Part shown: positions 1-64,000 of the stretch, in pieces
Layout of the letters: the number at the start of each line of letters is the position of its first letter
How positions within the stretch are numbered: position 1 is the stretch's first letter
Origin: Enorma phocaeensis
GTDB lineage: Bacteria > Actinomycetota > Coriobacteriia > Coriobacteriales > Coriobacteriaceae
Direction of reading: 5' to 3'
DNA: 64,000 nt
Assembly (NCBI RefSeq): GCF_016901575.1
Contig: NZ_JACJKQ010000010.1
Location: 1-64,000, forward strand
The notes under the pieces: generated by a model
Databases searched by the model: none
What the model was told of the DNA's origin: nothing
What the model saw: the letters and a program-made list of their open reading frames with translations, nothing else
Made by a program: the position numbers and the translations under genes

Positions 1-19
1 AGATGTGTATAAGAGACAG
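1..19. other. Residual Nextera/Tn5 mosaic-end adapter
   Basis: Bases 1-19 read AGATGTGTATAAGAGACAG, identical to the 19-bp Tn5 mosaic end used in Nextera libraries. It sits exactly at the first base of the window, so genomic sequence probably begins at base 20. It is library DNA, not biology, and it means that nothing upstream of uvrB can be judged from this window. Confidence 0.95.
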
Positions 20-58
20 GCGCTATAGTGATTGCCCATTTTTCTCGTTGGAGGTGTC

Positions 59-2302
59 ATGGAGGCTTTTGAGGTAGAGCGCGTTGGCGGCGAGCTTCGT
101 CGATTTGGCGTGGCTGGAGAGCCTGCTCAGTTTCACGTGGTAAGCCCTTATGAACCTGCTGGTGACCAGCCTCAGGCTATCGCCAAGCTGGTCCAGGGCG
201 TTCAGGATGGGGACCGCTATCAGGTCCTGCTCGGCGTTACCGGTTCTGGCAAGACGTATACCATGGCAAAAACCATCGAGGCGTTGGGAAAGCCCACGCT
301 TGTCATGGCGCCCAACAAGACGCTTGCGGCTCAGCTTGCCAGCGAGTTGAAAGAGTTCTTTCCACACAACGCCGTCGTCTACTTTGTGTCCTATTACGAT
401 TATTATCAGCCTGAGGCATATGTTCCTCAGAGCGATACGTATATCGAGAAAGATGCCTCCATCAATGAAGAGGTCGAGATGTTGAGGCATCAGGCAACCG
501 CTCAGCTGCTGAGCCGACGGGACGTCATTGTCGTTGCGTCCGTCTCGTGCATCTATGGCATCGGCTCTCCGGAGGATTATGCGGGCCTCGCGCCCAATGT
601 CGACAAGAAAGTGCCGCTCGAGCGCGATGATTTCATCCATGCGCTTATCGACATCCAGTATGACCGCAATGATTTCGATCTTGCTCGCGGCACCTTCCGC
701 GTCCGCGGTGACGTCGTCGACGTGTTTCCTCCCTATGCGGAGCATCCGCTGCGTTTTGAATTCTTTGGTGACGAGGTTGAGCTCATCGCCGAGATTGATG
801 AGGTCACCGGCGAGATCACCCGTGAATATGACGCGATTCCGGTGTGGCCTGCATCCCACTATGTTACCGAGAAGCCTAAGGTGACCAAGGCCTTGAAGAC
901 CATCGAGGAAGAGTGCGAGCATCGCGTGGCAGAGCTGAAGGCTTCCGATAAGCTTCTTGAGGCCCAGCGGCTTCAGCAGCGTACGGACTACGATCTTGAG
1001 ATGCTTGAAACGATGGGTTACTGCAACGGCATCGAGAACTATTCTCGCCACCTCGATGGCCGCAAGCCCGGAGAGCCGCCCTTCACGCTCATCGACTATT
1101 TCCCAAAGGACATGCTGTGCATCATCGACGAGAGCCATGTCACGGTTCCTCAGATTCGCGGCATGCACGAAGGAGACCGCTCTCGCAAGGTCACACTCGT
1201 CGAGCATGGGTTTCGCCTTCCATCGGCGCTCGACAACAGGCCGCTTCGCTTCGACGAGTTCGAGGCGCGCGTCCCTCAATTCATCTATGTTTCGGCAACG
1301 CCTGGCGACTACGAGCTGCGCGTGAGCCAGAATAACGTCGAACAGATCATTCGCCCCACGGGCCTGCTCGATCCAAAGATCGACGTGCGGCCCGTGCGCG
1401 GACAAATCGACGACCTGCTCGACGAAATCAAGGTGCGCACCGGACGCAAAGAGCGCGTCCTGGTGACCACGCTCACGAAGCGTATGGCCGAGGACCTGAC
1501 CGACCATCTCCTTGACGCCGGCATCAAGGTCAACTATATGCATTCAGACACCGCGACGATGGACCGCGTCGAGATTCTGAGGGACCTCCGCCAGGGCAAG
1601 ATCGACGTACTGGTGGGTATCAACCTGCTTCGTGAGGGACTCGACCTTCCCGAGGTGTCGCTCGTCGCGATCCTCGATGCCGACAAGGAGGGCTTCCTGC
1701 GCAATCGCCGCTCGCTGATCCAGACGATCGGCCGTGCCGCGCGCAACGCCGACGGCGAGGTCATCATGTATGCGGATGTCATCACCGATTCGATGCGCGA
1801 GGCGATCGATGAGACCAATCGGCGCCGCAAGATCCAGATGAAGTTCAACGAGGACCATGGCATCGAGCCCAGGACGGTGCGCAAGGCGATCAACGATATC
1901 TCTAGCTTCATTGCCGAGGCAGAGGAGAACGTTGGGAAGCGCGACCGCAGCCGTGGCGATTCTCTGGGCCACGGCGAGTTCTTCACGCCTGCGGGGGAGG
2001 GTGCCGACGGCGCCCCCGGCGTCGCTGCCTCAGCGGGCCAACAGCTGGCCGAAGAGCTTGCCAATCTGCCGAAAGACGAGCTGCTGCGGATCATCGCGAC
2101 CATGGAGGACGACATGCGCAGCGCCTCCGAGGCGATGGACTTCGAGGAGGCGGCTCGCTTGCGCGACAGCATCGTTCACCTCAAGGCGGTCGTCGAGGGG
2201 GGCACCGAGGACGAGATCATGGAGCGTCTGCGTCGCGACGCACGCAAGGGCAGCGTCTTTGGCGGCGGGCGCAAGCGTCAGGGCTGGAAGGGCAAACACT
2301 AG
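59..2302 (+). CDS. uvrB: Excinuclease ABC subunit B (UvrB)
   Basis: UvrB is the helicase-like damage-verification subunit of UvrABC nucleotide excision repair in the cytoplasm. The 747-residue product has Walker A GVTGSGKT at about 59-66, the beta-hairpin region [10 protein letters not shown] near residue 112 that clamps DNA, a DEAD-type DESH box, helicase motif VI (QTIGRAARN), and a C-terminal UVR motif ([10 protein letters not shown]) that contacts UvrC. I start at ATG 59 because GGAGG lies 4 nt upstream; a TTG at 32 is in frame but has no ribosome site and lies only 12 nt past the adapter. The chain is longer than the usual 660-700 residues because of a Gly/Ala-rich insert before the UVR motif. 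uvrA and uvrC are also in this window on the same strand. Any promoter or LexA site upstream is lost at the contig end. Confidence 0.97.
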
Positions 2303-2321
2303 AGGCCGTATGCCCCCGATG

Positions 2322-2410
2322 CGCGAGAAGGCCCCGGTACGAATCGCCGGCAAACGCCCCGTCGCCTCATGGCGGGGGAGTGCCGGCGACCGGTCCGGGG
2401 CCTTCTCGCG
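2322..2410. terminator. Large nested stem-loop between convergent uvrB and degV
   Basis: The outer arms 2322-2337 and 2395-2410 are perfectly complementary over 16 bp. Nested inside are CGCCGGCA (2345-2352) against TGCCGGCG (2381-2388) and a small CGCC/GGCG hairpin. The element sits between two genes that end towards each other, so it could terminate both. There is only a short T run (TTT after 2410), so a Rho-independent mechanism is likely but not certain. Confidence 0.65.
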
Positions 2411-2464
2411 TTTGCATGGACCCGTCACGCAGGGTCAGCCGGTCTTGCAAGCTGGACGGCCGAC

Positions 2465-3310
2465 CTATGCCGGCTGCTCCCAGGCGAGGCCCATGGAGCC
2501 GAGGCCCAGGTTTACCGCGAGGACCGGGCCGCCGTCTTTAACGTGAACGGTGGCGCGGGGAAAGCGGTCGCGAAGCTCGAGCATGAGGTGATGGAGCTCG
2601 ATGCCGCGCTCCCCAAAGTGGGAGATGATGAACTGGCTGGCATCCGGCGGGGCCGCCTCGACCATGGCCCGGGCGACGCCGCGCGATCCGCGGGCGCGGC
2701 AAAGGGGTTCCACGGCGCCCTCGGAGAGATGCATGACCGGGTAGCGGTTGAGCACGGTGCCGAGCGACTGCCTCATGGCGCCGAGCCGGCCGCTGCCGCG
2801 GAGCACGGACATGTCGGGCACGCTGAAGACGATCTGCTGCCCGGCGCGGAGCTCCGTGATGCTGCGGACGATGTCATCGAGCGAGGAGCCTTGGCGGGCG
2901 AGCATGCAGCTGGCGCGAACGAGGAACTCGAGGGCGCCGGCGGTGCACCACGAGTCGATGATCTCGACGTGGACGTCATCGTTCCCTCGCGGGCCGTTGC
3001 AGATCGCTGCGGCCTCGCAGGCGCTGCGGTAGGTTCCCGAGAGGCGGGACGAGATGGTAAGGCACAAGACGTCGTTTCCCGCCTTGAGCTGCCGCTGAAA
3101 GGCTTTTGCGAAGGCAAGCGTACGAACTGCCTCAGTGGTGGCGGATGCGGCGTTCTCGAGCGTCTGGGCGTAGTCTCCATTCTCGCCGAGGGGCTGCTCG
3201 CGAAGGCGCCGCCCGTCGACGATATAGGTCATGGGCACGACCTCGACGCCCAGGAGCTCCGCCTCGTGGCGCGTGAGGGCGCAGGTGGAGTCGGTTACGA
3301 TAGCGAGCAT
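2465..3310 (-). CDS. degV: DegV family protein, probable FakB-type fatty-acid-binding protein
   Basis: The 281-residue product has the DegV fold marks: an N-terminal TDST segment, ISSRLSGTY around residues 90-98 (the Ser/Thr cluster that holds the fatty-acid carboxylate), and a C-terminal ISHFGERG segment. In Firmicutes these proteins (FakB) present exogenous fatty acids to the kinase FakA for acyl-phosphate formation. It is the last gene of the fab/acc operon, and its ATG start (3310) overlaps the end of accDA by 16 bases, so it is translationally coupled. That position supports a fatty-acid role here (inference). No FakA-like DAK kinase is in the window. Binding specificity cannot be read from the sequence. 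Confidence 0.85.
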   Translation of the reverse strand: MLAIVTDSTCALTRHEAELLGVEVVPMTYIVDGRRLREQPLGENGDYAQTLENAASATTEAVRTLAFAKAFQRQLKAGNDVLCLTISSRLSGTYRSACEAAAICNGPRGNDDVHVEIIDSWCTAGALEFLVRASCMLARQGSSLDDIVRSITELRAGQQIVFSVPDMSVLRGSGRLGAMRQSLGTVLNRYPVMHLSEGAVEPLCRARGSRGVARAMVEAAPPDASQFIISHFGERGIELHHLMLELRDRFPRATVHVKDGGPVLAVNLGLGSMGLAWEQPA

Positions 3311-5011
3311 ATGACCCCTTCTCCCATGGCGCGGAACTTCTTCTGGCGTGTTTCGACGAGTTCGTCGGGGCCGAGCCCGTCGAGCTCGTCGAGCTCGTGG
3401 CCGACGCGTTTCCACACGCGGTCCGCGAGCTCTGCGGCGTCGAGGCCCGCGTCTTCGATGACGCCGTCGATGACGCCCAGGCTCGAGAGGGTGTCGGCGG
3501 TGAGTCCCAGCGCCTCGGCGGCGTCGGGGGCGCGGTTGGTCTTCTTCCACAAGATGGAGGCGCAGCCTTCGGGGCTCACGACGGAGTATGCCGCATTGCC
3601 CAGCATGAGGACGCGATCGGCCACGGCGAGACCCAGCGCGCCGCCGCTTCCGCCCTCGCCGACGATGACGCTCACGATGGGCGTCTTGAGGCCGGACATC
3701 GTGATGAGGTTGGTGGCGATGGCCTCGCCCTGCCCGCGTTCCTCCGCCCCGATGCCGCAATAGGCCCCCGAGGTGTCCACGAGGCACACCATGGGCAGGC
3801 CGAAGCGCTCGGCGAGCAGCATGACGCGACGCGCCTTGCGGTAGCCTTCGGGGTTGGCCGAGCCAAAGTTGCGGTCGACGCGTTCCTTGGTGCTGCGACC
3901 GCGCTCGGTGACGGCGACGGCTATCACGCGGCCGCAGATCCAGCCGAGGCCGGCGACGATGGCGTGGTCGTCGCCGTAGCGACGGTCGCCATGAAGCTCG
4001 ATGAAGCCGTCGAGGCTTCGCTCGACGATTTCAAGGCAGGTGGGGCGGTCGGCGGAGCGGGCGTTGCGCACCACGTCCCACGGCGTCTTCGGCGCGGGGA
4101 GGCGCTTGTGGCGCCCGCCCCGCTTGCCGACCTCGCCGGGGAGATGGGCAAGGCTGTGGAGCGACCCGGCCGCAGGCGCCTTGCCGGAAAGCAGGCTGAG
4201 CAGCTCGCATAGAACGGACGGCACGTTGGGACGGTCGACGACCATGTCGACAAAGCCGTGGTCGAGCAGGAATTCTGAGCGCTGGAAGCCGGCGGGCAGG
4301 CGCTTGTGGGTGGTCTGCTCGACCACGCGGGGCCCGGCAAATCCAACGAGCGCGTCGTGCTCGGCAATGATCACGTCGCCCTCCATGGCGAAGCTTGCCG
4401 TGACGCCGCCGGTGGTGGGGTCGGTCAACATGACGAGGTAGGGGAGGCCTGCCTCGCGATGGCGAAGGACGGCGCCGGAGACCTTCGCCATCTGCATGAG
4501 CGAGGTGGTCCCTTCCTGCATGCGCGCCCCGCCCGAGACGGTGAAGCCCACGACGGGAAGCCCCGCCTTGTCGGCACGTTCAAAGGTGCGGCAGATCTTC
4601 TCGCCGACCACGGCGCCCATCGACCCCATCATGAAGTCGCCGTTCATGACGAACAGCGCGCAGGGCATCCCTCCGATGCTGGCGCGTCCGCATACCACCG
4701 CATCGACCTCTCCGGTCTTCGCGCGCGTCGCGGCGAGCTTCTCGGCATATCCCGGGAAGGAGAGGAAGTCCGTGGCGGCGAGGTCGGCGTCCCATTCCTC
4801 GAAGCTTCCCGCATCGACGGTGAGCTCGATGCGCCGACGGGCGCCGATGCGCATGTGGTGGCCACAGCGCGGGCAGACATCGAGGCCCTCCTCAAGCTGG
4901 TCTTGGTCGATGATGCGGCGGCAGCTGGGACATTTGACATATAGGCGGCGGGGCGGCAGCTCCACGGGGACGTCGGTCACGGGCCCCTCGAGCTTGTTCA
5001 CGCCGTTTCGC

Positions 5012-5022
<11 letters not shown>
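3295..5022 (-). CDS. accDA: Fused acetyl-CoA carboxylase carboxyltransferase, beta plus alpha (AccD-AccA)
   Basis: This enzyme transfers carboxyl from carboxybiotin to acetyl-CoA, making malonyl-CoA for fatty acid synthesis. The 575-residue chain begins with the AccD zinc ribbon (Cys31, Cys34, Cys50, Cys53) and the beta carboxyltransferase domain to about residue 285. A basic linker (KRGGRHKR) leads into a complete AccA alpha domain, with oxyanion-hole glycines in SVIVGEGGSGGAL. Most bacteria encode AccD and AccA separately, so here a 1:1 ratio is built in. The start overlaps the end of accC by 11 bp and the end overlaps degV, giving tight coupling. The ATG at 5022 leads directly to the zinc ribbon, so the start is well supported. 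Confidence 0.95.
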
Positions 5023-6352
<1,330 letters not shown>

Positions 6353-6365
6353 GGGAGTCTCCCGA

Positions 6366-6803
6366 TCAGGCGTCGGCGCTGCCGGCTGCCGGCATGAGGG
6401 CAAACGACATTTCTGCCTGGACGCAGAGCTCGCCGTTCACGCGGCCCTCGCCCGTGCAGAAGCGGAAGGGGCCGCGGGCGCGGGTGAGCCGGCAGGTCAG
6501 CTCAAGCGTGTCGCCCGGATGAACGGGATGCTTGAAGCGCACCTTGTCCAGGCTGGTGTAATACGGCGTCGCGCCCGCGAGGGCCGGGTCGTCGCCCATG
6601 AGGACGCAGCAGTTCTGCGCGAGCATCTCGCACTGGATGACGCCCGGCACCACCGGGTTGCCCGGGAAGTGGCCCTGGACGAAGTACTCGTCGCCGGTAA
6701 TGGTGATCTTGCCGTGCGCCTCGCCGTCAACGACTTCGGCTTCGTCGAGCAGCAGCATGGGCTCGCGGTGCGGCAGGATCCGCTTCAGTTCCTCGCGGTT
6801 CAT
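6366..6803 (-). CDS. fabZ: 3-hydroxyacyl-ACP dehydratase (FabZ)
   Basis: FabZ removes water from (3R)-hydroxyacyl-ACP to give trans-2-enoyl-ACP in each elongation cycle. The 145-residue hot-dog-fold protein has the family signature LPHREPMLLLDE, the catalytic His45 in GHFPGNPVVPGV and the catalytic Glu59 in QCEM. Length is typical. Its start overlaps the accB stop by 4 bp (ATGA), so the two are coupled. No fabA or fabM homologue is in this cluster, so unsaturated-fatty-acid formation, if any, must be handled elsewhere. Confidence 0.95.
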   Translation of the reverse strand: MNREELKRILPHREPMLLLDEAEVVDGEAHGKITITGDEYFVQGHFPGNPVVPGVIQCEMLAQNCCVLMGDDPALAGATPYYTSLDKVRFKHPVHPGDTLELTCRLTRARGPFRFCTGEGRVNGELCVQAEMSFALMPAAGSADA

Positions 6804-7315
6804 GCGGCGGCCTCCTCATCGATCTTCATGAGGCAGCAGCCGTACTCGACAAGCTCGCCGTCCTTCACGCATACGTCGACGATCTCGCCGTCGCACTCGG
6901 CGACGACCTCGTTCATGAGCTTCATGGCCTCGATCACGCAGAGCGTGTCGCCGCGGCGGACCTTGGAGCCGACCTTTACGAAGGGCTCTGCGCCGGGCGA
7001 GGGGGCGGCGTAGAAGACGCCGACCATGGGGGCGGACACCTCGCGGACGTGGGCCATGTCGAGGGGTGCCTCGCCTGCGGGCTCCGCGGCCTCGGGCGCG
7101 GCGGCTCCGGAGTCCGCAGGCGCCGCGGCGGGCGCGGGCATGGCGTTCGGTACGGGAGCCGCCATCACGACGGGGGCAGCGGGAGCGGCGGGCGCGCTCG
7201 CGGCGCGCTCGAGCTCGACGACGCGGCCGTCCTGCTCGGCAAGGCGTACGCGCGAGAGGCCGTGCCGCTCCATAAGGGCGGCGACCTCGTCCAGTTTCTG
7301 TGCATCGATCTTCAT
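6800..7315 (-). CDS. accB: Biotin carboxyl carrier protein of acetyl-CoA carboxylase (AccB)
   Basis: AccB carries the biotin cofactor between AccC and the AccDA transferase. The 171-residue protein has an N-terminal alpha/beta region, a Pro/Ala-rich flexible linker (about residues 39-85) and a biotinyl domain with the EAMKLMNE signature, where Lys132 is the expected biotinylation site. Biotin ligase is not in the window, but the biotin transporter gene bioY lies divergently at the other end of this operon. The start is 3 bp after the fabF stop. Confidence 0.96.
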   Translation of the reverse strand: MKIDAQKLDEVAALMERHGLSRVRLAEQDGRVVELERAASAPAAPAAPVVMAAPVPNAMPAPAAAPADSGAAAPEAAEPAGEAPLDMAHVREVSAPMVGVFYAAPSPGAEPFVKVGSKVRRGDTLCVIEAMKLMNEVVAECDGEIVDVCVKDGELVEYGCCLMKIDEEAAA

Positions 7316-7318
7316 AGG

Positions 7319-8563
7319 TTACTCTCCCTTGTAGGCCTTGAGCGCCAGGGCGGCGTTGTGGCCGCCGAAGCCCAGGTTGGTCGTGAGCGCCCAGGCGAGC
7401 TCGGCCTCGATTGCCTCGCCCGGGGTGTAGTCGAGATCGCAGGCCGGGTCGGGCTCGGCGTATCCGATGGTGGGCGGCACGATGCCATGCTCGAGCGCGA
7501 GCGCCGATGCCATGACCTCGACCGCGCCGGTGGCGCCCAGCATGTGGCCGGTCATGGACTTGGTGGACGAGATGTGGGCCGAGCGCGCCGCCTCCTCGCC
7601 GAGGGCGAGCTTGAAGCCGGCGGTCTCGGTGCTGTCGTTGAGCTTGGTCGAGGTGCCGTGGGCGTTGATGTAGAGCCCCTCCTCGGGCTTCATGCCAGAT
7701 TCGGACACCGCGTCGGCGATGGCGCGCGTGATGCCGCGGGCGTCGGGGTCGGGACTCGTGATGTGGTAGGCGTCGGCGGTGTTGCCGTATCCGGCGACCT
7801 CGCACACGATGTGCGCGCCGCGCGCCACGGCGTGCTCGTACTCCTCGAGAACAAGCACGCAGGCGCCTTCGCCCATGACGAAGCCGTCGCGGTTTGCGTC
7901 GAAGGGACGGCAGGCCGTGGCAGGGTCCGGATTCAGGGTGAGCGCCTTGCAGTTGGTGAAGCCCGCTACGGCTTCGGGAAGGATCGCGGCCTCGGTGCCG
8001 CCGGCAAGAATGACGTCGGCGTAGCCGTGTTTGATGGCGCGGAAGGCCTCGCCGACGGCGTGGGCGGAGGTGGCGCATGCCGTCACCACGGGCAGGGTGG
8101 GGCCGGTCAGATGGTGTCGAATGGAGATCTCGCCCGCTGGCATGTTCGCGATCATCATGGGGATCATGAAGGGCGACACGCGGCGAGGTCCGCGCTGGCG
8201 CATGGTGTCGACGTTGACGGTGTACGAGCCGAGCCCGCCGATTCCCGTGCCGACGTATACGCCCACGCGGTCGCGGTCGAGCTCGGCGTCGTCCTCGAGG
8301 CCGGAGTCCTTCCACGCCTCGTCGGAGGCGACGAGGGCGTACTGGCAGCTCAGGTCCTGGTGGCGGACGTCGATGCCCTCATAGTCCTTGCCGTCGAAAC
8401 CTTTGACCTCGGCGGCGACCTTGACCTTGAAGTCGGCGGTGTCGAAGCGGGTGATGAGCCCGATGCCCGGGCGGCCGGCGACAAGGGACTCCCAGGTCTC
8501 CTGCGCGGTGAGTCCGACGGGCGTGACGGCGCCCATGCCGGTGATGACGACTCTACGTTCCAT
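7319..8563 (-). CDS. fabF: 3-oxoacyl-ACP synthase II (FabF)
   Basis: FabF condenses malonyl-ACP with a growing acyl-ACP. The 414-residue thiolase-fold enzyme has the nucleophile Cys163 in VTACATSAH, the catalytic His in NAHGTST, and the C-terminal NLGFGGHN loop with the second active-site His. I start at ATG 8563 (MERRVVITGMG) because GGGAG lies 5 nt upstream; an in-frame ATG four codons earlier overlaps that ribosome site. It lies 24 bp after fabG. Confidence 0.96.
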   Translation of the reverse strand: MERRVVITGMGAVTPVGLTAQETWESLVAGRPGIGLITRFDTADFKVKVAAEVKGFDGKDYEGIDVRHQDLSCQYALVASDEAWKDSGLEDDAELDRDRVGVYVGTGIGGLGSYTVNVDTMRQRGPRRVSPFMIPMMIANMPAGEISIRHHLTGPTLPVVTACATSAHAVGEAFRAIKHGYADVILAGGTEAAILPEAVAGFTNCKALTLNPDPATACRPFDANRDGFVMGEGACVLVLEEYEHAVARGAHIVCEVAGYGNTADAYHITSPDPDARGITRAIADAVSESGMKPEEGLYINAHGTSTKLNDSTETAGFKLALGEEAARSAHISSTKSMTGHMLGATGAVEVMASALALEHGIVPPTIGYAEPDPACDLDYTPGEAIEAELAWALTTNLGFGGHNAALALKAYKGE

Positions 8564-8587
8564 GTTCTCTCCCAATTGCTCGTGCGG

Positions 8588-9358
8588 CTACATCGCCATG
8601 CCGCCGTCGACCCTGATGACCTCGCCGGTCACGTAGGAGGCGGCGTCGCTTGCGAGGAAGCTCACCACGGCGGCGACCTCCTCGGGGGCGGCCATGCGGC
8701 CCAGCGGAATCTGCTCTTCATAGTGCGCGCGGACGGCGTCGGTGAGCTTCGCCGTCATGTCGGTCTCGACAAAGCCGGGTGCCACGGCGTTGACCGTGAC
8801 GTTGCGGCCGGCAAGCTCGCGCGCCACCGATTTTGTGAGGCCGATGATGCCGGCCTTCGAGGCGGCGTAGTTCACCTGGCCGGCGTTGCCCATGAGGCCC
8901 ACGACGGAGCTCAGGTTGATGATGCGGCCGCCGCGCTGACGCATGAAGATGCGGCTGCAGGCGCGCACCATGTTGAAGGTGCCCGTCAGATTGACGTCGA
9001 TCACGCGGGCGAAATCCTCGTCGCGCATGCGGGCCATGAGGCCGTCGCGGGTGATGCCCGCGTTGTTTACGAGCACCCAGATGCCGCCGAAGTCGGATGC
9101 CACCTGGGACACGCATGCCTTGGCGTCCTCGGCGTCGGAGACGTCGCAGCGGTAGGCGCGCGCCACGCGCCCGAGCGCCTCGACCTCACGCACGGTCTCG
9201 CGCGCCGCCTCGTCATTTCCGGCGTACACCACCGCGATGTCGAAGCCGTCGCGTGCAAGCGACGTCGCGACGGCGCGGCCGATGCCACGCGAGCCGCCGG
9301 TCACGAGGGCGCAGCGGGTCCCCTGGTCGCGGCTCTCGTCTGTGGTCTTGGAATCCAT
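8588..9358 (-). CDS. fabG: 3-oxoacyl-ACP reductase (FabG)
   Basis: FabG is the NADPH-dependent short-chain dehydrogenase that reduces 3-oxoacyl-ACP. The 256-residue protein has the cofactor loop TGGSRGIG, the structural NNAG motif, the catalytic Ser in NLSSVVG and the YxxxK pair in YAASKAG. A hydrophilic stretch of about 14 residues precedes the first strand, longer than in most FabG. A 103-bp gap separates it from fabD upstream, the second-longest gap inside the operon. Confidence 0.95.
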   Translation of the reverse strand: MDSKTTDESRDQGTRCALVTGGSRGIGRAVATSLARDGFDIAVVYAGNDEAARETVREVEALGRVARAYRCDVSDAEDAKACVSQVASDFGGIWVLVNNAGITRDGLMARMRDEDFARVIDVNLTGTFNMVRACSRIFMRQRGGRIINLSSVVGLMGNAGQVNYAASKAGIIGLTKSVARELAGRNVTVNAVAPGFVETDMTAKLTDAVRAHYEEQIPLGRMAAPEEVAAVVSFLASDAASYVTGEVIRVDGGMAM

Positions 9359-9461
9359 CCGTCACACTCCTTTTCAATGTGTGGGCGCCATGCCATGGCG
9401 CAGTCGTCGGAAGACGGGCGGCGACGCGCCCGCGTTTCTCGATGTTTGGCACCTGCCGCCG

Positions 9462-10388
9462 TCAGGCTTCGAGTGCTTCGAGCACCTGGCCCAGCTGCTC
9501 GGGCGTCTCGCAGCAGAGGGCGCGCGCGTCCGGGAGCGTTCGCGCGACAAGCCCGGTAAGGGTCTTGCCCGGGCCCACCTCGACAAAGGTGTCGATGCCG
9601 CGGCGCTCGAGCTCGTGCAGCGTGCGCACCCATTGCACCGGAGAGGCAACCTGCTCGGCGAGGAGCTCGCGACGAGAGGCCGCGTCTGCGGGATAGGCCT
9701 CTGCCGTGCGGTTGGCGATGACGGGGATGCTCGGCGAGCCGGGCTCGTGCCCGTCCGCCAGATAGCTGTCCAAGGCCTGCGCGGCATCGGCCATGAAGGG
9801 GCTGTGGAAGGCGCCCGACACGGCCATCTTCATGGAGCGGCCCTTCGCTTTCCGCACGAGGGAGTCCAGGCGCTCCAGCGCCTCGGGGGTGCCGGCGACG
9901 ACGGTCTGCTGGGGGCTGTTGTAGTTCACGGGCCACGCGTCGCCCGCCTCCGCGGCGAGCTGCTCGACCGTCGGGGCGTCGAGCTTCACGACGGCGCGCA
10001 TGCTTCCCGGATGCCGCTCGGCGGCATCCGCCATGAACGCGGCGCGGCGGCATACGAGCTCGAAGCCGGCGTGGTCGGTGTAGGCGCCTGCAAAGGTGAG
10101 CGCCGCGACCTCGCCGAGCGAGAATCCCGCCACGGCGGCGGGGTGTACGCCATGGGCCTCAAGCGCGCGGGCGCATGCCAGGTCTACGGCGAAGACGCAG
10201 GGCTGCGTGTTCGCCGTCTGGGCGAGTTCCTCGGCGGTTCCCTCGAAGCACTGCTGGGAGGTGCCGGGGCGCACCTCGTCGGCGGCGTCGAAGACCGCCT
10301 TGGCGGCGGGCTCGGCCGCGGCGAGCTCGGCTCCCATGCCGGGGTGCTGGGCGCCCTGGCCGGCGAAGAGGAGCGCTACTGAACCCAT
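9462..10388 (-). CDS. fabD: Malonyl-CoA:ACP transacylase (FabD)
   Basis: FabD moves malonyl from CoA to acyl carrier protein. The 308-residue protein opens with LLFAGQGAQ, has the catalytic Ser90 in GFSLGE (Phe replaces the common His of GHSLG), and the active-site His in GAFHSPFM. The start at ATG 10388 overlaps the end of fabK by 13 bp. The 34 in-frame residues upstream are Arg-rich shadow sequence inside fabK and were excluded. Confidence 0.95.
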   Translation of the reverse strand: MGSVALLFAGQGAQHPGMGAELAAAEPAAKAVFDAADEVRPGTSQQCFEGTAEELAQTANTQPCVFAVDLACARALEAHGVHPAAVAGFSLGEVAALTFAGAYTDHAGFELVCRRAAFMADAAERHPGSMRAVVKLDAPTVEQLAAEAGDAWPVNYNSPQQTVVAGTPEALERLDSLVRKAKGRSMKMAVSGAFHSPFMADAAQALDSYLADGHEPGSPSIPVIANRTAEAYPADAASRRELLAEQVASPVQWVRTLHELERRGIDTFVEVGPGKTLTGLVARTLPDARALCCETPEQLGQVLEALEA

Positions 10389-11320
10389 GCCGGCGCCCCC
10401 TTGAGAAGCTGCTCGGCGCCCTCTACGAGGTCGTCGACGATCTCGAGAGCGGTCTGGCGGCTCGATACCATGCCGGCGATCTGGCCGCACATGAACGATC
10501 CTTCGTCATAGTTGCCGTCTTTGGCGGCCTTGCGCAGGGCGCCGGCGCCCAGCTTGCCCAGCTCCTCTTCGGAGACGCCCTCGTTCTCCAGGCGGGCGTA
10601 GGTGGTGGTGAAGGGGGTCTTGAGGCAGCGCACGGGGTGTCCGTCGCGCCTGCCGGTGACGATGGTGGAGATGTCCTTGGCCTTGAGCACGCGGCTCTTG
10701 TACTCCTCGGAGACCGTGCACTCGTCGGCAACGAGGAAGCGGGTGCCGACCTGGACGCCCTGGGCGCCCAGCATGAGTGCGGCGGCGACGCCGCGGCCGT
10801 CACCGATGCCGCCTGCGGCGATGACAGGAATCTTTACGGCGTCGACTACCTGGGGAACGAGCGCCATGGTGCTCGCCTCGCCCACGTGGCCGCCCGACTC
10901 GCCGCCCTCGGCGACGACGGCGGTGGCGCCGGCGCGCTCGACCAGGCGTGCAAGGCCGACGGACGCGACCACGGGAATCACCTTGATGCCTGCGGCCTCC
11001 CAGGCCTTCATGTACTTGGTGGGGTTGCCGGCGCCGGTGACGACCACGGGGACGTGCTCGTCGATGACCACCTGGGCGACCTCGTCGGCGAACGGGCTCA
11101 TGAGCATCACGTTCACGCCAAAGGGCTTGTCGGTCTTCGAGCGCAGCTCGTGGATCTCGTTGCGCAGCCACTCGGCGTTGGCGTTCATGGCGGCGATGAT
11201 GCCGAGGCCGCCGGCCTCAGAGACCGCCGACGCGAGGCTTGCGTCGGCGATCCAGGCCATGCCACCTTGGAACACGGGCTTCTCGATGCCCAAAATGTCG
11301 CAGATAGCAGTGTGCAGCAT
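10376..11320 (-). CDS. fabK: Enoyl-ACP reductase II, FMN-dependent (FabK)
   Basis: FabK carries out the last reduction of the elongation cycle using FMN and NAD(P)H. The 314-residue TIM barrel belongs to the 2-nitropropane dioxygenase-like family: IEKPVFQGGMAWIA near the start, the AEGGESGGHVG loop, and the phosphate-binding AAGGIGDGRG segment. FabK proteins are intrinsically insensitive to triclosan, unlike FabI, and no fabI is present here. Its position between acpP and fabD matches the FabK order in Firmicutes such as Streptococcus, which separates it from true nitronate monooxygenases. Confidence 0.93.
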   Translation of the reverse strand: MLHTAICDILGIEKPVFQGGMAWIADASLASAVSEAGGLGIIAAMNANAEWLRNEIHELRSKTDKPFGVNVMLMSPFADEVAQVVIDEHVPVVVTGAGNPTKYMKAWEAAGIKVIPVVASVGLARLVERAGATAVVAEGGESGGHVGEASTMALVPQVVDAVKIPVIAAGGIGDGRGVAAALMLGAQGVQVGTRFLVADECTVSEEYKSRVLKAKDISTIVTGRRDGHPVRCLKTPFTTTYARLENEGVSEEELGKLGAGALRKAAKDGNYDEGSFMCGQIAGMVSSRQTALEIVDDLVEGAEQLLKGAPAWVQ

Positions 11321-11321
11321 G

Positions 11322-11558
11322 TTACTTCTCCATCAGAGACTCGACGAGCTCGACGAACTCGCCCACGGTGGCGGGGTTCTGCTCGGTCTCGATCTCGATG
11401 CCGAACTCGTCCTCGCAGGCGATGACGGCCTCGACGGTGGAGAGGCTGTCAAGGCCGGCGTCGGCAAGCTTGGTGTCGAGGGTGAGCTCGACGTCGCCGG
11501 CGCCGCCGTTCTCGCGGATGATGTCGCAGATGCGGTCGAAGGTGGTGGACTCTGCCAT
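11322..11558 (-). CDS. acpP: Acyl carrier protein
   Basis: The 78-residue acidic four-helix protein has the phosphopantetheine attachment site Ser38 in AGLDSLSTVE. It carries all acyl intermediates of the pathway. The stop codon is 1 bp before the fabK start. Upstream is a 123-bp gap before fabH, the longest inside the operon, where a second promoter could sit, although I see no clear hexamers. Confidence 0.95.
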   Translation of the reverse strand: MAESTTFDRICDIIRENGGAGDVELTLDTKLADAGLDSLSTVEAVIACEDEFGIEIETEQNPATVGEFVELVESLMEK

Positions 11559-11681
11559 GATGGTTCTCCTTTACGGGTTATAGCCAGGCGCCGGATGCGC
11601 CGTGGACACGAAGGGTGGTCGGTGTGCAGCCAAGGGTTCCATGAGCGTGGCCGCGAGAGGCACGCTTGGCCGCTGTGGCCG

Positions 11682-12641
11682 TCAGCTCCAGCGAAGGAGG
11701 CAGGCGCCCGTATCGAGGCCGGCTCCAAAGCCGACGATCGCCACGAGGTCGCCCTCTTCGAGGGCCCCTGTGCGCACAAGGTTGTCGAGCGTGAGCGGAA
11801 TGCAGACGCTCGAGATGTTGCCGCAGGTCTCGAGCGTGCGGGCGACTTTTGCGTCATCAAGCTTCAGCCGCGCGACGGCGGCCGAGAGAATGCGCTCGTT
11901 TGCCTGGTGGAACACGAAATGGTCGATGTCTCCAAGCTCGACGCCCGCCTCTGCGCACAGCAGCTTGACGGCGCTGCAGATGGTGGTCACGCCAAACTTG
12001 AACACGCGCTGCCCCTCCATGGAGAGGATGCTTGCGGGACGTTCGCCCTGCTTGAAGGGGGAGCTGCCCGCAATGCCAGGGGCCGCGAGCGCATGCATGT
12101 CGGGCGAGGTCGAGAGGTCCATGGCGAGCAGGCCGTCGTCGGCAGCCTCGAGCACGCATGCCGCGGCGCCGTCGCCGAACAGGACGCAGGTCGCGCGGTC
12201 CGACCAGTCGACGAGTCGTGACATCTCTTCGGCGGCGACCACGAGGACGTGCCTCGCGCGGCCGCGGGCGAACCAGCCCTCGGCGACGTCGAGGGCGAAT
12301 ACGAAGCCCGCGCAAGCTGCCGAAAGGTCGAAGGCCGCGCATTCGGCGCCGATCGACGCCGCGACCGCGCAGGCCTGGCCGGGCATGATGTAGTCAGGGG
12401 TCGTGGTCGAGCACACGATGAGGTCGAGGTCTTCGGCAGCGACGCCAGCTGCCTCGAGGGCACGTCGGCTCGCGGCACAGGCGAGGTCGGTGAGAGACTC
12501 TTCGCTCACGACGCGGCGCTCGCGAATGCCCGTGCGGGTGCGAATCCACTCGTCGCTCGTATCGAGAAACGTCGAGAGCTCGTCGTTGGTCACCACGCGC
12601 TCGGGCAGGGCAGAGCCTGTGCCGACGATACGAAAAGGCAT
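11682..12641 (-). CDS. fabH: 3-oxoacyl-ACP synthase III (FabH)
   Basis: FabH starts fatty acid synthesis by condensing an acyl-CoA primer with malonyl-ACP. The 319-residue protein carries the Cys-His-Asn triad: Cys110 in DLSAACAGF, His in FHQAN and Asn in CGNISS. It is the first gene of the minus-strand fab/acc operon, preceded by a GGAGGGG-type ribosome site (AAAGGAGGGG). Primer preference (acetyl versus branched) cannot be read from these motifs. Confidence 0.96.
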   Translation of the reverse strand: MPFRIVGTGSALPERVVTNDELSTFLDTSDEWIRTRTGIRERRVVSEESLTDLACAASRRALEAAGVAAEDLDLIVCSTTTPDYIMPGQACAVAASIGAECAAFDLSAACAGFVFALDVAEGWFARGRARHVLVVAAEEMSRLVDWSDRATCVLFGDGAAACVLEAADDGLLAMDLSTSPDMHALAAPGIAGSSPFKQGERPASILSMEGQRVFKFGVTTICSAVKLLCAEAGVELGDIDHFVFHQANERILSAAVARLKLDDAKVARTLETCGNISSVCIPLTLDNLVRTGALEEGDLVAIVGFGAGLDTGACLLRWS

Positions 12642-12718
12642 GGTCGCGCCCCTCCTTTCTCCATTCGCCCTGGTGCGGGTGAAGTGTCCCGCAGGGATGG
12701 AATGCTCGTCTCGGTTTC

Positions 12719-12754
12719 CTTATTGACGATAATTCAACAACCGTCAACCGTTGA
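12719..12754 (-). promoter_or_regulatory. Probable fab operon promoter with overlapping inverted-repeat operator
   Basis: Read on the minus strand, a -35 TTGACG (complement of 12742-12747) is followed after 17 bp by AATAAG (complement of 12719-12724), a fair -10. The -35 forms one arm of TTGACG-N13-CGTCAA (12723-12728 with 12742-12747), and a second palindrome, TCAAC-C-GTTGA (12744-12754), overlaps it. Nested symmetry over a promoter fits a repressor site. No FapR, FabT or BirA gene is in the window, so the regulator is unknown. Confidence 0.5.
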
Positions 12755-12874
12755 TACGGTACCAAACGGCTGGCGGGGGTCTGGATGCGAGGGTACAATT
12801 ACGCTGAATCGTCACAGTCGCTTCACAAGTCCGTCCGGCCCGCCGAGCGGTCGCCAAACGACAGGGAGGTCGTC

Positions 12875-13423
12875 ATGGCTTCGATGAATTCGCGCGAGAT
12901 CGCCCGCATCGCCGTGTGCGTGGCGCTGCTCGCCGTCAGCTCCTGGGTGAGCATCCCGTTGGGGCCCGTGCCGTTTACGCTGCAGACCATGGTGCTCGCC
13001 ATGCTGCCCGTGGTGCTCGCCGGGCGGGGCGCGGCATGGGCGGTCGGCGCCTATCTGGTGCTGGGCGGCATCGGGTTTCCGGTGTTTGCCGGGTTCATGG
13101 GCGGCGTCGGCGTACTTTGCGGTCCTACGGGCGGCTATCTCGTCGGCTTCCTGTTCGGCGAGCTTCTGGCTTCGCTGGTGCGCGATGCGCGCGCCCTGCC
13201 CTCCGCGACGCGCCTGCCGCTCGCCCTTGTCGTGCTGCTGTTGACTTCGTATGTGCTGGGCACCGCTTGGTTTGTGCTGTCATCCGGCTCCGATGTGGCG
13301 ACGGCGCTCCTCTTGTGCGTGGTTCCCTTCGCGGTGCCCGACGTGGTCAAGATGGCCTGCGGGGCCGCGCTTGGTCGGGCGGTGCGCCATGCGCTCGCCG
13401 CGTCGCGCGGGGCTGCTGCCTAG
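12875..13423 (+). CDS. bioY: Biotin transporter BioY (S component)
   Basis: BioY is the membrane-embedded biotin-binding subunit of the energy-coupling-factor transporters. The 182-residue protein has about six hydrophobic segments and the family segments VPFTLQTM (residues about 28-35) and a GPTGGYLVGF stretch near residue 85. I start at ATG 12875 with AGGGAGG 5 nt upstream; the in-frame extension from 12785 is hydrophilic and unconserved. It is divergent from the fab/acc operon that encodes the biotinylated AccB, which links vitamin supply to demand. No ecfA or ecfT genes are adjacent, so it would share a general ECF module or act alone. A TACAAT at 12794-12799 is a possible -10. Confidence 0.93.
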   Translation: MASMNSREIARIAVCVALLAVSSWVSIPLGPVPFTLQTMVLAMLPVVLAGRGAAWAVGAYLVLGGIGFPVFAGFMGGVGVLCGPTGGYLVGFLFGELLASLVRDARALPSATRLPLALVVLLLTSYVLGTAWFVLSSGSDVATALLLCVVPFAVPDVVKMACGAALGRAVRHALAASRGAAA

Positions 13424-13434
13424 AGAGTCGTCGA

Positions 13435-13443
13435 TGGTATAAT
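13435..13443 (+). promoter_or_regulatory. Extended -10 promoter of the 13504 gene
   Basis: TG (13435-13436), one base, then TATAAT (13438-13443) is a perfect extended -10 element just after bioY. No convincing -35 is present, as expected for the extended class. It would start RNA about 50 nt before the gene at 13504. Confidence 0.6.
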
Positions 13444-13503
13444 GGCGCGGAGGAGAGAGGGCGAGATGCCGCGCGGCGTCTCGCATCGATAGAGGGGTTT
13501 GCT

Positions 13504-14127
13504 ATGCCGGAAGAATATGAGCTGGAATACAAGGAGTTCGACGCGAAGGCGTTCGTTGCTCGTCTTTCCGACGTGAAGTGGGGCCTCGTCGCGATGGCGG
13601 CCTGCTGCTTCTTCATGGCGTTCTATGTGTTTGTCACGCCTCCCCAGGGTGGAAGGGGGCTGTTCCTCATCACGCCGCTGGGCGGCGCCGAAGGGCTGCT
13701 TTCCGCCGTTCCTTGGTGTGCGATCGTCATGGGGCTTGCCGTGTTTTTCGGGTCGGTCGCGTCCCGCTCGCCCCGCACGCTCGGTTGGGCCGAGCCGGTG
13801 CTTGGCGTCGCCATGCTGTTGGCGGGCCTCTGGGCGCTCAACTTCCCGGTGAGCCTGCCCGCCTTTGCCGTGACGTATGGCGCCATGGGCATCGTCGCCG
13901 CATTCTACCTGCTGCTGGTTGCGCTCGACATGTATGTGCGTGAGGCCGGGCAGTGGCTTGCGGTCCTCGCCGTCGCCGGCGCCACGTGGGTGCTCGCGTT
14001 CATGAGCCTGCTGGGCGTAGCGGGGCTGGACGGCCAGCTGGGCGTCGTCGCCCTCATGCTGTTCGTGGCCGCCTGGGGCTTTGTCTACGGTGCGCTCGAG
14101 CTCACGCAGAAGCCTGCCGAAGCGTAG
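13504..14127 (+). CDS. Six-span membrane protein of unknown function
   Basis: The 207-residue protein starts with an acidic cytoplasmic stretch of about 25 residues, then shows about six hydrophobic segments (for example AACCFFMAFYVFV and ALMLFVAAWGFVYGALEL). The paired-helix pattern resembles HdeD/DUF308-type membrane proteins, but I see no diagnostic residue and do not assign a family. It has its own extended -10 promoter and GAGGGG ribosome site, and a strong terminator follows at 14336, so it is probably a single-gene unit. Function unknown. Confidence 0.75.
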   Translation: MPEEYELEYKEFDAKAFVARLSDVKWGLVAMAACCFFMAFYVFVTPPQGGRGLFLITPLGGAEGLLSAVPWCAIVMGLAVFFGSVASRSPRTLGWAEPVLGVAMLLAGLWALNFPVSLPAFAVTYGAMGIVAAFYLLLVALDMYVREAGQWLAVLAVAGATWVLAFMSLLGVAGLDGQLGVVALMLFVAAWGFVYGALELTQKPAEA

Positions 14128-14177
14128 GACGCGCACGCGACGAAGGCCCGCTTCGTCCCAGGCCTGCGTAAGGAGCC

Positions 14178-14317
14178 CAGTTCGGGCAAGCTTCATCAGC
14201 TCGGAATGGAATCCTAGGCTTGGGACGGACCATAAACCTCGGGAATGAACTTTAGCCTCGGGCATGGGCTTGCCAGCCTGGATGAGGGCCCTCAGGCTCG
14301 GGTACGGCCCATCATAG
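14178..14317. repeat. Degenerate 19-20 bp tandem repeat array, first part
   Basis: The core [T/C]TCGGG or close variants recur at 14181, 14200, 14219, 14238, 14257, about 14278 and 14297, a spacing of 19 bp (20 for the last steps). Copies are diverged (for example CTCGGGAATG, CTCGGGCATG, CTCGGGTACG), so this looks like an old, decaying minisatellite. The unit is not a multiple of three and no protein repeat results. Confidence 0.65.
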
Positions 14318-14335
14318 CCGTCGCCATGCTTGCCA

Positions 14336-14375
14336 GCGGCCGTCGAGAACGAATCTCGGCGGCCGCTTTTGTTTT
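14336..14375 (+). terminator. Rho-independent terminator
   Basis: Arms GCGGCCGTCGAGA (14336-14348) and TCTCGGCGGCCGC (14354-14366) pair over 13 bp with one G-U wobble around a 5-nt loop, followed by TTTTGTTTT. It ends transcription of the 13504 gene and lies between the two halves of the 20-bp repeat array. Confidence 0.85.
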
Positions 14376-14390
14376 GGGTGAATCGTGTGG

Positions 14391-14470
14391 CCTATCTAGG
14401 GATCGCATGGACAAGCTAGGTCTCGTGCGACCGATCCAGGGGCCGCGTGGCCAATCTAGGCATCGCATCT
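14391..14470. repeat. Degenerate 20-bp tandem repeat array, second part
   Basis: Four consecutive 20-bp units begin at 14391, 14411, 14431 and 14451. The shared core is C[T/C]AGG followed by a TCG[C/T]-like word; the first and fourth units share ATCTAGG and ATCGCAT. Weaker copies (GATCCAGAGCGC at about 14502, and AGGTCGC at 14522 and 14546) suggest the array once extended to about 14560. Confidence 0.65.
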
Positions 14471-14578
14471 GACCAGACTCTTGGCGGGAGCGCGTGAGGC
14501 AGATCCAGAGCGCGCGCAAGCAGGTCGCACGGACGGGGTGCAAACAGGTCGCGCGAACACGTCTTGTCGAGACGTGGT

Positions 14579-16234
14579 CTAGTCGTTGCTGTCGCGCAGG
14601 CTGGCGATGAGGGCCTCGGCGCACCGGACGCCGTCCGTCGCGGCGCTCATGATGCCGCCGGCATAGCCCGCGCCTTCGCCGCAGGGAAAGAGCCCCGGAG
14701 TCCCCTCCGCCTGGCAGGTGCGGTCTCGCACCACGGTGACGGGGGAGCTTGAGCGCGTCTCGACGCCCGTGAGCACCGCCTCGGGGTTCGCATATCCGTG
14801 GAGCTTTCGATCGAGGGCGGGGATTCCCGCGCGGAGCGTGTTGACGACATGGCTGGGAAGGGCGCTGTCAATCTCACACCAGGTGACGCCCAAAGGATAG
14901 GTCGGCTCGATGCCGCCGGCTCCCGTGCTGGCGCGACGCTCAAGGAAGTCGCCTACAAGTTGGGCGGGTGCGCGATAGGCGCCTCCGCCCAGTTCGAAGG
15001 CGCGGCGCTCGCAAGCACGTTGCAGCTCGATGGCGGCAAGCGGGTCGTCGCCGGGGAGGTCTTCGGGCGTGACGTTGACCAGCAGGGCGGCGTTGGCGTT
15101 CTCGCCGTCGCGCGCATAGAGGCTTGCTCCGTTGGTGACCACGCCGCCCGGTTCGGACGCGGCGGCGACGACTTGGCCGCCGGGGCACATGCAGAATGAG
15201 AACAGGCTGCGCCCGCCGGGGAGGTGCGCCACGAGCTTGTAGGGGGCGGCGCCGAGTGCGCGGTGGCCTGCCGCCGGACCATACTGGGCTCGGTCGATGT
15301 CCGCTTGCAGGTGCTCGATGCGCACGCCTACGGCGAAGACCTTGCGCCGCAAGGTGACGCCGCGGCGCTGCAGGAGCTCGAAGACGTCGCGTGCGGAGTG
15401 CCCGCAGGCGAGAACGAGCCTGTCGCAGGCGATATGCTCCCTGCCGCCGCCGCTCTCGATGGTCACGCCGGTGATGGCGCCGCGGTCGCCGCCGGAGCGG
15501 CCGATGTCTACAAGGCGCGTACGGTAGCGGACCTCTCCGCCCAGCTCTCGGATGCGTTCGGCTATATGCTCGACTACGTCGGGCAGGATATCCGAGCCGA
15601 CATGCGGCTTGGCGTCCCATAGAATCTCTCGCGGGGCGCCGGCGTCAACAAAGGTCTCAAGGATGAGGCGGTGCGCGGGGTTCTTGGTTCCCGTCGTGAG
15701 CTTGCCGTCGGAAAACGTTCCCGCGCCGCCCAGGCCGAACTGGATATTGCTCTCGGGGTCGAGCTCTGCGGTCGCTATGAAGTGCTCGATGGCCCCCGTC
15801 CTGCGCCGAGCATCGTCTCCACGTTCGATGAGCAGGGGCTTGAGTCCCGCCTCTGCCAGGGCGAGCGTGCAAAACAGGCCCGCGCAGCCCGCGCCCACCA
15901 CCACGGGCCTCAGGATCGGGGGATGGGGTACGACGGCGGGAAAGGAGGGGCGTACGTTCTCGATGATGCGAATGCGGCGCCGCTCGGACGCGGGCGCCCT
16001 CCGCACGACCTCGTGCTCGTCAAGGCGGTCGATGAGCTGCAGACGAATGCTCAGCACAAAATGGACGTTGTCCTTCTTGCGGGCATCGATGGACTTGCGG
16101 TGGAGCTCGATCGAGGCGATCTCATGCGGCAGGCACTTGAAGAGCCGCACCACGTCGCGCAGCCCCACGGCCAGACAGCTGTGTTTGCCCAGGCCTTGGG
16201 CAAGCGTGGCGGGAATGTCGTTGATCTCGATCAC
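14579..16234 (-). CDS. FAD-dependent dehydrogenase of the COG2509 type
   Basis: The 551-residue product has an N-terminal domain of about 100 residues with an RLDEHEVVRRA segment, then a GxGxxG dinucleotide loop VVGAGCAGLF near residue 112, the FGLGGAGTFSDGKL signature of this family, and a C-terminal flavin segment GEGAGYAGGIMSAA. Such proteins are annotated as uncharacterized NAD(P)/FAD oxidoreductases; substrate unknown. I chose GTG 16234 as start because AAAGGA lies 5 nt upstream; an ATG at 16270 is in frame but lacks a ribosome site. It is the last of four minus-strand genes, separated by 216 bp from the next, so it may be transcribed on its own. Confidence 0.85.
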   Translation of the reverse strand: MIEINDIPATLAQGLGKHSCLAVGLRDVVRLFKCLPHEIASIELHRKSIDARKKDNVHFVLSIRLQLIDRLDEHEVVRRAPASERRRIRIIENVRPSFPAVVPHPPILRPVVVGAGCAGLFCTLALAEAGLKPLLIERGDDARRRTGAIEHFIATAELDPESNIQFGLGGAGTFSDGKLTTGTKNPAHRLILETFVDAGAPREILWDAKPHVGSDILPDVVEHIAERIRELGGEVRYRTRLVDIGRSGGDRGAITGVTIESGGGREHIACDRLVLACGHSARDVFELLQRRGVTLRRKVFAVGVRIEHLQADIDRAQYGPAAGHRALGAAPYKLVAHLPGGRSLFSFCMCPGGQVVAAASEPGGVVTNGASLYARDGENANAALLVNVTPEDLPGDDPLAAIELQRACERRAFELGGGAYRAPAQLVGDFLERRASTGAGGIEPTYPLGVTWCEIDSALPSHVVNTLRAGIPALDRKLHGYANPEAVLTGVETRSSSPVTVVRDRTCQAEGTPGLFPCGEGAGYAGGIMSAATDGVRCAEALIASLRDSND

Positions 16235-16450
16235 GGCGATCCTTTCAAGTGCACAGGTCGTGAGGTGCAAGATGGGGTGGGAAACAGCATGCTCCGCCTA
16301 CCTGGCGTAGTCAGGCTGCTGGTGTCCTGGTTGTACCCATTTTGCGGCAGGGTCGCCGCATGTTTTGGCGAAGCCGCCCACAGAACGGGCGAGCGGCAAA
16401 ATAGGCGGGCGGACGGGCGCCGCCGGCAGACTTATTCGGAAGGATGGTCC

Positions 16451-17683
16451 CTACGCCAGCGCTGCCGCCCCCGCACGAAGGCCGGACGCCCATGCCCACG
16501 CAAGGTTGTACCCGCCGCAGTCCGCATCCATGTCGAGCGCCTCGCCGCAGGCGAGGACCTGCGGGGCGAGGTCGGGGCGAACGCGCAGGTCTGGCAGCTC
16601 TACGGCGTCGAAGGGGATGCCTCCGCGGCGTACCTGCGCGGAGCGCTCGTCCGCCGTCCCCTCGACCTGCAGCCTAAGCGAGCGCGCCTTGGCCTGGGAC
16701 AGGACGGACGCGATCGGGCGGGCGAGGAATCCGTCAAACCACGAGGGGCCGCTGTCGGGCCCGGCTCCAAGGGCAAGGCTGCGCTTCGAGAACACGTCGG
16801 AGAGCTCTTGCGGCGTGAGGGGATAAAACGGGTCGATCTCGATGGCGTCGCCCGGGCGTGCGCGGCGCGAGAGGTTGAAAGCGGCGATGCCGGATATGCC
16901 ATAGGGGCGGAAGAGCACCTCGCCGGCTTCGCTCCAGACGCCGGCGCCGCCGCGATAGAGCGTCAGCTTGGCGTCGACGCGCAGGCCGTCGAGTGCCTTG
17001 AGTGCGCCGGGCTGGTCCGGCAGGCTGCAGGAAAGCGGGCACAGGACGGGATGCTCGGCGAGATGGGGAAGGCCGAAGAGCGCCGCCGTCTCGCGCGAGG
17101 TGCCCCCGCAGGCGATGATGACGCTTCGGGCGGCTATGCGGTGCTCGATGCGCTCGGCATCGGCGAGCTCGCGTCGGCGCGCGCGGAGGTTCGCCTTGGC
17201 GTCAGCACCCCGTTTGCCGCGCGGCGTCCGGCGCGGCAGCAGCGCGGCGAGCTCCCAGACGTCTCGGGTGCGGGTCGCCTTCTGTATGTCGCAGCAGGGT
17301 AGGATGCGGGCGCCTTCGCGCTCGCAGGCGCGGAGCAATGCGTCGCGCACCGATTCCGCGCGCTTGCTGAAGGGATACAGACGCCCCTCGACTTCGCAGG
17401 TCACAATGCCCGTCGACAGGAAGAACGCGGCAAGCTCCCGCTCGGGCTCCTCTCCAAAGACCGCCTGCGCGACGTCGGGATGGCGATAACGTTCGGGGTC
17501 GATGCGGGCGTTGGACAGATTGCACCTGCCATTGCCCGTGGCGAGGATGGAGAGGCCCGCCTCGACGTCGCGCTCGAGAACGACGGGGCGTCCTCCGGCG
17601 CGGGCGCAAGAAAGCGCGGCGGCGAGCCCCGAGGCACCGCCGCCGATGATCGCTACGTCATATGTCGTGGAGATGGCTTTCAC
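16451..17683 (-). CDS. HI0933/BaiN-family flavoprotein
   Basis: The 410-residue protein has the dinucleotide loop IIGGGASGLAAA at residues about 12-23, the family hallmark GNGRCNLSN at about 50-58 and a closing flavin segment GGYNLAWAWASGLRAG. The family (YhiN, HI0933) includes BaiN of Clostridium scindens, reported to reduce bile-acid intermediates, but most members have no known substrate. No bai genes are nearby, so a bile-acid role is speculative. The start is GTG, directly abutting the mrp stop, indicating coupling. A basic loop (residues about 155-170) is an insertion relative to the compact family form. Confidence 0.85.
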   Translation of the reverse strand: MKAISTTYDVAIIGGGASGLAAALSCARAGGRPVVLERDVEAGLSILATGNGRCNLSNARIDPERYRHPDVAQAVFGEEPERELAAFFLSTGIVTCEVEGRLYPFSKRAESVRDALLRACEREGARILPCCDIQKATRTRDVWELAALLPRRTPRGKRGADAKANLRARRRELADAERIEHRIAARSVIIACGGTSRETAALFGLPHLAEHPVLCPLSCSLPDQPGALKALDGLRVDAKLTLYRGGAGVWSEAGEVLFRPYGISGIAAFNLSRRARPGDAIEIDPFYPLTPQELSDVFSKRSLALGAGPDSGPSWFDGFLARPIASVLSQAKARSLRLQVEGTADERSAQVRRGGIPFDAVELPDLRVRPDLAPQVLACGEALDMDADCGGYNLAWAWASGLRAGAAALA

Positions 17684-18556
17684 CTATGCCTGGTCCGCTG
17701 CCGCGGCGTCGGGCGCGGGGGAAGAGAAGGCGTCCGGCTCGTCGTGCGGCTCGATCGCCTCGCATGCCGCCAGGGCGTCGGGAAGCAGTCCGGCGGGAAG
17801 CGCGGTCTCGATCTGGCCCGCATCGCAGGCGGCGGCGAGCGCCGGGTCGATGGGAAGCCGGCCGAGCACCTTCACGCCGTAGTTCTCGGCTACCGCCTCG
17901 AGCTTGCTCTGACCAAAGATCTCGATCTTCTTGCCGCAGTCAGGGCAGGTGACATAGCTCATGTTCTCGATGACGCCCAGGATGGGGACGTTCATCTTGT
18001 CCGCCATGTTCACGGCCTTCGCGACGATCATGGATACCAGGTCCTGCGGGCTCGTGACCACGACGATGCCGTCTACCGGCAGCGACTGGAACACCGTGAG
18101 CGCGACGTCGCCCGTGCCCGGAGGCATGTCGACGAGCAGGTAGTCGAGCGGGCCCCACGAGGTGTCGCTCCAGAACTGCTTGATGGCGCCCGCGATCACC
18201 GGGCCGCGCCACAGGACCGGGTCGGTCTCGTTCTCAAGCAGCAGGTTCGACGACATGACCTTGATGCCGCCGGCGGAGACCTCGGGCAGCAGCAGCTTGC
18301 CCAGGCCGCTCGCGCGGCGGCCGCTCATACCGACCATCTTGGGGATGGACGGGCCGGTGATGTCGGCGTCCAGAATGCCGACCGAGTTGCCGCGGCGGGC
18401 GAGCTCGACGGCAAGGGCGCCGGTGACGAAGGACTTGCCGACGCCGCCCTTGCCTGAGAGCACCGCGATGACACGACGTACCTCGGAAAGGGTGTTTTCT
18501 TCGAACTGCTGCGGGGAGGTCTGGCCTCCTGCGGCCTGGGCGTGCTCACATCCCAT
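17684..18556 (-). CDS. mrp: Mrp/NBP35-family P-loop ATPase, Fe-S cluster carrier
   Basis: Mrp proteins bind and transfer iron-sulfur clusters in the cytoplasm. The 290-residue product has the deviant Walker A SGKGGVGKS near residue 34, VDMPPGTGD, and the CPDC pair that holds a bridging 4Fe-4S cluster between two subunits. The N-terminal CEHAQ segment and the acidic Ala/Pro-rich tail (last 20 residues) are variable extensions. It is followed with no gap by the BaiN-like flavoprotein, so cofactor supply to that enzyme is possible, though BaiN-type proteins show no cluster-binding motif. A TACAAT on the minus strand (18609-18614) could be its -10. Confidence 0.92.
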   Translation of the reverse strand: MGCEHAQAAGGQTSPQQFEENTLSEVRRVIAVLSGKGGVGKSFVTGALAVELARRGNSVGILDADITGPSIPKMVGMSGRRASGLGKLLLPEVSAGGIKVMSSNLLLENETDPVLWRGPVIAGAIKQFWSDTSWGPLDYLLVDMPPGTGDVALTVFQSLPVDGIVVVTSPQDLVSMIVAKAVNMADKMNVPILGVIENMSYVTCPDCGKKIEIFGQSKLEAVAENYGVKVLGRLPIDPALAAACDAGQIETALPAGLLPDALAACEAIEPHDEPDAFSSPAPDAAAADQA

Positions 18557-18636
18557 GGCGTGTCCCTTCTATGCCATGCCCCGATGGGGCGGGGTTTGTA
18601 CGGCCCCTATTGTACCCAGAACTCATCCCGGCTTCC

Positions 18637-20775
18637 TTATTGGACCTTCTCGGCGAAGTTGAGGTATTGCATGTCGGCGAGGTCTTCGACGGTGCCCTTG
18701 TAGAAGCTGTCGGCGTCGAGCGCCTGGGCCATGCCGTCGGCCCCACGGTAGCCGAGCGCGTTGATCGACGTCACGCTCGAGCGTGCAGTCAGGGTCGCCT
18801 TCTGCTGCTCGGAGAGCGGGGCGCCGATGAGGTGCATCATCTGGGCGCCGAGGGCGTTGGCTCCCAGCTCGTCCCAGGCGCTCACCTGGTCGTTGCCGGC
18901 AACGTCGTAGTTTGCCCACACGAAGTAGGTGGTCATGAACTCGCGCCACGAGTGGGTGAACTCGTCCTCGCCGGGATAGAAGGCGTCGTTGAGGTCCTGC
19001 GCCCCGTTGGGCTGGTGGTCGCCGAAGAACACGAGCACCACCGGGCGCCCGATGTTGCGCAGCTCGTTGACGAAGTACTCGAGGTCGCGGTCGGACGCCT
19101 GGACGCAGGCGAGGTAGGTGTTGAGCATGTTGAGGACTCCCGCGTCGGTGATGCCCTCGGGATAGATGTTCGGAAGGTCCTCCGCCGGCACGCTGCCCGC
19201 GTCGTAGCCGCCGTGGTTCTGCATGGTCACGTTGAAGATGAACTGGGGGTCGGGGTCTTCGCGCAGCATCTCGAGGATGCGGTCGTAGCAGGTGCGGTCG
19301 GTCGGGCCGTAGTGGTACCACTCGGCCTCGGGGAAGTCGTCGAGGGTGAGGAACTGGTCGAAGCCCATCTGGTCGTAGACGAGGTCGCGGTTCCAGTTGC
19401 TTCCCGGCTGGGGATGGATCGCGCAGGTCTCGTAGCCCAGCTCTCCAAACTGGCGTGCGAGGTTGTCGACCTGGCTGAACTCGTAGAGCTGGTAGGGGTA
19501 CTTGCCGGTGCCTACAAAGGCCATGGAGTTGCCCGTCAGGAATTCAAACTCGGTGTTGCAGGTGCCGCCTCCCACCACCGACGACATGAGGGTGCCGCGC
19601 TGGAGGGTGTCGGCGAGCGAGTTGTAGAAGGTCGGCCCGGTGTAGCCTGCCGCCTGCAGGCCCTCGTAGACCGACAGGTCAGAGAAGCTCTCGTTCATGA
19701 TCACGACCACGGCGGGCTTCATGGCGTCAAACTGGGCCTCGGCTTCGAGGCGCGCCGGGTTGAGCTCCTGGGCGGCGTCGTACTGCTCGGCATAGGACTG
19801 CTGCGTGCGCGCGGCGTCGTCTGGGTCATAGCCCTCGGGCATCTCGATGGGAAGGTCCTGCAGCACCGCGAGGAAGCAGGGGATGACGCCCTTCTGGGCA
19901 TAGGTGAGCTGCGGCATCCAGACGTCGTAGGTGAAGTCGAGCGCCTCTTCGAGGTCGACCGAGTTGAACGATCCCAGCGACAGCGCCGCGACGAGTGCGC
20001 CGGCGCACAGGTTTCCGGCGACGTTGGCCGCCAGAACGCGGCGGTCGCGCGAGAAGCCGGGATGGATGAAGGAAAGGACGGCGATCGCCACCGCCGCGAG
20101 CGCGAGCGCATGGACGATGCGAAGCGTGAGCTCGTAGGTATAGTTCGCGCTCACCGCCGCCGCGGTGCCGAGGGCGAGCAGGTCGCTCGGCAGGATGGCG
20201 GCGGACTTGAAGAGCAGCACGAAGTGCTGGCCGATTCCAAAGGCAAGGCAGGCGACGACGGCGATGGTGGGCAGGATGCCCGTGCGCTGCCCGATGAAAT
20301 AGAGCGCCAGCATGGCGATAAACACTACGACGACGGCAAAGCAGGCGAACAGCACGGGAATCTGCGCGGCGGTGTCGTTCCAGGAGCCCTCGAGCGCCGC
20401 GACGGAGAGCGCCGCCGCCAGCGCGAGCAGGACCACGTCGCGGCCCGCGCGCAACAGGTGGGAGGCGACGCCGGCAAGCTCGTCGATGCGCACAAACACG
20501 CGGCGGCGCAACAGGGTGGCGGCCCCGCAGCCGGCGACGACCACGGCGTACGCCGCGAAGTCCGCCGCGGTCACCTCGATCGAGACGAGCCCCATCGAGC
20601 ACCACGCGCCGAGAAACGCGAGGAGCGCCGCGAAGGGGAGGGGCCACAGGAACATGCCGGGCACGATGCCGCGCCCGGTCAATTTCGACCTGACCGCGAC
20701 GGCCGCGACAAGGGCGACGAGCGCCGCAAGGGCGATAAAGGGGATGGCGGCAAAGGTTGCAGGGGCGGCGTTCAT
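18637..20775 (-). CDS. LTA synthase-like membrane sulfatase-fold phosphotransferase
   Basis: The 712-residue protein has about five to seven N-terminal membrane spans (residues 1-265) and a large extracellular alkaline-phosphatase-superfamily domain. It starts around VVIMNESFSDL (metal-binding Glu) and includes GGGTCNTEFEFLTG, whose Thr is the expected catalytic nucleophile, and a FFGDHQP segment with metal ligands. This is the LtaS arrangement, which polymerises glycerol phosphate on a lipid anchor. In Coriobacteriia the product could be lipoteichoic acid or another phosphoglycolipid, which sequence alone does not settle. It heads the minus-strand gene group, divergent from uvrA. Confidence 0.88.
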   Translation of the reverse strand: MNAAPATFAAIPFIALAALVALVAAVAVRSKLTGRGIVPGMFLWPLPFAALLAFLGAWCSMGLVSIEVTAADFAAYAVVVAGCGAATLLRRRVFVRIDELAGVASHLLRAGRDVVLLALAAALSVAALEGSWNDTAAQIPVLFACFAVVVVFIAMLALYFIGQRTGILPTIAVVACLAFGIGQHFVLLFKSAAILPSDLLALGTAAAVSANYTYELTLRIVHALALAAVAIAVLSFIHPGFSRDRRVLAANVAGNLCAGALVAALSLGSFNSVDLEEALDFTYDVWMPQLTYAQKGVIPCFLAVLQDLPIEMPEGYDPDDAARTQQSYAEQYDAAQELNPARLEAEAQFDAMKPAVVVIMNESFSDLSVYEGLQAAGYTGPTFYNSLADTLQRGTLMSSVVGGGTCNTEFEFLTGNSMAFVGTGKYPYQLYEFSQVDNLARQFGELGYETCAIHPQPGSNWNRDLVYDQMGFDQFLTLDDFPEAEWYHYGPTDRTCYDRILEMLREDPDPQFIFNVTMQNHGGYDAGSVPAEDLPNIYPEGITDAGVLNMLNTYLACVQASDRDLEYFVNELRNIGRPVVLVFFGDHQPNGAQDLNDAFYPGEDEFTHSWREFMTTYFVWANYDVAGNDQVSAWDELGANALGAQMMHLIGAPLSEQQKATLTARSSVTSINALGYRGADGMAQALDADSFYKGTVEDLADMQYLNFAEKVQ

Positions 20776-20967
20776 AGGTACCCGGTTCTCATAGAGGGCA
20801 AGGGCGCCACGTCCTGGGTGCTAGGGCTTGTCGGTTCCTTACCGTGAGCTTACATATTTCATGCTCCAGCGTAGCACAAGGAGGCCCGCAAGAGTTCTCG
20901 TCGCCCCCGGGGGGCGTGTTGAGGCGCATCGAACAAGGCATGCAAAGTCCATGGCGGCGTTCATTTT

Positions 20968-20982
20968 TCGAACAGGTGTCCG
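20968..20982 (+). promoter_or_regulatory. Probable LexA (SOS) box upstream of uvrA
   Basis: CGAAC-AGGT-GTCCG matches the actinobacterial/Bacillus-type LexA palindrome CGAAC-N4-GTTCG except for one base. It lies 65 bp before the uvrA start in the divergent region, where an SOS operator is expected. No LexA gene is in the window. Confidence 0.6.
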
Positions 20983-21046
20983 CCTTCTGCGGACGCGTTG
21001 CGCTAGACTACGAGGTTGCGAGAATCTCGATCGTCAAGGAGCGTCT

Positions 21047-23914
<2,868 letters not shown>

Positions 23915-24127
23915 CCTGGTCGGCCTCCCGGTTGTCACGCCTTTGCCCGCGGCCCTCTGTGGCTGCATAAGTGGCGACCGCAGCAAGGTGGGCGCGGCGA
24001 CCGACCGGCTCACCTTGTGCCTCGCCCTCGTTGGTCGTGCGGTGGCATCGGCCCCCAATAGGGGCCCGCGCTGCCGCACCGGCCTCAAGTGGGATTTTCT
24101 ACTGCATTTTGGCCGCCCTAGGGGCAC

Positions 24128-24223
24128 TTGTATCGCAGAATGGACGGCAAGGTGCCTCCAGGAGGGGCTTCGCGTCCATTCTGCAGAACAAGTCCCTGGC
24201 GGGCGTCCATTCTGCAAAACAAG
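24128..24223. repeat. Three copies of a CGTCCATTCTGC repeat, one inverted
   Basis: GCAGAATGGACG occurs at about 24135-24146; its reverse complement CGTCCATTCTGC recurs at 24173-24184 and 24204-24215. The two direct copies extend to CTGCA[G/A]AACAAG. The inverted and direct copies can form a stem. Function unknown; an intergenic palindromic repeat is the simplest view. Confidence 0.7.
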
Positions 24224-24431
24224 TTGTCTCGGGTTCGCCGGGGTCATGGCACAAGGTGTTGCCCCTGGCCCGCCGGGGCCATGGCGCGAGGTTCGCTGAA
24301 TTACAGCCGCCGCCCGGGCCGTCCTTCCGACGGTCCGGGCGCCATCCACGTTGGCTCTCCGCCTCGGCGCAGGTCGGCGCCTTCGGTGGCGCCGCCGCGC
24401 ATCTCGTCGTTTTCGCTGCCCGGTCTCTCCT

Positions 24432-24484
24432 CAACATGCAACTTTTTACGTTTTGAAGCTGAAAACGTAAAAAGTTGCATGTTG
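24432..24484. repeat. Perfect 23-bp inverted repeat (AT-rich hairpin)
   Basis: Arms 24432-24454 and 24462-24484 are exactly complementary over 23 bp with a 7-nt loop (GAAGCTG). The arms are far more AT-rich than the surroundings and contain ACTTTTTACG. There is no T tract after either side, so it is not a classical terminator. Each strand contains ATGCAACTTTTTACG at the arm, a tiny MQLFTF open frame that is probably coincidental. Confidence 0.85.
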
Positions 24485-24679
24485 TATTTGGATCGGTGAC
24501 GTTCCGCCGTCCTTCCGACCGCTCGACCCATCGTCCCGTCATCTTGACAACCGTTCAATCCATCAATCAGCCGTCCTGACGTCCCGACAACAGTCCGGCT
24601 CACCGACCTATTGACCCGCCGGCCACCAGACCCGCCGTCCTGCCGCCCGCCCGGCGTCTCCGCCGCCCGACGCAATCGT

Positions 24680-25384
24680 CTAGGCCTGATAGGTCCCGCC
24701 GCAGCGGACGATGGACTCCCGCACGAGCACGTCCATGGCGTCGACGGTGCCCTCGGGCATGGTGCGATAGCGGTTGAGCACCGACAGCTCGGTGCAGGCA
24801 AGGATGATGCGGTCGCAGCGTGCATCCTCGAAGAACCCCAGGACGCGCTCGAGCTTGTCGAGCCGCGGAGTGCGCCCCGCCTTCACGTCGTCATAGATGA
24901 GCGACATGACGTCCGCCTGGCGCTCGGGCGAGGGGTTGACCGCCTCGATCCCCAGGCGCTCGCATTCGCGCGCGTATACGCCGGCCCCCACGGTGCCGTC
25001 GGTCCCCATGATGCCGATGCGCCGCACGGCAGGGTCCTGCGCGCAGGCGCGGACCGTCTCGCGGGGCATGTGGATGATGGGCACCTGCGTGAAGCTCTGA
25101 ATGGTGTCGTAGTAGTAGTGCGAGGTGTTGCACGGAATGGCGATGACGCGGGCGTCGCAGGCCTCGAGTCGCCTCACGCAGCCGCGCATGCATGAGAGAA
25201 TCGCATCGTGGTCGCCCGATTGGATGGAGGCGGTGCGGTCGGGCATCGAGGCGCACGACAGGATCACCATGTCCAGGTGTTCCTGGTCGGACGCGGCGCG
25301 CGTATGTTGAATGACCTGCTCGTAGAAATAGGCGGTGGCCTCGGGGCCCATGCCGCCGATTACGCCGAGTGTCTGTTTTTCCAT
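24680..25384 (-). CDS. Aspartate/glutamate racemase family protein
   Basis: The 234-residue protein has the family start GVIGGMGPEAT and the two catalytic cysteines expected of the cofactor-independent Asp/Glu racemases, in IPCNTSH and LACTELS. It would interconvert L- and D-aspartate (or glutamate) in the cytoplasm. I start at ATG 25384; 13 upstream in-frame residues are unconserved. It is divergent from ybaK, and the next genes are a D-aspartate-ligase-like enzyme and murJ, which suggests it supplies D-Asp for peptidoglycan (inference). It is distinct from MurI by its GMGPEAT motif. Confidence 0.85.
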   Translation of the reverse strand: MEKQTLGVIGGMGPEATAYFYEQVIQHTRAASDQEHLDMVILSCASMPDRTASIQSGDHDAILSCMRGCVRRLEACDARVIAIPCNTSHYYYDTIQSFTQVPIIHMPRETVRACAQDPAVRRIGIMGTDGTVGAGVYARECERLGIEAVNPSPERQADVMSLIYDDVKAGRTPRLDKLERVLGFFEDARCDRIILACTELSVLNRYRTMPEGTVDAMDVLVRESIVRCGGTYQA

Positions 25385-25489
25385 GCGGAATACTCCGTTC
25401 ACCGGGCGGTTGAGTACCATCAAATACTACCAGCAACGCATCTGGCGGCTGTGCCGAGGTTATGGAGAGCCAGCGAGGGGAGGGGCGTC

Positions 25490-25978
25490 ATGGGTGCCAA
25501 GGACGTCAAGAAGACCAACGCCATGCGCGAGCTCGAGCGCGCGGGCGTCGCCTATACCGAGCACGTCTACGAGGTTGACGAGGACGACCTGTCGGGCGTG
25601 CATGTCTGCGAGCAGCTCGGCGAGGACCCTTCGGCGGTATTCAAGACGCTCGTGTGCTCGACGGCTTCGGGCGGACATGCCGTCTGCTGCATCCCCGTGG
25701 CAGAGGAGCTCGACCTCAAGGCCGCGGCGCGCATTCTGGGCGAGAAGTCGCTTGCCATGGTGCATGTGCGCGACCTGGTGGGGCTCACGGGGTACATCCG
25801 CGGCGGATGCTCTCCCATAGGGATGAAAAAGCGGTTTCCCACGGTTGTCGATGAGACCTGCGTGCTGTTCGACACCGTCTGCGTCTCCGGCGGGCGCCGC
25901 GGCCTACAGGTGGAGCTGTCTCCGGATGACCTCGTGAAGGTGACCGGCGCCAAGGTTGCCGCCATCACGCGCGGCTGA
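25490..25978 (+). CDS. ybaK: YbaK-type aminoacyl-tRNA deacylase
   Basis: Proteins of this group hydrolyse Cys-tRNA(Pro) and related mischarged tRNAs. The 162-residue product has the YbaK/EbsC fold features: FKTLVC with the active-site Lys, a small-residue-rich middle, and the GYIRGGCSPIGMKK loop near residue 105. A GAGGGGAGGGG ribosome site precedes ATG 25490. EbsC, a relative, was named from Enterococcus surface mutants, but nothing here calls for that role. Confidence 0.92.
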   Translation: MGAKDVKKTNAMRELERAGVAYTEHVYEVDEDDLSGVHVCEQLGEDPSAVFKTLVCSTASGGHAVCCIPVAEELDLKAAARILGEKSLAMVHVRDLVGLTGYIRGGCSPIGMKKRFPTVVDETCVLFDTVCVSGGRRGLQVELSPDDLVKVTGAKVAAITRG

Positions 25979-26064
25979 GGTACGGGGCGACCGTCTCCGG
26001 GGTCGTTTGGCGCTGCGCGCTATCCTGTTTATGTGGCTTTTGGCGCAACGCGGCGCGCAGCCAC

Positions 26065-26070
26065 TACAAT
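26065..26070 (+). promoter_or_regulatory. Candidate -10 for the ATP-grasp/murJ/uvrC unit
   Basis: TACAAT lies about 70 nt before the ATP-grasp start. A TTGGCG 19 bp upstream is a weak -35. A GC-rich inverted repeat (CTGCGCGC/GCGCGCAG) surrounds the upstream region. Evidence is modest. Confidence 0.35.
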
Positions 26071-26141
26071 GCTGCCCTGTTATCATGCCAGCTCACGCGA
26101 GGCCGGGCATCCTCACGGCTCGCGTCACGACGAGAATCGAG

Positions 26142-27413
26142 ATGTCCATGCTGAGTGTCGCTCCCGATGAGCGCGACCTGCCGCGCCTGCTTCAGCCGGT
26201 GATCGTTGGATCGGATTTTAGCTGCTACGCCTTCGTGCGGTGCTTCCAGGAGGCCTACGGGGTGCGCTCCATCGTGCTGGGCTCCGCCGACGTGAAGTCG
26301 GTGTCGCGCAGCCGGTTTGTAGACTATCGCGTGGTGAGCGACCTCGACCAGGCGGACACCATGGTGCCCCTGCTCATGGATATGGGCGAGCGCCTTATCA
26401 ACGAGGGCAAGATCCCCTTCCTGGTGGGCTGCGGCGACCACTACGCGCGCCTCATCTCCGAGCACAAGGCCACCCTTCAGCAGCGCTTCCATGTGCCCTA
26501 TATCGACTTCGACCTGCTCGACGAGATCACCCAGAAGGAGAACTTCTACAAGATCTGCGACGAGGTGGGCATCCCGTATCCGCGGACGGTCTTTTTGGAC
26601 TGCGCCGACCCCGCGGCGACGGTGGACGATGGCGGTTTCGACTACCCGCTCATCGCCAAGCCGTCCAATTCGGCGGCCTATCACTACGCTGAGATTCCCA
26701 ACAAGAAGAAGGTGTTTCTGGTTCACGACCGCGACGAGCTCGCGAGTATCTTCGAGAGCTTGCAGGCATCGACCTACGACCGCTCGCTCATCGTGCAGGA
26801 GTTCGTGCCCGGAGACGACACGCAGATCCGCATCCTCTCGGCGTACACCGATGCCCAGGGGGATCCGGTCTTCATGTGCGGCGGCCGCGTGATCCTGGAG
26901 GACCATGCCCCCGGCGCCATCGGCAACCCCGCCATCATCATTCCCGAACGCAACCGCAAGGTGATGGAGGACGCCCTGTGCTTCATGCGCCACGTGGGCT
27001 ACCACGGGATGGCGAACTTCGACGTGAAGTTTGACGAGCGCGACGGGTCGTATCGCTTCTTCGAGATCAATACGCGCCCCGGCCGCAGCTCCGCGTTCGT
27101 GCGCCAGGCAGGCGTCAACTTCGCCAAGGTCATGGTCGACGACCTCGTGTTGGGCAAGTCCCAGGGCCGCCTCGATGCCGACGAGCCGTTTGTCTATACC
27201 ACGGTGCCGCCCTATGTGGTCCGTCGCTCTGTTGCCGACGAGGCGCTCCGCCGTCAGGTGCTCGACGCCTTCCGCGACGGCACCGCCGCCTTCCCGCTGT
27301 ATTGGAATCGCGACGGGGCCTCCCAGCACTTCTGGGCGAGCCTTACGTACTACCATCAGATATCGAAGTTCAAGAAATACGTGTGGGGGCCCGAGGCGAA
27401 GAACTACGCCTAA
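26142..27413 (+). CDS. ATP-grasp ligase, probable D-aspartate ligase-like
   Basis: The 423-residue protein has a preATP-grasp start (PVIVGSDFSCYAFVRCFQEAYG at residues about 19-40), a nucleotide-binding middle (YPLIAKPSNS), and late metal/phosphate residues FFEINTRPGRSS. The architecture and length are like AslFm of Enterococcus faecium, which adds beta-D-Asp to the side chain of the peptidoglycan stem. Genes on either side (an aspartate racemase and the lipid II flippase murJ) support a cell-wall role. Direct proof of D-Asp use is lacking; other carboxylate-amine ligases share this fold. ATG 26142 is preferred over 26148; the ribosome site (GAGAATCGAG) is weak. Confidence 0.75.
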   Translation: MSMLSVAPDERDLPRLLQPVIVGSDFSCYAFVRCFQEAYGVRSIVLGSADVKSVSRSRFVDYRVVSDLDQADTMVPLLMDMGERLINEGKIPFLVGCGDHYARLISEHKATLQQRFHVPYIDFDLLDEITQKENFYKICDEVGIPYPRTVFLDCADPAATVDDGGFDYPLIAKPSNSAAYHYAEIPNKKKVFLVHDRDELASIFESLQASTYDRSLIVQEFVPGDDTQIRILSAYTDAQGDPVFMCGGRVILEDHAPGAIGNPAIIIPERNRKVMEDALCFMRHVGYHGMANFDVKFDERDGSYRFFEINTRPGRSSAFVRQAGVNFAKVMVDDLVLGKSQGRLDADEPFVYTTVPPYVVRRSVADEALRRQVLDAFRDGTAAFPLYWNRDGASQHFWASLTYYHQISKFKKYVWGPEAKNYA

Positions 27414-27464
27414 TGCCCTGCATGGCGCGCCGTCGAGGCGCTGCGGCGAGGAAGGAGCGCAGAC

Positions 27465-29582
27465 ATGGACGTGGATGAGCGGCCCCAGGGATCGCACTTC
27501 GCGCCGCGCGCGAACAAGAAGGCCCCGCGCCCTGACGAGACCGCGGTGTTCGTCGCGGCAGCGCAGTCTTATCGGCATGCTGAGAGAAAGCCGCGTCCGG
27601 ACGAGACGAGCGTGTTTTTGGACGCCGCCCTGCGCGCAGGGCTGGCCAAGCAAGCGCAGGCGCCCGCATCCGCCGTCGGCCGCCACGCGGCGCCCGCGGA
27701 CGCGGCTCCTGTCCGGGGCGCCCATGCTGTCTCGGCGGGCGACGTCGCCGCGCCGGCAGACGGCGGCATGCATGTCGCCGCGGCAAGCGGCGCCGCCTCG
27801 CAGACCGGACGGCTCGGCGTGCTTGATGACGAGGGCGCGGCGAGCACGGGCAGGCTCGACGACGTCGTGCCTGCCGCTCCCACCGGCGCGCTGGCGGCCG
27901 AGCTCGACGCGCCCGAGGACGGGCGGGCCGCTGTTGCGGCGTCCTCGTCCGACGACGATTTCGACGGCGCCGGCGACTATGAGAGCGTCGGCCGCTCCGC
28001 CGGCCTCATGACCGGGCTCATCATCATCTCGCGTCTCACGGGATTTGCCCGCACCTGGGTGATGGGCATCGCCTTTGGCGTGTCGTTCCTCGCGTCATCC
28101 TACAACATCGCCAACAACCTGCCCAACATGCTGTACGAGCTCGTGGTGGGCGGCATGCTCGTGACCGCGTTCTTGCCGGTCTACATGGACGCGCGCCGCA
28201 ACGGCGGGCGCGAGGCCGCAAACGACTACGTAGGCAACCTGCTCTCGGTGCTGCTGGTGCTGCTGGGCGTGGTCTCGGTCCTTGCCGTGGTCTTTGCGCC
28301 GGCGATCATCTGGACCCAGTCGTTTATGAGCGACGGACAGGAGATGGACGTCGCCGTCTACTTCTTCAGGTTCTTTGCGCTGCAGATTCTGTTCTACGGG
28401 CTGGGCTCGGTGTTCTCCGGCGTGCTCAACGCGCATCGCGACTATTTCTGGAGCAACTTCGCCCCCGTGCTGAACAACGTGGTGGTCATCGCCGCGTTCG
28501 CGCTCTTCCCGGTGCTCGAGCCCATCAGCCAGCAGCTTGCGCTGACGGTGCTCGCCGTGGGCACCACGCTCGGCGTCTTCGTGCAGATGGCCTGCCAGAT
28601 TCCGGCGCTCGCCAAGCATGGCGTGCACCCGCGCATGCATATCAACCTGCGTGACCCGCTGCTCAAGAAGACGCTCGAGCTCGGCGTGCCCACGCTGCTC
28701 GCTACCCTGTGCACGCTCGTGACCGCCTCGGTGCAGAACTCTTCGGCGCTCGCGGTCCAGCCCGGAACCGGCGCGTCGGTGATCGCCTACGCGCGCCTGT
28801 GGTACACCTTGCCCTATGCGCTGCTCTCGGTCTCGCTCAATACGGCGCTCTATACCGAGCTCGCGCGTGATGCCACCCGGGGCGACGACGACGCGGTGCG
28901 CGCGGGCATGTCGCGCGGCATCGCCCAGCAGCTCTTCTTCTTGGTGCCCTTCGCGCTCTACCTCATGGTGTTCAGCTTCCCGCTCAACATGGTGTATTGC
29001 TCGGGCCGTTTCGACCTCGCGGGCGTCGAGCTGGTGAGCGAGTATCTGCGCTTCCTGGCGGTCTCGCTGCCGTTTTACGGCGTATGCATGCTCATGCAGA
29101 AGGGCTGTTCGGCGCTTCGCGACATGCGTCCCTACGCCCTGTTCATGCTGGCGGGCGCCGTCGCCGAGGTGGCCTGGTCGCTCGTTCTCGCGGTGGGCGC
29201 AGGCGGCGGCATGCCGTTCATCGCGCTTTCCATGACGGCGTCGTATGTTGTCTCCGACCTGGGGGCGCTCATCTGGATGCGTCGCCGCCTCCACGGGCTT
29301 CGCGTGCGCACCATTCTGCATGGCCTCGGTTTCGGCCTGCTGCTTGGCGGGCTTGGCGCGGCGGCGGGCGGCGGGGTGCTCGCCCTGCTCGAGGCCTTCG
29401 TGGGCCCGCTTGCCACGACCCTTGCCGACGGCACGACGCAGACCGCGGGCATGCTGCAGACCGTGGCGTATGTCGCCGCGGGCGGCATCGTCTCGCTGCT
29501 CGTGACGTTCGGCCCCGCCGTGGCGCTCAAGTTGCCCGAGGCGGATATGCTGCGCTCGCTCGCCCGTCGCGTGAGGCGGTAG
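27465..29582 (+). CDS. murJ: Lipid II flippase MurJ/MviN with long N-terminal extension
   Basis: MurJ moves lipid II across the membrane for peptidoglycan assembly. The 705-residue protein has a hydrophilic Ala/Asp-rich extension of about 177 residues, then the 14-helix MOP-family core beginning SAGLMTGLIIISRLTGFAR, with NLPNMLYELVVGGML typical of MurJ. The extension holds two similar segments, RPDETAVFVAAA (about 22-33) and RPDETSVFLDAA (about 44-55), which look like duplicated short linear motifs. Start ATG 27465 follows GGAAGGA. It lies 51 bp after the ligase gene and its stop is 3 bp before uvrC. Confidence 0.93.
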   Translation: MDVDERPQGSHFAPRANKKAPRPDETAVFVAAAQSYRHAERKPRPDETSVFLDAALRAGLAKQAQAPASAVGRHAAPADAAPVRGAHAVSAGDVAAPADGGMHVAAASGAASQTGRLGVLDDEGAASTGRLDDVVPAAPTGALAAELDAPEDGRAAVAASSSDDDFDGAGDYESVGRSAGLMTGLIIISRLTGFARTWVMGIAFGVSFLASSYNIANNLPNMLYELVVGGMLVTAFLPVYMDARRNGGREAANDYVGNLLSVLLVLLGVVSVLAVVFAPAIIWTQSFMSDGQEMDVAVYFFRFFALQILFYGLGSVFSGVLNAHRDYFWSNFAPVLNNVVVIAAFALFPVLEPISQQLALTVLAVGTTLGVFVQMACQIPALAKHGVHPRMHINLRDPLLKKTLELGVPTLLATLCTLVTASVQNSSALAVQPGTGASVIAYARLWYTLPYALLSVSLNTALYTELARDATRGDDDAVRAGMSRGIAQQLFFLVPFALYLMVFSFPLNMVYCSGRFDLAGVELVSEYLRFLAVSLPFYGVCMLMQKGCSALRDMRPYALFMLAGAVAEVAWSLVLAVGAGGGMPFIALSMTASYVVSDLGALIWMRRRLHGLRVRTILHGLGFGLLLGGLGAAAGGGVLALLEAFVGPLATTLADGTTQTAGMLQTVAYVAAGGIVSLLVTFGPAVALKLPEADMLRSLARRVRR

Positions 29583-29585
29583 GGG

Positions 29586-31613
29586 ATGGCAGATACTTCT
29601 TGGCACGACAGGCCCGCCGGGTCTGTTCCGGCGGGCCTCGGCGGCCCTGTCTCCGAAGGCTCCCGCCCGCCCGCCTCGGGGCTCGCCCCCGCGGCGCCGA
29701 GCCTTGCCGAGCAGGTGTCCCGTGTCCCCACGAGCCCTGGATGCTACCTGTGGAAGGATGCTTCGGGCGAGGTCATCTACGTGGGCAAGGCCAAAAACCT
29801 CCGCGCCCGCATGAAGCAGTACGTGCAGCTGACCGACGACCGCGCGAAGATTCCGCTCATGATGCAGCTCGTTGCGAGCTTCGACTATATCGTGGTGGAC
29901 ACCGAGCACGAGGCGCTCGTGCTCGAGCGCAACCTGATCGGCCAGTATCACCCCTACTTCAACGTCGACTTCAAGGACGACAAGAGCTACCCCTTCATCG
30001 CCATCACGAAAGGCGACGTGTATCCTGCGATCAAGTACACGCGCGAGCGCCACAAGGCGGGCACGCGCTACTTCGGCCCCTATACCGACAGCCGCGCCGC
30101 GCGTGACACCATCGACACCATTCGCAAGGTCATTCCCATCTGCAGCGCGACCTGCGCCGAATGGCGCCGCACGCGTCGGCTTATCGCCTCCCATGGCGAC
30201 GATGCCGACATCATCAATCTCGTGTGCGCCCAGAAGGGGCGACCCTGCTTTGACTACCACGTGGGGCGTGGCCCCGGCGCGTGCGTGGGCGCCATCACGC
30301 CAGAGGAGTACGCGAAAAACGTCCGGCGCGTGGAGCGGTTCTTGTCGGGGCGCCGCCGCGAGGTCACCGACGAACTGTCTGCCGAGATGCAGCGCGCCGC
30401 CCAGGAGCTCGACTTCGAGCGCGCCGCGCGCGTGAAGCGCCGCCTTGAGGTCATCTCGGGCCTGGACGACCGCCAGCAGGTGGTCTTTCCGTCGAGCGTG
30501 GACATCGACCTCATCGGGTTCTACCGCGAAGAGACCATCGCCGGCGCCTGCGTGTTCGTGGTGCGCGAGGGGCGCACCGTACGCAGCTGCGAGTTCATCC
30601 TCGACAAGGGCCTCGACGTGGACGAGGACGAGCTGGTCTCGGGCTTCATCAAGCGGTATTACGACGAGACCGCCGACATTCCGCACGAGGTGGATGTCGC
30701 GATCGACGTGTCCGATGCCGAGGTGCTGGGGGAGTGGCTCACGGCCAAGCGCGGGCACGTATGCCGCCTGCATCGCCCGAGGCGTGGCGAGAAGCGCCAT
30801 CTCCTGGAGACGTGCGAGCGCAACGCCCGGCACGCGCTCATGCGCTATATGATGCGCACCGGCTATGCCGACGACCGTACGAACCAGGCGCTCCTGCAGC
30901 TCGAAAGCGCCCTCGCCCTGCCCGCCCCTCCCATGCGCATCGAATGCTTCGACATCTCGACCATCCACGGCCGCTTCACCGTCGCCTCGATGGTGGTGTT
31001 CACCAACGGTCGCGCCGACAAGGGCCAGTATCGACGCTTCAAGGTGCGCGGCGTCACGGGCGAGGCGAACGACTTCATGTCCATGCAGGAGGTCCTTGGG
31101 CGCAGGTACGCCCCGGAGCGCATGGCGGACGAGCGCTTTGGCTCAAAGCCCGACCTGCTCGTGGTGGATGGCGGCAAGCCGCAGCTCACCGCGGCGCTCA
31201 CGCAGCTGGAAGAGCTCGGGCTCGACATTCCCGTCTGCGGCCTCGCCAAGGCCGACGAGGAGGTCTTCGTGCCCTGGGACGACACGCCGGTGGTGCTGCC
31301 CAACGGGTCCGCCTCGCTGTACCTCATCAAGCAGGTGCGCGACGAGGCGCATCGATTTGCGATCACCTTCCATCGCGAGCTGCGCGACAAGGCCATGACG
31401 GTGTCGGTCCTCGACGAGGTCGAGGGGGTCGGCCCCACGCGCAAGAAGGCGATCATGAGGCATTTTGGATCCATGAAGCGGCTGCGCGCCGCGAGCGTCG
31501 AGGACATCGCCGCGGTGAGGGGCATGCCCCAACAGGTGGCGCGTGCCGTCTACGATACTCTGCGTGCATGGGAGGGCGCCCCTCGACCCGATGGCGACGT
31601 CGGCGAGCTCTAG
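29586..31613 (+). CDS. uvrC: Excinuclease ABC subunit C (UvrC)
   Basis: UvrC makes both incisions around a UvrB-marked lesion. The 675-residue product has the N-terminal GIY-YIG nuclease (SPGCYLWKD...VIYVGKAKNLRARM, residues about 50-75), a UVR motif (LDFERAARVKRR), the RNase H-like C-terminal nuclease with IECFDIST and LLVVDGGKPQL, and a terminal helix-hairpin-helix (VEGVGPTRKKAIM). The first 45 residues are Pro/Gly-rich and unconserved, and an 11-bp stem lies in that stretch, so the true start could be internal, though no better ribosome site is seen. Confidence 0.96.
   Translation: MADTSWHDRPAGSVPAGLGGPVSEGSRPPASGLAPAAPSLAEQVSRVPTSPGCYLWKDASGEVIYVGKAKNLRARMKQYVQLTDDRAKIPLMMQLVASFDYIVVDTEHEALVLERNLIGQYHPYFNVDFKDDKSYPFIAITKGDVYPAIKYTRERHKAGTRYFGPYTDSRAARDTIDTIRKVIPICSATCAEWRRTRRLIASHGDDADIINLVCAQKGRPCFDYHVGRGPGACVGAITPEEYAKNVRRVERFLSGRRREVTDELSAEMQRAAQELDFERAARVKRRLEVISGLDDRQQVVFPSSVDIDLIGFYREETIAGACVFVVREGRTVRSCEFILDKGLDVDEDELVSGFIKRYYDETADIPHEVDVAIDVSDAEVLGEWLTAKRGHVCRLHRPRRGEKRHLLETCERNARHALMRYMMRTGYADDRTNQALLQLESALALPAPPMRIECFDISTIHGRFTVASMVVFTNGRADKGQYRRFKVRGVTGEANDFMSMQEVLGRRYAPERMADERFGSKPDLLVVDGGKPQLTAALTQLEELGLDIPVCGLAKADEEVFVPWDDTPVVLPNGSASLYLIKQVRDEAHRFAITFHRELRDKAMTVSVLDEVEGVGPTRKKAIMRHFGSMKRLRAASVEDIAAVRGMPQQVARAVYDTLRAWEGAPRPDGDVGEL
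29610..29638. repeat. Perfect 11-bp stem-loop in the 5' end of uvrC
   Basis: AGGCCCGCCGG (29610-29620) pairs with CCGGCGGGCCT (29628-29638) around GTCTGTT. No T tract follows. It lies 28 bp after the murJ stop and could be a transcript-stabilising or attenuating element between murJ and uvrC. Confidence 0.7.
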
Positions 31614-31956
31614 AAACTTTTGTGAAGTGGCACACGGCGCTCTACCGATGCTTGACATAGGTGGTATTAAAACACCTTGCCTAGACAATTAATGAAAAGT
31701 GCTGCTAAATGGCAAGTGCGTCAGGCAAAATGGGAAACAGATAGCCAAAAATGGGCAACTGGTATGCTTGCTACCACCACCAGTCCAGAGTGTCAACCTT
31801 AAGCGATGAACGGTATCATTTACCGTCTGCGTGCGGTAAGGCCCGTTCACCGAGAAGCCAACGGTAAAAATGAATGTGCCCGGTATGTTAGTGGTGTCCA
31901 CAAATGCGTCCCCCTCCCTGCGTGAGAAGGGGAGGCGCCAAAAGATTGGAGACATC
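31614..31956 (+). promoter_or_regulatory. 343-bp regulatory region of the sialic acid locus
   Basis: The region has no gene and is AT-rich against its surroundings. Seen in order: a TTGACA (31652-31657); AGGTG-N9-CACCT (31659-31663 with 31673-31677); three AAATGG[C/G][A/C]A-like direct words about 20 bp apart (31704-31765); a perfect ACGGTA-N5-TACCGT palindrome (31810-31826) with further CGGTA half-sites at about 31834, 31862 and 31880; and a CCTCCC/GGGAGG stem just before the start. This is dense operator-like structure for a regulated catabolic operon. No regulator gene for it is seen in the window. Confidence 0.55.
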
Positions 31957-33555
31957 ATGCGTGACATGACACGGCGTACGTTCCTTGGCGTCGCTGGCGG
32001 CGCCGCGGCGGTTGCCGGCCTCGGCCTTGCTGGCTGCGGCGGGGACACCACCACCCCTTCCGGTAGCACCGGAACCGCCGGCACCGAGGGTGGCGGCACC
32101 ATCACCGCCGGCTCTGCCTATGCTCCGTCCGACTACAACCCCACGTCCACCTCGTCCGCCTTCTGCCTGGGCGCCAACTGGCATGTGCTCGAGGGCCTCT
32201 ACGGCACCGATCCGCATGACTACTCCACCTTCACCGAGCTCGCCACGGGCGATCCCGAGCAGGTCGACGAGACCCACTTCACCATCACCGTGCGCGAGGG
32301 CGCCGCGTTCTCCACGGGCGACCCCGTGACCACCGAGGACATCGTCGAGTCCTTCGACCGCACCAAGGCCAACGCCACCTATGCGGCCTTCCTGACCCCG
32401 ATCGACTCGCTCGAGGCCACCGACGACACCACCATCACGGTGACCACCTCCATCGCGAACTTCTCGCTGCTCAAGGAGCGCCTGGCGCTCGTCCGCGTGT
32501 TCCCCGCCGGCACCACCGACGACGAGCTCGCCGACACCCCGGTCGGCTCCGGCCCTTGGATGTATGACGCCATCACCGATAACAGCGTCGACCTCGTGCC
32601 GAACCCCAACTACAACGGCGACCACGCCGCTGCCGACTCCGGCCTGCACTATGACATCCTCACCGACGCCACCGCCCGTATGACCGCTCAGCAGCAGGGC
32701 ACCACGCTCGTCATGGAGTCTGTCACCGCTGACGCCATCTCCACCATCGAGGACGCCGGCTGCAAGGTCGACCAGGTCCAGGGCTTCGGCACCCGCTTCA
32801 TCATGTTCAACACCACCAAGGCTCCGTGGGACAACGTGACCGCCCGTAAGGCCATCATGTACGCCATCAACACGGACCAGATGATCGAGAACATCTTCAG
32901 CGGCCTCGCCGCCACCGCCAAGTCCTACATCCCGGTCGACTTCCCGAACTATCAGGAGGCCTCCACGGTCTACAGCTACGACCAGGACCAGGCCAGCAGC
33001 CTGCTCTCCGAGGCCGGCGTGACCCCGGGCAACCTCATCATCCGCACCACGGACAACACCCAGGCCGAGCAGATGGGCATCCAGGCCCAGCAGGATCTCG
33101 AGGCCCTCGGCTTCACCGTCGAGATCAAGACCGAGACCTCGCAGGCCACCTATGCTGCCATCGACGGCGGCTCGGATGACTTCGACATCCTCATCGCCCC
33201 GGGCGACCCGTCCTGCTGGGGCGCCGACCCCGACCTGCTGCTCAACTGGTGGTACGGCGACAACGTCTGGCAGCAGACCCGTACCGGCTGGAGCGGCTCG
33301 GCTGAGTTCGCCCAGATCCGTGAGCTCATGAACACCGCTCTCGGCCAGTCTGGCGACGAGCAGCAGGCCACGTGGAAGCAGGTCTACGACATCATCGCTG
33401 ACAACTGCGTCCTGTACCCGCTGGTCCACGTCCAGACGGTTACCGCCTCCTGGGCCGATCCGGCGACGGCGCCTAACGGCGTTGCCATCGAGGGCTTCAA
33501 GGGCATCGGCACCACGGGCATGAGCTTCATCGATTGCAAGACGGTCAGCGCGTAG
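31957..33555 (+). CDS. Family 5 extracellular solute-binding lipoprotein, putative sialic acid binding
   Basis: This is the binding subunit of the following ABC transporter. The 532-residue protein begins with a twin-arginine signal (TRRTFLGVAGG) that runs into a lipobox (LAGC), so it should be exported folded through Tat and lipid-anchored. The mature part has the SBP_bac_5 layout with the APWDNVTARKAIMYAIN segment. Family 5 proteins usually bind peptides, nickel or, in the SatA/SiaE group, sialic acid; the downstream nan genes favour the last (inference). ATG 31957 follows TTGGAGA. A stem-loop after the stop could give more binding protein than permease. Confidence 0.88.
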   Translation: MRDMTRRTFLGVAGGAAAVAGLGLAGCGGDTTTPSGSTGTAGTEGGGTITAGSAYAPSDYNPTSTSSAFCLGANWHVLEGLYGTDPHDYSTFTELATGDPEQVDETHFTITVREGAAFSTGDPVTTEDIVESFDRTKANATYAAFLTPIDSLEATDDTTITVTTSIANFSLLKERLALVRVFPAGTTDDELADTPVGSGPWMYDAITDNSVDLVPNPNYNGDHAAADSGLHYDILTDATARMTAQQQGTTLVMESVTADAISTIEDAGCKVDQVQGFGTRFIMFNTTKAPWDNVTARKAIMYAINTDQMIENIFSGLAATAKSYIPVDFPNYQEASTVYSYDQDQASSLLSEAGVTPGNLIIRTTDNTQAEQMGIQAQQDLEALGFTVEIKTETSQATYAAIDGGSDDFDILIAPGDPSCWGADPDLLLNWWYGDNVWQQTRTGWSGSAEFAQIRELMNTALGQSGDEQQATWKQVYDIIADNCVLYPLVHVQTVTASWADPATAPNGVAIEGFKGIGTTGMSFIDCKTVSA

Positions 33556-33608
33556 CCTACAAGCCCATCTCTCCTCTTCCTAGCAGAGGGGGAGCTGGTC
33601 AGTCGTGC

Positions 33609-33641
33609 GAGGGGTCCGGGCAGCCTTTGCTCGGGCCCCTC
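33609..33641 (+). terminator. Stem-loop between binding-protein and permease genes
   Basis: GAGGGGTCCGGGC (33609-33621) pairs with GCTCGGGCCCCTC (33629-33641) with G-U wobbles and a 7-nt loop. No strong T run follows, so it is more likely a partial terminator or 3' RNA-stabilising stem than a full stop. Confidence 0.6.
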
Positions 33642-33678
33642 CTGTAAATGCTGTTGACAAGAAGAGAGAGGAGAGGAT

Positions 33679-34644
33679 ATGAACAACCTTTTGCGTCTCG
33701 TCGGGCGACGCATCATCGCGCTGCCGATCATGGCCTTGGGCGTCACTTTGCTGGTGTTCTTCCTCATGTCCTTTACCGACCCCTCAATCCCTGCGCGTAC
33801 CGTCCTTGGCGAGGGCGCCTCTCCGGAGCAGGTTGAGCAGTACATGGACGAGCACGGAATGAATGACCCGTGGCCCGTTCGCTATGTCGACTATATTGCC
33901 GGCCTTGTTCAGGGCGACCTCGGCACCTATGGCAGCCGTCAGACGCCCGTGGCGACCGCCATCGCCTCCGCCCTGCCCATCACGATGCAGCTCACCTTCT
34001 TCGGCTTGCTTCTGGCGGCGGTGTTCTCGTTCACCCTTGGCGTGATATCGGCACTATATAGAGATAAATGGCCAGACCAGATCATACGCGTGATATCCAT
34101 CGCAGGAATCGCCACGCCGTCGTTCTGGCTGGCGGTCCTGCTCATCCTCGCCGTCACCATCGGCGGCCTTACGCGCGTCTTCCCGTCTTCGGGCGCGCTT
34201 CCCAACCTGTTCACCAACCCTGCAGGCTATTTCGGCCGCATGATCATGCCCGCCATCGCCCTTGCCTTCCCGGTTATCGGCCAGATGACGCGTATCGTGC
34301 GTACCGCCATGGTCGAGGAGCTCGATAAGGACTATGTGCAGACGGCTCGCGGCGGCGGCCTTCCCGAGAACGTCGTCGTTGCCAAGAACGTTCTGCGCAA
34401 CGCCCTCATCACCCCTGTCACCACCCTCGGCCTCAAGATCGGCTACCTCATGGGTGGCGCCGTGGTCATCGAGGTCATCTTCGCGCTCCCCGGCATGGGC
34501 ACGCTCATCCAGCAGGGCATCACCGGCGGCGAGATCATGCTCGTCCAGGGCGTCGTCGTTGTGGTGGCACTGGCCTTCGTCATCATCAACATCGTGGTTG
34601 ACATGCTCTATCTGCTCATCAACCCGCGCATTAGGACGGTGTAG
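33679..34644 (+). CDS. Opp/Dpp-type ABC transporter permease (DppB-like)
   Basis: The 321-residue integral membrane protein has six hydrophobic segments and the coupling-loop EAA motif around DYVQTARGGGLPENVVVAKNVLRN, which contacts the ATPases. It belongs to the binding-protein-dependent peptide permease group. The gene is 5 bp before the fused permease-ATPase gene and 34 bp after the stem-loop, with an AGAGGAGAGG ribosome site. Its substrate follows from the system, probably N-acetylneuraminate. Confidence 0.92.
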   Translation: MNNLLRLVGRRIIALPIMALGVTLLVFFLMSFTDPSIPARTVLGEGASPEQVEQYMDEHGMNDPWPVRYVDYIAGLVQGDLGTYGSRQTPVATAIASALPITMQLTFFGLLLAAVFSFTLGVISALYRDKWPDQIIRVISIAGIATPSFWLAVLLILAVTIGGLTRVFPSSGALPNLFTNPAGYFGRMIMPAIALAFPVIGQMTRIVRTAMVEELDKDYVQTARGGGLPENVVVAKNVLRNALITPVTTLGLKIGYLMGGAVVIEVIFALPGMGTLIQQGITGGEIMLVQGVVVVVALAFVIINIVVDMLYLLINPRIRTV

Positions 34645-34649
34645 GCCTC

Positions 34650-36671
34650 ATGGTAAAGATTAGAGAGAAGCAGACTCAGAAGCTCGAGGCGGCTGCCGCC
34701 AAGAGCTCCAAGTTCACCGGCATCAAGAACATGAGCACGCCGAGCAAGATCTCGCTCGTCCTGCTCGTCCTGGTGGCGCTCTCCGCCATCCTGGCGCCGG
34801 TCATCGCTCCGCATAACCCGCTCGAGATCACCCAGGCATATCAGCCGCCGAGCGCCGACCATATCTTCGGTACGGACAACACCGGCCGCGACATCCTGTC
34901 GCGCATGCTCTACGGCGGACAGTACTCGCTGATCATCGGCTTCGGCGCGACGCTCTTCGCGCTCGTGTGCGGCTCGATCGTGGGCGCCCTCGCCGCGGTT
35001 TCCCGCAAGGCGGTCTCCGAGGTCATCATGCGCGTGCTGGACGTCATCATGTCCATCCCGGGCATCGCGCTGGCGGCCATCCTGGTGCTGATCCTCGGCA
35101 ACTCCGTGCCGGCCATCATCTTCTCGATCGGCTTCATGTACACCCCGCAGATCGCGCGTATCGTGCGCGCGAACGTGGTGTCCGAGTACGGTGAGGACTA
35201 CGTGCGCGCCGTCATCGTCTCCGGTGCCCGCGCCCCGTGGATCTTGATGAAGCACGTGCTGCGTAACTGCATCGCGCCCATCATGGTCTTCACCGTGACG
35301 CTCGTCGCAGACGCCATCATCTTCGAGGCGTCGCTGACCTTCATCGGCGCCGGCATCGCCGAGCCCACCGCCACCTGGGGCAACATCCTGTCCTCCGCCC
35401 GCGACGGCGTGCTGCTTGGTCGCTGGTGGCAGGCGCTCTTCCCGGGCATCGCCATCATGGTCACCTGCCTGGCGCTCAACATCCTCTCCGAGGGCCTGAC
35501 CGACGCCATGGCAGCGGCCCCGTCCGCTCCGGTGAGCAACGAGAACTCCGAGAGCCGTCGCGAGGCCGACCTGCTCGTCGCCGACCCGGTTCGTGCCTAC
35601 AAGGAGCAGGCCGAGACCCTGAACATGCGTCTGTCCGCCCTTCGCAAGGTCGAGCTCGCCCGTACTGACCGCCGCGTCCCCGACTATTCGGTCGAGCCGC
35701 TGCTGCAGGTCAAGAACCTCTCGATCGGCTTCCCGCGCCACGGAGACGTCCACGTCGTCGACAACGTCTCCTTCGACGTGCGTCCCGGCCAGTGCATGGC
35801 GCTCGTAGGCGAGTCCGGCTGCGGCAAGTCCATCACCACCAAGACCATCATGAACCTGCTGCCCGACAACGCCCGCATCACCGGCGAGGTGCTCTATAAG
35901 GGGCAGGACCTGCTGAAGCTCTCCAAGGAAGAGCATCGCAAGCTGCTGGGCCACGAGCTCGCCATGGTCTATCAGGACTCGCTCTCCGCGCTTAACCCCT
36001 CGATGCTCATCTCCGCCCAGATGAAGCAGCTCACCAGCCGTGGCGGCACCCGCTCGGCAGAAGACCTGCTCGAGCTCGTGGGCCTCGATCCCAAGCGTAC
36101 GCTCGAGTCCTACCCGCACGAGCTGTCCGGCGGCCAGTGCCAGCGCGTGATCATCGCTATGGCGCTCACGCGCGACCCGTCACTCATCATCTGCGACGAG
36201 CCCACCACCGCCCTCGACGTGACCGTGCAGAAGCAGGTCATCAAGCTTTTGAACGACCTGCAGAAGAAGCTCGGCTTCGCCATGATCTTCGTGTCCCACG
36301 ACCTGGCGCTCGTCGCCGAGGTCGCCTCCGAGATCACCGTCATGTACGCCGGCCAGGTCGTCGAGTCCGCTCCCACCAAGGAGCTGCTCACGAACCCGAT
36401 CCACGAGTACACCCAGGGCCTGCTCGGCTCCGTGCTCTCCATCGAGGCGCACGACGGCAAGCGCCTGCACCAGGTGCCCGGCTCCGTGCCGAGTCCGGCG
36501 GACTTCCCGAAGGGCGACCGCTTCGCCCCGCGTTCGAGCCACCCCACGGTCGGCCTCGACGTGCATCCCATCCTCAAGAAGGTTCCCGGCGTCGAGCACC
36601 ACTATGTCGCCGAGATTCCGGACGAGGAGCTTGCCAAGAACGGTCTTGTCTCTCGACTGGAGGTGAGGTAA
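34650..36671 (+). CDS. Fused ABC transporter permease-ATPase (DppC-DppD type)
   Basis: The 673-residue chain joins two transporter parts. Residues about 30-290 are a DppC-type permease (GTDNTGRDILSRMLYGG at 74-90, EAA loop around residue 180-205). After a charged linker (about 295-350), a DppD-type ATPase has Walker A GESGCGKS at 387-394, signature LSGGQ at 492-496 and Walker B LIICDEP at 512-518. The frame is open throughout with no internal ribosome site, so the fusion is real at sequence level. A similar fusion is known in actinobacterial peptide/sialic acid systems. It abuts the next ATPase gene with no gap. Confidence 0.93.
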   Translation: MVKIREKQTQKLEAAAAKSSKFTGIKNMSTPSKISLVLLVLVALSAILAPVIAPHNPLEITQAYQPPSADHIFGTDNTGRDILSRMLYGGQYSLIIGFGATLFALVCGSIVGALAAVSRKAVSEVIMRVLDVIMSIPGIALAAILVLILGNSVPAIIFSIGFMYTPQIARIVRANVVSEYGEDYVRAVIVSGARAPWILMKHVLRNCIAPIMVFTVTLVADAIIFEASLTFIGAGIAEPTATWGNILSSARDGVLLGRWWQALFPGIAIMVTCLALNILSEGLTDAMAAAPSAPVSNENSESRREADLLVADPVRAYKEQAETLNMRLSALRKVELARTDRRVPDYSVEPLLQVKNLSIGFPRHGDVHVVDNVSFDVRPGQCMALVGESGCGKSITTKTIMNLLPDNARITGEVLYKGQDLLKLSKEEHRKLLGHELAMVYQDSLSALNPSMLISAQMKQLTSRGGTRSAEDLLELVGLDPKRTLESYPHELSGGQCQRVIIAMALTRDPSLIICDEPTTALDVTVQKQVIKLLNDLQKKLGFAMIFVSHDLALVAEVASEITVMYAGQVVESAPTKELLTNPIHEYTQGLLGSVLSIEAHDGKRLHQVPGSVPSPADFPKGDRFAPRSSHPTVGLDVHPILKKVPGVEHHYVAEIPDEELAKNGLVSRLEVR

Positions 36672-37502
36672 ATGGCAGAGAACACCTCTCAGCAGACGCC
36701 CATCATCTTCTTGGACAACATCTCCGTAACGTTCAAGACCCGTACGGGATCGCTTCTGCATCCGAACCTGGTCCATGCGGTGAACGGCCTTACGCTCAAG
36801 CTCATGCCGGGCGAGACCATCGGTATCGTAGGCGAGTCCGGCTGCGGCAAGTCCACGACAGCCAACGTCATGTGCGGCCTGCAGTCTCCTACGTCCGGCC
36901 ATGTGTACTTCAAGGGCGAGGACGTCACGAAGCGCACCGCCGAGATTCGCAAGAAGATCGGCCGCGTGGTCTCCGTGGTGTTCCAGAATCCCGCTACGGC
37001 GCTGAATCCTCGTATGTCGGTTCATGACCAGCTGCTCGACCCCCTGATCGTGCACAAGGTCGGCAACGAGGACGAGCGCGAAGAGCGCGCCCGCGAGCTC
37101 GTGAGCCTCGTCGGCCTTCCGTCATCGGCCATGTATGCCCTGCCCGGACAGCTCTCCGGCGGTCAGCGCCAGCGTGTCGCTATCGCCCGTGCGCTTTCGC
37201 TGAACCCCGACGTCATCATCGCCGACGAGCCGACTTCGGCGCTTGACGTGTCGGTGCGTGCGCAGATTCTGAACCTGCTGACCGACCTTAAGAAGGAGCT
37301 CGGTCTTGCCATGGTCTTCATCAGCCATGACATCCAGACGGAGCGCTACATCTCTGACCGCATCATCGTCATGAACCACGGCCAGATCATGGAGCAGGGG
37401 CCTGCCAAGCAGGTCTTCGAGAACCCGCAGGATCCCTACACCAAGCTCCTGCTGGGCGCCGCGCCGTCGCTTCTGCATCCAAACTTGGGACAGAGCGCAT
37501 AG
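36672..37502 (+). CDS. ABC transporter ATP-binding protein (DppF/OppF-like)
   Basis: The 276-residue ATPase has Walker [10 protein letters not shown] near residue 55, Q-loop VFQNPATALNP, signature LSGGQRQR and Walker B VIIADEPTSALD. It would pair with the ATPase half of the preceding fusion to energise import. Unlike many OppF proteins it lacks the C-terminal cysteine-rich oligopeptide extension, so the chain is short. Its ATG directly follows the preceding stop. Confidence 0.93.
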   Translation: MAENTSQQTPIIFLDNISVTFKTRTGSLLHPNLVHAVNGLTLKLMPGETIGIVGESGCGKSTTANVMCGLQSPTSGHVYFKGEDVTKRTAEIRKKIGRVVSVVFQNPATALNPRMSVHDQLLDPLIVHKVGNEDEREERARELVSLVGLPSSAMYALPGQLSGGQRQRVAIARALSLNPDVIIADEPTSALDVSVRAQILNLLTDLKKELGLAMVFISHDIQTERYISDRIIVMNHGQIMEQGPAKQVFENPQDPYTKLLLGAAPSLLHPNLGQSA

Positions 37503-37522
37503 ACGCATTGCTTGACCCCGTG

Positions 37523-37550
37523 ACGCGCGCCTGCCTAGCCGGGCGCGCGT
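37523..37550 (+). terminator. Stem-loop after the transporter genes
   Basis: ACGCGCGCC (37523-37531) pairs with GGCGCGCGT (37542-37550). No U tract follows. It may stabilise the transporter mRNA 3' end; the nan genes downstream could still be reached, and a TATCAT at 37621-37626 could restart transcription. Confidence 0.5.
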
Positions 37551-37697
37551 TCATGAGGGGCGGGGAAGGGGGGCTTTCGAATGAGTCTGCAAACACCCTT
37601 CCCAAGGGTCGGGACCTCGCTATCATGGAGCGGGGCCCGCGCCCCGAAACCAGCGCTCCGGCACGAGGCCTGAGCGCGCAACTAGAAGGAGTCACCT

Positions 37698-38618
37698 GTG
37701 ACCACCAAGAAGTTTACCGGCGTCATCCCGCCTGTCGTCGTCCCCCTCACGCAGGGTCGTGAGCTCGACGTCCCGTCGTTCGAGCGCAACGTCAACCGTA
37801 TGATCGAGGCCGGCGTTGACGGCCTGTTCATCCTGGGCTCTTCGAGTGAGGTCGTATTCTCCACCGACCAGCGTCGTTCTGACATCATCCAGAACCTTGT
37901 GCGCATCGTCGATGGTCGCGTGCCCGTGCTCGCTGGCATCATCGACACCGAGACCGAGCGCATGATCGAGCACGGCAAGCGCGCCGAGCAGATGGGCGTC
38001 GACGCCCTCGTCGCGACCTGCCCGTTCTATGCGCTGCAGGGCATCGATGAGATCGAGTGGAGCTTCCGCTGCCTGCACGATGCGCTCAACCTGCCCATCT
38101 TCGCCTATGACATTCCGGTGTGCGTGCACAACAAGCTCGACACCGACATGCTCGTCCGCCTCGGCAAGGACGGCGTCCTCGCCGGCGTGAAGGACTCCTC
38201 GGGCGATGACATCTCGTTCCGCTACCTGGTCATGGGCAACGAGGACGCTGGACATCCCATGTCCATTCTCACCGGTCACGAGGTCGTCGTCGACGGCGCG
38301 TACCTCTCCGGCGCCGACGGCTCGGTCCCCGGCCTTGCCAACGTCGAGCCCTATGGCTACGTGCGCCAGTGGAAGGCAGCCCAGGAGGGCGACTGGGAGA
38401 CCGTTAAGAAGGAGCAGGACCGTCTTGCGCGCATCATGCGCATCACCGCGGTCACCAAGGGCGTGCAGGGCTTCGGCGCCGGCGTCGGTGCCTTCAAGAC
38501 GGCGCTTCAGCTCATGGGCGTCTTCGAGACCAACCAGATGCCTCGTCCGGTCCACTCGCTCAAGGGCGAGAACGTCGAGGCCATCAAGCGCGTCCTCGAA
38601 GAGAACGGCCTGCTGTAA
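37698..38618 (+). CDS. nanA: DHDPS/N-acetylneuraminate lyase family aldolase, probable NanA
   Basis: The 306-residue TIM-barrel aldolase has the Schiff-base Lys in LAGVKDSSGD and the family YDIP segment. In this locus it should split N-acetylneuraminate into ManNAc and pyruvate. The loop normally reading GSTGE is GSSSEVVF here, an unusual change at the carboxylate-binding site, and the C-terminal part is diverged, so another 2-keto acid aldolase role is not excluded. The start is GTG 37698 with AAGGA 8 nt upstream. A 252-bp gap with a stem-loop separates it from the kinase gene. Confidence 0.75.
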   Translation: MTTKKFTGVIPPVVVPLTQGRELDVPSFERNVNRMIEAGVDGLFILGSSSEVVFSTDQRRSDIIQNLVRIVDGRVPVLAGIIDTETERMIEHGKRAEQMGVDALVATCPFYALQGIDEIEWSFRCLHDALNLPIFAYDIPVCVHNKLDTDMLVRLGKDGVLAGVKDSSGDDISFRYLVMGNEDAGHPMSILTGHEVVVDGAYLSGADGSVPGLANVEPYGYVRQWKAAQEGDWETVKKEQDRLARIMRITAVTKGVQGFGAGVGAFKTALQLMGVFETNQMPRPVHSLKGENVEAIKRVLEENGLL

Positions 38619-38740
38619 GGCATTGCCTGCCGGGCGTGCGCTTCGGCAGGATTCACCCGCTGCCGGCGCGCCGCGTGCCGTCGCATTCAGGACATGATGG
38701 CCTGGCATGAGGCATGGCCTGCCGGGATATCGGGATTCAT

Positions 38741-38770
38741 CGCGCCCGCCTGCTGACGCGGGCGGGCGCG
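38741..38770 (+). terminator. Perfect 10-bp GC stem-loop after the lyase gene
   Basis: CGCGCCCGCC (38741-38750) pairs with GGCGGGCGCG (38761-38770); GTTCGTTTG follows, with an interrupted T run. It is a moderate terminator candidate, leaving the ROK kinase and nanE as a possible separate transcript. Confidence 0.6.
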
Positions 38771-38870
38771 GTTCGTTTGGGGGAGGGCGCTTAAGGCCCG
38801 ACGTGGGCTCAGGCGTCCTGCGTGCGACGGCGTCGTCGTGCGGATTGGCGAGAACAGATTGGGGCATCCC

Positions 38871-39824
38871 ATGGACAAGAAAACCATCGTATCGGTCGAC
38901 ATCGGCGGCACGAAGATCGCGTGCGGCCTTGTGACGCTCGGTGGCGAAGCTCCCGTTATCGAAAAGGTGGAGAAGGTCCCCACCGAGGCGATGAAGGGCG
39001 GAGAGCATGTGCTGGCAACCGTGCTCGAGCAGGTTAAAGCCGCTATCGAGCGCGCTGACGGAGAGGTCGCCGGCGTGGGCATCTCGTCCGCAGGCGTGGT
39101 CAACCCGCGCACGGGCGACATCACCTTTGCCAACGAGCTCATGCCCGGCTGGGGCGGCACGGCCCTGGCGACCGAGGTCACCAAGGCGACCGGTCTGGCG
39201 TGCCGCGTGCTGAACGACGTTCACGCCCACGCCCTGGGCGAGGCGCGCTGGGGCGGCGGACGCGGCAAGGCGAGCTGCCTCGTGGCGGCCGTGGGCACCG
39301 GCATCGGAGGCGCCTTCGTCGAGCACGGCCACATCATGCTCGGCGCCCATGACGAGGCCGGCCACATTGGCCACGTGTGCTGCCCGGCGGCTGCGGGCGT
39401 CCCGTGCTCCTGTGGAGCCACCGGACATCTCGAGCCCATCGCGGCTGGCCCCGGCATCATCGCCGAGTACGTGCGCCTTGGTGGCGCCGAGACCTACGAC
39501 GGCAAGCCTATGGATGGCGCCGAGATCGACCGCCGTGCCGCGGCGGGCGACGAGGCGGCAAAGGCGGCCGAGGCCCGTGCGGGCCGTGCTCTGGGCGAGG
39601 TGCTCGGCAGCATGTGCAACATGCTCGATCCCGCCTGCGTGATCCTCTCGGGCTCTGTTGCCCAGTGTGGACCCGATTGGTCCGACGCCATGAAGGATGC
39701 CTTCCGCGGCCAGGCGATGCCGCCGGTCGCCACGACGCCTGTCGTGGACGGAGAGCTCGGCGGAGACGCTCCTCTCATCGGTGCCGCAGAGAACTTCGTG
39801 GAGTCCGGCTACGCCGAGTGCTGA
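38871..39824 (+). CDS. nanK: ROK family sugar kinase, probable N-acetylmannosamine kinase
   Basis: The 317-residue protein has the ATP-phosphate loop DIGGTKIACG at the N-terminus, the sugar-binding region DEAGHIGHV, and the ROK zinc motif with CCPAAAGVPCSCGATGHLE. Between the lyase and nanE it is expected to phosphorylate ManNAc to ManNAc-6-P. ROK specificity is hard to read from sequence; glucokinase is the alternative. ATG 38871 is chosen because the conserved strand follows directly; an in-frame GTG at 38838 is possible. The canonical GCLE ending reads GHLE. Confidence 0.8.
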   Translation: MDKKTIVSVDIGGTKIACGLVTLGGEAPVIEKVEKVPTEAMKGGEHVLATVLEQVKAAIERADGEVAGVGISSAGVVNPRTGDITFANELMPGWGGTALATEVTKATGLACRVLNDVHAHALGEARWGGGRGKASCLVAAVGTGIGGAFVEHGHIMLGAHDEAGHIGHVCCPAAAGVPCSCGATGHLEPIAAGPGIIAEYVRLGGAETYDGKPMDGAEIDRRAAAGDEAAKAAEARAGRALGEVLGSMCNMLDPACVILSGSVAQCGPDWSDAMKDAFRGQAMPPVATTPVVDGELGGDAPLIGAAENFVESGYAEC

Positions 39825-39990
39825 TAGGAGCTCCGGCTATCCCGGGCGCCGCGCTCGTCCTCAGCCGTTGGTCGCCGCACGCGCAAGGCGTGCTCCCACC
39901 TCGCTTGGAGGGCCTGAGGCGCCGGGAACACCCGGCGGGGCATTCTGAGACGGCCCCATCTCGAATCAAAGTTGAAAGGAGACGGATCCT

Positions 39991-40677
39991 ATGGCCATCG
40001 ATCCCCTGATTCAATCTCTTAAAGGCAAGCTCATCGTGAGCGTGCAGGCATATATGGGCGAGCCCCTGCGCAACCCCGAGACCATGGCGCAGATGGCGCG
40101 CGCCTGCGAGCTGGGCGGCGCTGCCGCCATTCGCTGCCAGGGCCTGTCGGACATCGCCGCCATCAAGGGCCGCACCGAGGTCCCGGTCATCGGGTTGTGG
40201 AAGGAGGGGCATGAGGGCGTCTACATCACCCCGACGCTCCGCCATGCCCGCGCCTGCGTCGCCGCCGGCGCAGACATCGTTGCCATCGACGCCACCGACC
40301 GTCCCCGCCCGGACGGCAAGACGGTGGCTGACACCCTTGAGCCGCTCAAGGCCGAAGGCGTGCTCACCATGGCGGACTGCATGACGATCGACGATATTCG
40401 CCGTGCAGTCGATGCGGGCTTTGACATCGTCTCCACCACGCTCTCCCATGGCGTCGCGGCGATTGACTGCACCATGGCTGACGGCCCCGACCTGCCGCTG
40501 CTGCGCCAGGCGGCCGAGGAGTTCCCGGGCTTCCCGGTGGTCTGCGAGGGTCGCGTGCACACGCCCGAGGAGGCCCGCGCCGCCATCGACGCCGGCGCCT
40601 GGGCAGTCGTCGTGGGCACCGCCATCACGCATCCCACGAGCCTGACCTCCTGGTTCAAGGCGGCGCTTGAGGCGTAA
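39991..40677 (+). CDS. nanE: N-acetylmannosamine-6-phosphate 2-epimerase (NanE)
   Basis: NanE converts ManNAc-6-P to GlcNAc-6-P, feeding amino-sugar metabolism. The 228-residue TIM barrel has typical segments SVQAYMGEPL near the start, IGLWKEGHEGVYITPT, IDATDRPRP and MADCMT, with the catalytic Lys in the IGLWK strand. The match to the NanE family is strong and anchors the whole locus as sialic acid catabolism. A good AAAGGAG site precedes ATG 39991. nagA and nagB, needed for the next steps, are not in the window. Confidence 0.94.
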   Translation: MAIDPLIQSLKGKLIVSVQAYMGEPLRNPETMAQMARACELGGAAAIRCQGLSDIAAIKGRTEVPVIGLWKEGHEGVYITPTLRHARACVAAGADIVAIDATDRPRPDGKTVADTLEPLKAEGVLTMADCMTIDDIRRAVDAGFDIVSTTLSHGVAAIDCTMADGPDLPLLRQAAEEFPGFPVVCEGRVHTPEEARAAIDAGAWAVVVGTAITHPTSLTSWFKAALEA

Positions 40678-40710
40678 GGCTTCCCTACAGAAGCCCCTGT
40701 ATAGATGACT

Positions 40711-40746
40711 ATGGGCCCGTGTCTCGCGTCTGGGACACGGGCCCAT
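40711..40746 (+). terminator. Stem-loop after nanE
   Basis: ATGGGCCCGTGTC (40711-40723) pairs perfectly over 13 bp with GACACGGGCCCAT (40734-40746) around a 10-nt loop. The sequence after it lacks a T tract, but the stem is strong and follows the last nan gene by 33 bp. Confidence 0.7.
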
Positions 40747-40837
40747 GTGCGTAAGCGTGCGTGCGGGGCGATGGCGAAATGCAGCCCGCATAGGCTCGCC
40801 TCGCCATCGTCCTGGGCGTCATGGCGCGAAGCGCGCC

Positions 40838-40895
40838 TTTTGCGTCCCCGCCTCGCCGAAGCTGCGTTTTGCGCGCCCGCCTCGCCGAAGCTACG
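40838..40895. repeat. Tandem 29-bp repeat, two copies
   Basis: The unit TTTTGCG[T/C][C/G]CCCGCCTCGCC plus GAAGCT[G/A]CG occurs at 40838-40866 and again at 40867-40895 with three differences. It sits between nanE and the LytTR gene and encodes nothing evident. Confidence 0.8.
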
Positions 40896-40923
40896 TAAAG
40901 TTACAAAAATGGCCCCGATTTTG

Positions 40924-40968
40924 TAAAAAAGCCGAGCAACGGTGAAAAAAGAGGTCGCCGTTGCTCGG
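40924..40968 (-). terminator. Rho-independent terminator of the LytTR gene
   Basis: On the minus strand CCGAGCAACGG and CCGTTGCTCGG form an 11-bp perfect stem (40958-40968 with 40932-40942) followed by CTTTTTT (40925-40931). A third copy of CGAGCAACGG lies at 40976-40985, giving an alternative pairing. Confidence 0.9.
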
Positions 40969-41014
40969 TCAAGTGCGAGCAACGGCGAAAAGAGCGCCGG
41001 TGCGGGGCCTTGTG

Positions 41015-41935
41015 CTAGCGCCGTATTGCTTCGAGCTCGTCACAGAAGTCGCTGTAGCGACGGCGGCTCATGGTGAGCGTCGAGCCGTCGTCCATGGTCA
41101 CCCGCTCTTGGCTGAGATTCGACACATGGTGCAGATTCACGAGCGTCGCACGGTGGCAAAAGGAGAAATGTCCCTCGGGGAGCAGCCTGGCGAGCTGCGA
41201 GAGCGCCATGTCGCAGGGGAGGGTGGTGCCGTCGGTGAGGTGGAGGAGGCGCGTGCGGTTCTGAGATTCGGCAAACAGCAGGTCGCCTGCCAAGAAGCTC
41301 AATGCCGTGCGAGGCCCGCCGATAGTTACCACCCGGTCTTTCCATGCATCCTGCAGAGATGGGTCTACAGGCGAGTCTTCCATGGTGCTGCCAGGGGCGC
41401 CGTCCTTTGCGCCGCCCCGGGTGCTGAGCACGCGCTCCAGCTCGTCTACGCGGGCGTGGGCCAGCACCAGCTGCTGTTCAAGCTCGGCCTGGGTGTGCTT
41501 GTGCTCGTCAAGCGCCTTTACGAGCTGCGCGCGCCGTTGGGAGTCCTCATGCACGGTCTCGGCGATTCGAAGCACCCACCAGAACAAGAAGAGCGCAAAC
41601 ACCGTGAGCGCGGATACCAGCACGAGGTACACCTCGGAGTAGCTCATGAATGTCAGGGGCAGCCAGTTTCCAAACATCATGGTGACAAGCAGGCAGGCGG
41701 GCAGCAGTGAAAGCCCCCACCAGAGCGCGGGATCCGCAAGGGTGTCGAGCAGCTTGCGCACGTAGCGAGCCAGCGGCAGCGCGAGCGCGAGAAACGCCGC
41801 GTTGGAAAGGCTGAGCAGGACGAGGGTCCGTAGGGGATACATATAGCCGTCATGGCCGGTGGTCCAGACGTTGTCGCCAATCAAGGCGGCCGCTTGCGTG
41901 ACGAAGTACGCAAGGCTTCCCACCATGAGGACCAC
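41015..41935 (-). CDS. Membrane-bound LytTR-family regulator, 5' end doubtful
   Basis: The readable product has four hydrophobic spans (from SLAYFVTQAAALIG to LVLVSALTVFALFLFWW), a coiled coil (ALDEHKHTQAELEQQL), and a C-terminal LytTR DNA-binding domain (LLFAESQNRTRLLHLTDG...FCHRATLVNLHHV). Such proteins regulate transcription from the membrane. I use GTG 41935 (AGAAGG 5 nt upstream) as provisional start. The frame is open further upstream but there it runs antisense through the SLH-protein remnant, so the native N-terminus may be missing. A strong terminator follows. Target genes are unknown. Confidence 0.7.
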   Translation of the reverse strand: MVLMVGSLAYFVTQAAALIGDNVWTTGHDGYMYPLRTLVLLSLSNAAFLALALPLARYVRKLLDTLADPALWWGLSLLPACLLVTMMFGNWLPLTFMSYSEVYLVLVSALTVFALFLFWWVLRIAETVHEDSQRRAQLVKALDEHKHTQAELEQQLVLAHARVDELERVLSTRGGAKDGAPGSTMEDSPVDPSLQDAWKDRVVTIGGPRTALSFLAGDLLFAESQNRTRLLHLTDGTTLPCDMALSQLARLLPEGHFSFCHRATLVNLHHVSNLSQERVTMDDGSTLTMSRRRYSDFCDELEAIRR

Positions 41936-41965
41936 GAACGCCTTCTGCGAGGCGGGGGCGTCGAC

Positions 41966-43360
41966 GATTCGTGCACCACGGTGACGGTCGATCTGCAAAA
42001 CAACCGCCTGGCGCAGAAGACCACCGGCAACCTCATCGTGACCTTGCTCGATGAGAACGGCAACGTGATCGCCCAGCAGCAGAGCTACAAGCCCGGTACC
42101 TCGGGGGGCGACGACAACGGTCTCATTACCCTTGATGGCGAGCAGACTGCGTCGCAGACGTTTACATTTGCGGGCGTGACGAACGCTGCCCAGGTGCGCG
42201 TGACGTATTCCGACGCCGTGCTCGACGAGAACAACGCCGAGCTCGCGCGCGTGGAGGTCGACGGCGTGTCGCTCACCTACGACGAGGCAACGAAGACCTG
42301 GGCAGGTTCGGGCGACTCCCTGGCGCAGAAGCTCGTGACCATCGTGCCCAAGAATCCGGACGCCAAGATTGCCGTGAACGGCCAGCCCTACAACGGCTCC
42401 TATCTGCAGGCGTTCGGCAGCGGCGAGAACCGCTTCGAGATCGTGGTGACGGCGCCGGACGGCACGACGACCGCCACGTATTACCTGGTGGTTGCGAACA
42501 ACGTGCCCTATGTCCCGCCAACGTACGAGGTGTCCATCTCGGACGAGACGGAGCACGGAGTCGTGAAGGTGTCCCCATCGCGCGCGACGGCGGGGCAGAC
42601 GGTGACCGTCACGCCCACGCCCGACGAGGGCTACCTGGTGGGTGGCGTGACCGTGACCGACGCCGAGGGCAACCCGGTCGCCGTGACCGACGAGGGCGAC
42701 GGCACCTTCACGTTCACCATGCCGCGCGGCAAGGTGACGGTCGAGGTGCGCTTCACCTGCGACGGCGGGGAGAAGTGCCCCAGCCGGCATCTCGTGGACG
42801 TGCCTGTGGGCGAGTGGTATCACGACGTGGTTGACTGGGCGGTTTCTTGCGGCCTCATGAGCGGCTACGACGATGGTTCAAACACCTTTGGGCCCGACGA
42901 CACGCTTACGCGCGCACAGCTCGCCCAGATGATGTACAACGAGGCGGGCAAGCCCGAGATCGACGCGTCCCTGGTGAAGCGTTTCAGCGACTGCGGGAGC
43001 GACGCCTGGTATGCGAAGGCGGTCGCGTGGGCAGCCCGAGAGGGCCTCATGACAGGCTATGACGATGGCTCCGGCCGCTTCGGCCCCAACGACGAGCTCA
43101 CGCGTGAGCAGCTCGCCGTCGTGTTCTGGCGCATCGCAGGCGAGCCGGACGAGCGCGGCGACCTGTCTCAATTCCCCGACGGATCCGATACGAGTTCGTG
43201 GGCGCTCGACGCGGTCGGCTGGGCCGTCGCGACGGAGCTTCTGCGCGGCTATGACAACACCGGCGAGCTCGGGCCCGGAGACGACCTCACGCGCGCCCAG
43301 GCGGCAGCGGTGTTCATGCGCCAGGCAGACGCAGAAAAGGACGAAAAGACGGGCGACTAG
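41966..43360 (+). pseudogene. 5'-truncated SLH-domain surface protein
   Basis: The frame encodes, in order: a beta-rich segment starting near TTVTVDLQNN, a cadherin-like domain (YNGSYLQAFGSGENRFEIVV), an InlB B-repeat-like domain (YEVSISDETEHGVVKVSPS), and three SLH motifs (GLMSGYDDGSNTFGPDDTLTRAQ, GLMTGYDDG..., LLRGYDN...). SLH domains anchor surface proteins to cell-wall polymers. There is no signal peptide or plausible start: upstream the frame runs antisense into the LytTR gene. The protein cannot be exported as it stands, so it is a remnant or an assembly join. The true boundary lies somewhere in about 41936-41980. A terminator follows at 43410. Confidence 0.75.
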
Positions 43361-43409
43361 GCGTTTGCCCGCGACAAGGTGCTCGCGCTGCGCGAGCGGG
43401 GGAAGCTTC

Positions 43410-43449
43410 ACGGGGCCTGCATCTCGGTCAAGAGGTGCGGGCCCCTCGT
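43410..43449 (+). terminator. Stem-loop after the SLH remnant
   Basis: ACGGGGCCTGCATCTC (43410-43425) pairs with GAGGTGCGGGCCCCTCGT (43432-43449) with wobbles and one bulge around GGTCAA. A short GTTAT follows. It separates the remnant from rapZ. Confidence 0.65.
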
Positions 43450-43546
43450 GTTATCGCCATGTGACGGACATGCCCTGCCGGGATGTCACGGGTATACTGA
43501 TGTGCGATGGCATTTATGTTGCATCGAATATCGAAAGGGGCTTTTC

Positions 43547-44488
43547 ATGGCCGAGATCGAGCAGAGTTCCATAACCACCGCCGAGCTCGCCGACCGCGTT
43601 CCTGATATCGTCATTATCACAGGCATGTCGGGCTCGGGGCGAACCCAGGCCATGCATGTGTTCGAGGACATGGGCTATTTCTGCATCGACAACCTGCCGC
43701 CCCGCTTGGTACTGCAGCTCGCCCAGCTCGTGGGCATCAATACCGGCGTCGGGCGCCATCTGGCCGTTACCTGCGACTTGCGAAGCCAAGGCCTCTTCGA
43801 CGAGCTGCTCGACGTCATCACGTCGCTCGAAGAGCATGAGATGACGTGCAAGATCGTCTTTTTGGAGGCTTCGGACGAGGTCCTCATTCGTCGATACAAC
43901 GAGAACCGGCGCCGCCATCCGCTTGTGAAGCCGGGGGAGACCACCGCAGACGCCATCCAGCGCGAACGCACGCAGATGGCGAGCGTGCGCGCCCGCGCCG
44001 ACATGATCATCGACACGAGCCGCATGCGCACCTCCGCGCTGCGCGCCAAGCTCCGCCTGGCGTTCTCGGAGCTTACCGACCAGCAGCTCATGGATGTGCA
44101 GGTGTTCTCGTTTGGCTACAAGCATGGTCTTCCCGTCGAGGCGGACCTCATGATCGACGTGCGCTTTTTGCCCAACCCCTTCTACGATCCGGAGATGCGG
44201 CCCTTGACGGGTCTCGACCAGAAGGTCTCGACCTTCGTGTTGGAGCACCCCAAGACCAAGGAGTTCCTGGACGCGTGGTTCCGTCTGCTCGACGCGGTCA
44301 TGCCCGGATATGTAGCCGAGGGAAAGCCGCAGCTCTCCATCGCTATCGGGTGCACAGGCGGGCAGCACAGGAGCGTCGCCATCGCTGAGGCGACGGCGCG
44401 CTATCTGGAGCGTCAGCATTATCACGTAAGCATCTCGCATCGCGATCTGCCGCGCGCAAATACCACGGCGACAGGCGAGGCCCACTAG
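43547..44488 (+). CDS. rapZ: RNase adapter/nucleotide-binding protein RapZ (YvcJ)
   Basis: RapZ senses amino-sugar levels and, in enterobacteria, guides RNase E to GlmZ; in Gram-positives its partner is unclear. The 313-residue product has the P-loop ITGMSGSGRT (Arg for the usual Lys, common in actinobacteria), a DNLPP segment, and the C-terminal domain with GLDQKV and IGCTGGQHRSV. ATG 43547 follows AAAGGGG. It is followed by whiA; yvcK, usually between them in actinobacteria, is absent here and a REP-like repeat fills the gap. Confidence 0.95.
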   Translation: MAEIEQSSITTAELADRVPDIVIITGMSGSGRTQAMHVFEDMGYFCIDNLPPRLVLQLAQLVGINTGVGRHLAVTCDLRSQGLFDELLDVITSLEEHEMTCKIVFLEASDEVLIRRYNENRRRHPLVKPGETTADAIQRERTQMASVRARADMIIDTSRMRTSALRAKLRLAFSELTDQQLMDVQVFSFGYKHGLPVEADLMIDVRFLPNPFYDPEMRPLTGLDQKVSTFVLEHPKTKEFLDAWFRLLDAVMPGYVAEGKPQLSIAIGCTGGQHRSVAIAEATARYLERQHYHVSISHRDLPRANTTATGEAH

Positions 44489-44583
44489 CGAGAAGGCGTC
44501 GTGGGGCGGGAGGCAGGCCCATGTTGGCGCCCGGCGCCCGGGCCGCGCCTCATGGGCAGATGGGGCGGCGTCCCCACATGATG

Positions 44584-44605
44584 GGATGAAATGAACCCGT
44601 CCCCA
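44584..44605 (-). repeat. REP-like element, copy remote from its transposase
   Basis: The minus strand reads GGGGACGGGTTCATTTCATC plus flanking bases, identical in core to the copies around the transposase gene at 50815. It lies in the 150-bp gap between rapZ and whiA. Confidence 0.85.
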
Positions 44606-44638
44606 AATGACCACCCATGCGAGCAAGAGGAGGAAGGC

Positions 44639-45565
44639 ATGTCGTTTACCGCCGAGGTGCGCGACGAGTTGGCGCGTTGCGAGCCTACGTGCGAATACTG
44701 CGGACTCGCCACGCTGGCAGCGCTGACCCGCGTGTGCGGAACGCTGTCCATCACCGGTTCGGGCGGCTACCGGCTTGCCGTGGCGACCGAGACGGGCGCC
44801 GTCGCGCGCACGATGATCGCGCTCACGCATTCGATTCTCAAGCTCAAGACCGAGTTCACTGTGCGCCGCTCGGTGCTGCACAAGGTGCGCAACTACCTCA
44901 TCACCTTGCCCGACCAGCCGGGGCTCGATAAGGCGTTGGTGCTGCTGGGCATTCTCGACCGCAGGCACGGCCTTGTCTCGGGCATTCCGCGGCACGTGGT
45001 CGCCCGGCCGTGCTGCCGGCTCTCCTACATTCGCGGGGCCCTCATCGCGGGCGGTTTCGTGGCGGATCCCAAAGGGGACTTTCATCTGGAAGTCGCGGTG
45101 CAGGGCGAGGACCTTGCCCAGGCGCTCTCCAAGCTCATCGCGCAGGAGGGCGTGCATGCGCGGGTGAATCGTCGGCGCTCGGCATACGCTGTCTATATAA
45201 AGAGCGCCGAGGACATCTGCCGTTTGCTCGAAGCGGTCGGCGCGCGGCGAAGCGTCGAGGACATCCAGGACGCCCGCGCCATGAAGTCGGTGAAAAACGA
45301 CGTGAACCGCCGCGTGAACGCCGAGGTCGCCAACCAGACGCGAAGCGCCGGGGCGGCGCAGCACCAGCTCGAGCTCATTGCCGAGCTCAAGGCGCGGGGG
45401 ATGCGTGACGCGCTGCCGCGCGCGCTTGCGGACTTTTGCGACCTGCGCGAGGCCTATCCCGACCTGTCCCTGCGCGACTTGGGCCAGATGGCCGAGCGGC
45501 CGCTCTCGAAGTCTGCCCTGTACCATCGCGTGCTCAGACTCGAGAAGCTTCTGGATGAGTCATAG
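44639..45565 (+). CDS. whiA: Sporulation/division regulator WhiA
   Basis: WhiA is a DNA-binding protein with a degenerate LAGLIDADG homing-endonuclease-like N-domain and a C-terminal helix-turn-helix. The 308-residue product has the N-terminal SFTAEVRDELAR, the YIRGALIAGG segment and the C-terminal AQHQLELIAEL...PDLSLRDLGQ region with HRVLRLEKL. It controls division genes in actinobacteria. ATG 44639 follows AAGAGGAGGAAGG; the 16 in-frame residues before it contain the REP-like repeat and were excluded. Confidence 0.95.
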   Translation: MSFTAEVRDELARCEPTCEYCGLATLAALTRVCGTLSITGSGGYRLAVATETGAVARTMIALTHSILKLKTEFTVRRSVLHKVRNYLITLPDQPGLDKALVLLGILDRRHGLVSGIPRHVVARPCCRLSYIRGALIAGGFVADPKGDFHLEVAVQGEDLAQALSKLIAQEGVHARVNRRRSAYAVYIKSAEDICRLLEAVGARRSVEDIQDARAMKSVKNDVNRRVNAEVANQTRSAGAAQHQLELIAELKARGMRDALPRALADFCDLREAYPDLSLRDLGQMAERPLSKSALYHRVLRLEKLLDES

Positions 45566-45610
45566 GGGGCAAGCTGCCGGGGCGGCTGCGGAGGAGATGG
45601 GAAAGGTGCC

Positions 45611-45743
45611 GCTCACCGTTGGAAGCATGCCATTGAAGCGTTTAAACCCATCGGTGAGCAGGAGTTTTAAAACGTTTTTATACGGAACCTTTACTCAAAA
45701 AGTAGCCATTGACGCGAATGAGTTTTCCAAAAAAAGGTATATT
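45611..45743 (+). promoter_or_regulatory. Palindrome-rich control region of gap
   Basis: Upstream of gap lie GCTCACCG (45611-45618) with its perfect inverse CGGTGAGC (45652-45659), a GTTTAAAC (45640-45647), and GTTTTAAAAC (45664-45673). A TATATT (45738-45743) is a likely -10, with a GCGAAT-like poor -35; the TTGACG at 45709 is too far (23 bp). The region is strikingly AT-rich for this genome and fits a strong or regulated glycolytic promoter. Confidence 0.5.
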
Positions 45744-45815
45744 GTGTGAGTGGTTAGTTTGTGGGTTCCGACAGCGGGCAACCAGCCCGCGGGATCCCTA
45801 CGAAAGGAGACACAT

Positions 45816-46841
45816 ATGGCAGTAAAGGTTGCTATCAACGGCTTCGGCCGCATTGGCCGTCTGGCGTTCCGTCAGATGTTCGGTCACGAGGGCTCCGAGA
45901 TCGTCGCCATCAACGACCTCACCTCCCCCGACATGCTCGCGTACCTTCTGAAGTATGACTCCACGCAGGGCAACTATGCTCGCGAGCACGAGATCACCGC
46001 TGGCGAGAACTCCATCACCGTTGACGGCAAGGAGATCACCATCTACAAGGAGGCCGACGCCAACAACCTGCCGTGGGGCGACCTCGGCGTCGACGTCGTG
46101 CTCGAGTGCACCGGCTTCTACACCTCCAAGGCCAAGGCCCAGGCCCACATCAACGCTGGCGCCAAGAAGGTCGTCATCTCCGCTCCTGCGGGCAATGACC
46201 TCCCGACCATCGTTTACAACGTCAACCATGAGCAGCTGACCGCTGAGGACGACATCATTTCCGCCGCCTCCTGCACCACCAACTGCCTCGCCCCGATGGC
46301 CAAGGGTCTCAACGACTTCGCGCCCATCGTTTCCGGCATCATGACCACCATTCACGCCTGGACCGGCGACCAGATGCCGCTCGACGGCCCGCAGCGCAAG
46401 GGCAACAAGCGCCGCAGCCGTGCTTGCGCCGTCAACATCGTCCCCAACAGCACCGGTGCCGCCAAGGCCATCGGCCTCGTGCTCCCCGAGCTCAACGGCA
46501 AGCTGATCGGTGCCGCCCAGCGCGTTCCCACCCCGACCGGCTCGCTCACCAACCTCTATGCCGTCGTTGACAAGACCGTCACCGTCGACGAGGTCAACGC
46601 CGCTATGAAGGCCTACGCCGAGACCATCCCCGAGACCTTCGCCTACAACGAGGACGACATCGTCTCCACCGACATCATCGGCGAGACCCATGGCTCCATC
46701 TTCGACGCCACCCAGACCATGTGCGCCGACCTTGGCAACGGCCAGACCCTCGTTCAGGTCACCTCTTGGTACGACAACGAGAACTCCTACACCTCTCAGA
46801 TGGTCCGCACCATCAAGTACTTCGAGAAGTTCGTCGGCTAA
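45816..46841 (+). CDS. gap: Glyceraldehyde-3-phosphate dehydrogenase
   Basis: This glycolytic enzyme oxidises glyceraldehyde-3-P with NAD+ and phosphate. The 341-residue product has the Rossmann loop [14 protein letters not shown], the active-site Cys in [10 protein letters not shown] and the family segment [13 protein letters not shown]. The ribosome site AAAGGAG is strong and codon use is highly biased (GCC, CTC, AAG), as for abundant proteins. It has its own terminator, so it can be made separately from pgk-tpiA-gpmI. Confidence 0.98.
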
Positions 46842-46882
46842 GTCGCCGCAAATACGAGCTTTCGTTAGCGTCTTGAGATGAG

Positions 46883-46930
46883 AGGGCGCGGCCTCAAGGC
46901 TTTATGCCCTAAGGTCGCGCCCTTTTCTTT
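46883..46930 (+). terminator. Rho-independent terminator of gap
   Basis: AGGGCGCGGCCT (46883-46894) pairs with AGGTCGCGCCCT (46912-46923) with one G-U wobble; TTTCTTTT follows. A strong terminator. Confidence 0.9.
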
Positions 46931-46953
46931 TGTGACAGGGAGCACCTGTCACA
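46931..46953. repeat. Perfect 9-bp hairpin TGTGACAGG/CCTGTCACA
   Basis: TGTGACAGG (46931-46939) and CCTGTCACA (46945-46953) surround GAGCA, immediately after the gap terminator. It resembles short intergenic palindromes seen as dispersed repeats, but only one copy is in this window. Confidence 0.6.
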
Positions 46954-47042
46954 TCGTGCAGCTATAGGTGCGGCGATCGGGTCGCTCGGCATGTGTCGCC
47001 CCTGCGTCGCGACGCCGCTTAGATAGGAAAGGTAGATTGCAC

Positions 47043-48239
47043 ATGGCTTTCACCAAGAAGACCGTCCGTGACATCGACGTGGACGGCAAGCGCGTTCTCA
47101 TGCGCGTCGACTTCAACGTGCCGCTGAAGGACGGCGTGGTGACCGACGACACGCGCGTGCGTGCCGCCATCCCCACCATCAGCTACCTCAAGGAGCACAA
47201 CGCCAAGATCATCCTCATGAGCCACCTCGGCCGCCCCAAGGGCGACGGCCCCGAGCCCGCGCTCTCCCTCAAGCCTGCAGCCGACAAGCTGGCTGAGCTC
47301 ACCGGCTATGAGGTCAAGTTCGTCGACGACACCTATGGCGAGAAGGCCGCCGAGGCCGTGGCCGCCCTTGAGCCGGGCGACATCCTCGTGCTCGAGAACG
47401 TCCGCTTCGACAAGCGTGAGAAGAAGAACGACCCCGAGATCGCCAAGACCCTCGCCTCCTATGGCGACATCTTCGTGCTCGACGCCTTCGGCACCGCGCA
47501 CCGCGCCCAGGGCTCCGTGGTCGGCCCCGCCGAGTACCTGCCCGCCGTCGCCGGCTTCCTGCTTGAGAAGGAGGTCGACACCCTGACCGGCATCTTCGCC
47601 GAGCCCGAGCGTCCGTTCGTGGCCATCGTCGGCGGCTCCAAGGTGTCCTCCAAGATCGGCGTTCTCGACCACCTCATCGACTCCGCCGACACCCTCATCA
47701 TCGGTGGCGGCATGGCCTACACCTTCTTCCTGGCTCAGGGCATGAGCGTGGGCAACTCCCTCAAGGAAGAGGACTGGGTCGAGCGCGCCGGCGAGATGCT
47801 CAAGAAGGCCGAGGAGAAGGGCGTCAAGATCCTGCTCCCCATCGACAACCGTGTTGCCGACCACTTTGGCGAGGACGCGGTGCCCGAGGTCGTTGCCTCC
47901 GACGCCATCCCCGATGACCGCGAGGGCATGGACATCGGTCCCGAGACCGAGAAGCTGTATGCCGACGCCATCGCCGGTGCCAAGACCGTGTTCTGGAACG
48001 GCCCCATGGGCGTCTTCGAGTTCGACAACTTCGCGCACGGCACCCAGGCGGTCGCCGAGGCCGTTGCTGCCAACGAGGGCTGCACCTCGATCATCGGCGG
48101 CGGCGACTCCGTCGCGGCTGTGAACAAGTTCAACCTGGCCGATAAGATGTCCTGGATCTCCACTGGCGGCGGCGCCTCCATGGAGCTCGTCGAGGGCAAG
48201 GCCCTTCCCGGAGTGGAGGCTCTCAATGACGCAGAGTAA
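47043..48239 (+). CDS. pgk: Phosphoglycerate kinase
   Basis: Pgk makes ATP from 1,3-bisphosphoglycerate. The 398-residue protein has the N-terminal substrate site RVDFNVPL and SHLGRPKG, the hinge, and the nucleotide-binding GGGDSVAAV near the C-terminus. Its end overlaps tpiA by 14 bp, giving translational coupling. ATG 47043 directly precedes the conserved AFTKKTVRDID start; AGGAAAGG lies a little far upstream. An upstream in-frame region from 46968 is unconserved. Confidence 0.98.
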   Translation: MAFTKKTVRDIDVDGKRVLMRVDFNVPLKDGVVTDDTRVRAAIPTISYLKEHNAKIILMSHLGRPKGDGPEPALSLKPAADKLAELTGYEVKFVDDTYGEKAAEAVAALEPGDILVLENVRFDKREKKNDPEIAKTLASYGDIFVLDAFGTAHRAQGSVVGPAEYLPAVAGFLLEKEVDTLTGIFAEPERPFVAIVGGSKVSSKIGVLDHLIDSADTLIIGGGMAYTFFLAQGMSVGNSLKEEDWVERAGEMLKKAEEKGVKILLPIDNRVADHFGEDAVPEVVASDAIPDDREGMDIGPETEKLYADAIAGAKTVFWNGPMGVFEFDNFAHGTQAVAEAVAANEGCTSIIGGGDSVAAVNKFNLADKMSWISTGGGASMELVEGKALPGVEALNDAE

Positions 48240-48996
48240 GCGTACCCGCCTCATTGCAGGCAACTGGAAAATGAACAACGACGTCCCGGCTGCCAAGGAG
48301 CTTGCCGAGGCGCTCGTGGAGCAGGTCCCCGCCTCCGACGCCGTCGAGGTCGTCATCTGCCCGCCGACCATCGATCTTGCGTGCACGTCGCACAAGATCG
48401 CCGGCTCTGCCATCAAGCTCGGCGCCCAGAACGTGTATTGGGAGGCCAAGGGCGCCTACACCGGCGAGACCTCCTGCGACATGCTCAAGAGCGTTGATGC
48501 CACCTACTGCATCATCGGCCACTCCGAGCGTCGCGACTACTTCCATGAGACCGACGAGGACATCAACAAGAAGGCCAAGGCGCTCATGGCTGCCGGCATC
48601 ACGCCGATCAGCTGCTGCGGCGAGTCCCTTGAGGTCCGCGAGGCCGGCAAGCATGTCGAGTTCGTCGTCGACCAGATCAAGAAGGACACCGATGGCCTCG
48701 AGATCACCGATCCCTCGAAGTACGTCGTCGCCTATGAGCCCATCTGGGCCATCGGCACCGGCAAGACGGCCACCGCGGCCGACGCCCAGGAGGTCTGCGG
48801 CGCCATCCGCGCGACCCTCGTCGAGGTCTTCGGCCAGGAGACTGCCGACGGCATCCGCATCCTCTACGGCGGTTCCGCCAAGCCCGAGAACATCGCCGGC
48901 TTCCTCGCCGAGGAGGACGTTGACGGCGCGCTCGTGGGCGGCGCCTCCCTCGTCGCCGAGAGCTTTGCTGCCATGGTCGAGAAGGCGGCTGAGTAA
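48226..48996 (+). CDS. tpiA: Triosephosphate isomerase
   Basis: TpiA interconverts dihydroxyacetone phosphate and glyceraldehyde-3-P. The 256-residue barrel has the catalytic Lys in GNWKMN, His in IGHSERR and Glu in AYEPIWAIGTGK, and the phosphate loop YGGSAKPEN. Start ATG 48226 lies inside the end of pgk; the stop overlaps the gpmI start by one base (TAATG), so pgk-tpiA-gpmI is a coupled unit. Confidence 0.98.
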   Translation: MTQSKRTRLIAGNWKMNNDVPAAKELAEALVEQVPASDAVEVVICPPTIDLACTSHKIAGSAIKLGAQNVYWEAKGAYTGETSCDMLKSVDATYCIIGHSERRDYFHETDEDINKKAKALMAAGITPISCCGESLEVREAGKHVEFVVDQIKKDTDGLEITDPSKYVVAYEPIWAIGTGKTATAADAQEVCGAIRATLVEVFGQETADGIRILYGGSAKPENIAGFLAEEDVDGALVGGASLVAESFAAMVEKAAE

Positions 48997-50561
48997 TGGC
49001 CGAGAACAAGCGTCATCTTCCGGCGCTCCTCGTGATCATGGACGGTTTTGGCCTTGCTCCTGCGGGCGACAACAACGCCGTCTTCAAGGCAGAGAAGCCT
49101 TTCCTGGATGAGCTCTGGGAGAAGTACCCCCACACCACGCTCGGCGCTTCGGGCGAGGACGTGGGCCTGCCTGCGGGCCAGATGGGCAACTCCGAGGTCG
49201 GCCACCTGAACATCGGCGCCGGCCGCATCGTCTTCCAGGAGCTGTCGCGCATCAACAACGCGATCATCGACGGCTCCATCGAGGAGAACCCCACGCTCGT
49301 GTCCGCCATGGACGATGTTGCCAAGACGGGCAAGACCCTGCACCTGCTCGGCCTTGTCTCCCCGGGCGGCGTCCACTCCATGCAGCGTCACGGCGAGAAC
49401 CTCGCCGCCATCGCCGCCATCCACGGCGTGAAGCACATCCGCTTCCACTGCTTCATGGACGGCCGCGACGTCGATCCGCACTCCGGCGCGGGCTACATCG
49501 AGACCCTGAAGCAGAACCTCGAGGCGCTTTCCGCCTACGCCGAGGTCGACGCCCGCATCGCGACCGTTTCCGGCCGCTACTGGGCAATGGACCGCGACAA
49601 CCGCTGGGAGCGTGTCGAGCGCGCCTACGACGTGGTCACCATGGCGAGCGACACCGACACCGATCCGGTCGAGGGCGTCAAGGCGTACTACGAGAAGGAC
49701 GAGCGCGGCGACGAGTTCATCGAGCCGTTTGCCTGCCATAACGAGGGCGTTGCCGACGGCGATGCCATGGTGTTCTTCAACTTCCGCCCGGACCGCGCCC
49801 GTGAGATGACGCGCGCCTTCACGGAGGACGATTTCGACGGCTTCGAGCGCAAGGTCGCTCCCAAGCTTTCGCACTTCGTCACCATGACGGAGTACGACGA
49901 TACGTTCAAGAACGTCGAGGTGGCCTTCCCCAAGACCTTCCCCGAGAACGTTCTTGCCGACGTCATCGCTCAGAACGGCCTGAAGCAGCTGCATACCGCC
50001 GAGACCGAGAAGTACGCCCATGTGACGTTCTTCTTGAACGGCGGCGTGGAGGAGCCCAAGGAGGGGGAGGAGCGCGTGCTCGTGCCCTCGCCGAAGGTCG
50101 CCACCTACGACCTGCAGCCCGAGATGAGCGAGCCCGAGGTCACCGAGAAGCTCGTCGCTGCCATCGAGTCCGATGCGGCCGACTTCTATATCGTGAACTA
50201 CGCCAACTGCGACATGGTCGGTCACACCGGCGTCTTCGACGCTGCGGTCAAGGCCGTTCAGGCAGTCGACGACGGTCTGTCGAAGGTGATTCCTGCGATT
50301 CTCGCCAAGGGCGGCTTCGCGCTCATCACGGCTGACCACGGCAACGCCGACCACATGTATGACGTCGACGACGATGGTGAGAAGCATCCGTTCACGGCGC
50401 ACACCACCAATCGCGTCCCGTTCATCGTGGTCGATGACAAGGCCAAGCTCACCGGCATCGAGGACGGACGCCTGTCCGACATTGCCCCGACGATGCTCAC
50501 CCTGGCTGGTCTCGAGCCCTCCGCCGAGATGACCGGCCGCGTGCTCGCTGTCGAGGAGTAG
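48996..50561 (+). CDS. gpmI: 2,3-bisphosphoglycerate-independent phosphoglycerate mutase
   Basis: This manganese enzyme converts 3- to 2-phosphoglycerate. The 521-residue protein belongs to the alkaline-phosphatase superfamily: metal Asp in IMDGFG, the phosphoserine nucleophile in MGNSEVGHL, SPGGVHS, the lid/transferase insert, and metal ligands in NYANCDMVGHTG and TADHGNADHM. Finding gpmI rather than gpmA next to tpiA is common in anaerobes. A strong terminator follows. Confidence 0.97.
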   Translation: MAENKRHLPALLVIMDGFGLAPAGDNNAVFKAEKPFLDELWEKYPHTTLGASGEDVGLPAGQMGNSEVGHLNIGAGRIVFQELSRINNAIIDGSIEENPTLVSAMDDVAKTGKTLHLLGLVSPGGVHSMQRHGENLAAIAAIHGVKHIRFHCFMDGRDVDPHSGAGYIETLKQNLEALSAYAEVDARIATVSGRYWAMDRDNRWERVERAYDVVTMASDTDTDPVEGVKAYYEKDERGDEFIEPFACHNEGVADGDAMVFFNFRPDRAREMTRAFTEDDFDGFERKVAPKLSHFVTMTEYDDTFKNVEVAFPKTFPENVLADVIAQNGLKQLHTAETEKYAHVTFFLNGGVEEPKEGEERVLVPSPKVATYDLQPEMSEPEVTEKLVAAIESDAADFYIVNYANCDMVGHTGVFDAAVKAVQAVDDGLSKVIPAILAKGGFALITADHGNADHMYDVDDDGEKHPFTAHTTNRVPFIVVDDKAKLTGIEDGRLSDIAPTMLTLAGLEPSAEMTGRVLAVEE

Positions 50562-50570
50562 CCTTCTGGC

Positions 50571-50597
50571 TGGATGGGGACGTGTTCCTTTCATCCA
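50571..50597 (+). repeat. REP-like element, diverged copy
   Basis: TGGATGGGGACGTGTTCCTT and the following TCATCCA match the repeat core at all but two positions. It lies 10 bp after the gpmI stop, before the terminator. Confidence 0.8.
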
Positions 50598-50603
50598 CTT
50601 TTG

Positions 50604-50638
50604 GGCCGTCGGCGCCACCGTGCGCCGGCGGCCTTTTT
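50604..50638 (+). terminator. Rho-independent terminator of pgk-tpiA-gpmI
   Basis: GGCCGTCGGCGC (50604-50615) pairs with GCGCCGGCGGCC (50622-50633) with one G-U wobble, followed by TTTTTC. Confidence 0.92.
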
Positions 50639-50652
50639 CATGGGTGGATGGA

Positions 50653-50674
50653 TGGGGACGGGTTCATTTCATCC
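50653..50674 (+). repeat. REP-like element upstream of the transposase
   Basis: TGGGGACGGGTTCATTTCAT and two further bases form the reference copy, preceded by a TGGATGGA run. It lies 141 bp before the transposase start in direct orientation. Confidence 0.88.
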
Positions 50675-50814
50675 CATTGTGAGGTCGTTTACCGATTGGT
50701 ACTCGATTAAGACAGTCAAATCAATCTCGTTCGGCTATGCTGAATGTGCTTGAAACCCTTTTCTCGTGTCATGGCTCTCCATCTTGCTGGCAGCGCAGGC
50801 GGGAAGGGGTTGTT

Positions 50815-51573
50815 ATGCCGCGGATGACACGATTGCTATCTGACTCAGGTTTCTATCACGTTGTGCTTCGAGGAAACGGGAAGCAGCTACTCTTTGAAGA
50901 CGACGCCGACCGACGGCAATTCTTGCAACTGCTGCGCGAGAAAACGGATACGGACGGCATTGCAGTTATCGCATGGTGCCTGATGAGCAACCATGTTCAC
51001 CTCTTGCTCGAAGATACGAAAGACACGTTAAGCCACATGATGCATGCGCTGGCGACGGCGTATGCGCGTCGGTTCAACGAGAAGACGGGACACGTTGGCG
51101 CTGTTTTCCAAGGCAGGTTTTTCAGCGCGCCGATCAAGTGCGATCGGCAATTGCTGCAGGCGGTGCGCTACCTTCATGAGAACCCGGTCAAGGCGGGAAT
51201 CTCGCCGGCCGCTGAGTATCCGTGGAGCAGCTATCGCGAGTACGTGCATGGCAGAGGCATAGCAGATACCAGCTTGGTGCTCGACATGGTTGGCGGCAAG
51301 GACGGCTTTTTGCGCATGAGCGAAAATGCCCGCTATGGCTCGTATTATTTCAAAACGACGAAGCTGGTTCCAGATGATGAGGCTGCCGAGGTGGCACGGC
51401 TGTTGCTCAGTGGAACAGACCCTGCAGCGCTCAAAGCATGCTCACGGCTGTACCGTGACGAGGCTCTACGCATGCTGCGCAGAGCCGGCATGACGGTCAA
51501 ACAGATTGAGCGGCTGACAGGAATCGGCCACAGTACCATCTCGAGGGCCACAAGTAGATGGATGGGCGAGTAG
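50815..51573 (+). CDS. REP-associated tyrosine transposase (RAYT, Y1-Tnp family)
   Basis: The 252-residue protein is an HUH-type single-strand nuclease: the metal-binding HVH lies at residues 60-62 (MSNHVHLLL) and the catalytic Tyr is expected at 119 (LQAVRYLHENP). A C-terminal helix-turn-helix (VKQIERLTGIGHSTISRAT) is typical of one RAYT subgroup. RAYTs mobilise or maintain REP sequences, and copies flank this gene, including an inverted pair just downstream. Start ATG 50815 follows GGGAAGGGG. The frame is intact. Its base composition is lower in GC than the neighbours, consistent with horizontal origin. Confidence 0.93.
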   Translation: MPRMTRLLSDSGFYHVVLRGNGKQLLFEDDADRRQFLQLLREKTDTDGIAVIAWCLMSNHVHLLLEDTKDTLSHMMHALATAYARRFNEKTGHVGAVFQGRFFSAPIKCDRQLLQAVRYLHENPVKAGISPAAEYPWSSYREYVHGRGIADTSLVLDMVGGKDGFLRMSENARYGSYYFKTTKLVPDDEAAEVARLLLSGTDPAALKACSRLYRDEALRMLRRAGMTVKQIERLTGIGHSTISRATSRWMGE

Positions 51574-51587
51574 CTGGATGGGATGGA

Positions 51588-51652
51588 TGGGGACGGGTTC
51601 ATTCCATCCAATCCTTCTGCATGAGTAAATGGATGAAATGAACCCGTCCCCA
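51588..51652. repeat. Inverted pair of REP-like elements (BIME-like) after the transposase
   Basis: Copy 51588-51609 (TGGGGACGGGTTCATTCCAT...) faces copy 51631-51652 in reverse orientation across 21 bp. The arms are complementary over 22 bp with one mismatch, so a long hairpin can form. This head-to-head pairing is the usual form of REP/BIME units processed by RAYTs. Confidence 0.88.
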
Positions 51653-51689
51653 TTCAGCTTATTTAGCTAGGACACTGCTGAGGGGTTGT

Positions 51690-51695
51690 GATAAG
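51690..51695 (+). promoter_or_regulatory. Candidate -10 of secG
   Basis: GATAAG preceded by TTGT (extended-type) lies about 40 nt before secG. No clear -35. Modest evidence. Confidence 0.35.
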
Positions 51696-51736
51696 ATGCT
51701 GGACGTTTACGCACATACTCGTAAGGAGTCAAACCG

Positions 51737-51991
51737 ATGGGTCCGCTTCAGATCATCATCTTTATCGTGTGGGCGCTTTCGACTATCGCTCTCGTCGCGC
51801 TCGTCCTCATGCATTCCGGCAAAGGCACCGGCGTGTCCGACATGATTGCAAGCTCTCTGTACAACGCCAGCGCCGCGACCGGCATCATGGAGAAGAACCT
51901 CGACAAGCTCACCGTGATCGTCACCGCGGTGTTCTGCGTGTGCGTCGTGCTGTGCATGTTCTTCTTCCCGCAGGGCATCGTCGGCATCTAA
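51737..51991 (+). CDS. secG: Protein translocase subunit SecG
   Basis: SecG is the small accessory subunit of the SecYEG export channel. The 84-residue protein has two membrane spans (IIIFIVWALSTIALVALVL and VIVTAVFCVCVVLCMFFF) separated by a Gly/Ser-rich loop with SGKGTGVSDM, the family pattern. AAGGAG precedes ATG 51737. Its place after the glycolytic genes is conserved in actinobacteria; the transposase has been inserted in between. Confidence 0.93.
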   Translation: MGPLQIIIFIVWALSTIALVALVLMHSGKGTGVSDMIASSLYNASAATGIMEKNLDKLTVIVTAVFCVCVVLCMFFFPQGIVGI

Positions 51992-52019
51992 GGCTTTAGG
52001 CTTAATAACCAAAGATTTT

Positions 52020-52058
52020 GAGCCAGACCCGTTCAATAGCCGGGCCTGGCTCTTTTTG
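52020..52058 (+). terminator. Rho-independent terminator of secG
   Basis: AGCCAGACCCG pairs with CGGGCCTGGCT, with one mismatch, and CTTTTTGCGTTTT follows. Confidence 0.85.
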
Positions 52059-52427
52059 CGTTTTGAAGGTGTCATGTGTGCGCCGGTGAGCTAACCCGTA
52101 GATTGTTTCGAGAATGTGAACGAAACATCAGGGTTTGGTAGGGCGGCGATGTCGAAATCACAGGGTGGGTCCGTCGGCGGTATTCATAGAAACGCACCGA
52201 ATATGCAGCGAATATTCACGTAAACACAACATTGAGCAGGAAAACCCTCCACCTAAATAAGAAAAAAGACGCTCCTTTACCCGAAATGAGCGCTTTACTA
52301 CGCTCAAGTTGGGTTAAGGTATGAACCACGTTGCTACATGTGCGACCGGTCAGCCTGGGTCGTATATGGAAGACGTTGCATGGGCGGGCCACACGGCCCG
52401 AACAAGTCTTTTATTAAGGAGGATGGC
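52059..52427 (+). promoter_or_regulatory. Regulatory region of the second Opp operon
   Basis: This 369-bp gene-free stretch contains TGTTTCG-N10-CGAAACA (52104-52110 with 52121-52127), a perfect 7-bp palindrome with operator-like spacing, and a longer imperfect inverted repeat around TGAGCG/CGCTCA (52276-52317) that could be a leader stem. The start of oppA has a strong AAGGAGG site. Promoter hexamers are not clear. Confidence 0.5.
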
Positions 52428-54110
52428 ATGGCTGATATCGTGAACAAGCCTATGGGCCGTCGTACGTTCGTCGGCGGCGCGCTGGCGACCGGCGCACTCG
52501 CAGTGCTTGCTGGCTGTGGCCAGAAGGGCGGCGACACCCCTGCTGGCAGCACTTCCGGCGGTTCCGCGACCGGCGGCACGCTGCGTTACTACATCAACAA
52601 CCCGGTGTGCATCGAGCCCTTCAACCTGCAGGAGGACCAGGGCACTCAGGTCGGCTTCCAGCTGTTCGACTCGCTGACCCAGTATGACTTTGAGAACGGC
52701 GAGCTCGTTCCGCTGGCATGCGAGAGCTGGGACGTGAACGACGACGCTACTGAGTTCACCTTCCACCTCAAGGAGGCCACGTTCCACGACGGCACCGATG
52801 TCCTGGCTGCCAACTGGAAGTATGGCTGGGAGCGCATCGTCAACCCCACCACCAACCCCGAGAGCCCCTCGGTCATCGGTTACCACCTCGCTATGATCGA
52901 GGGCTATGACGCCCTTGCCGCCGGCGAGGCCGAGGAGATGTCTGGTCTGTCCTGCCCGGATGACCACACCCTCGTCGTCAAGCTGTCCTACAGCTACGCC
53001 GACTTCCCCTATGTCGCCTCTCACCCCGCTCTGGCTCCTATCCCTGACTGCGCCAAGGATATGACCCAGACCGAGTTCGGCCTGTCCCCCGTGGGCAACG
53101 GCCCGTTCAAGATGGACGGCGAGTGGGTCGACGGCCAGTACATCAACATCGTTCGTTACGATGATTACTATGGCGACAAGGCCATCCTCGACGGTGTCAA
53201 CTTCATGATCCAGAAGGACGTTGAGACCGCTTACAAAGAGTTCCAGGCTGGTAACCTCGACGTCTCCGACGTGCCGGTTGCTTCCCTCGCCACCGCTGCC
53301 GAGGAGTACGGCGAGTCCGAGGACGGCTACACCATCACCCCTGGCCACCAGTTCCTCAACGGCACCGAGCCCTCCACCTATTACCTCACCTGCAACGTCG
53401 TCGACGGCCCGTTCACCGATGTGAACCTGCGTCACGCCGTTTCGATGGCCATCAACCGTCAGGCCATCTGCGACACCCTCTTCCATGGTTCGCGTACTCC
53501 GGCCGACAACATCGTCCCGCCCGGAATCGATGGTTACGAGGAGGGCGCATGGGAGTTCTCCAAGTACGATGTCGATGCTGCTACCGAGATTCTCGACCAG
53601 TACTATCCCGCTGACGCCGATGGCAACCGCGGCCTTGAGCTGACCATCACCTCCAACCAGGACGGTGGCCACAAGGAGGTCATGGACTCCATCATCTCCG
53701 ACCTCGCCGCCGTGGGCATCACCTGCGTCGCCGACACCCCCGACTGGGCTACGGTCCTCGATCGTTACCAGAAGCTCGACTACCAGTTTGGTCGTCTGGG
53801 CTGGGTCGCCGACTACCCGATCATGGACAACTTCCTGTATCCGCTGTTCTACACCGGCAACGGCGACAACCGCGCCGGCTACAGCAACCCCGCTGTCGAC
53901 GAGGCCCTCATGGCTGCTCGTTCGACCGTCGACGACGCTGAGCGCAAGGCCGCTCTGCAGGAGGTCAACAAGACCATCGGTCAGGACATGCCGGTCATCC
54001 CGCTGATGTTCTACACCCACACCATGGTCGGTGGCTCGAACGTCGCTAAGCTGTACCTCGACCCGCAGAAGAAGGCCGATCTCTCCAAGGCCGAGCTTGT
54101 TGAGGCTTAG
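52428..54110 (+). CDS. oppA: Oligopeptide ABC transporter binding lipoprotein (OppA-like)
   Basis: The 560-residue protein starts with a twin-arginine signal (GRRTFVGGALATG) leading to the lipobox LAGC, so Tat export and lipid anchoring are expected. The mature part is a family 5 binding protein with the OppA segments EPFNLQEDQ, LKEATFHDGTDV and NLRHAVSMAINRQ. It captures peptides for the downstream permease. ATG 52428 follows AAGGAGG. A terminator-like stem after the gene should make it the most abundant subunit. Confidence 0.93.
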   Translation: MADIVNKPMGRRTFVGGALATGALAVLAGCGQKGGDTPAGSTSGGSATGGTLRYYINNPVCIEPFNLQEDQGTQVGFQLFDSLTQYDFENGELVPLACESWDVNDDATEFTFHLKEATFHDGTDVLAANWKYGWERIVNPTTNPESPSVIGYHLAMIEGYDALAAGEAEEMSGLSCPDDHTLVVKLSYSYADFPYVASHPALAPIPDCAKDMTQTEFGLSPVGNGPFKMDGEWVDGQYINIVRYDDYYGDKAILDGVNFMIQKDVETAYKEFQAGNLDVSDVPVASLATAAEEYGESEDGYTITPGHQFLNGTEPSTYYLTCNVVDGPFTDVNLRHAVSMAINRQAICDTLFHGSRTPADNIVPPGIDGYEEGAWEFSKYDVDAATEILDQYYPADADGNRGLELTITSNQDGGHKEVMDSIISDLAAVGITCVADTPDWATVLDRYQKLDYQFGRLGWVADYPIMDNFLYPLFYTGNGDNRAGYSNPAVDEALMAARSTVDDAERKAALQEVNKTIGQDMPVIPLMFYTHTMVGGSNVAKLYLDPQKKADLSKAELVEA

Positions 54111-54162
54111 TTTTTAAGTGGAGGTCGCGTAGTAGTGCTACACTAGCGGCTATGTCTGTGTA

Positions 54163-54198
54163 GGGCGCCTGTCCTTCCTGGGGCAGGCGCCCTATTTT
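54163..54198 (+). terminator. Stem-loop between oppA and oppB
   Basis: GGGCGCCTG (54163-54171) pairs with CAGGCGCCC (54184-54192), then TATTTTGT. It is a likely partial terminator, allowing more binding protein than permease. Confidence 0.8.
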
Positions 54199-54224
54199 GT
54201 GTCCGACCTATAGGGGAGAGAAAC

Positions 54225-55262
54225 ATGGGGAAATACATATTGAAGCGTGTGCTTCAATTCATCCCTGTCTTCATCGGCGTGACGATTATCCTGTTCGCCA
54301 TGAAGGCAATCGTTCCCGGCGATCCGATTTCGATGATTACCGGCGGACGTTCCGTGCCCGAGCAGACACGCCTGCAGCTCGAGGTTGAGAACAACATGAT
54401 CTACGGCGACGAGAACGGTCGTCCGATCTATGATGAGAACGGCGACACCATCCCCGTTCCCATCTGGGAGCAGTACCTCCGCTACATGGACGACCTGCTC
54501 CATGGCGACCTCGGCACCTCATATTCCAAGAAGCGTGAGGTTACCGACATCTTCGCCGAGAAGTACCCCTACACGGTTCAGCTCGCAGCGTGCGCCATCT
54601 GCCTCGAGGCGGTCATGGGCATCGGCGCGGGACTTATCTCCGCGGTTAAGCGGTATTCGTTCTGGGACATCATGGTGACGCTCGTCACCTCGGTCCTTGT
54701 GGCGGTACCGGCGTTCTGGCTCGGCATGATCTTGCAGCTGATATTTGGCATCTGGCTAAAGGATCTGACCGGCGGGGCGTTCTCCATGCCTATCTCCGGC
54801 GCCGGCGGCCCCAACTCCCCTTATCAGGACTGGATGCACTACATCCTTCCTGCGTTCACGCTCGCTGCGGTCTCGACGGCATATACCGCACGCATCATGC
54901 GTTCGCAGCTGCTTGACGTGCTCAATCAGGATTACATCCGCACGGCGAAGGCGAAGGGCCTGTCCCGTCGCTCGGTCATTCTTCACCACGCGCTCAAGAA
55001 CGCGCTCATCCCCGTCGTCACCTATATTGGTATTGATTTCGGCGCGATGATGGCCGGCGCCATTCTTACCGAGACCGTATTCAACTGGCCCGGTGTTGGA
55101 TCTGAGATCTATCGCGCCATCTCTTCGCGCGACTGGCCGCTCGTAATGGGTGGCGTCACGATCATCATCGTGGTGGTCATGGTCATCAATCTGCTCGTCG
55201 ATATCAGCTACGCCTTCCTTGATCCTCGCATCAGGCTTGGCAACAGCAAGAGCGAAGACTAG
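54225..55262 (+). CDS. oppB: Oligopeptide ABC transporter permease OppB
   Basis: The 345-residue membrane protein has an N-terminal span (FIPVFIGVTIILFAM), a periplasmic-type insert with DENG repeats (residues about 60-80) and five further spans, plus the EAA loop DYIRTAKAKGLSRRSVILHH that docks the ATPases. It is the DppB/OppB type. GGGGAGAG precedes ATG 54225, and oppC follows after 14 bp. Confidence 0.94.
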   Translation: MGKYILKRVLQFIPVFIGVTIILFAMKAIVPGDPISMITGGRSVPEQTRLQLEVENNMIYGDENGRPIYDENGDTIPVPIWEQYLRYMDDLLHGDLGTSYSKKREVTDIFAEKYPYTVQLAACAICLEAVMGIGAGLISAVKRYSFWDIMVTLVTSVLVAVPAFWLGMILQLIFGIWLKDLTGGAFSMPISGAGGPNSPYQDWMHYILPAFTLAAVSTAYTARIMRSQLLDVLNQDYIRTAKAKGLSRRSVILHHALKNALIPVVTYIGIDFGAMMAGAILTETVFNWPGVGSEIYRAISSRDWPLVMGGVTIIIVVVMVINLLVDISYAFLDPRIRLGNSKSED

Positions 55263-55276
55263 GAGGGAACACGCCT

Positions 55277-56226
55277 ATGTTGTACCCGAGTCCTACGCAG
55301 CGCGTGGGCATGGAGGCCAAGGCAGACGCTTCCGTGCCGCACAACGCTTCGGGCGAGACTTCTCGCACCCTGTGGGGAGATGCCTGGAAGCGCCTTCGGA
55401 AGAACAAGCTCGCGATCATCGCTGCCGCATGGATCGTATTCGTGGCGCTCGTGGCCATCACGGCCGACCTCTGGGCACCCCAGCTGCTCGGCTCGCCCAC
55501 GGCGGCCGACACCACCGCCATGGCAACGAGCTCGCTGCTTCCTCCGTCGCTCGAGCATCCTTTTGGCACCGACGTCACCGGCCGTGACATCCTTGTGCGC
55601 GTGATCTATGGTGCCCGCATCTCGCTCACCATCGGTCTGCTTGCTACGGCCATCTCCACGGTGATCGGCCTCGTGATGGGCGCCCTCGCCGCATACTACG
55701 GCGGCATCTGGGACACCATCATCATGCGTGCCGCCGACATCTTCCTTGCGTTCCCGTACGTCCTGTTCGTCCTGTGCCTCATTGCGGCGCTGGGCCAGAG
55801 CATCACAAACGTCTTCATCGCCATCGGCATCCTCGGCTGGCCGAGCATCGCGCGCGTCTTCCGCTCGGCGATCCTCTCGGTCAAGGAGAATGACTATGTG
55901 GACGCCGCGCGCGCCATGGGTGCATCCGATGCGCGCATCATCGCCCGCCACATCTTCCCCAACTCCGTTGCCTCCATCGTGGTGTATGCCACGATGAACA
56001 TCGGCTCCGCCATCCTGACCGAGGCCTCCATTTCGTTCCTCGGCATGGGCGTTCAGCCGCCCAACCCCTCGTGGGGCATCATGATTCAGGACGGCCAGGC
56101 ATACCTTATGACCGCCCCGTGGCTCATGATCATGCCCGGTCTGGCGATTCTCTCCACCGTTTTGGCGTTCACGCTGCTGGGTGACGGCCTGCGAGACGCC
56201 CTCGACGTCAAGATGAAGGATGCATA

Positions 56227-56227
<1 letters not shown>
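55277..56227 (+). CDS. oppC: Oligopeptide ABC transporter permease OppC
   Basis: The 316-residue partner of OppB has the OppC N-terminal domain (LWGDAWKRLRKNKLAIIAA), the GTDVTGRDILVRVIYG segment, six spans and the EAA loop DYVDAARAMGASDARIIARHI. It overlaps oppD by one base. Unlike the nan-locus transporter, permease and ATPase are separate here. Confidence 0.95.
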
Positions 56228-57353
<1,126 letters not shown>

Positions 57354-57354
<1 letters not shown>

Positions 57355-58382
57355 TGGCAGAGAACAACGAGAAAGCCCCGCTGCTCAAGGTTGAGCACCT
57401 CACCAAGGAGTTCCCCGCAGAGTCTGGCGTTTTCGGCGGTCGCTTTGCTAAGCGTGTTGTATCCGCTGTGAATGACGTCTCCTTTGAGATCCACGAGGGT
57501 GAGACCTTCGGTCTCGTTGGTGAGTCCGGTTGCGGCAAGTCCACCACGGGCCGCACCATCATGCGCCTGAGCAAGCCTACCTCTGGCAAGGTGTTCTTCC
57601 AGGGCCGTGACGTCGCTGCGATGAACAAGAAGGAACTCAAGGCCATGCGCCGCGAGATGCAGTTCATCTTCCAGGATCCTTATGCGAGCCTGAACCCGCG
57701 TATGACCATCGGCGAGATCGTGTCCGAGCCCATGACGATCCATGGCATCGGCACCAAGGAGGAGCGCATCGAGCGCGTTCGTGAGCTGCTCGACGTCGTT
57801 GGCCTCAACCCGGAGCACATCAACCGCTATCCGCACGAGTTCTCCGGCGGCCAGCGTCAGCGCATCGGAATCGCGCGCGCCTTCGTCCTGCGCCCGAAGC
57901 TCATCATCTGCGACGAGCCCGTGTCGGCGCTCGACGTGTCGATTCAGGCCCAGGTCCTGAATCTTCTGAAGGAGCTTCAGAACAAGTTCGGCACCGCCTA
58001 CCTGTTCATCGCGCACGACCTCTCCGTCGTTCAGCACATTTCCGACCGCGTGGCGGTGATGTACCTCGGCAAAATGGTTGAGCTTTCCGACTGGAAGACC
58101 CTCTACACCGAGCCGCATCATCCCTACACCCAGTCGCTGCTCTCTGCAGTGCCTGTGCCCGATCCGGATATTCAGAAGTCGCGCAAGCGCATCATTCTGG
58201 CCGGCGATCCGCCGTCGCCCATCGATCCGCCGAGCGGCTGCCGCTTCCATACCCGTTGCCCCATCGCTCAGGAGATCTGTTCCAAGGAGACTCCGGAGTG
58301 GAAGCAGGTTGAGCGTGGCCATTACTGCGCGTGCCACTTCGCTCAGAAGTTCCCCATCAAGGAGACGCACATCGACCTGTAG
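57354..58382 (+). CDS. oppF: Oligopeptide ABC transporter ATPase OppF
   Basis: The 342-residue ATPase has Walker [11 protein letters not shown]-loop [11 protein letters not shown], signature FSGGQRQR, Walker [13 protein letters not shown], and a C-terminal cysteine-containing oligopeptide domain ([16 protein letters not shown]...CACHF). It completes the five-gene oppABCDF operon, and a terminator follows at 58438. Confidence 0.95.
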
Positions 58383-58437
58383 GCATTGACCTGCAAGTGG
58401 TCGTCGCTCCCTTGATTACATCTGTTTGGGATGAGAT

Positions 58438-58474
58438 ACGTGCCTCGCACCTCGTTGGTGTGGGGCACGTTTTG
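58438..58474 (+). terminator. Rho-independent terminator of the opp operon
   Basis: ACGTGCCTCGCACC pairs with GGTGTGGGGCACGT with small mismatches around TCGTT, then TTTGTATT. Confidence 0.85.
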
Positions 58475-58984
58475 TATTCGAATGCTGGACGGGAACGCTG
58501 GACGGCGTCCCGTGGGGTCATCTTTCTTTTTGGCTGGGCATTGAGCAGGGCGGCGATGTCTTCGATTGGTCAATACAGGTGACCCCTGGGCAGAGACTTC
58601 GCGTATGGGGATGCCGTGTGGTCAAAATCACTGTGCGCTGGGCGCTTATATGCGCATGTAGGGGAGTGAATTGTGCTGACGATGAACCATTCCTGCCCAG
58701 GGGGCACTCAGATTGACCATTTGCATCAAGCCGTCATGTCGCACTTGCCCAGCGTCTATGCATTTTGACCACAGGGCCGCTAAGACAGGCGCAGCGGTGC
58801 CCAGCAAAGCTTCGGTTTGACCACGGGGCACGCCAACAAGCATATGTACTTGCTCTTGATCGCTTGACTTCCCGCTTGGGCGAAGGACAGAACGTGGCTT
58901 CTCTCGGGTCATGGAGGCTTTCCAGTTTCAAATATAGGCATCTAGCTGCCGAATTGTTCTGCCAAATTTTTTCTCAAATTTCTC
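58475..58984. other. Gene-free stretch with nested inverted repeats
   Basis: I see no convincing gene. The visible structure is CCCCTGGGCAG (58583-58593) with its inverse CTGCCCAGGGG (58697-58707), and GTGGTCAAAAT (58618-58628) with its inverse ATTTTGACCAC (58762-58772), plus a third TTTGACCAC at 58816-58824. An 88-codon minus frame (58646-58912) has no family resemblance or ribosome site. The area may be the remnant of a mobile or palindromic element. Confidence 0.6.
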
Positions 58985-59014
58985 TTGCATACGACGGCGA
59001 CTTTAGGCTATTAT
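58985..59014 (+). promoter_or_regulatory. Promoter of tRNA-Leu
   Basis: TTGCAT (58985-58990), an 18-bp spacer and TATTAT (59009-59014) lie 18 bp before the tRNA. Confidence 0.75.
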
Positions 59015-59032
59015 CTTCCTTGCTGAAACCAC

Positions 59033-59123
59033 GTCGGAGTGGCGGAATTGGCAGACGCGCTAGCTTGAGGTGCTAGTGACCACATTTCGGTCATGCGGGT
59101 TCAAGTCCCGCCTCCGACACCAT
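59033..59123 (+). tRNA. tRNA-Leu (GAG)
   Basis: The acceptor arms GTCGGAG (59033-59039) and CTCCGAC (59113-59119) pair, followed by A and an encoded CCA. The anticodon arm CTAGC-TTGAGGT-GCTAG gives anticodon GAG. The long variable arm (around GACCACATTTCGGTC) is the class II mark of tRNA-Leu, and GTTCAAGTC is the T loop. Confidence 0.96.
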
Positions 59124-59135
59124 CGAATCCTCAGA

Positions 59136-59158
59136 GCCTCTTCGGAGGCTTTTTTCTT
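59136..59158 (+). terminator. Terminator of tRNA-Leu
   Basis: AGCCTC-TTCG-GAGGCT with TTTTTCTT following is a textbook hairpin with a stable tetraloop. Confidence 0.92.
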
Positions 59159-59272
59159 ATCTAGACTGCGAAGGTCTGGGAGCGAGGAGCAGGCGTCTGC
59201 GCGCGGGCGCAGAACGGTTTTGGCCGCAGGCATCACGCTGCCGGCCCAAGCGGTCGAGGCAGGAGCCGGCGC

Positions 59273-61651
59273 ATGGATACCATGGGGCGAAACGATTCGA
59301 CGCTGCTCTCTCAGCTTGTGGAGCTTACAAGCGATGCCGTGGCTGTCTGCGACGCTTCCGGCACCGTGCTCCATGTCAATCGACAGCTCATGGCAATCTC
59401 CAATATGGCGCGCTCCGCGCTGGTGGGTGCCGATATCAAAGACCTCATCTTCAGCGAATCGTTCGAGCGCGCGGCGGACCATCGGCTTCCCTTTACACTC
59501 GACGGCTCTGACTGCACCCTCATGCTCAAGCTCGCCGACGGATCCTTCATCCCGGTGCTCGCACGCGCCATCGCCGTCTCGCCCCTGCGCCAAGACGAGC
59601 GTTCGAGCTTCATGAAGCGCCTGCTTCCCAAGGGGAGGGTCCTCGTGGTGATGCGAAGCCTCGAGGAGCAGTATGCCCACAACCGACAGATGCAGCGCGT
59701 GCTCTCGGAGCTCCAGGCAGCCAATAAGCGCCTTTCGGGAACCCTTTCGGTCATTATGTCCACCGTTGGCGCCGAAGACCTTCCTTCGCTTTTGGACAAC
59801 GTGCTGAACCGTCTGGTCGATGCCCTCGATGCCGACGGAGCGACCGTCTACTTCTCGGAGAGCGGCGGGTTCAGGCTGCGCGGCGCCTCGCATGGGCTGG
59901 AGCATGATTACGTGCCCGAGTTCATTCCCTTTGGCGCGGGCATTCCCACCTATGTGCTGCGCCAGTCGCGCTCCTGCAGGTTCAGCGTGGTGCCTGCGGG
60001 TGAAGGCCCGCGCTACGACCCAGGCTCCTTCTATGACCTGGATGCCCGAAAAAGCCATAAGCTTCGCGTCCAAGACATGCCTCCTTTCAAGACCCAGATC
60101 GATGTGCCGGTGTTTTTCGGCACCCAGGTCATGGGCGTGCTCGAGCTGGGCTGGAAGCGCTTTACCATGCCGCGCCCCTATGACGTCAATGTGCTTGAGG
60201 TGATCTGCGACTATCTCTCGATCGAGCTCGTGAGCTTGAGCACGGCGCTGCGCTCGCGCCGCGCGGCCGAGCTCACCCGTTCGCTCAATCATCTGCGCGA
60301 CACGCTGTACTCCTTCGAGGACGACCAGGTGCTTGCCTGGAACGAGTTGACCATGGAGATACGTCGCGTGCTGTCGTGCCACGTGTGTCCGGTAATCTAC
60401 GACCAACGTTCGGGTGGCTATCTGGTAGATTACGAGGGCGGCAGCCAGGTCATGCTGCCGGCAGACGTCGACGAGCTGTTCTTCTCAACCACGGCGCCCG
60501 CGGCGCGCGTCGGGACGTCGGCGCGTGAGAGGTTCTCCTCGGCGCTGGGCGGTTCGCAGTCGGTGGAGGACGAGCTCAAGACCTTGCGCCTCACGCGCGT
60601 CGACCGTACCTCGCGGGCCGGCTCGTGGCTTTATTCACACGGCCTTCCCAACCAGGGCGTGTTTTTGGACCTGCGCAAGATTTCGGAGGGTGCCGGAGAG
60701 GTCTCGGAGCTTGTCGAGGCGGAGGACGGCGCGCTCGCGCCTCTCGCCCCGAATCGTCCCGCCATGATGCTGCTGCTCCTGCGCGACGGCTCCCAAGAAC
60801 CTATCGATGACGTTGAGTTTGACTATCTGGTGCGTCTCACGCATGATTTCGAGCTCTTCGCCCAGAACCTCATGCGGCGCAAGGAGACCACTAGGATCGC
60901 TCAGACGCTCCAAAGCGGCATGCGCAGCTCGCTCGGCTCGGTTCCGGGTATTGTGAGCGACTCGCTCTATTCCTCGGCGACGCAGCAGGCGCTCGTGGGC
61001 GGCGACTTCTATACGCTCATCCGTCTTCCCGACGACCATGCCGTCATGATTTTGGGAGACGTCTCGGGCAAGGGGGTCGAGGCCGCCTCGATGTCGGCGC
61101 TCGTGAAGACGGCTCTCACGGCGTATGCATGGGAGGGTGCCTCGCCGGTGCAGATGGTGCGCTCGCTCAACACCATGCTCATGAGCTTCTCGCGCGTCGA
61201 GACCTTCGCCACCATGTTTGTGGCGAACATCGATCTGCGCAGCCGCTCGGCGCTCTATTGCTCGGCCGGACATCCGCCTACGATGCTCATCCGCCCGGCG
61301 CGCGAGGACTCCGACCCGGGTGAGGCGCGCGCAGGCGAGATCGAGCTCATGAGTACGCAGTCAGGCGTGGTCGGCGCCTTCGAGGACATGGCGTTTCGAA
61401 GCGGCTCGTTTACGTTTGAGCCGGGCGACATCCTGTTCATGTATACGGACGGCGCCATCGAGGCGCGCAACGCGGAGGGCGAGTTCTTCGGCGAGCAGCG
61501 ACTGCGCGACATCTTGCTCGAGCAGTCTGAGCGCGGCGTGGACGGGCTCTGCGCGCGTCTGCTTAGGGAACTCGACGTCTTTACCAATTCTGCGCTCGAG
61601 GACGACATCGCCATGGTCGCGCTGCGCCTGGATGGCCAGGATGCTGAATAG
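59273..61651 (+). CDS. PAS-GAF-PP2C serine phosphatase (RsbU/SpoIIE type)
   Basis: The 792-residue cytoplasmic protein has a PAS-like N-domain (about 10-120; AVAVCDASGTVLHVNRQL), a coiled coil (about 130-160), a GAF-like domain (about 165-320), an undefined middle part and a C-terminal PP2C/SpoIIE phosphatase (about 555-790) with the metal Asp residues in GGDFYTL, GDVSGKG, MYTDG and EDDIAMV. Such enzymes dephosphorylate a STAS anti-sigma antagonist in response to a signal sensed by PAS/GAF. The next gene encodes a STAS-kinase fusion, the obvious partner. ATG 59273 (AGGAG upstream) is used; 59282 is possible. No membrane spans are seen. Confidence 0.9.
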   Translation: MDTMGRNDSTLLSQLVELTSDAVAVCDASGTVLHVNRQLMAISNMARSALVGADIKDLIFSESFERAADHRLPFTLDGSDCTLMLKLADGSFIPVLARAIAVSPLRQDERSSFMKRLLPKGRVLVVMRSLEEQYAHNRQMQRVLSELQAANKRLSGTLSVIMSTVGAEDLPSLLDNVLNRLVDALDADGATVYFSESGGFRLRGASHGLEHDYVPEFIPFGAGIPTYVLRQSRSCRFSVVPAGEGPRYDPGSFYDLDARKSHKLRVQDMPPFKTQIDVPVFFGTQVMGVLELGWKRFTMPRPYDVNVLEVICDYLSIELVSLSTALRSRRAAELTRSLNHLRDTLYSFEDDQVLAWNELTMEIRRVLSCHVCPVIYDQRSGGYLVDYEGGSQVMLPADVDELFFSTTAPAARVGTSARERFSSALGGSQSVEDELKTLRLTRVDRTSRAGSWLYSHGLPNQGVFLDLRKISEGAGEVSELVEAEDGALAPLAPNRPAMMLLLLRDGSQEPIDDVEFDYLVRLTHDFELFAQNLMRRKETTRIAQTLQSGMRSSLGSVPGIVSDSLYSSATQQALVGGDFYTLIRLPDDHAVMILGDVSGKGVEAASMSALVKTALTAYAWEGASPVQMVRSLNTMLMSFSRVETFATMFVANIDLRSRSALYCSAGHPPTMLIRPAREDSDPGEARAGEIELMSTQSGVVGAFEDMAFRSGSFTFEPGDILFMYTDGAIEARNAEGEFFGEQRLRDILLEQSERGVDGLCARLLRELDVFTNSALEDDIAMVALRLDGQDAE

Positions 61652-61680
61652 CGCGCGGTTAACGAGGGAACCATAGTCGT

Positions 61681-62409
61681 ATGCGTGAATGGAACGACAT
61701 AGCAGTTATAGCCCCAAGCCGCGATATCGACATCGCGTCGGTGCCGCTGCTGCGCGAAGAGGTCGACAGCCTCATTGCCGACGGCACGCTGCGCATTCTG
61801 GTGAACTGCCGCGACGTCGGCTTTATCGATTCGACAGGGCTCGCCTTTCTGCTCACGCGCGCCCGCTGCCTCATGCAGCGCGACGGTCTGCTTTCGCTGG
61901 TGAACGCTTCGCCCGCAGTGGTGCGCTTCTTGCAGATCGCCCGTTTGCTGGACATCTTGCACGTGACGCCCGCCGACCGCCCGCCGGTGCCGTTGCTGAC
62001 CCCCGGGGAGTCTCCGGTATGGAGCAAGAGCATCTCCATTCGAGAGGGCGTCGAGAATCTGGGGAGCTATCGACACCGGTTGCTCGAGCTGCTCGAGACG
62101 CTTCCCATGGACCGCGACGCGGCCTATGACACGGCATTGGCGGCAGGGGAGGCGCTCGGCAACGCATACGACCATGCCTCGGGCGCGGGCTGCGTCATGA
62201 ATGTGCGCGCCTATCACGATCGCGTGGTCATCGAGGTGTGTGACTGCGGCGAGGGCTACGAGATCGCCGCAGACGAGGAGCCGAGCGAGTCGGAGGAGCG
62301 CGGCCGCGGCATCAGGCTCATGCGGCTGCTGGTCGACTCCGTGGAGGTGCGCCGTCGCACCGATGTCCAGGGTACCGTCGTACGCCTGGTGAAGCTGCTC
62401 GCGGCATAG
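61681..62409 (+). CDS. STAS anti-sigma antagonist fused to HATPase serine kinase (RsbV-RsbW type)
   Basis: The 242-residue protein carries both halves of a partner switch. Residues about 1-105 are a STAS domain with the phospho-acceptor region FIDSTGLAF (Ser51). Residues about 115-242 are a GHKL ATPase with N box EALGNAYDHA, G1 box DCGEGYEI and G2 box RGRGIRLMRLL, the anti-sigma-factor kinase pattern. In Bacillus these are separate proteins. The gene lies 29 bp after the phosphatase gene. No sigma factor is adjacent, so the output is unknown. Confidence 0.88.
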   Translation: MREWNDIAVIAPSRDIDIASVPLLREEVDSLIADGTLRILVNCRDVGFIDSTGLAFLLTRARCLMQRDGLLSLVNASPAVVRFLQIARLLDILHVTPADRPPVPLLTPGESPVWSKSISIREGVENLGSYRHRLLELLETLPMDRDAAYDTALAAGEALGNAYDHASGAGCVMNVRAYHDRVVIEVCDCGEGYEIAADEEPSESEERGRGIRLMRLLVDSVEVRRRTDVQGTVVRLVKLLAA

Positions 62410-62483
62410 CGCCTCTCGTGCGGAGGCCTACGATATTTCTGACCTGTCATACCGAGTGATACACAAATCGTTCACAACTATGC

Positions 62484-62506
62484 AAAAAGGGCGCCCGAAG
62501 GCGCCC
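62484..62506 (-). terminator. Terminator of the tRNA-Gly/tRNA-Cys unit
   Basis: On the minus strand GGGCGCC-TTCG-GGCGCCC is followed by TTTTTG. It ends the minus-strand tRNA transcript and faces the convergent STAS-HATPase gene. Confidence 0.9.
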
Positions 62507-62516
62507 TGAACATTTC

Positions 62517-62590
62517 TGGAGGCGACGCCCAGATTCGAACTGGGGGTAAAGGCTTTGCAGGCCTCTGCCTTACCACTTGGCCACGTCGCC
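62517..62590 (-). tRNA. tRNA-Cys (GCA)
   Basis: On the minus strand the 5' acceptor GGCGACG pairs with CGTCGCC, with discriminator U and encoded CCA (62517-62519). The anticodon loop CTGCAAA gives GCA, and AGTTCGAATCT is the T arm. Confidence 0.95.
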
Positions 62591-62594
62591 GATG

Positions 62595-62627
62595 AAAAAG
62601 GCCGAATGCATAGTTCATCCGGCCTCT
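62595..62627 (-). repeat. Stem-loop between the two tRNA genes
   Basis: On the minus strand AGGCCG and CGGCCT flank a 15- to 16-nt loop and are followed by TTTTC. It could be a processing or partial termination signal between tRNA-Gly and tRNA-Cys. Confidence 0.55.
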
Positions 62628-62636
62628 CACATGCAA

Positions 62637-62712
62637 TGGAGCGGACAACGGGGCTCGAACCCGCGACCCCAACCTTGGCAAGGTTGTGCTCTACCAACTG
62701 AGCCATGTCCGC
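62637..62712 (-). tRNA. tRNA-Gly (GCC)
   Basis: On the minus strand GCGGACA and TGTCCGC form the acceptor stem, with encoded CCA (62637-62639). The anticodon arm ACCTTGCCAAGGT gives anticodon GCC, and GGGTTCGAGCCC is the T arm. Confidence 0.95.
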
Positions 62713-62725
62713 TTGACAGGGAGAT

Positions 62726-62754
62726 AATATACACGGGTTGCCGGGGATGTGCAA
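62726..62754 (-). promoter_or_regulatory. Promoter of the tRNA-Gly/tRNA-Cys unit
   Basis: On the minus strand TTGCAC (complement of 62749-62754), a 17-bp spacer and TATATT (complement of 62726-62731) lie 13 bp before the tRNA-Gly 5' end. Confidence 0.8.
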
Positions 62755-62866
62755 GCATGTTTTCAAAAAAATTTTGGCGAGTACAATAGGAGAGGTGTTT
62801 GTGCAGGCTTTGCCTGGTATCTGTGGTCCTCGTGCGGGCGATTGAGAGCCCGCGTAAAGGGTTGTC

Positions 62867-63790
62867 ATGATCAGAATCTCCCTGTTCATCATCACCTGCT
62901 TCCTTCTGTTCCGCGCAGTGAGCGGTGCGGTGTCGCGCTATCAGGACCGTCATGGTGCAGGCGCGTCGTTCAAGCGCATGGTGCGCCAAGGGCGTCTCGA
63001 TGCCGGCGTGTATGACGATGCGGTGTGGTCCGAGGTTGGCCACGGCAGGCGTCGTCGGCTGCGGTCGAACATCTCGCGCGAACAGCAGCGGGTCATTCGC
63101 CAGGCGCGCCTCGAGATGCGCGAGGACTTTCTGGACGACAACAATCCGGGGTTCTACCAATACGTGATCATCTTTCTTGTCGCATCGGTTTTGGGGCTGG
63201 TGCTCGAGACCGTCTATACCTTCGTGACCTTCGGCATTCTGGAGAGCCGCGTGGGGCTCGTATGGGGGCCGTTCTCGCCGCTGTACGGCTTTGGCGCGGT
63301 ATTGCTCACGGCGGTGCTGTGGCCCCTGCGCAAGCGGCCTGTGTGGCAGCTCTTCTTGCTCTCGGCCGTGCTGGGCGGGCTTCTGGAGCAGATTGCCGGC
63401 TGGAGCATGGAGCAGTTTGCGCACCTGCAGTCGTGGACCTACCTCGGTCTGCCCGACCACATCACCCAATGGGTGGCGTGGCGCTTCTTGGCCATGTGGG
63501 GCCTTATCGGCGTGCTGTGGTGCCGGGTGATCATGCCCGAGATGGTCTATCGAATCGGCGAGCCCACCTCGAAGCGCCAAAAGGTCGTGGTGGGACTGCT
63601 CACGGCGTTCATCACGCTGGACATCGTGATGACGGTGGCGTGCTTCTGGCGCGCCGGCCAGCGCAGCGAGGGCGTTCCCCCGCGCGGTCCGTTCGAGGCG
63701 TACGTGGATACGCATTTCAACGATGACTTTATGGCGCGCACGTTTGAGAACATGAAGGTGGGGGAGGACCTGCCCGTCTCGAGCAAGTAG
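62867..63790 (+). CDS. CmpB-family putative ABC transporter permease
   Basis: The 307-residue membrane protein has an N-terminal hydrophobic segment (SLFIITCFLLFRAV), a basic cytoplasmic stretch (about 30-95), then about five to six spans. Conserved-looking features are YVIIFLVASVLGLVLETVY, the ESRVGLVWGPFSPLYGFGAVLLT segment and the GGLLEQIAGWSMEQF stretch, which fit the family annotated as putative ABC-transporter type IV permease. No ATPase is beside it and its substrate is unknown. ATG 62867 is preceded by AAAGGG. Strong hairpins follow the gene. Confidence 0.8.
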   Translation: MIRISLFIITCFLLFRAVSGAVSRYQDRHGAGASFKRMVRQGRLDAGVYDDAVWSEVGHGRRRRLRSNISREQQRVIRQARLEMREDFLDDNNPGFYQYVIIFLVASVLGLVLETVYTFVTFGILESRVGLVWGPFSPLYGFGAVLLTAVLWPLRKRPVWQLFLLSAVLGGLLEQIAGWSMEQFAHLQSWTYLGLPDHITQWVAWRFLAMWGLIGVLWCRVIMPEMVYRIGEPTSKRQKVVVGLLTAFITLDIVMTVACFWRAGQRSEGVPPRGPFEAYVDTHFNDDFMARTFENMKVGEDLPVSSK

Positions 63791-63811
63791 GGTCGAAGAG
63801 CGGCGCTCGTC

Positions 63812-63869
63812 CATGGCATGGCCGACGGGCGTCAGGTTCGGCCATGCCATGCCCCCGTGGGGCTTTCTT
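63812..63869 (+). terminator. Double hairpin terminator
   Basis: CATGGCATGGCCG (63812-63824) pairs perfectly with CGGCCATGCCATG (63839-63851), and a second small hairpin GCCCC-CGT-GGGGC with TTTCTTG follows at once. Confidence 0.8.
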
Positions 63870-64000
63870 GCGTCGCAATGCCTCGCGGATGGTATGTGGG
63901 GTTCAATGTTTGGTTTGGGATCGTAAGGCGGGCTTCGCCTGGTGTTCAGCGCTCGATTTGGACTTTGGCCTTAGACTTTTGCGCTGCGGTCTCAAACTTT

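What the first reader, a model, noticed from the sequence alone, without database searches (positions are those of the whole stretch)
59273..62409. Compact partner-switching module: PAS-GAF-PP2C phosphatase and a one-chain STAS-kinase
The antagonist (STAS with the phospho-Ser region) and the kinase (HATPase) are normally separate so that they can exchange partners with a sigma factor. Fusing them means the kinase could act in cis on its own STAS, and the phosphatase next door would reset it. With no sigma factor nearby, the output may be something other than transcription. I regard this as the best candidate for an undescribed system in the window.
Basis: partly seen in the sequence, partly recalled or inferred. 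Interest (0 to 1): 0.62.

Follow-up and report, generated by a model that had tools for sequence, protein, structure and literature searches.

The report
Split stress-sigma switch with fused kinase
Two neighbouring genes in a gut-type bacterium encode a sensor phosphatase and a kinase fused to its own kind of target; they look like the detached control box of a stress-response switch whose sigma factor and kinase-dead inhibitor sit elsewhere in the genome, a rearranged form of a known system rather than a new one.

Summary
At 59273-61651 lies a PAS-GAF-PP2C (SpoIIE-type) phosphatase and at 61681-62409 an intact 242-aa STAS-HATPase protein; phospho-acceptor Ser51, kinase N/G1/G2 boxes and phosphatase aspartates are conserved. 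The pair is adjacent in all 36 loci checked across Coriobacteriia; the fusion is found in up to 182 of 248 genomes, but not in family f3 (probably Eggerthellaceae).

The architecture is not undescribed: SipA of Actinoplanes missouriensis (243 aa, STAS + RsbW-like) has the same layout, and Rv1364c of M. tuberculosis carries all four domains in one chain with cis phosphorylation.

"No sigma factor nearby" is true only locally. The genome has one SigB/F/G sigma factor, preceded by a small RsbW-fold protein that keeps the STAS-binding residues but lacks the catalytic Asn, G1 and G2 boxes in 28/28 homologues; one stand-alone RsbV-like STAS; and no other RsbW-type kinase or SpoIIE-type phosphatase. 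By elimination the pair is the kinase/phosphatase half of a distributed partner switch, as M. smegmatis splits RsbW1 (anti-sigma) from RsbW2 (kinase). One genome (G128) keeps the pair without the sigma factor, so another output is not excluded. New variant of a known kind.

The parts
59033..59122 (+). tRNA-Leu (GAG), upstream neighbour; followed by a terminator-like hairpin with T-run at about 59134-59160
   Evidence: ARAGORN; sequence
59261..59265 (+). AGGAG, putative ribosome-binding site of ORF1
   Evidence: sequence; inference from position
59273..61651 (+). ORF1: PAS-GAF-PP2C (SpoIIE/RsbP-like) phosphatase, 792 aa
   Evidence: best solved relative by sequence is Rv1364c 3ke6, E=1.8e-15
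59306..59578 (+). PAS-like sensor domain (residues 12-102), below the Pfam cut-off
59774..60229 (+). GAF domain (residues 168-319)
61028..61630 (+). PP2C/SpoIIE catalytic domain (Pfam residues 586-786); aspartates D578, D596, D726, D777, D778 conserved in relatives
61681..62409 (+). ORF2: STAS-HATPase fusion, 242 aa, 29 bp downstream of ORF1
   Evidence: found in up to 182/248 genomes of the class
61693..61968 (+). STAS (RsbV/SpoIIAA-like) domain, residues 5-96
61831..61833 (+). Ser51, predicted phospho-acceptor in DSTG (aligns with RsbV Ser56)
61972..62019 (+). inter-domain linker, residues 98-113
62032..62403 (+). HATPase_c_2 (RsbW/SpoIIAB-like) kinase domain, residues 118-241
62071..62073 (+). 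Arg131, same spacing to the catalytic Glu as RsbW Arg23 (STAS contact)
62128..62130 (+). Asp150, same spacing to the catalytic Glu as RsbW Asp42 (STAS contact)
62149..62163 (+). N-box EALGN: catalytic Glu157 and Asn161
   Evidence: invariant in 32/32
62242..62256 (+). G1 box DCGEG, residues 188-192
62302..62316 (+). G2 box GRGIR, residues 208-212
62867..63790 (+). Neighbour, not part of the switch: CmpB-like putative ABC transporter protein, found near the module in several Coriobacteriales loci

Best explanation
The two genes are the signal-input half (sensor phosphatase plus switch kinase) of a partner-switching system that controls the cell's single SigB/F/G-family sigma factor in trans. 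Proposed working: the HATPase of ORF2 phosphorylates the stand-alone RsbV-like STAS protein (contig C56), and probably also its own STAS at Ser51. When the PAS-GAF sensor of ORF1 is stimulated, the PP2C domain removes these phosphates. Unphosphorylated RsbV then binds the small RsbW-fold protein encoded next to the sigma gene (contig C1), which can hold partners but no longer has a kinase site, and frees the sigma factor. The fused STAS would sit on its own kinase as a built-in competitor or first substrate that sets the threshold. SHOWN by computation: domains, intact catalytic residues in ORF1/ORF2, class-wide conservation of the pair, the genome inventory, loss of catalytic residues with retention of STAS-binding residues in the RsbW-fold protein. 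INFERRED: trans phosphorylation of RsbV, cis phosphorylation, sigma sequestration, role of the fused STAS, the signal.
For: (1) Inventory of the own genome: HATPase_c_2 hits are the fusion, the RsbW-like gene and two histidine kinases; STAS hits are only the fusion and one solo protein; the only other PP2C hit is a weakly matching 583-aa PP2C; one SigB/F/G sigma factor, the rest being RpoD- and ECF-like or partial. The same one-kinase, one-phosphatase pattern holds in most complete Coriobacteriales genomes tried. (2) The RsbW-like gene precedes the sigma gene in 28/28 loci read and lacks the N-box Asn (Y/F/L/W instead), G1 and G2 in 28/28; it is still RsbW-like by profile (B. subtilis RsbW E=7.1e-11) and by predicted fold (RsbW, UsfX, SpoIIAB best), and keeps R24/D43/E50, spaced as RsbW R23/D42/E49 that contact RsbV. 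(3) Shared distribution: fusion 182, RsbW-like 175, sigma 176, STAS 186 of 248 genomes, missing together from family f3 apart from a few weak hits. (4) In G087 a solo STAS gene sits in the operon STAS - dead RsbW - SigB. (5) Precedent: M. smegmatis RsbW1 is anti-sigma without kinase activity, RsbW2 is the RsfB kinase (PMC7693655); Rv1364c cis phosphorylation and dephosphorylation (PMC9138534); SipA domains bind each other and the STAS of a sigma factor (PMC10733313).
Against: G128 (two contigs, 98% complete) keeps the pair with intact motifs and a solo STAS but has no SigB-type sigma and no RsbW-like gene; it has several extra SpoIIE proteins, so it may be rewired. The shared absence in f3 may be a single loss, so co-occurrence is not many independent events. 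No SigB/SigF-like promoter was seen upstream of the pair. A few genomes (G078, G243, G003, G013) have additional SpoIIE-type proteins. No interaction or phosphorylation has been measured, and the relative placement of the two domains in the model could not be inspected.
Confidence: 0.62

Rival explanations
1. Self-contained cis module with a non-sigma output: the kinase phosphorylates its own STAS, ORF1 resets it, and the phospho-state of the fused STAS gates an unknown effector.
For: STAS and kinase residues are both conserved in the fusion; the 16-residue linker could allow cis docking; G128 keeps the pair without sigma or anti-sigma; partner switches with non-sigma targets exist, such as SypA/SypE.
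Against: No third gene is conserved beside the pair across the class; neighbours are CmpB in one branch and DsbD, nitroreductase and HAD genes in another. The genome otherwise lacks a kinase or phosphatase for its RsbV-SigB system.
Confidence: 0.15
2. SipA-like: the HATPase of the fusion is itself the anti-sigma factor (binding the sigma or a STAS partner), and the degenerate RsbW-like protein is an antagonist or decoy like M. smegmatis RsbW3.
For: Same architecture and length as SipA, which inhibits sigma-SsdA; RsbW3 acts as an antagonist by binding RsbW1; R131/D150/E157 are retained.
Against: The RsbW-like gene, not the fusion, is adjacent to the sigma gene in every locus read; the Coriobacteriia sigma matches regions 2-4 and no STAS domain in Pfam, unlike sigma-SsdA; anti-sigma genes commonly lie next to their sigma gene (general knowledge).
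Confidence: 0.18
3. Loose association: the pair and the SigB operon are two unrelated old systems kept in the same lineages.
For: They are not linked in any locus read; f3 may have lost both at once by genome change; G128 has one without the other.
Against: The inventory leaves each half without its necessary partner in most genomes tried; the RsbW-like gene lost its catalytic site in all 28 loci read, which is expected only if another kinase serves the solo STAS.
Confidence: 0.05

Closest known systems
SipA of Actinoplanes missouriensis (243 aa; PMC10733313)
   Same: N-terminal STAS (6-103) and C-terminal RsbW-like HATPase (158-239) in one chain of nearly the same length; its two domains were shown to bind each other.
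   Different: SipA pairs with a sigma factor that itself carries a STAS domain; in the sections read no adjacent PP2C and no kinase activity are reported; its authors found it almost only in Micromonosporaceae and knew no similar protein. The window's protein is paired with a PP2C gene and found across Coriobacteriia. Sequence relatedness to SipA was not tested here.
Rv1364c of Mycobacterium tuberculosis (PAS-PP2C-kinase-STAS)
   Same: All four functions; best solved match of ORF1 (3ke6, E=1.8e-15); the HATPase tree places a Mycobacterium PP2C-HATPase protein near the fusion (modest support).
   Different: One chain instead of two, and kinase before STAS rather than STAS before kinase; the window protein adds a GAF domain.
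Mycobacterium smegmatis SigF partner switch (RsbW1 anti-sigma, RsbW2 kinase, RsfB; PMC7693655)
   Same: Division of labour between an anti-sigma RsbW without kinase activity and a separate kinase encoded elsewhere.
   Different: RsbW2 is described as an RsbW homologue, not as a STAS fusion; the Coriobacteriia kinase is fused to a STAS and lies beside its phosphatase gene.
Bacillus subtilis RsbU/RsbP-RsbV-RsbW-SigB
   Same: Same domain types, phospho-acceptor Ser, R/D/E contact residues, SigB/F/G sigma.
   Different: RsbW there is both kinase and anti-sigma; here these roles appear separated, and STAS and kinase are fused.

Membership tests
Partner-switching systems (RsbU/V/W-SigB type) | SpoIIE-type PP2C phosphatase with intact metal-site aspartates | tested here: met
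Partner-switching systems (RsbU/V/W-SigB type) | STAS antagonist with phosphorylatable Ser/Thr in D-S-x | tested here: met
   Ser51 in 31/32, Thr in 1/32; solo STAS IDSTG
Partner-switching systems (RsbU/V/W-SigB type) | GHKL kinase with N, G1 and G2 boxes | tested here: met
   fusion 32/32
Partner-switching systems (RsbU/V/W-SigB type) | One RsbW acts as both kinase and anti-sigma factor | tested here: inconclusive
   the RsbW-like gene beside sigma lacks catalytic residues in 28/28; whether the fusion binds sigma is untested
Partner-switching systems (RsbU/V/W-SigB type) | SigB/F/G-family sigma factor present | tested here: met
   elsewhere in the genome, TIGR02980 above cut-off
Partner-switching systems (RsbU/V/W-SigB type) | Phosphorylation-dependent exchange of partners | not testable with these tools
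   needs biochemistry
SipA/sigma-SsdA system | STAS plus RsbW-like domain in one chain | tested here: met
SipA/sigma-SsdA system | Cognate sigma factor carrying a C-terminal STAS domain | tested here: not met
   the 282-aa sigma matches only sigma-70 and helix-turn-helix families in Pfam; the own genome has only two STAS matches, neither in a sigma gene
Rv1364c family | Phosphatase, kinase and STAS in a single chain in the order PP2C-kinase-STAS | tested here: not met
   two genes, STAS before kinase
M. smegmatis-type split of RsbW roles | Anti-sigma RsbW without kinase motifs plus separate RsbW-type kinase | tested here: met
   by sequence only; activity not tested

The most novel reading that the evidence does not exclude
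Across Coriobacteriia the fused STAS is a genuine cis-phosphorylated output domain with its own effector that is not a sigma factor, so that the pair runs a second pathway besides (or, in G128, instead of) SigB control.
Probability: 0.15. Interest if true: 0.68.

Novelty: new variant of a known kind. Interest (0 to 1): 0.45.

Why it matters
It suggests that a whole class of bacteria that includes common gut genera (Collinsella, Olsenella, Atopobium) runs its SigB-type response with the usual RsbW roles separated: a kinase-dead anti-sigma beside the sigma gene and a STAS-fused kinase beside the sensor phosphatase. My literature searches found no account of a SigB partner-switch pathway in Coriobacteriia. 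It also shows that the SipA-like STAS-RsbW architecture, thought to be almost confined to Micromonosporaceae, is widespread, and it gives a natural test of why a kinase would carry its own substrate-like domain.

Tried and rejected
Third conserved partner at the locus: none across the class. SigF/SigB-type promoter GTTT-N12-18-GGG upstream of ORF1: no match there; seven scattered matches in the whole window. Defence system: no PADLOC hit. Fusion as assembly or frameshift artefact: rejected, fused in homologues across the class. Fusions outside the class: most phylum hits spanning both domains are separate neighbouring genes with a stop between them, and the Planctomycetota and other hits read are separate genes; f67 has fusions that fall apart from these in the tree. 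The Greenstein 2009 paper was not held; Rv1364c statements come from papers that cite it.

Full report
Observation. The two ORFs are exactly as described. ORF1 (792 aa) is a sensor phosphatase: SpoIIE/PP2C E=1.3e-46, GAF E=4.9e-9, and a PAS-like N-terminus below the Pfam cut-off. ORF2 (242 aa) holds STAS (E=5.8e-14) and HATPase_c_2 (E=4.9e-17) in one open frame. They are 29 bp apart, between tRNA-Leu upstream and tRNA-Cys/tRNA-Gly downstream on the other strand.

Conservation. A search of 248 genomes of the class gave matches to ORF2 in 182, most of them full-length; some of the weakest may be the separate STAS protein only. In the homologues read, Ser51 is Ser in 31/32 and Thr in 1; the N, G1 and G2 motif residues are invariant in 32/32; the PP2C aspartates are conserved in all rows that cover them. 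The phosphatase gene lies beside the fusion in all 36 loci of the neighbour survey, with one intervening 333-aa ORF in G058. In the deeper branches the phosphatase is longer, with HAMP and multiple GAF domains instead of PAS-GAF: the sensor part changes, the output pair stays. The class is Coriobacteriia: named hits include Collinsella, Olsenella, Atopobium, Thermophilibacter and Anaerosomatales.

Structure. An AlphaFold2 model of ORF2 (mean pLDDT 86.7) matches solved RsbW, UsfX and SpoIIAB structures and, separately, RsbV and SpoIIAA; the sequence profile assigns the former to the C-terminal and the latter to the N-terminal half. The relative placement of the two domains could not be inspected.

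The rest of the circuit. The own genome has one SigB/F/G-family sigma factor (TIGR02980, 288 bits against a cut-off of 234). Just upstream is a 126-aa protein with weak HATPase_c_2 similarity. Its profile finds B. subtilis RsbW (E=7.1e-11), and its confident model (pLDDT 93.8) is closest to RsbW, UsfX and SpoIIAB. In 28/28 loci it lacks the Mg/ATP Asn of the N-box (Y, F, L or W instead) and recognisable G1 and G2 boxes, so it should not be a kinase. It keeps R24, D43 and E50 invariant, with the spacing of RsbW Arg23, Asp42 and Glu49, which contact RsbV (PMC7340262). The fusion keeps the same trio, R131/D150/E157. So both should be able to bind a STAS, and only the fusion should phosphorylate it.

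The genome has one stand-alone STAS protein with IDSTG. Its only other HATPase_c_2 hits are histidine kinases, and its other PP2C hit is a weak match to a 583-aa PP2C of another type. Complete relatives mostly show the same single kinase and single SpoIIE-type phosphatase. Fusion, RsbW-like, sigma and STAS genes have nearly the same distribution (182, 175, 176 and 186 of 248); read off the listed rows by eye, every sigma-positive genome also has a fusion hit. In G087 a solo STAS gene sits directly in a STAS - RsbW-like - sigma gene row, which ties a solo STAS to the anti-sigma.

Mechanism. I conclude that the window's pair supplies the phosphorylation and dephosphorylation steps for a distributed SigB-type partner switch. 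This is inference from elimination, retained residues and precedent; nothing was measured. The precedent is close: in M. smegmatis RsbW1 is the anti-SigF without kinase activity and RsbW2 is the only kinase for RsfB (PMC7693655). The fused STAS is most simply a built-in competitor or first substrate.

Counter-evidence. G128 retains the pair and a solo STAS with intact motifs but lacks the sigma factor and RsbW-like gene; it also has several additional SpoIIE proteins, at least one fused to HATPase_c_2. Shared absence in f3 may be one event. No sigma-type promoter links the operons.

Evolution. Outside the class, most phylum matches spanning both domains are two adjacent genes, STAS then HATPase, with a stop between them, so the fusion probably arose by joining such a pair. 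Another family, f67, also has fused proteins. A tree of the short HATPase domain puts the RsbW-like proteins in one well-supported group away from the fusions, and the fusions near a Mycobacterium PP2C-HATPase protein; deep support is modest, and the fusion label needed two changes, so a single origin is not shown.

Comparison and novelty. SipA of Actinoplanes missouriensis has the same architecture and length (PMC10733313); Rv1364c has all four domains in one chain and modifies its own STAS (PMC9138534). The window's system differs from both by arrangement and by the separated kinase-dead anti-sigma. Searches of the held library with partner-switching, RsbV/RsbW, anti-sigma or SigB terms, several of them combined with Coriobacteriia or Collinsella, turned up no description of such a pathway in this class, but only the top rows were read and most subscription papers are not held. 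Verdict: a real, well-conserved new variant of a known kind.

Noticed in passing
L065:1501-1878 and L065:1826-2671 (own genome contig C1, about 172045-173215): RsbW-fold protein without kinase motifs directly upstream of (and overlapping) the only SigB/F/G sigma gene; motif loss in all 28 homologues read across the class.
   Followed up: yes
L141, L142 (genome G128): A same-order genome (family f2) keeps the phosphatase-fusion pair and solo STAS but has no SigB-type sigma or RsbW-like gene, and has extra SpoIIE proteins.
   Followed up: partly
L041:1462-1776 and 1833-2546 (contig C56): The stand-alone RsbV-like STAS gene lies directly upstream of a TatA/B-like translocase gene.
   Followed up: no
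L202:4780-5562, L203:4837-5658 (genomes G519, G492, family f67): STAS-HATPase fusions outside the class, with other STAS genes nearby and, in L203, a 1291-aa PP2C protein; possibly an independent fusion.
   Followed up: partly
L195, L204, L205, L206 (family f41): Separate STAS-HATPase gene pairs whose HATPase keeps the N-box Asn but seems to lack a clear G1 box: possible intermediate loss of kinase function.
   Followed up: no
50737-51573: IS200-like transposase (Y1_Tnp) with C-terminal helix-turn-helix matches.
   Followed up: no
59060-60406 (-) and 61255-62217 (-): Long antisense ORFs over ORF1 and ORF2; probably shadows of the G+C-rich coding strand.
   Followed up: no
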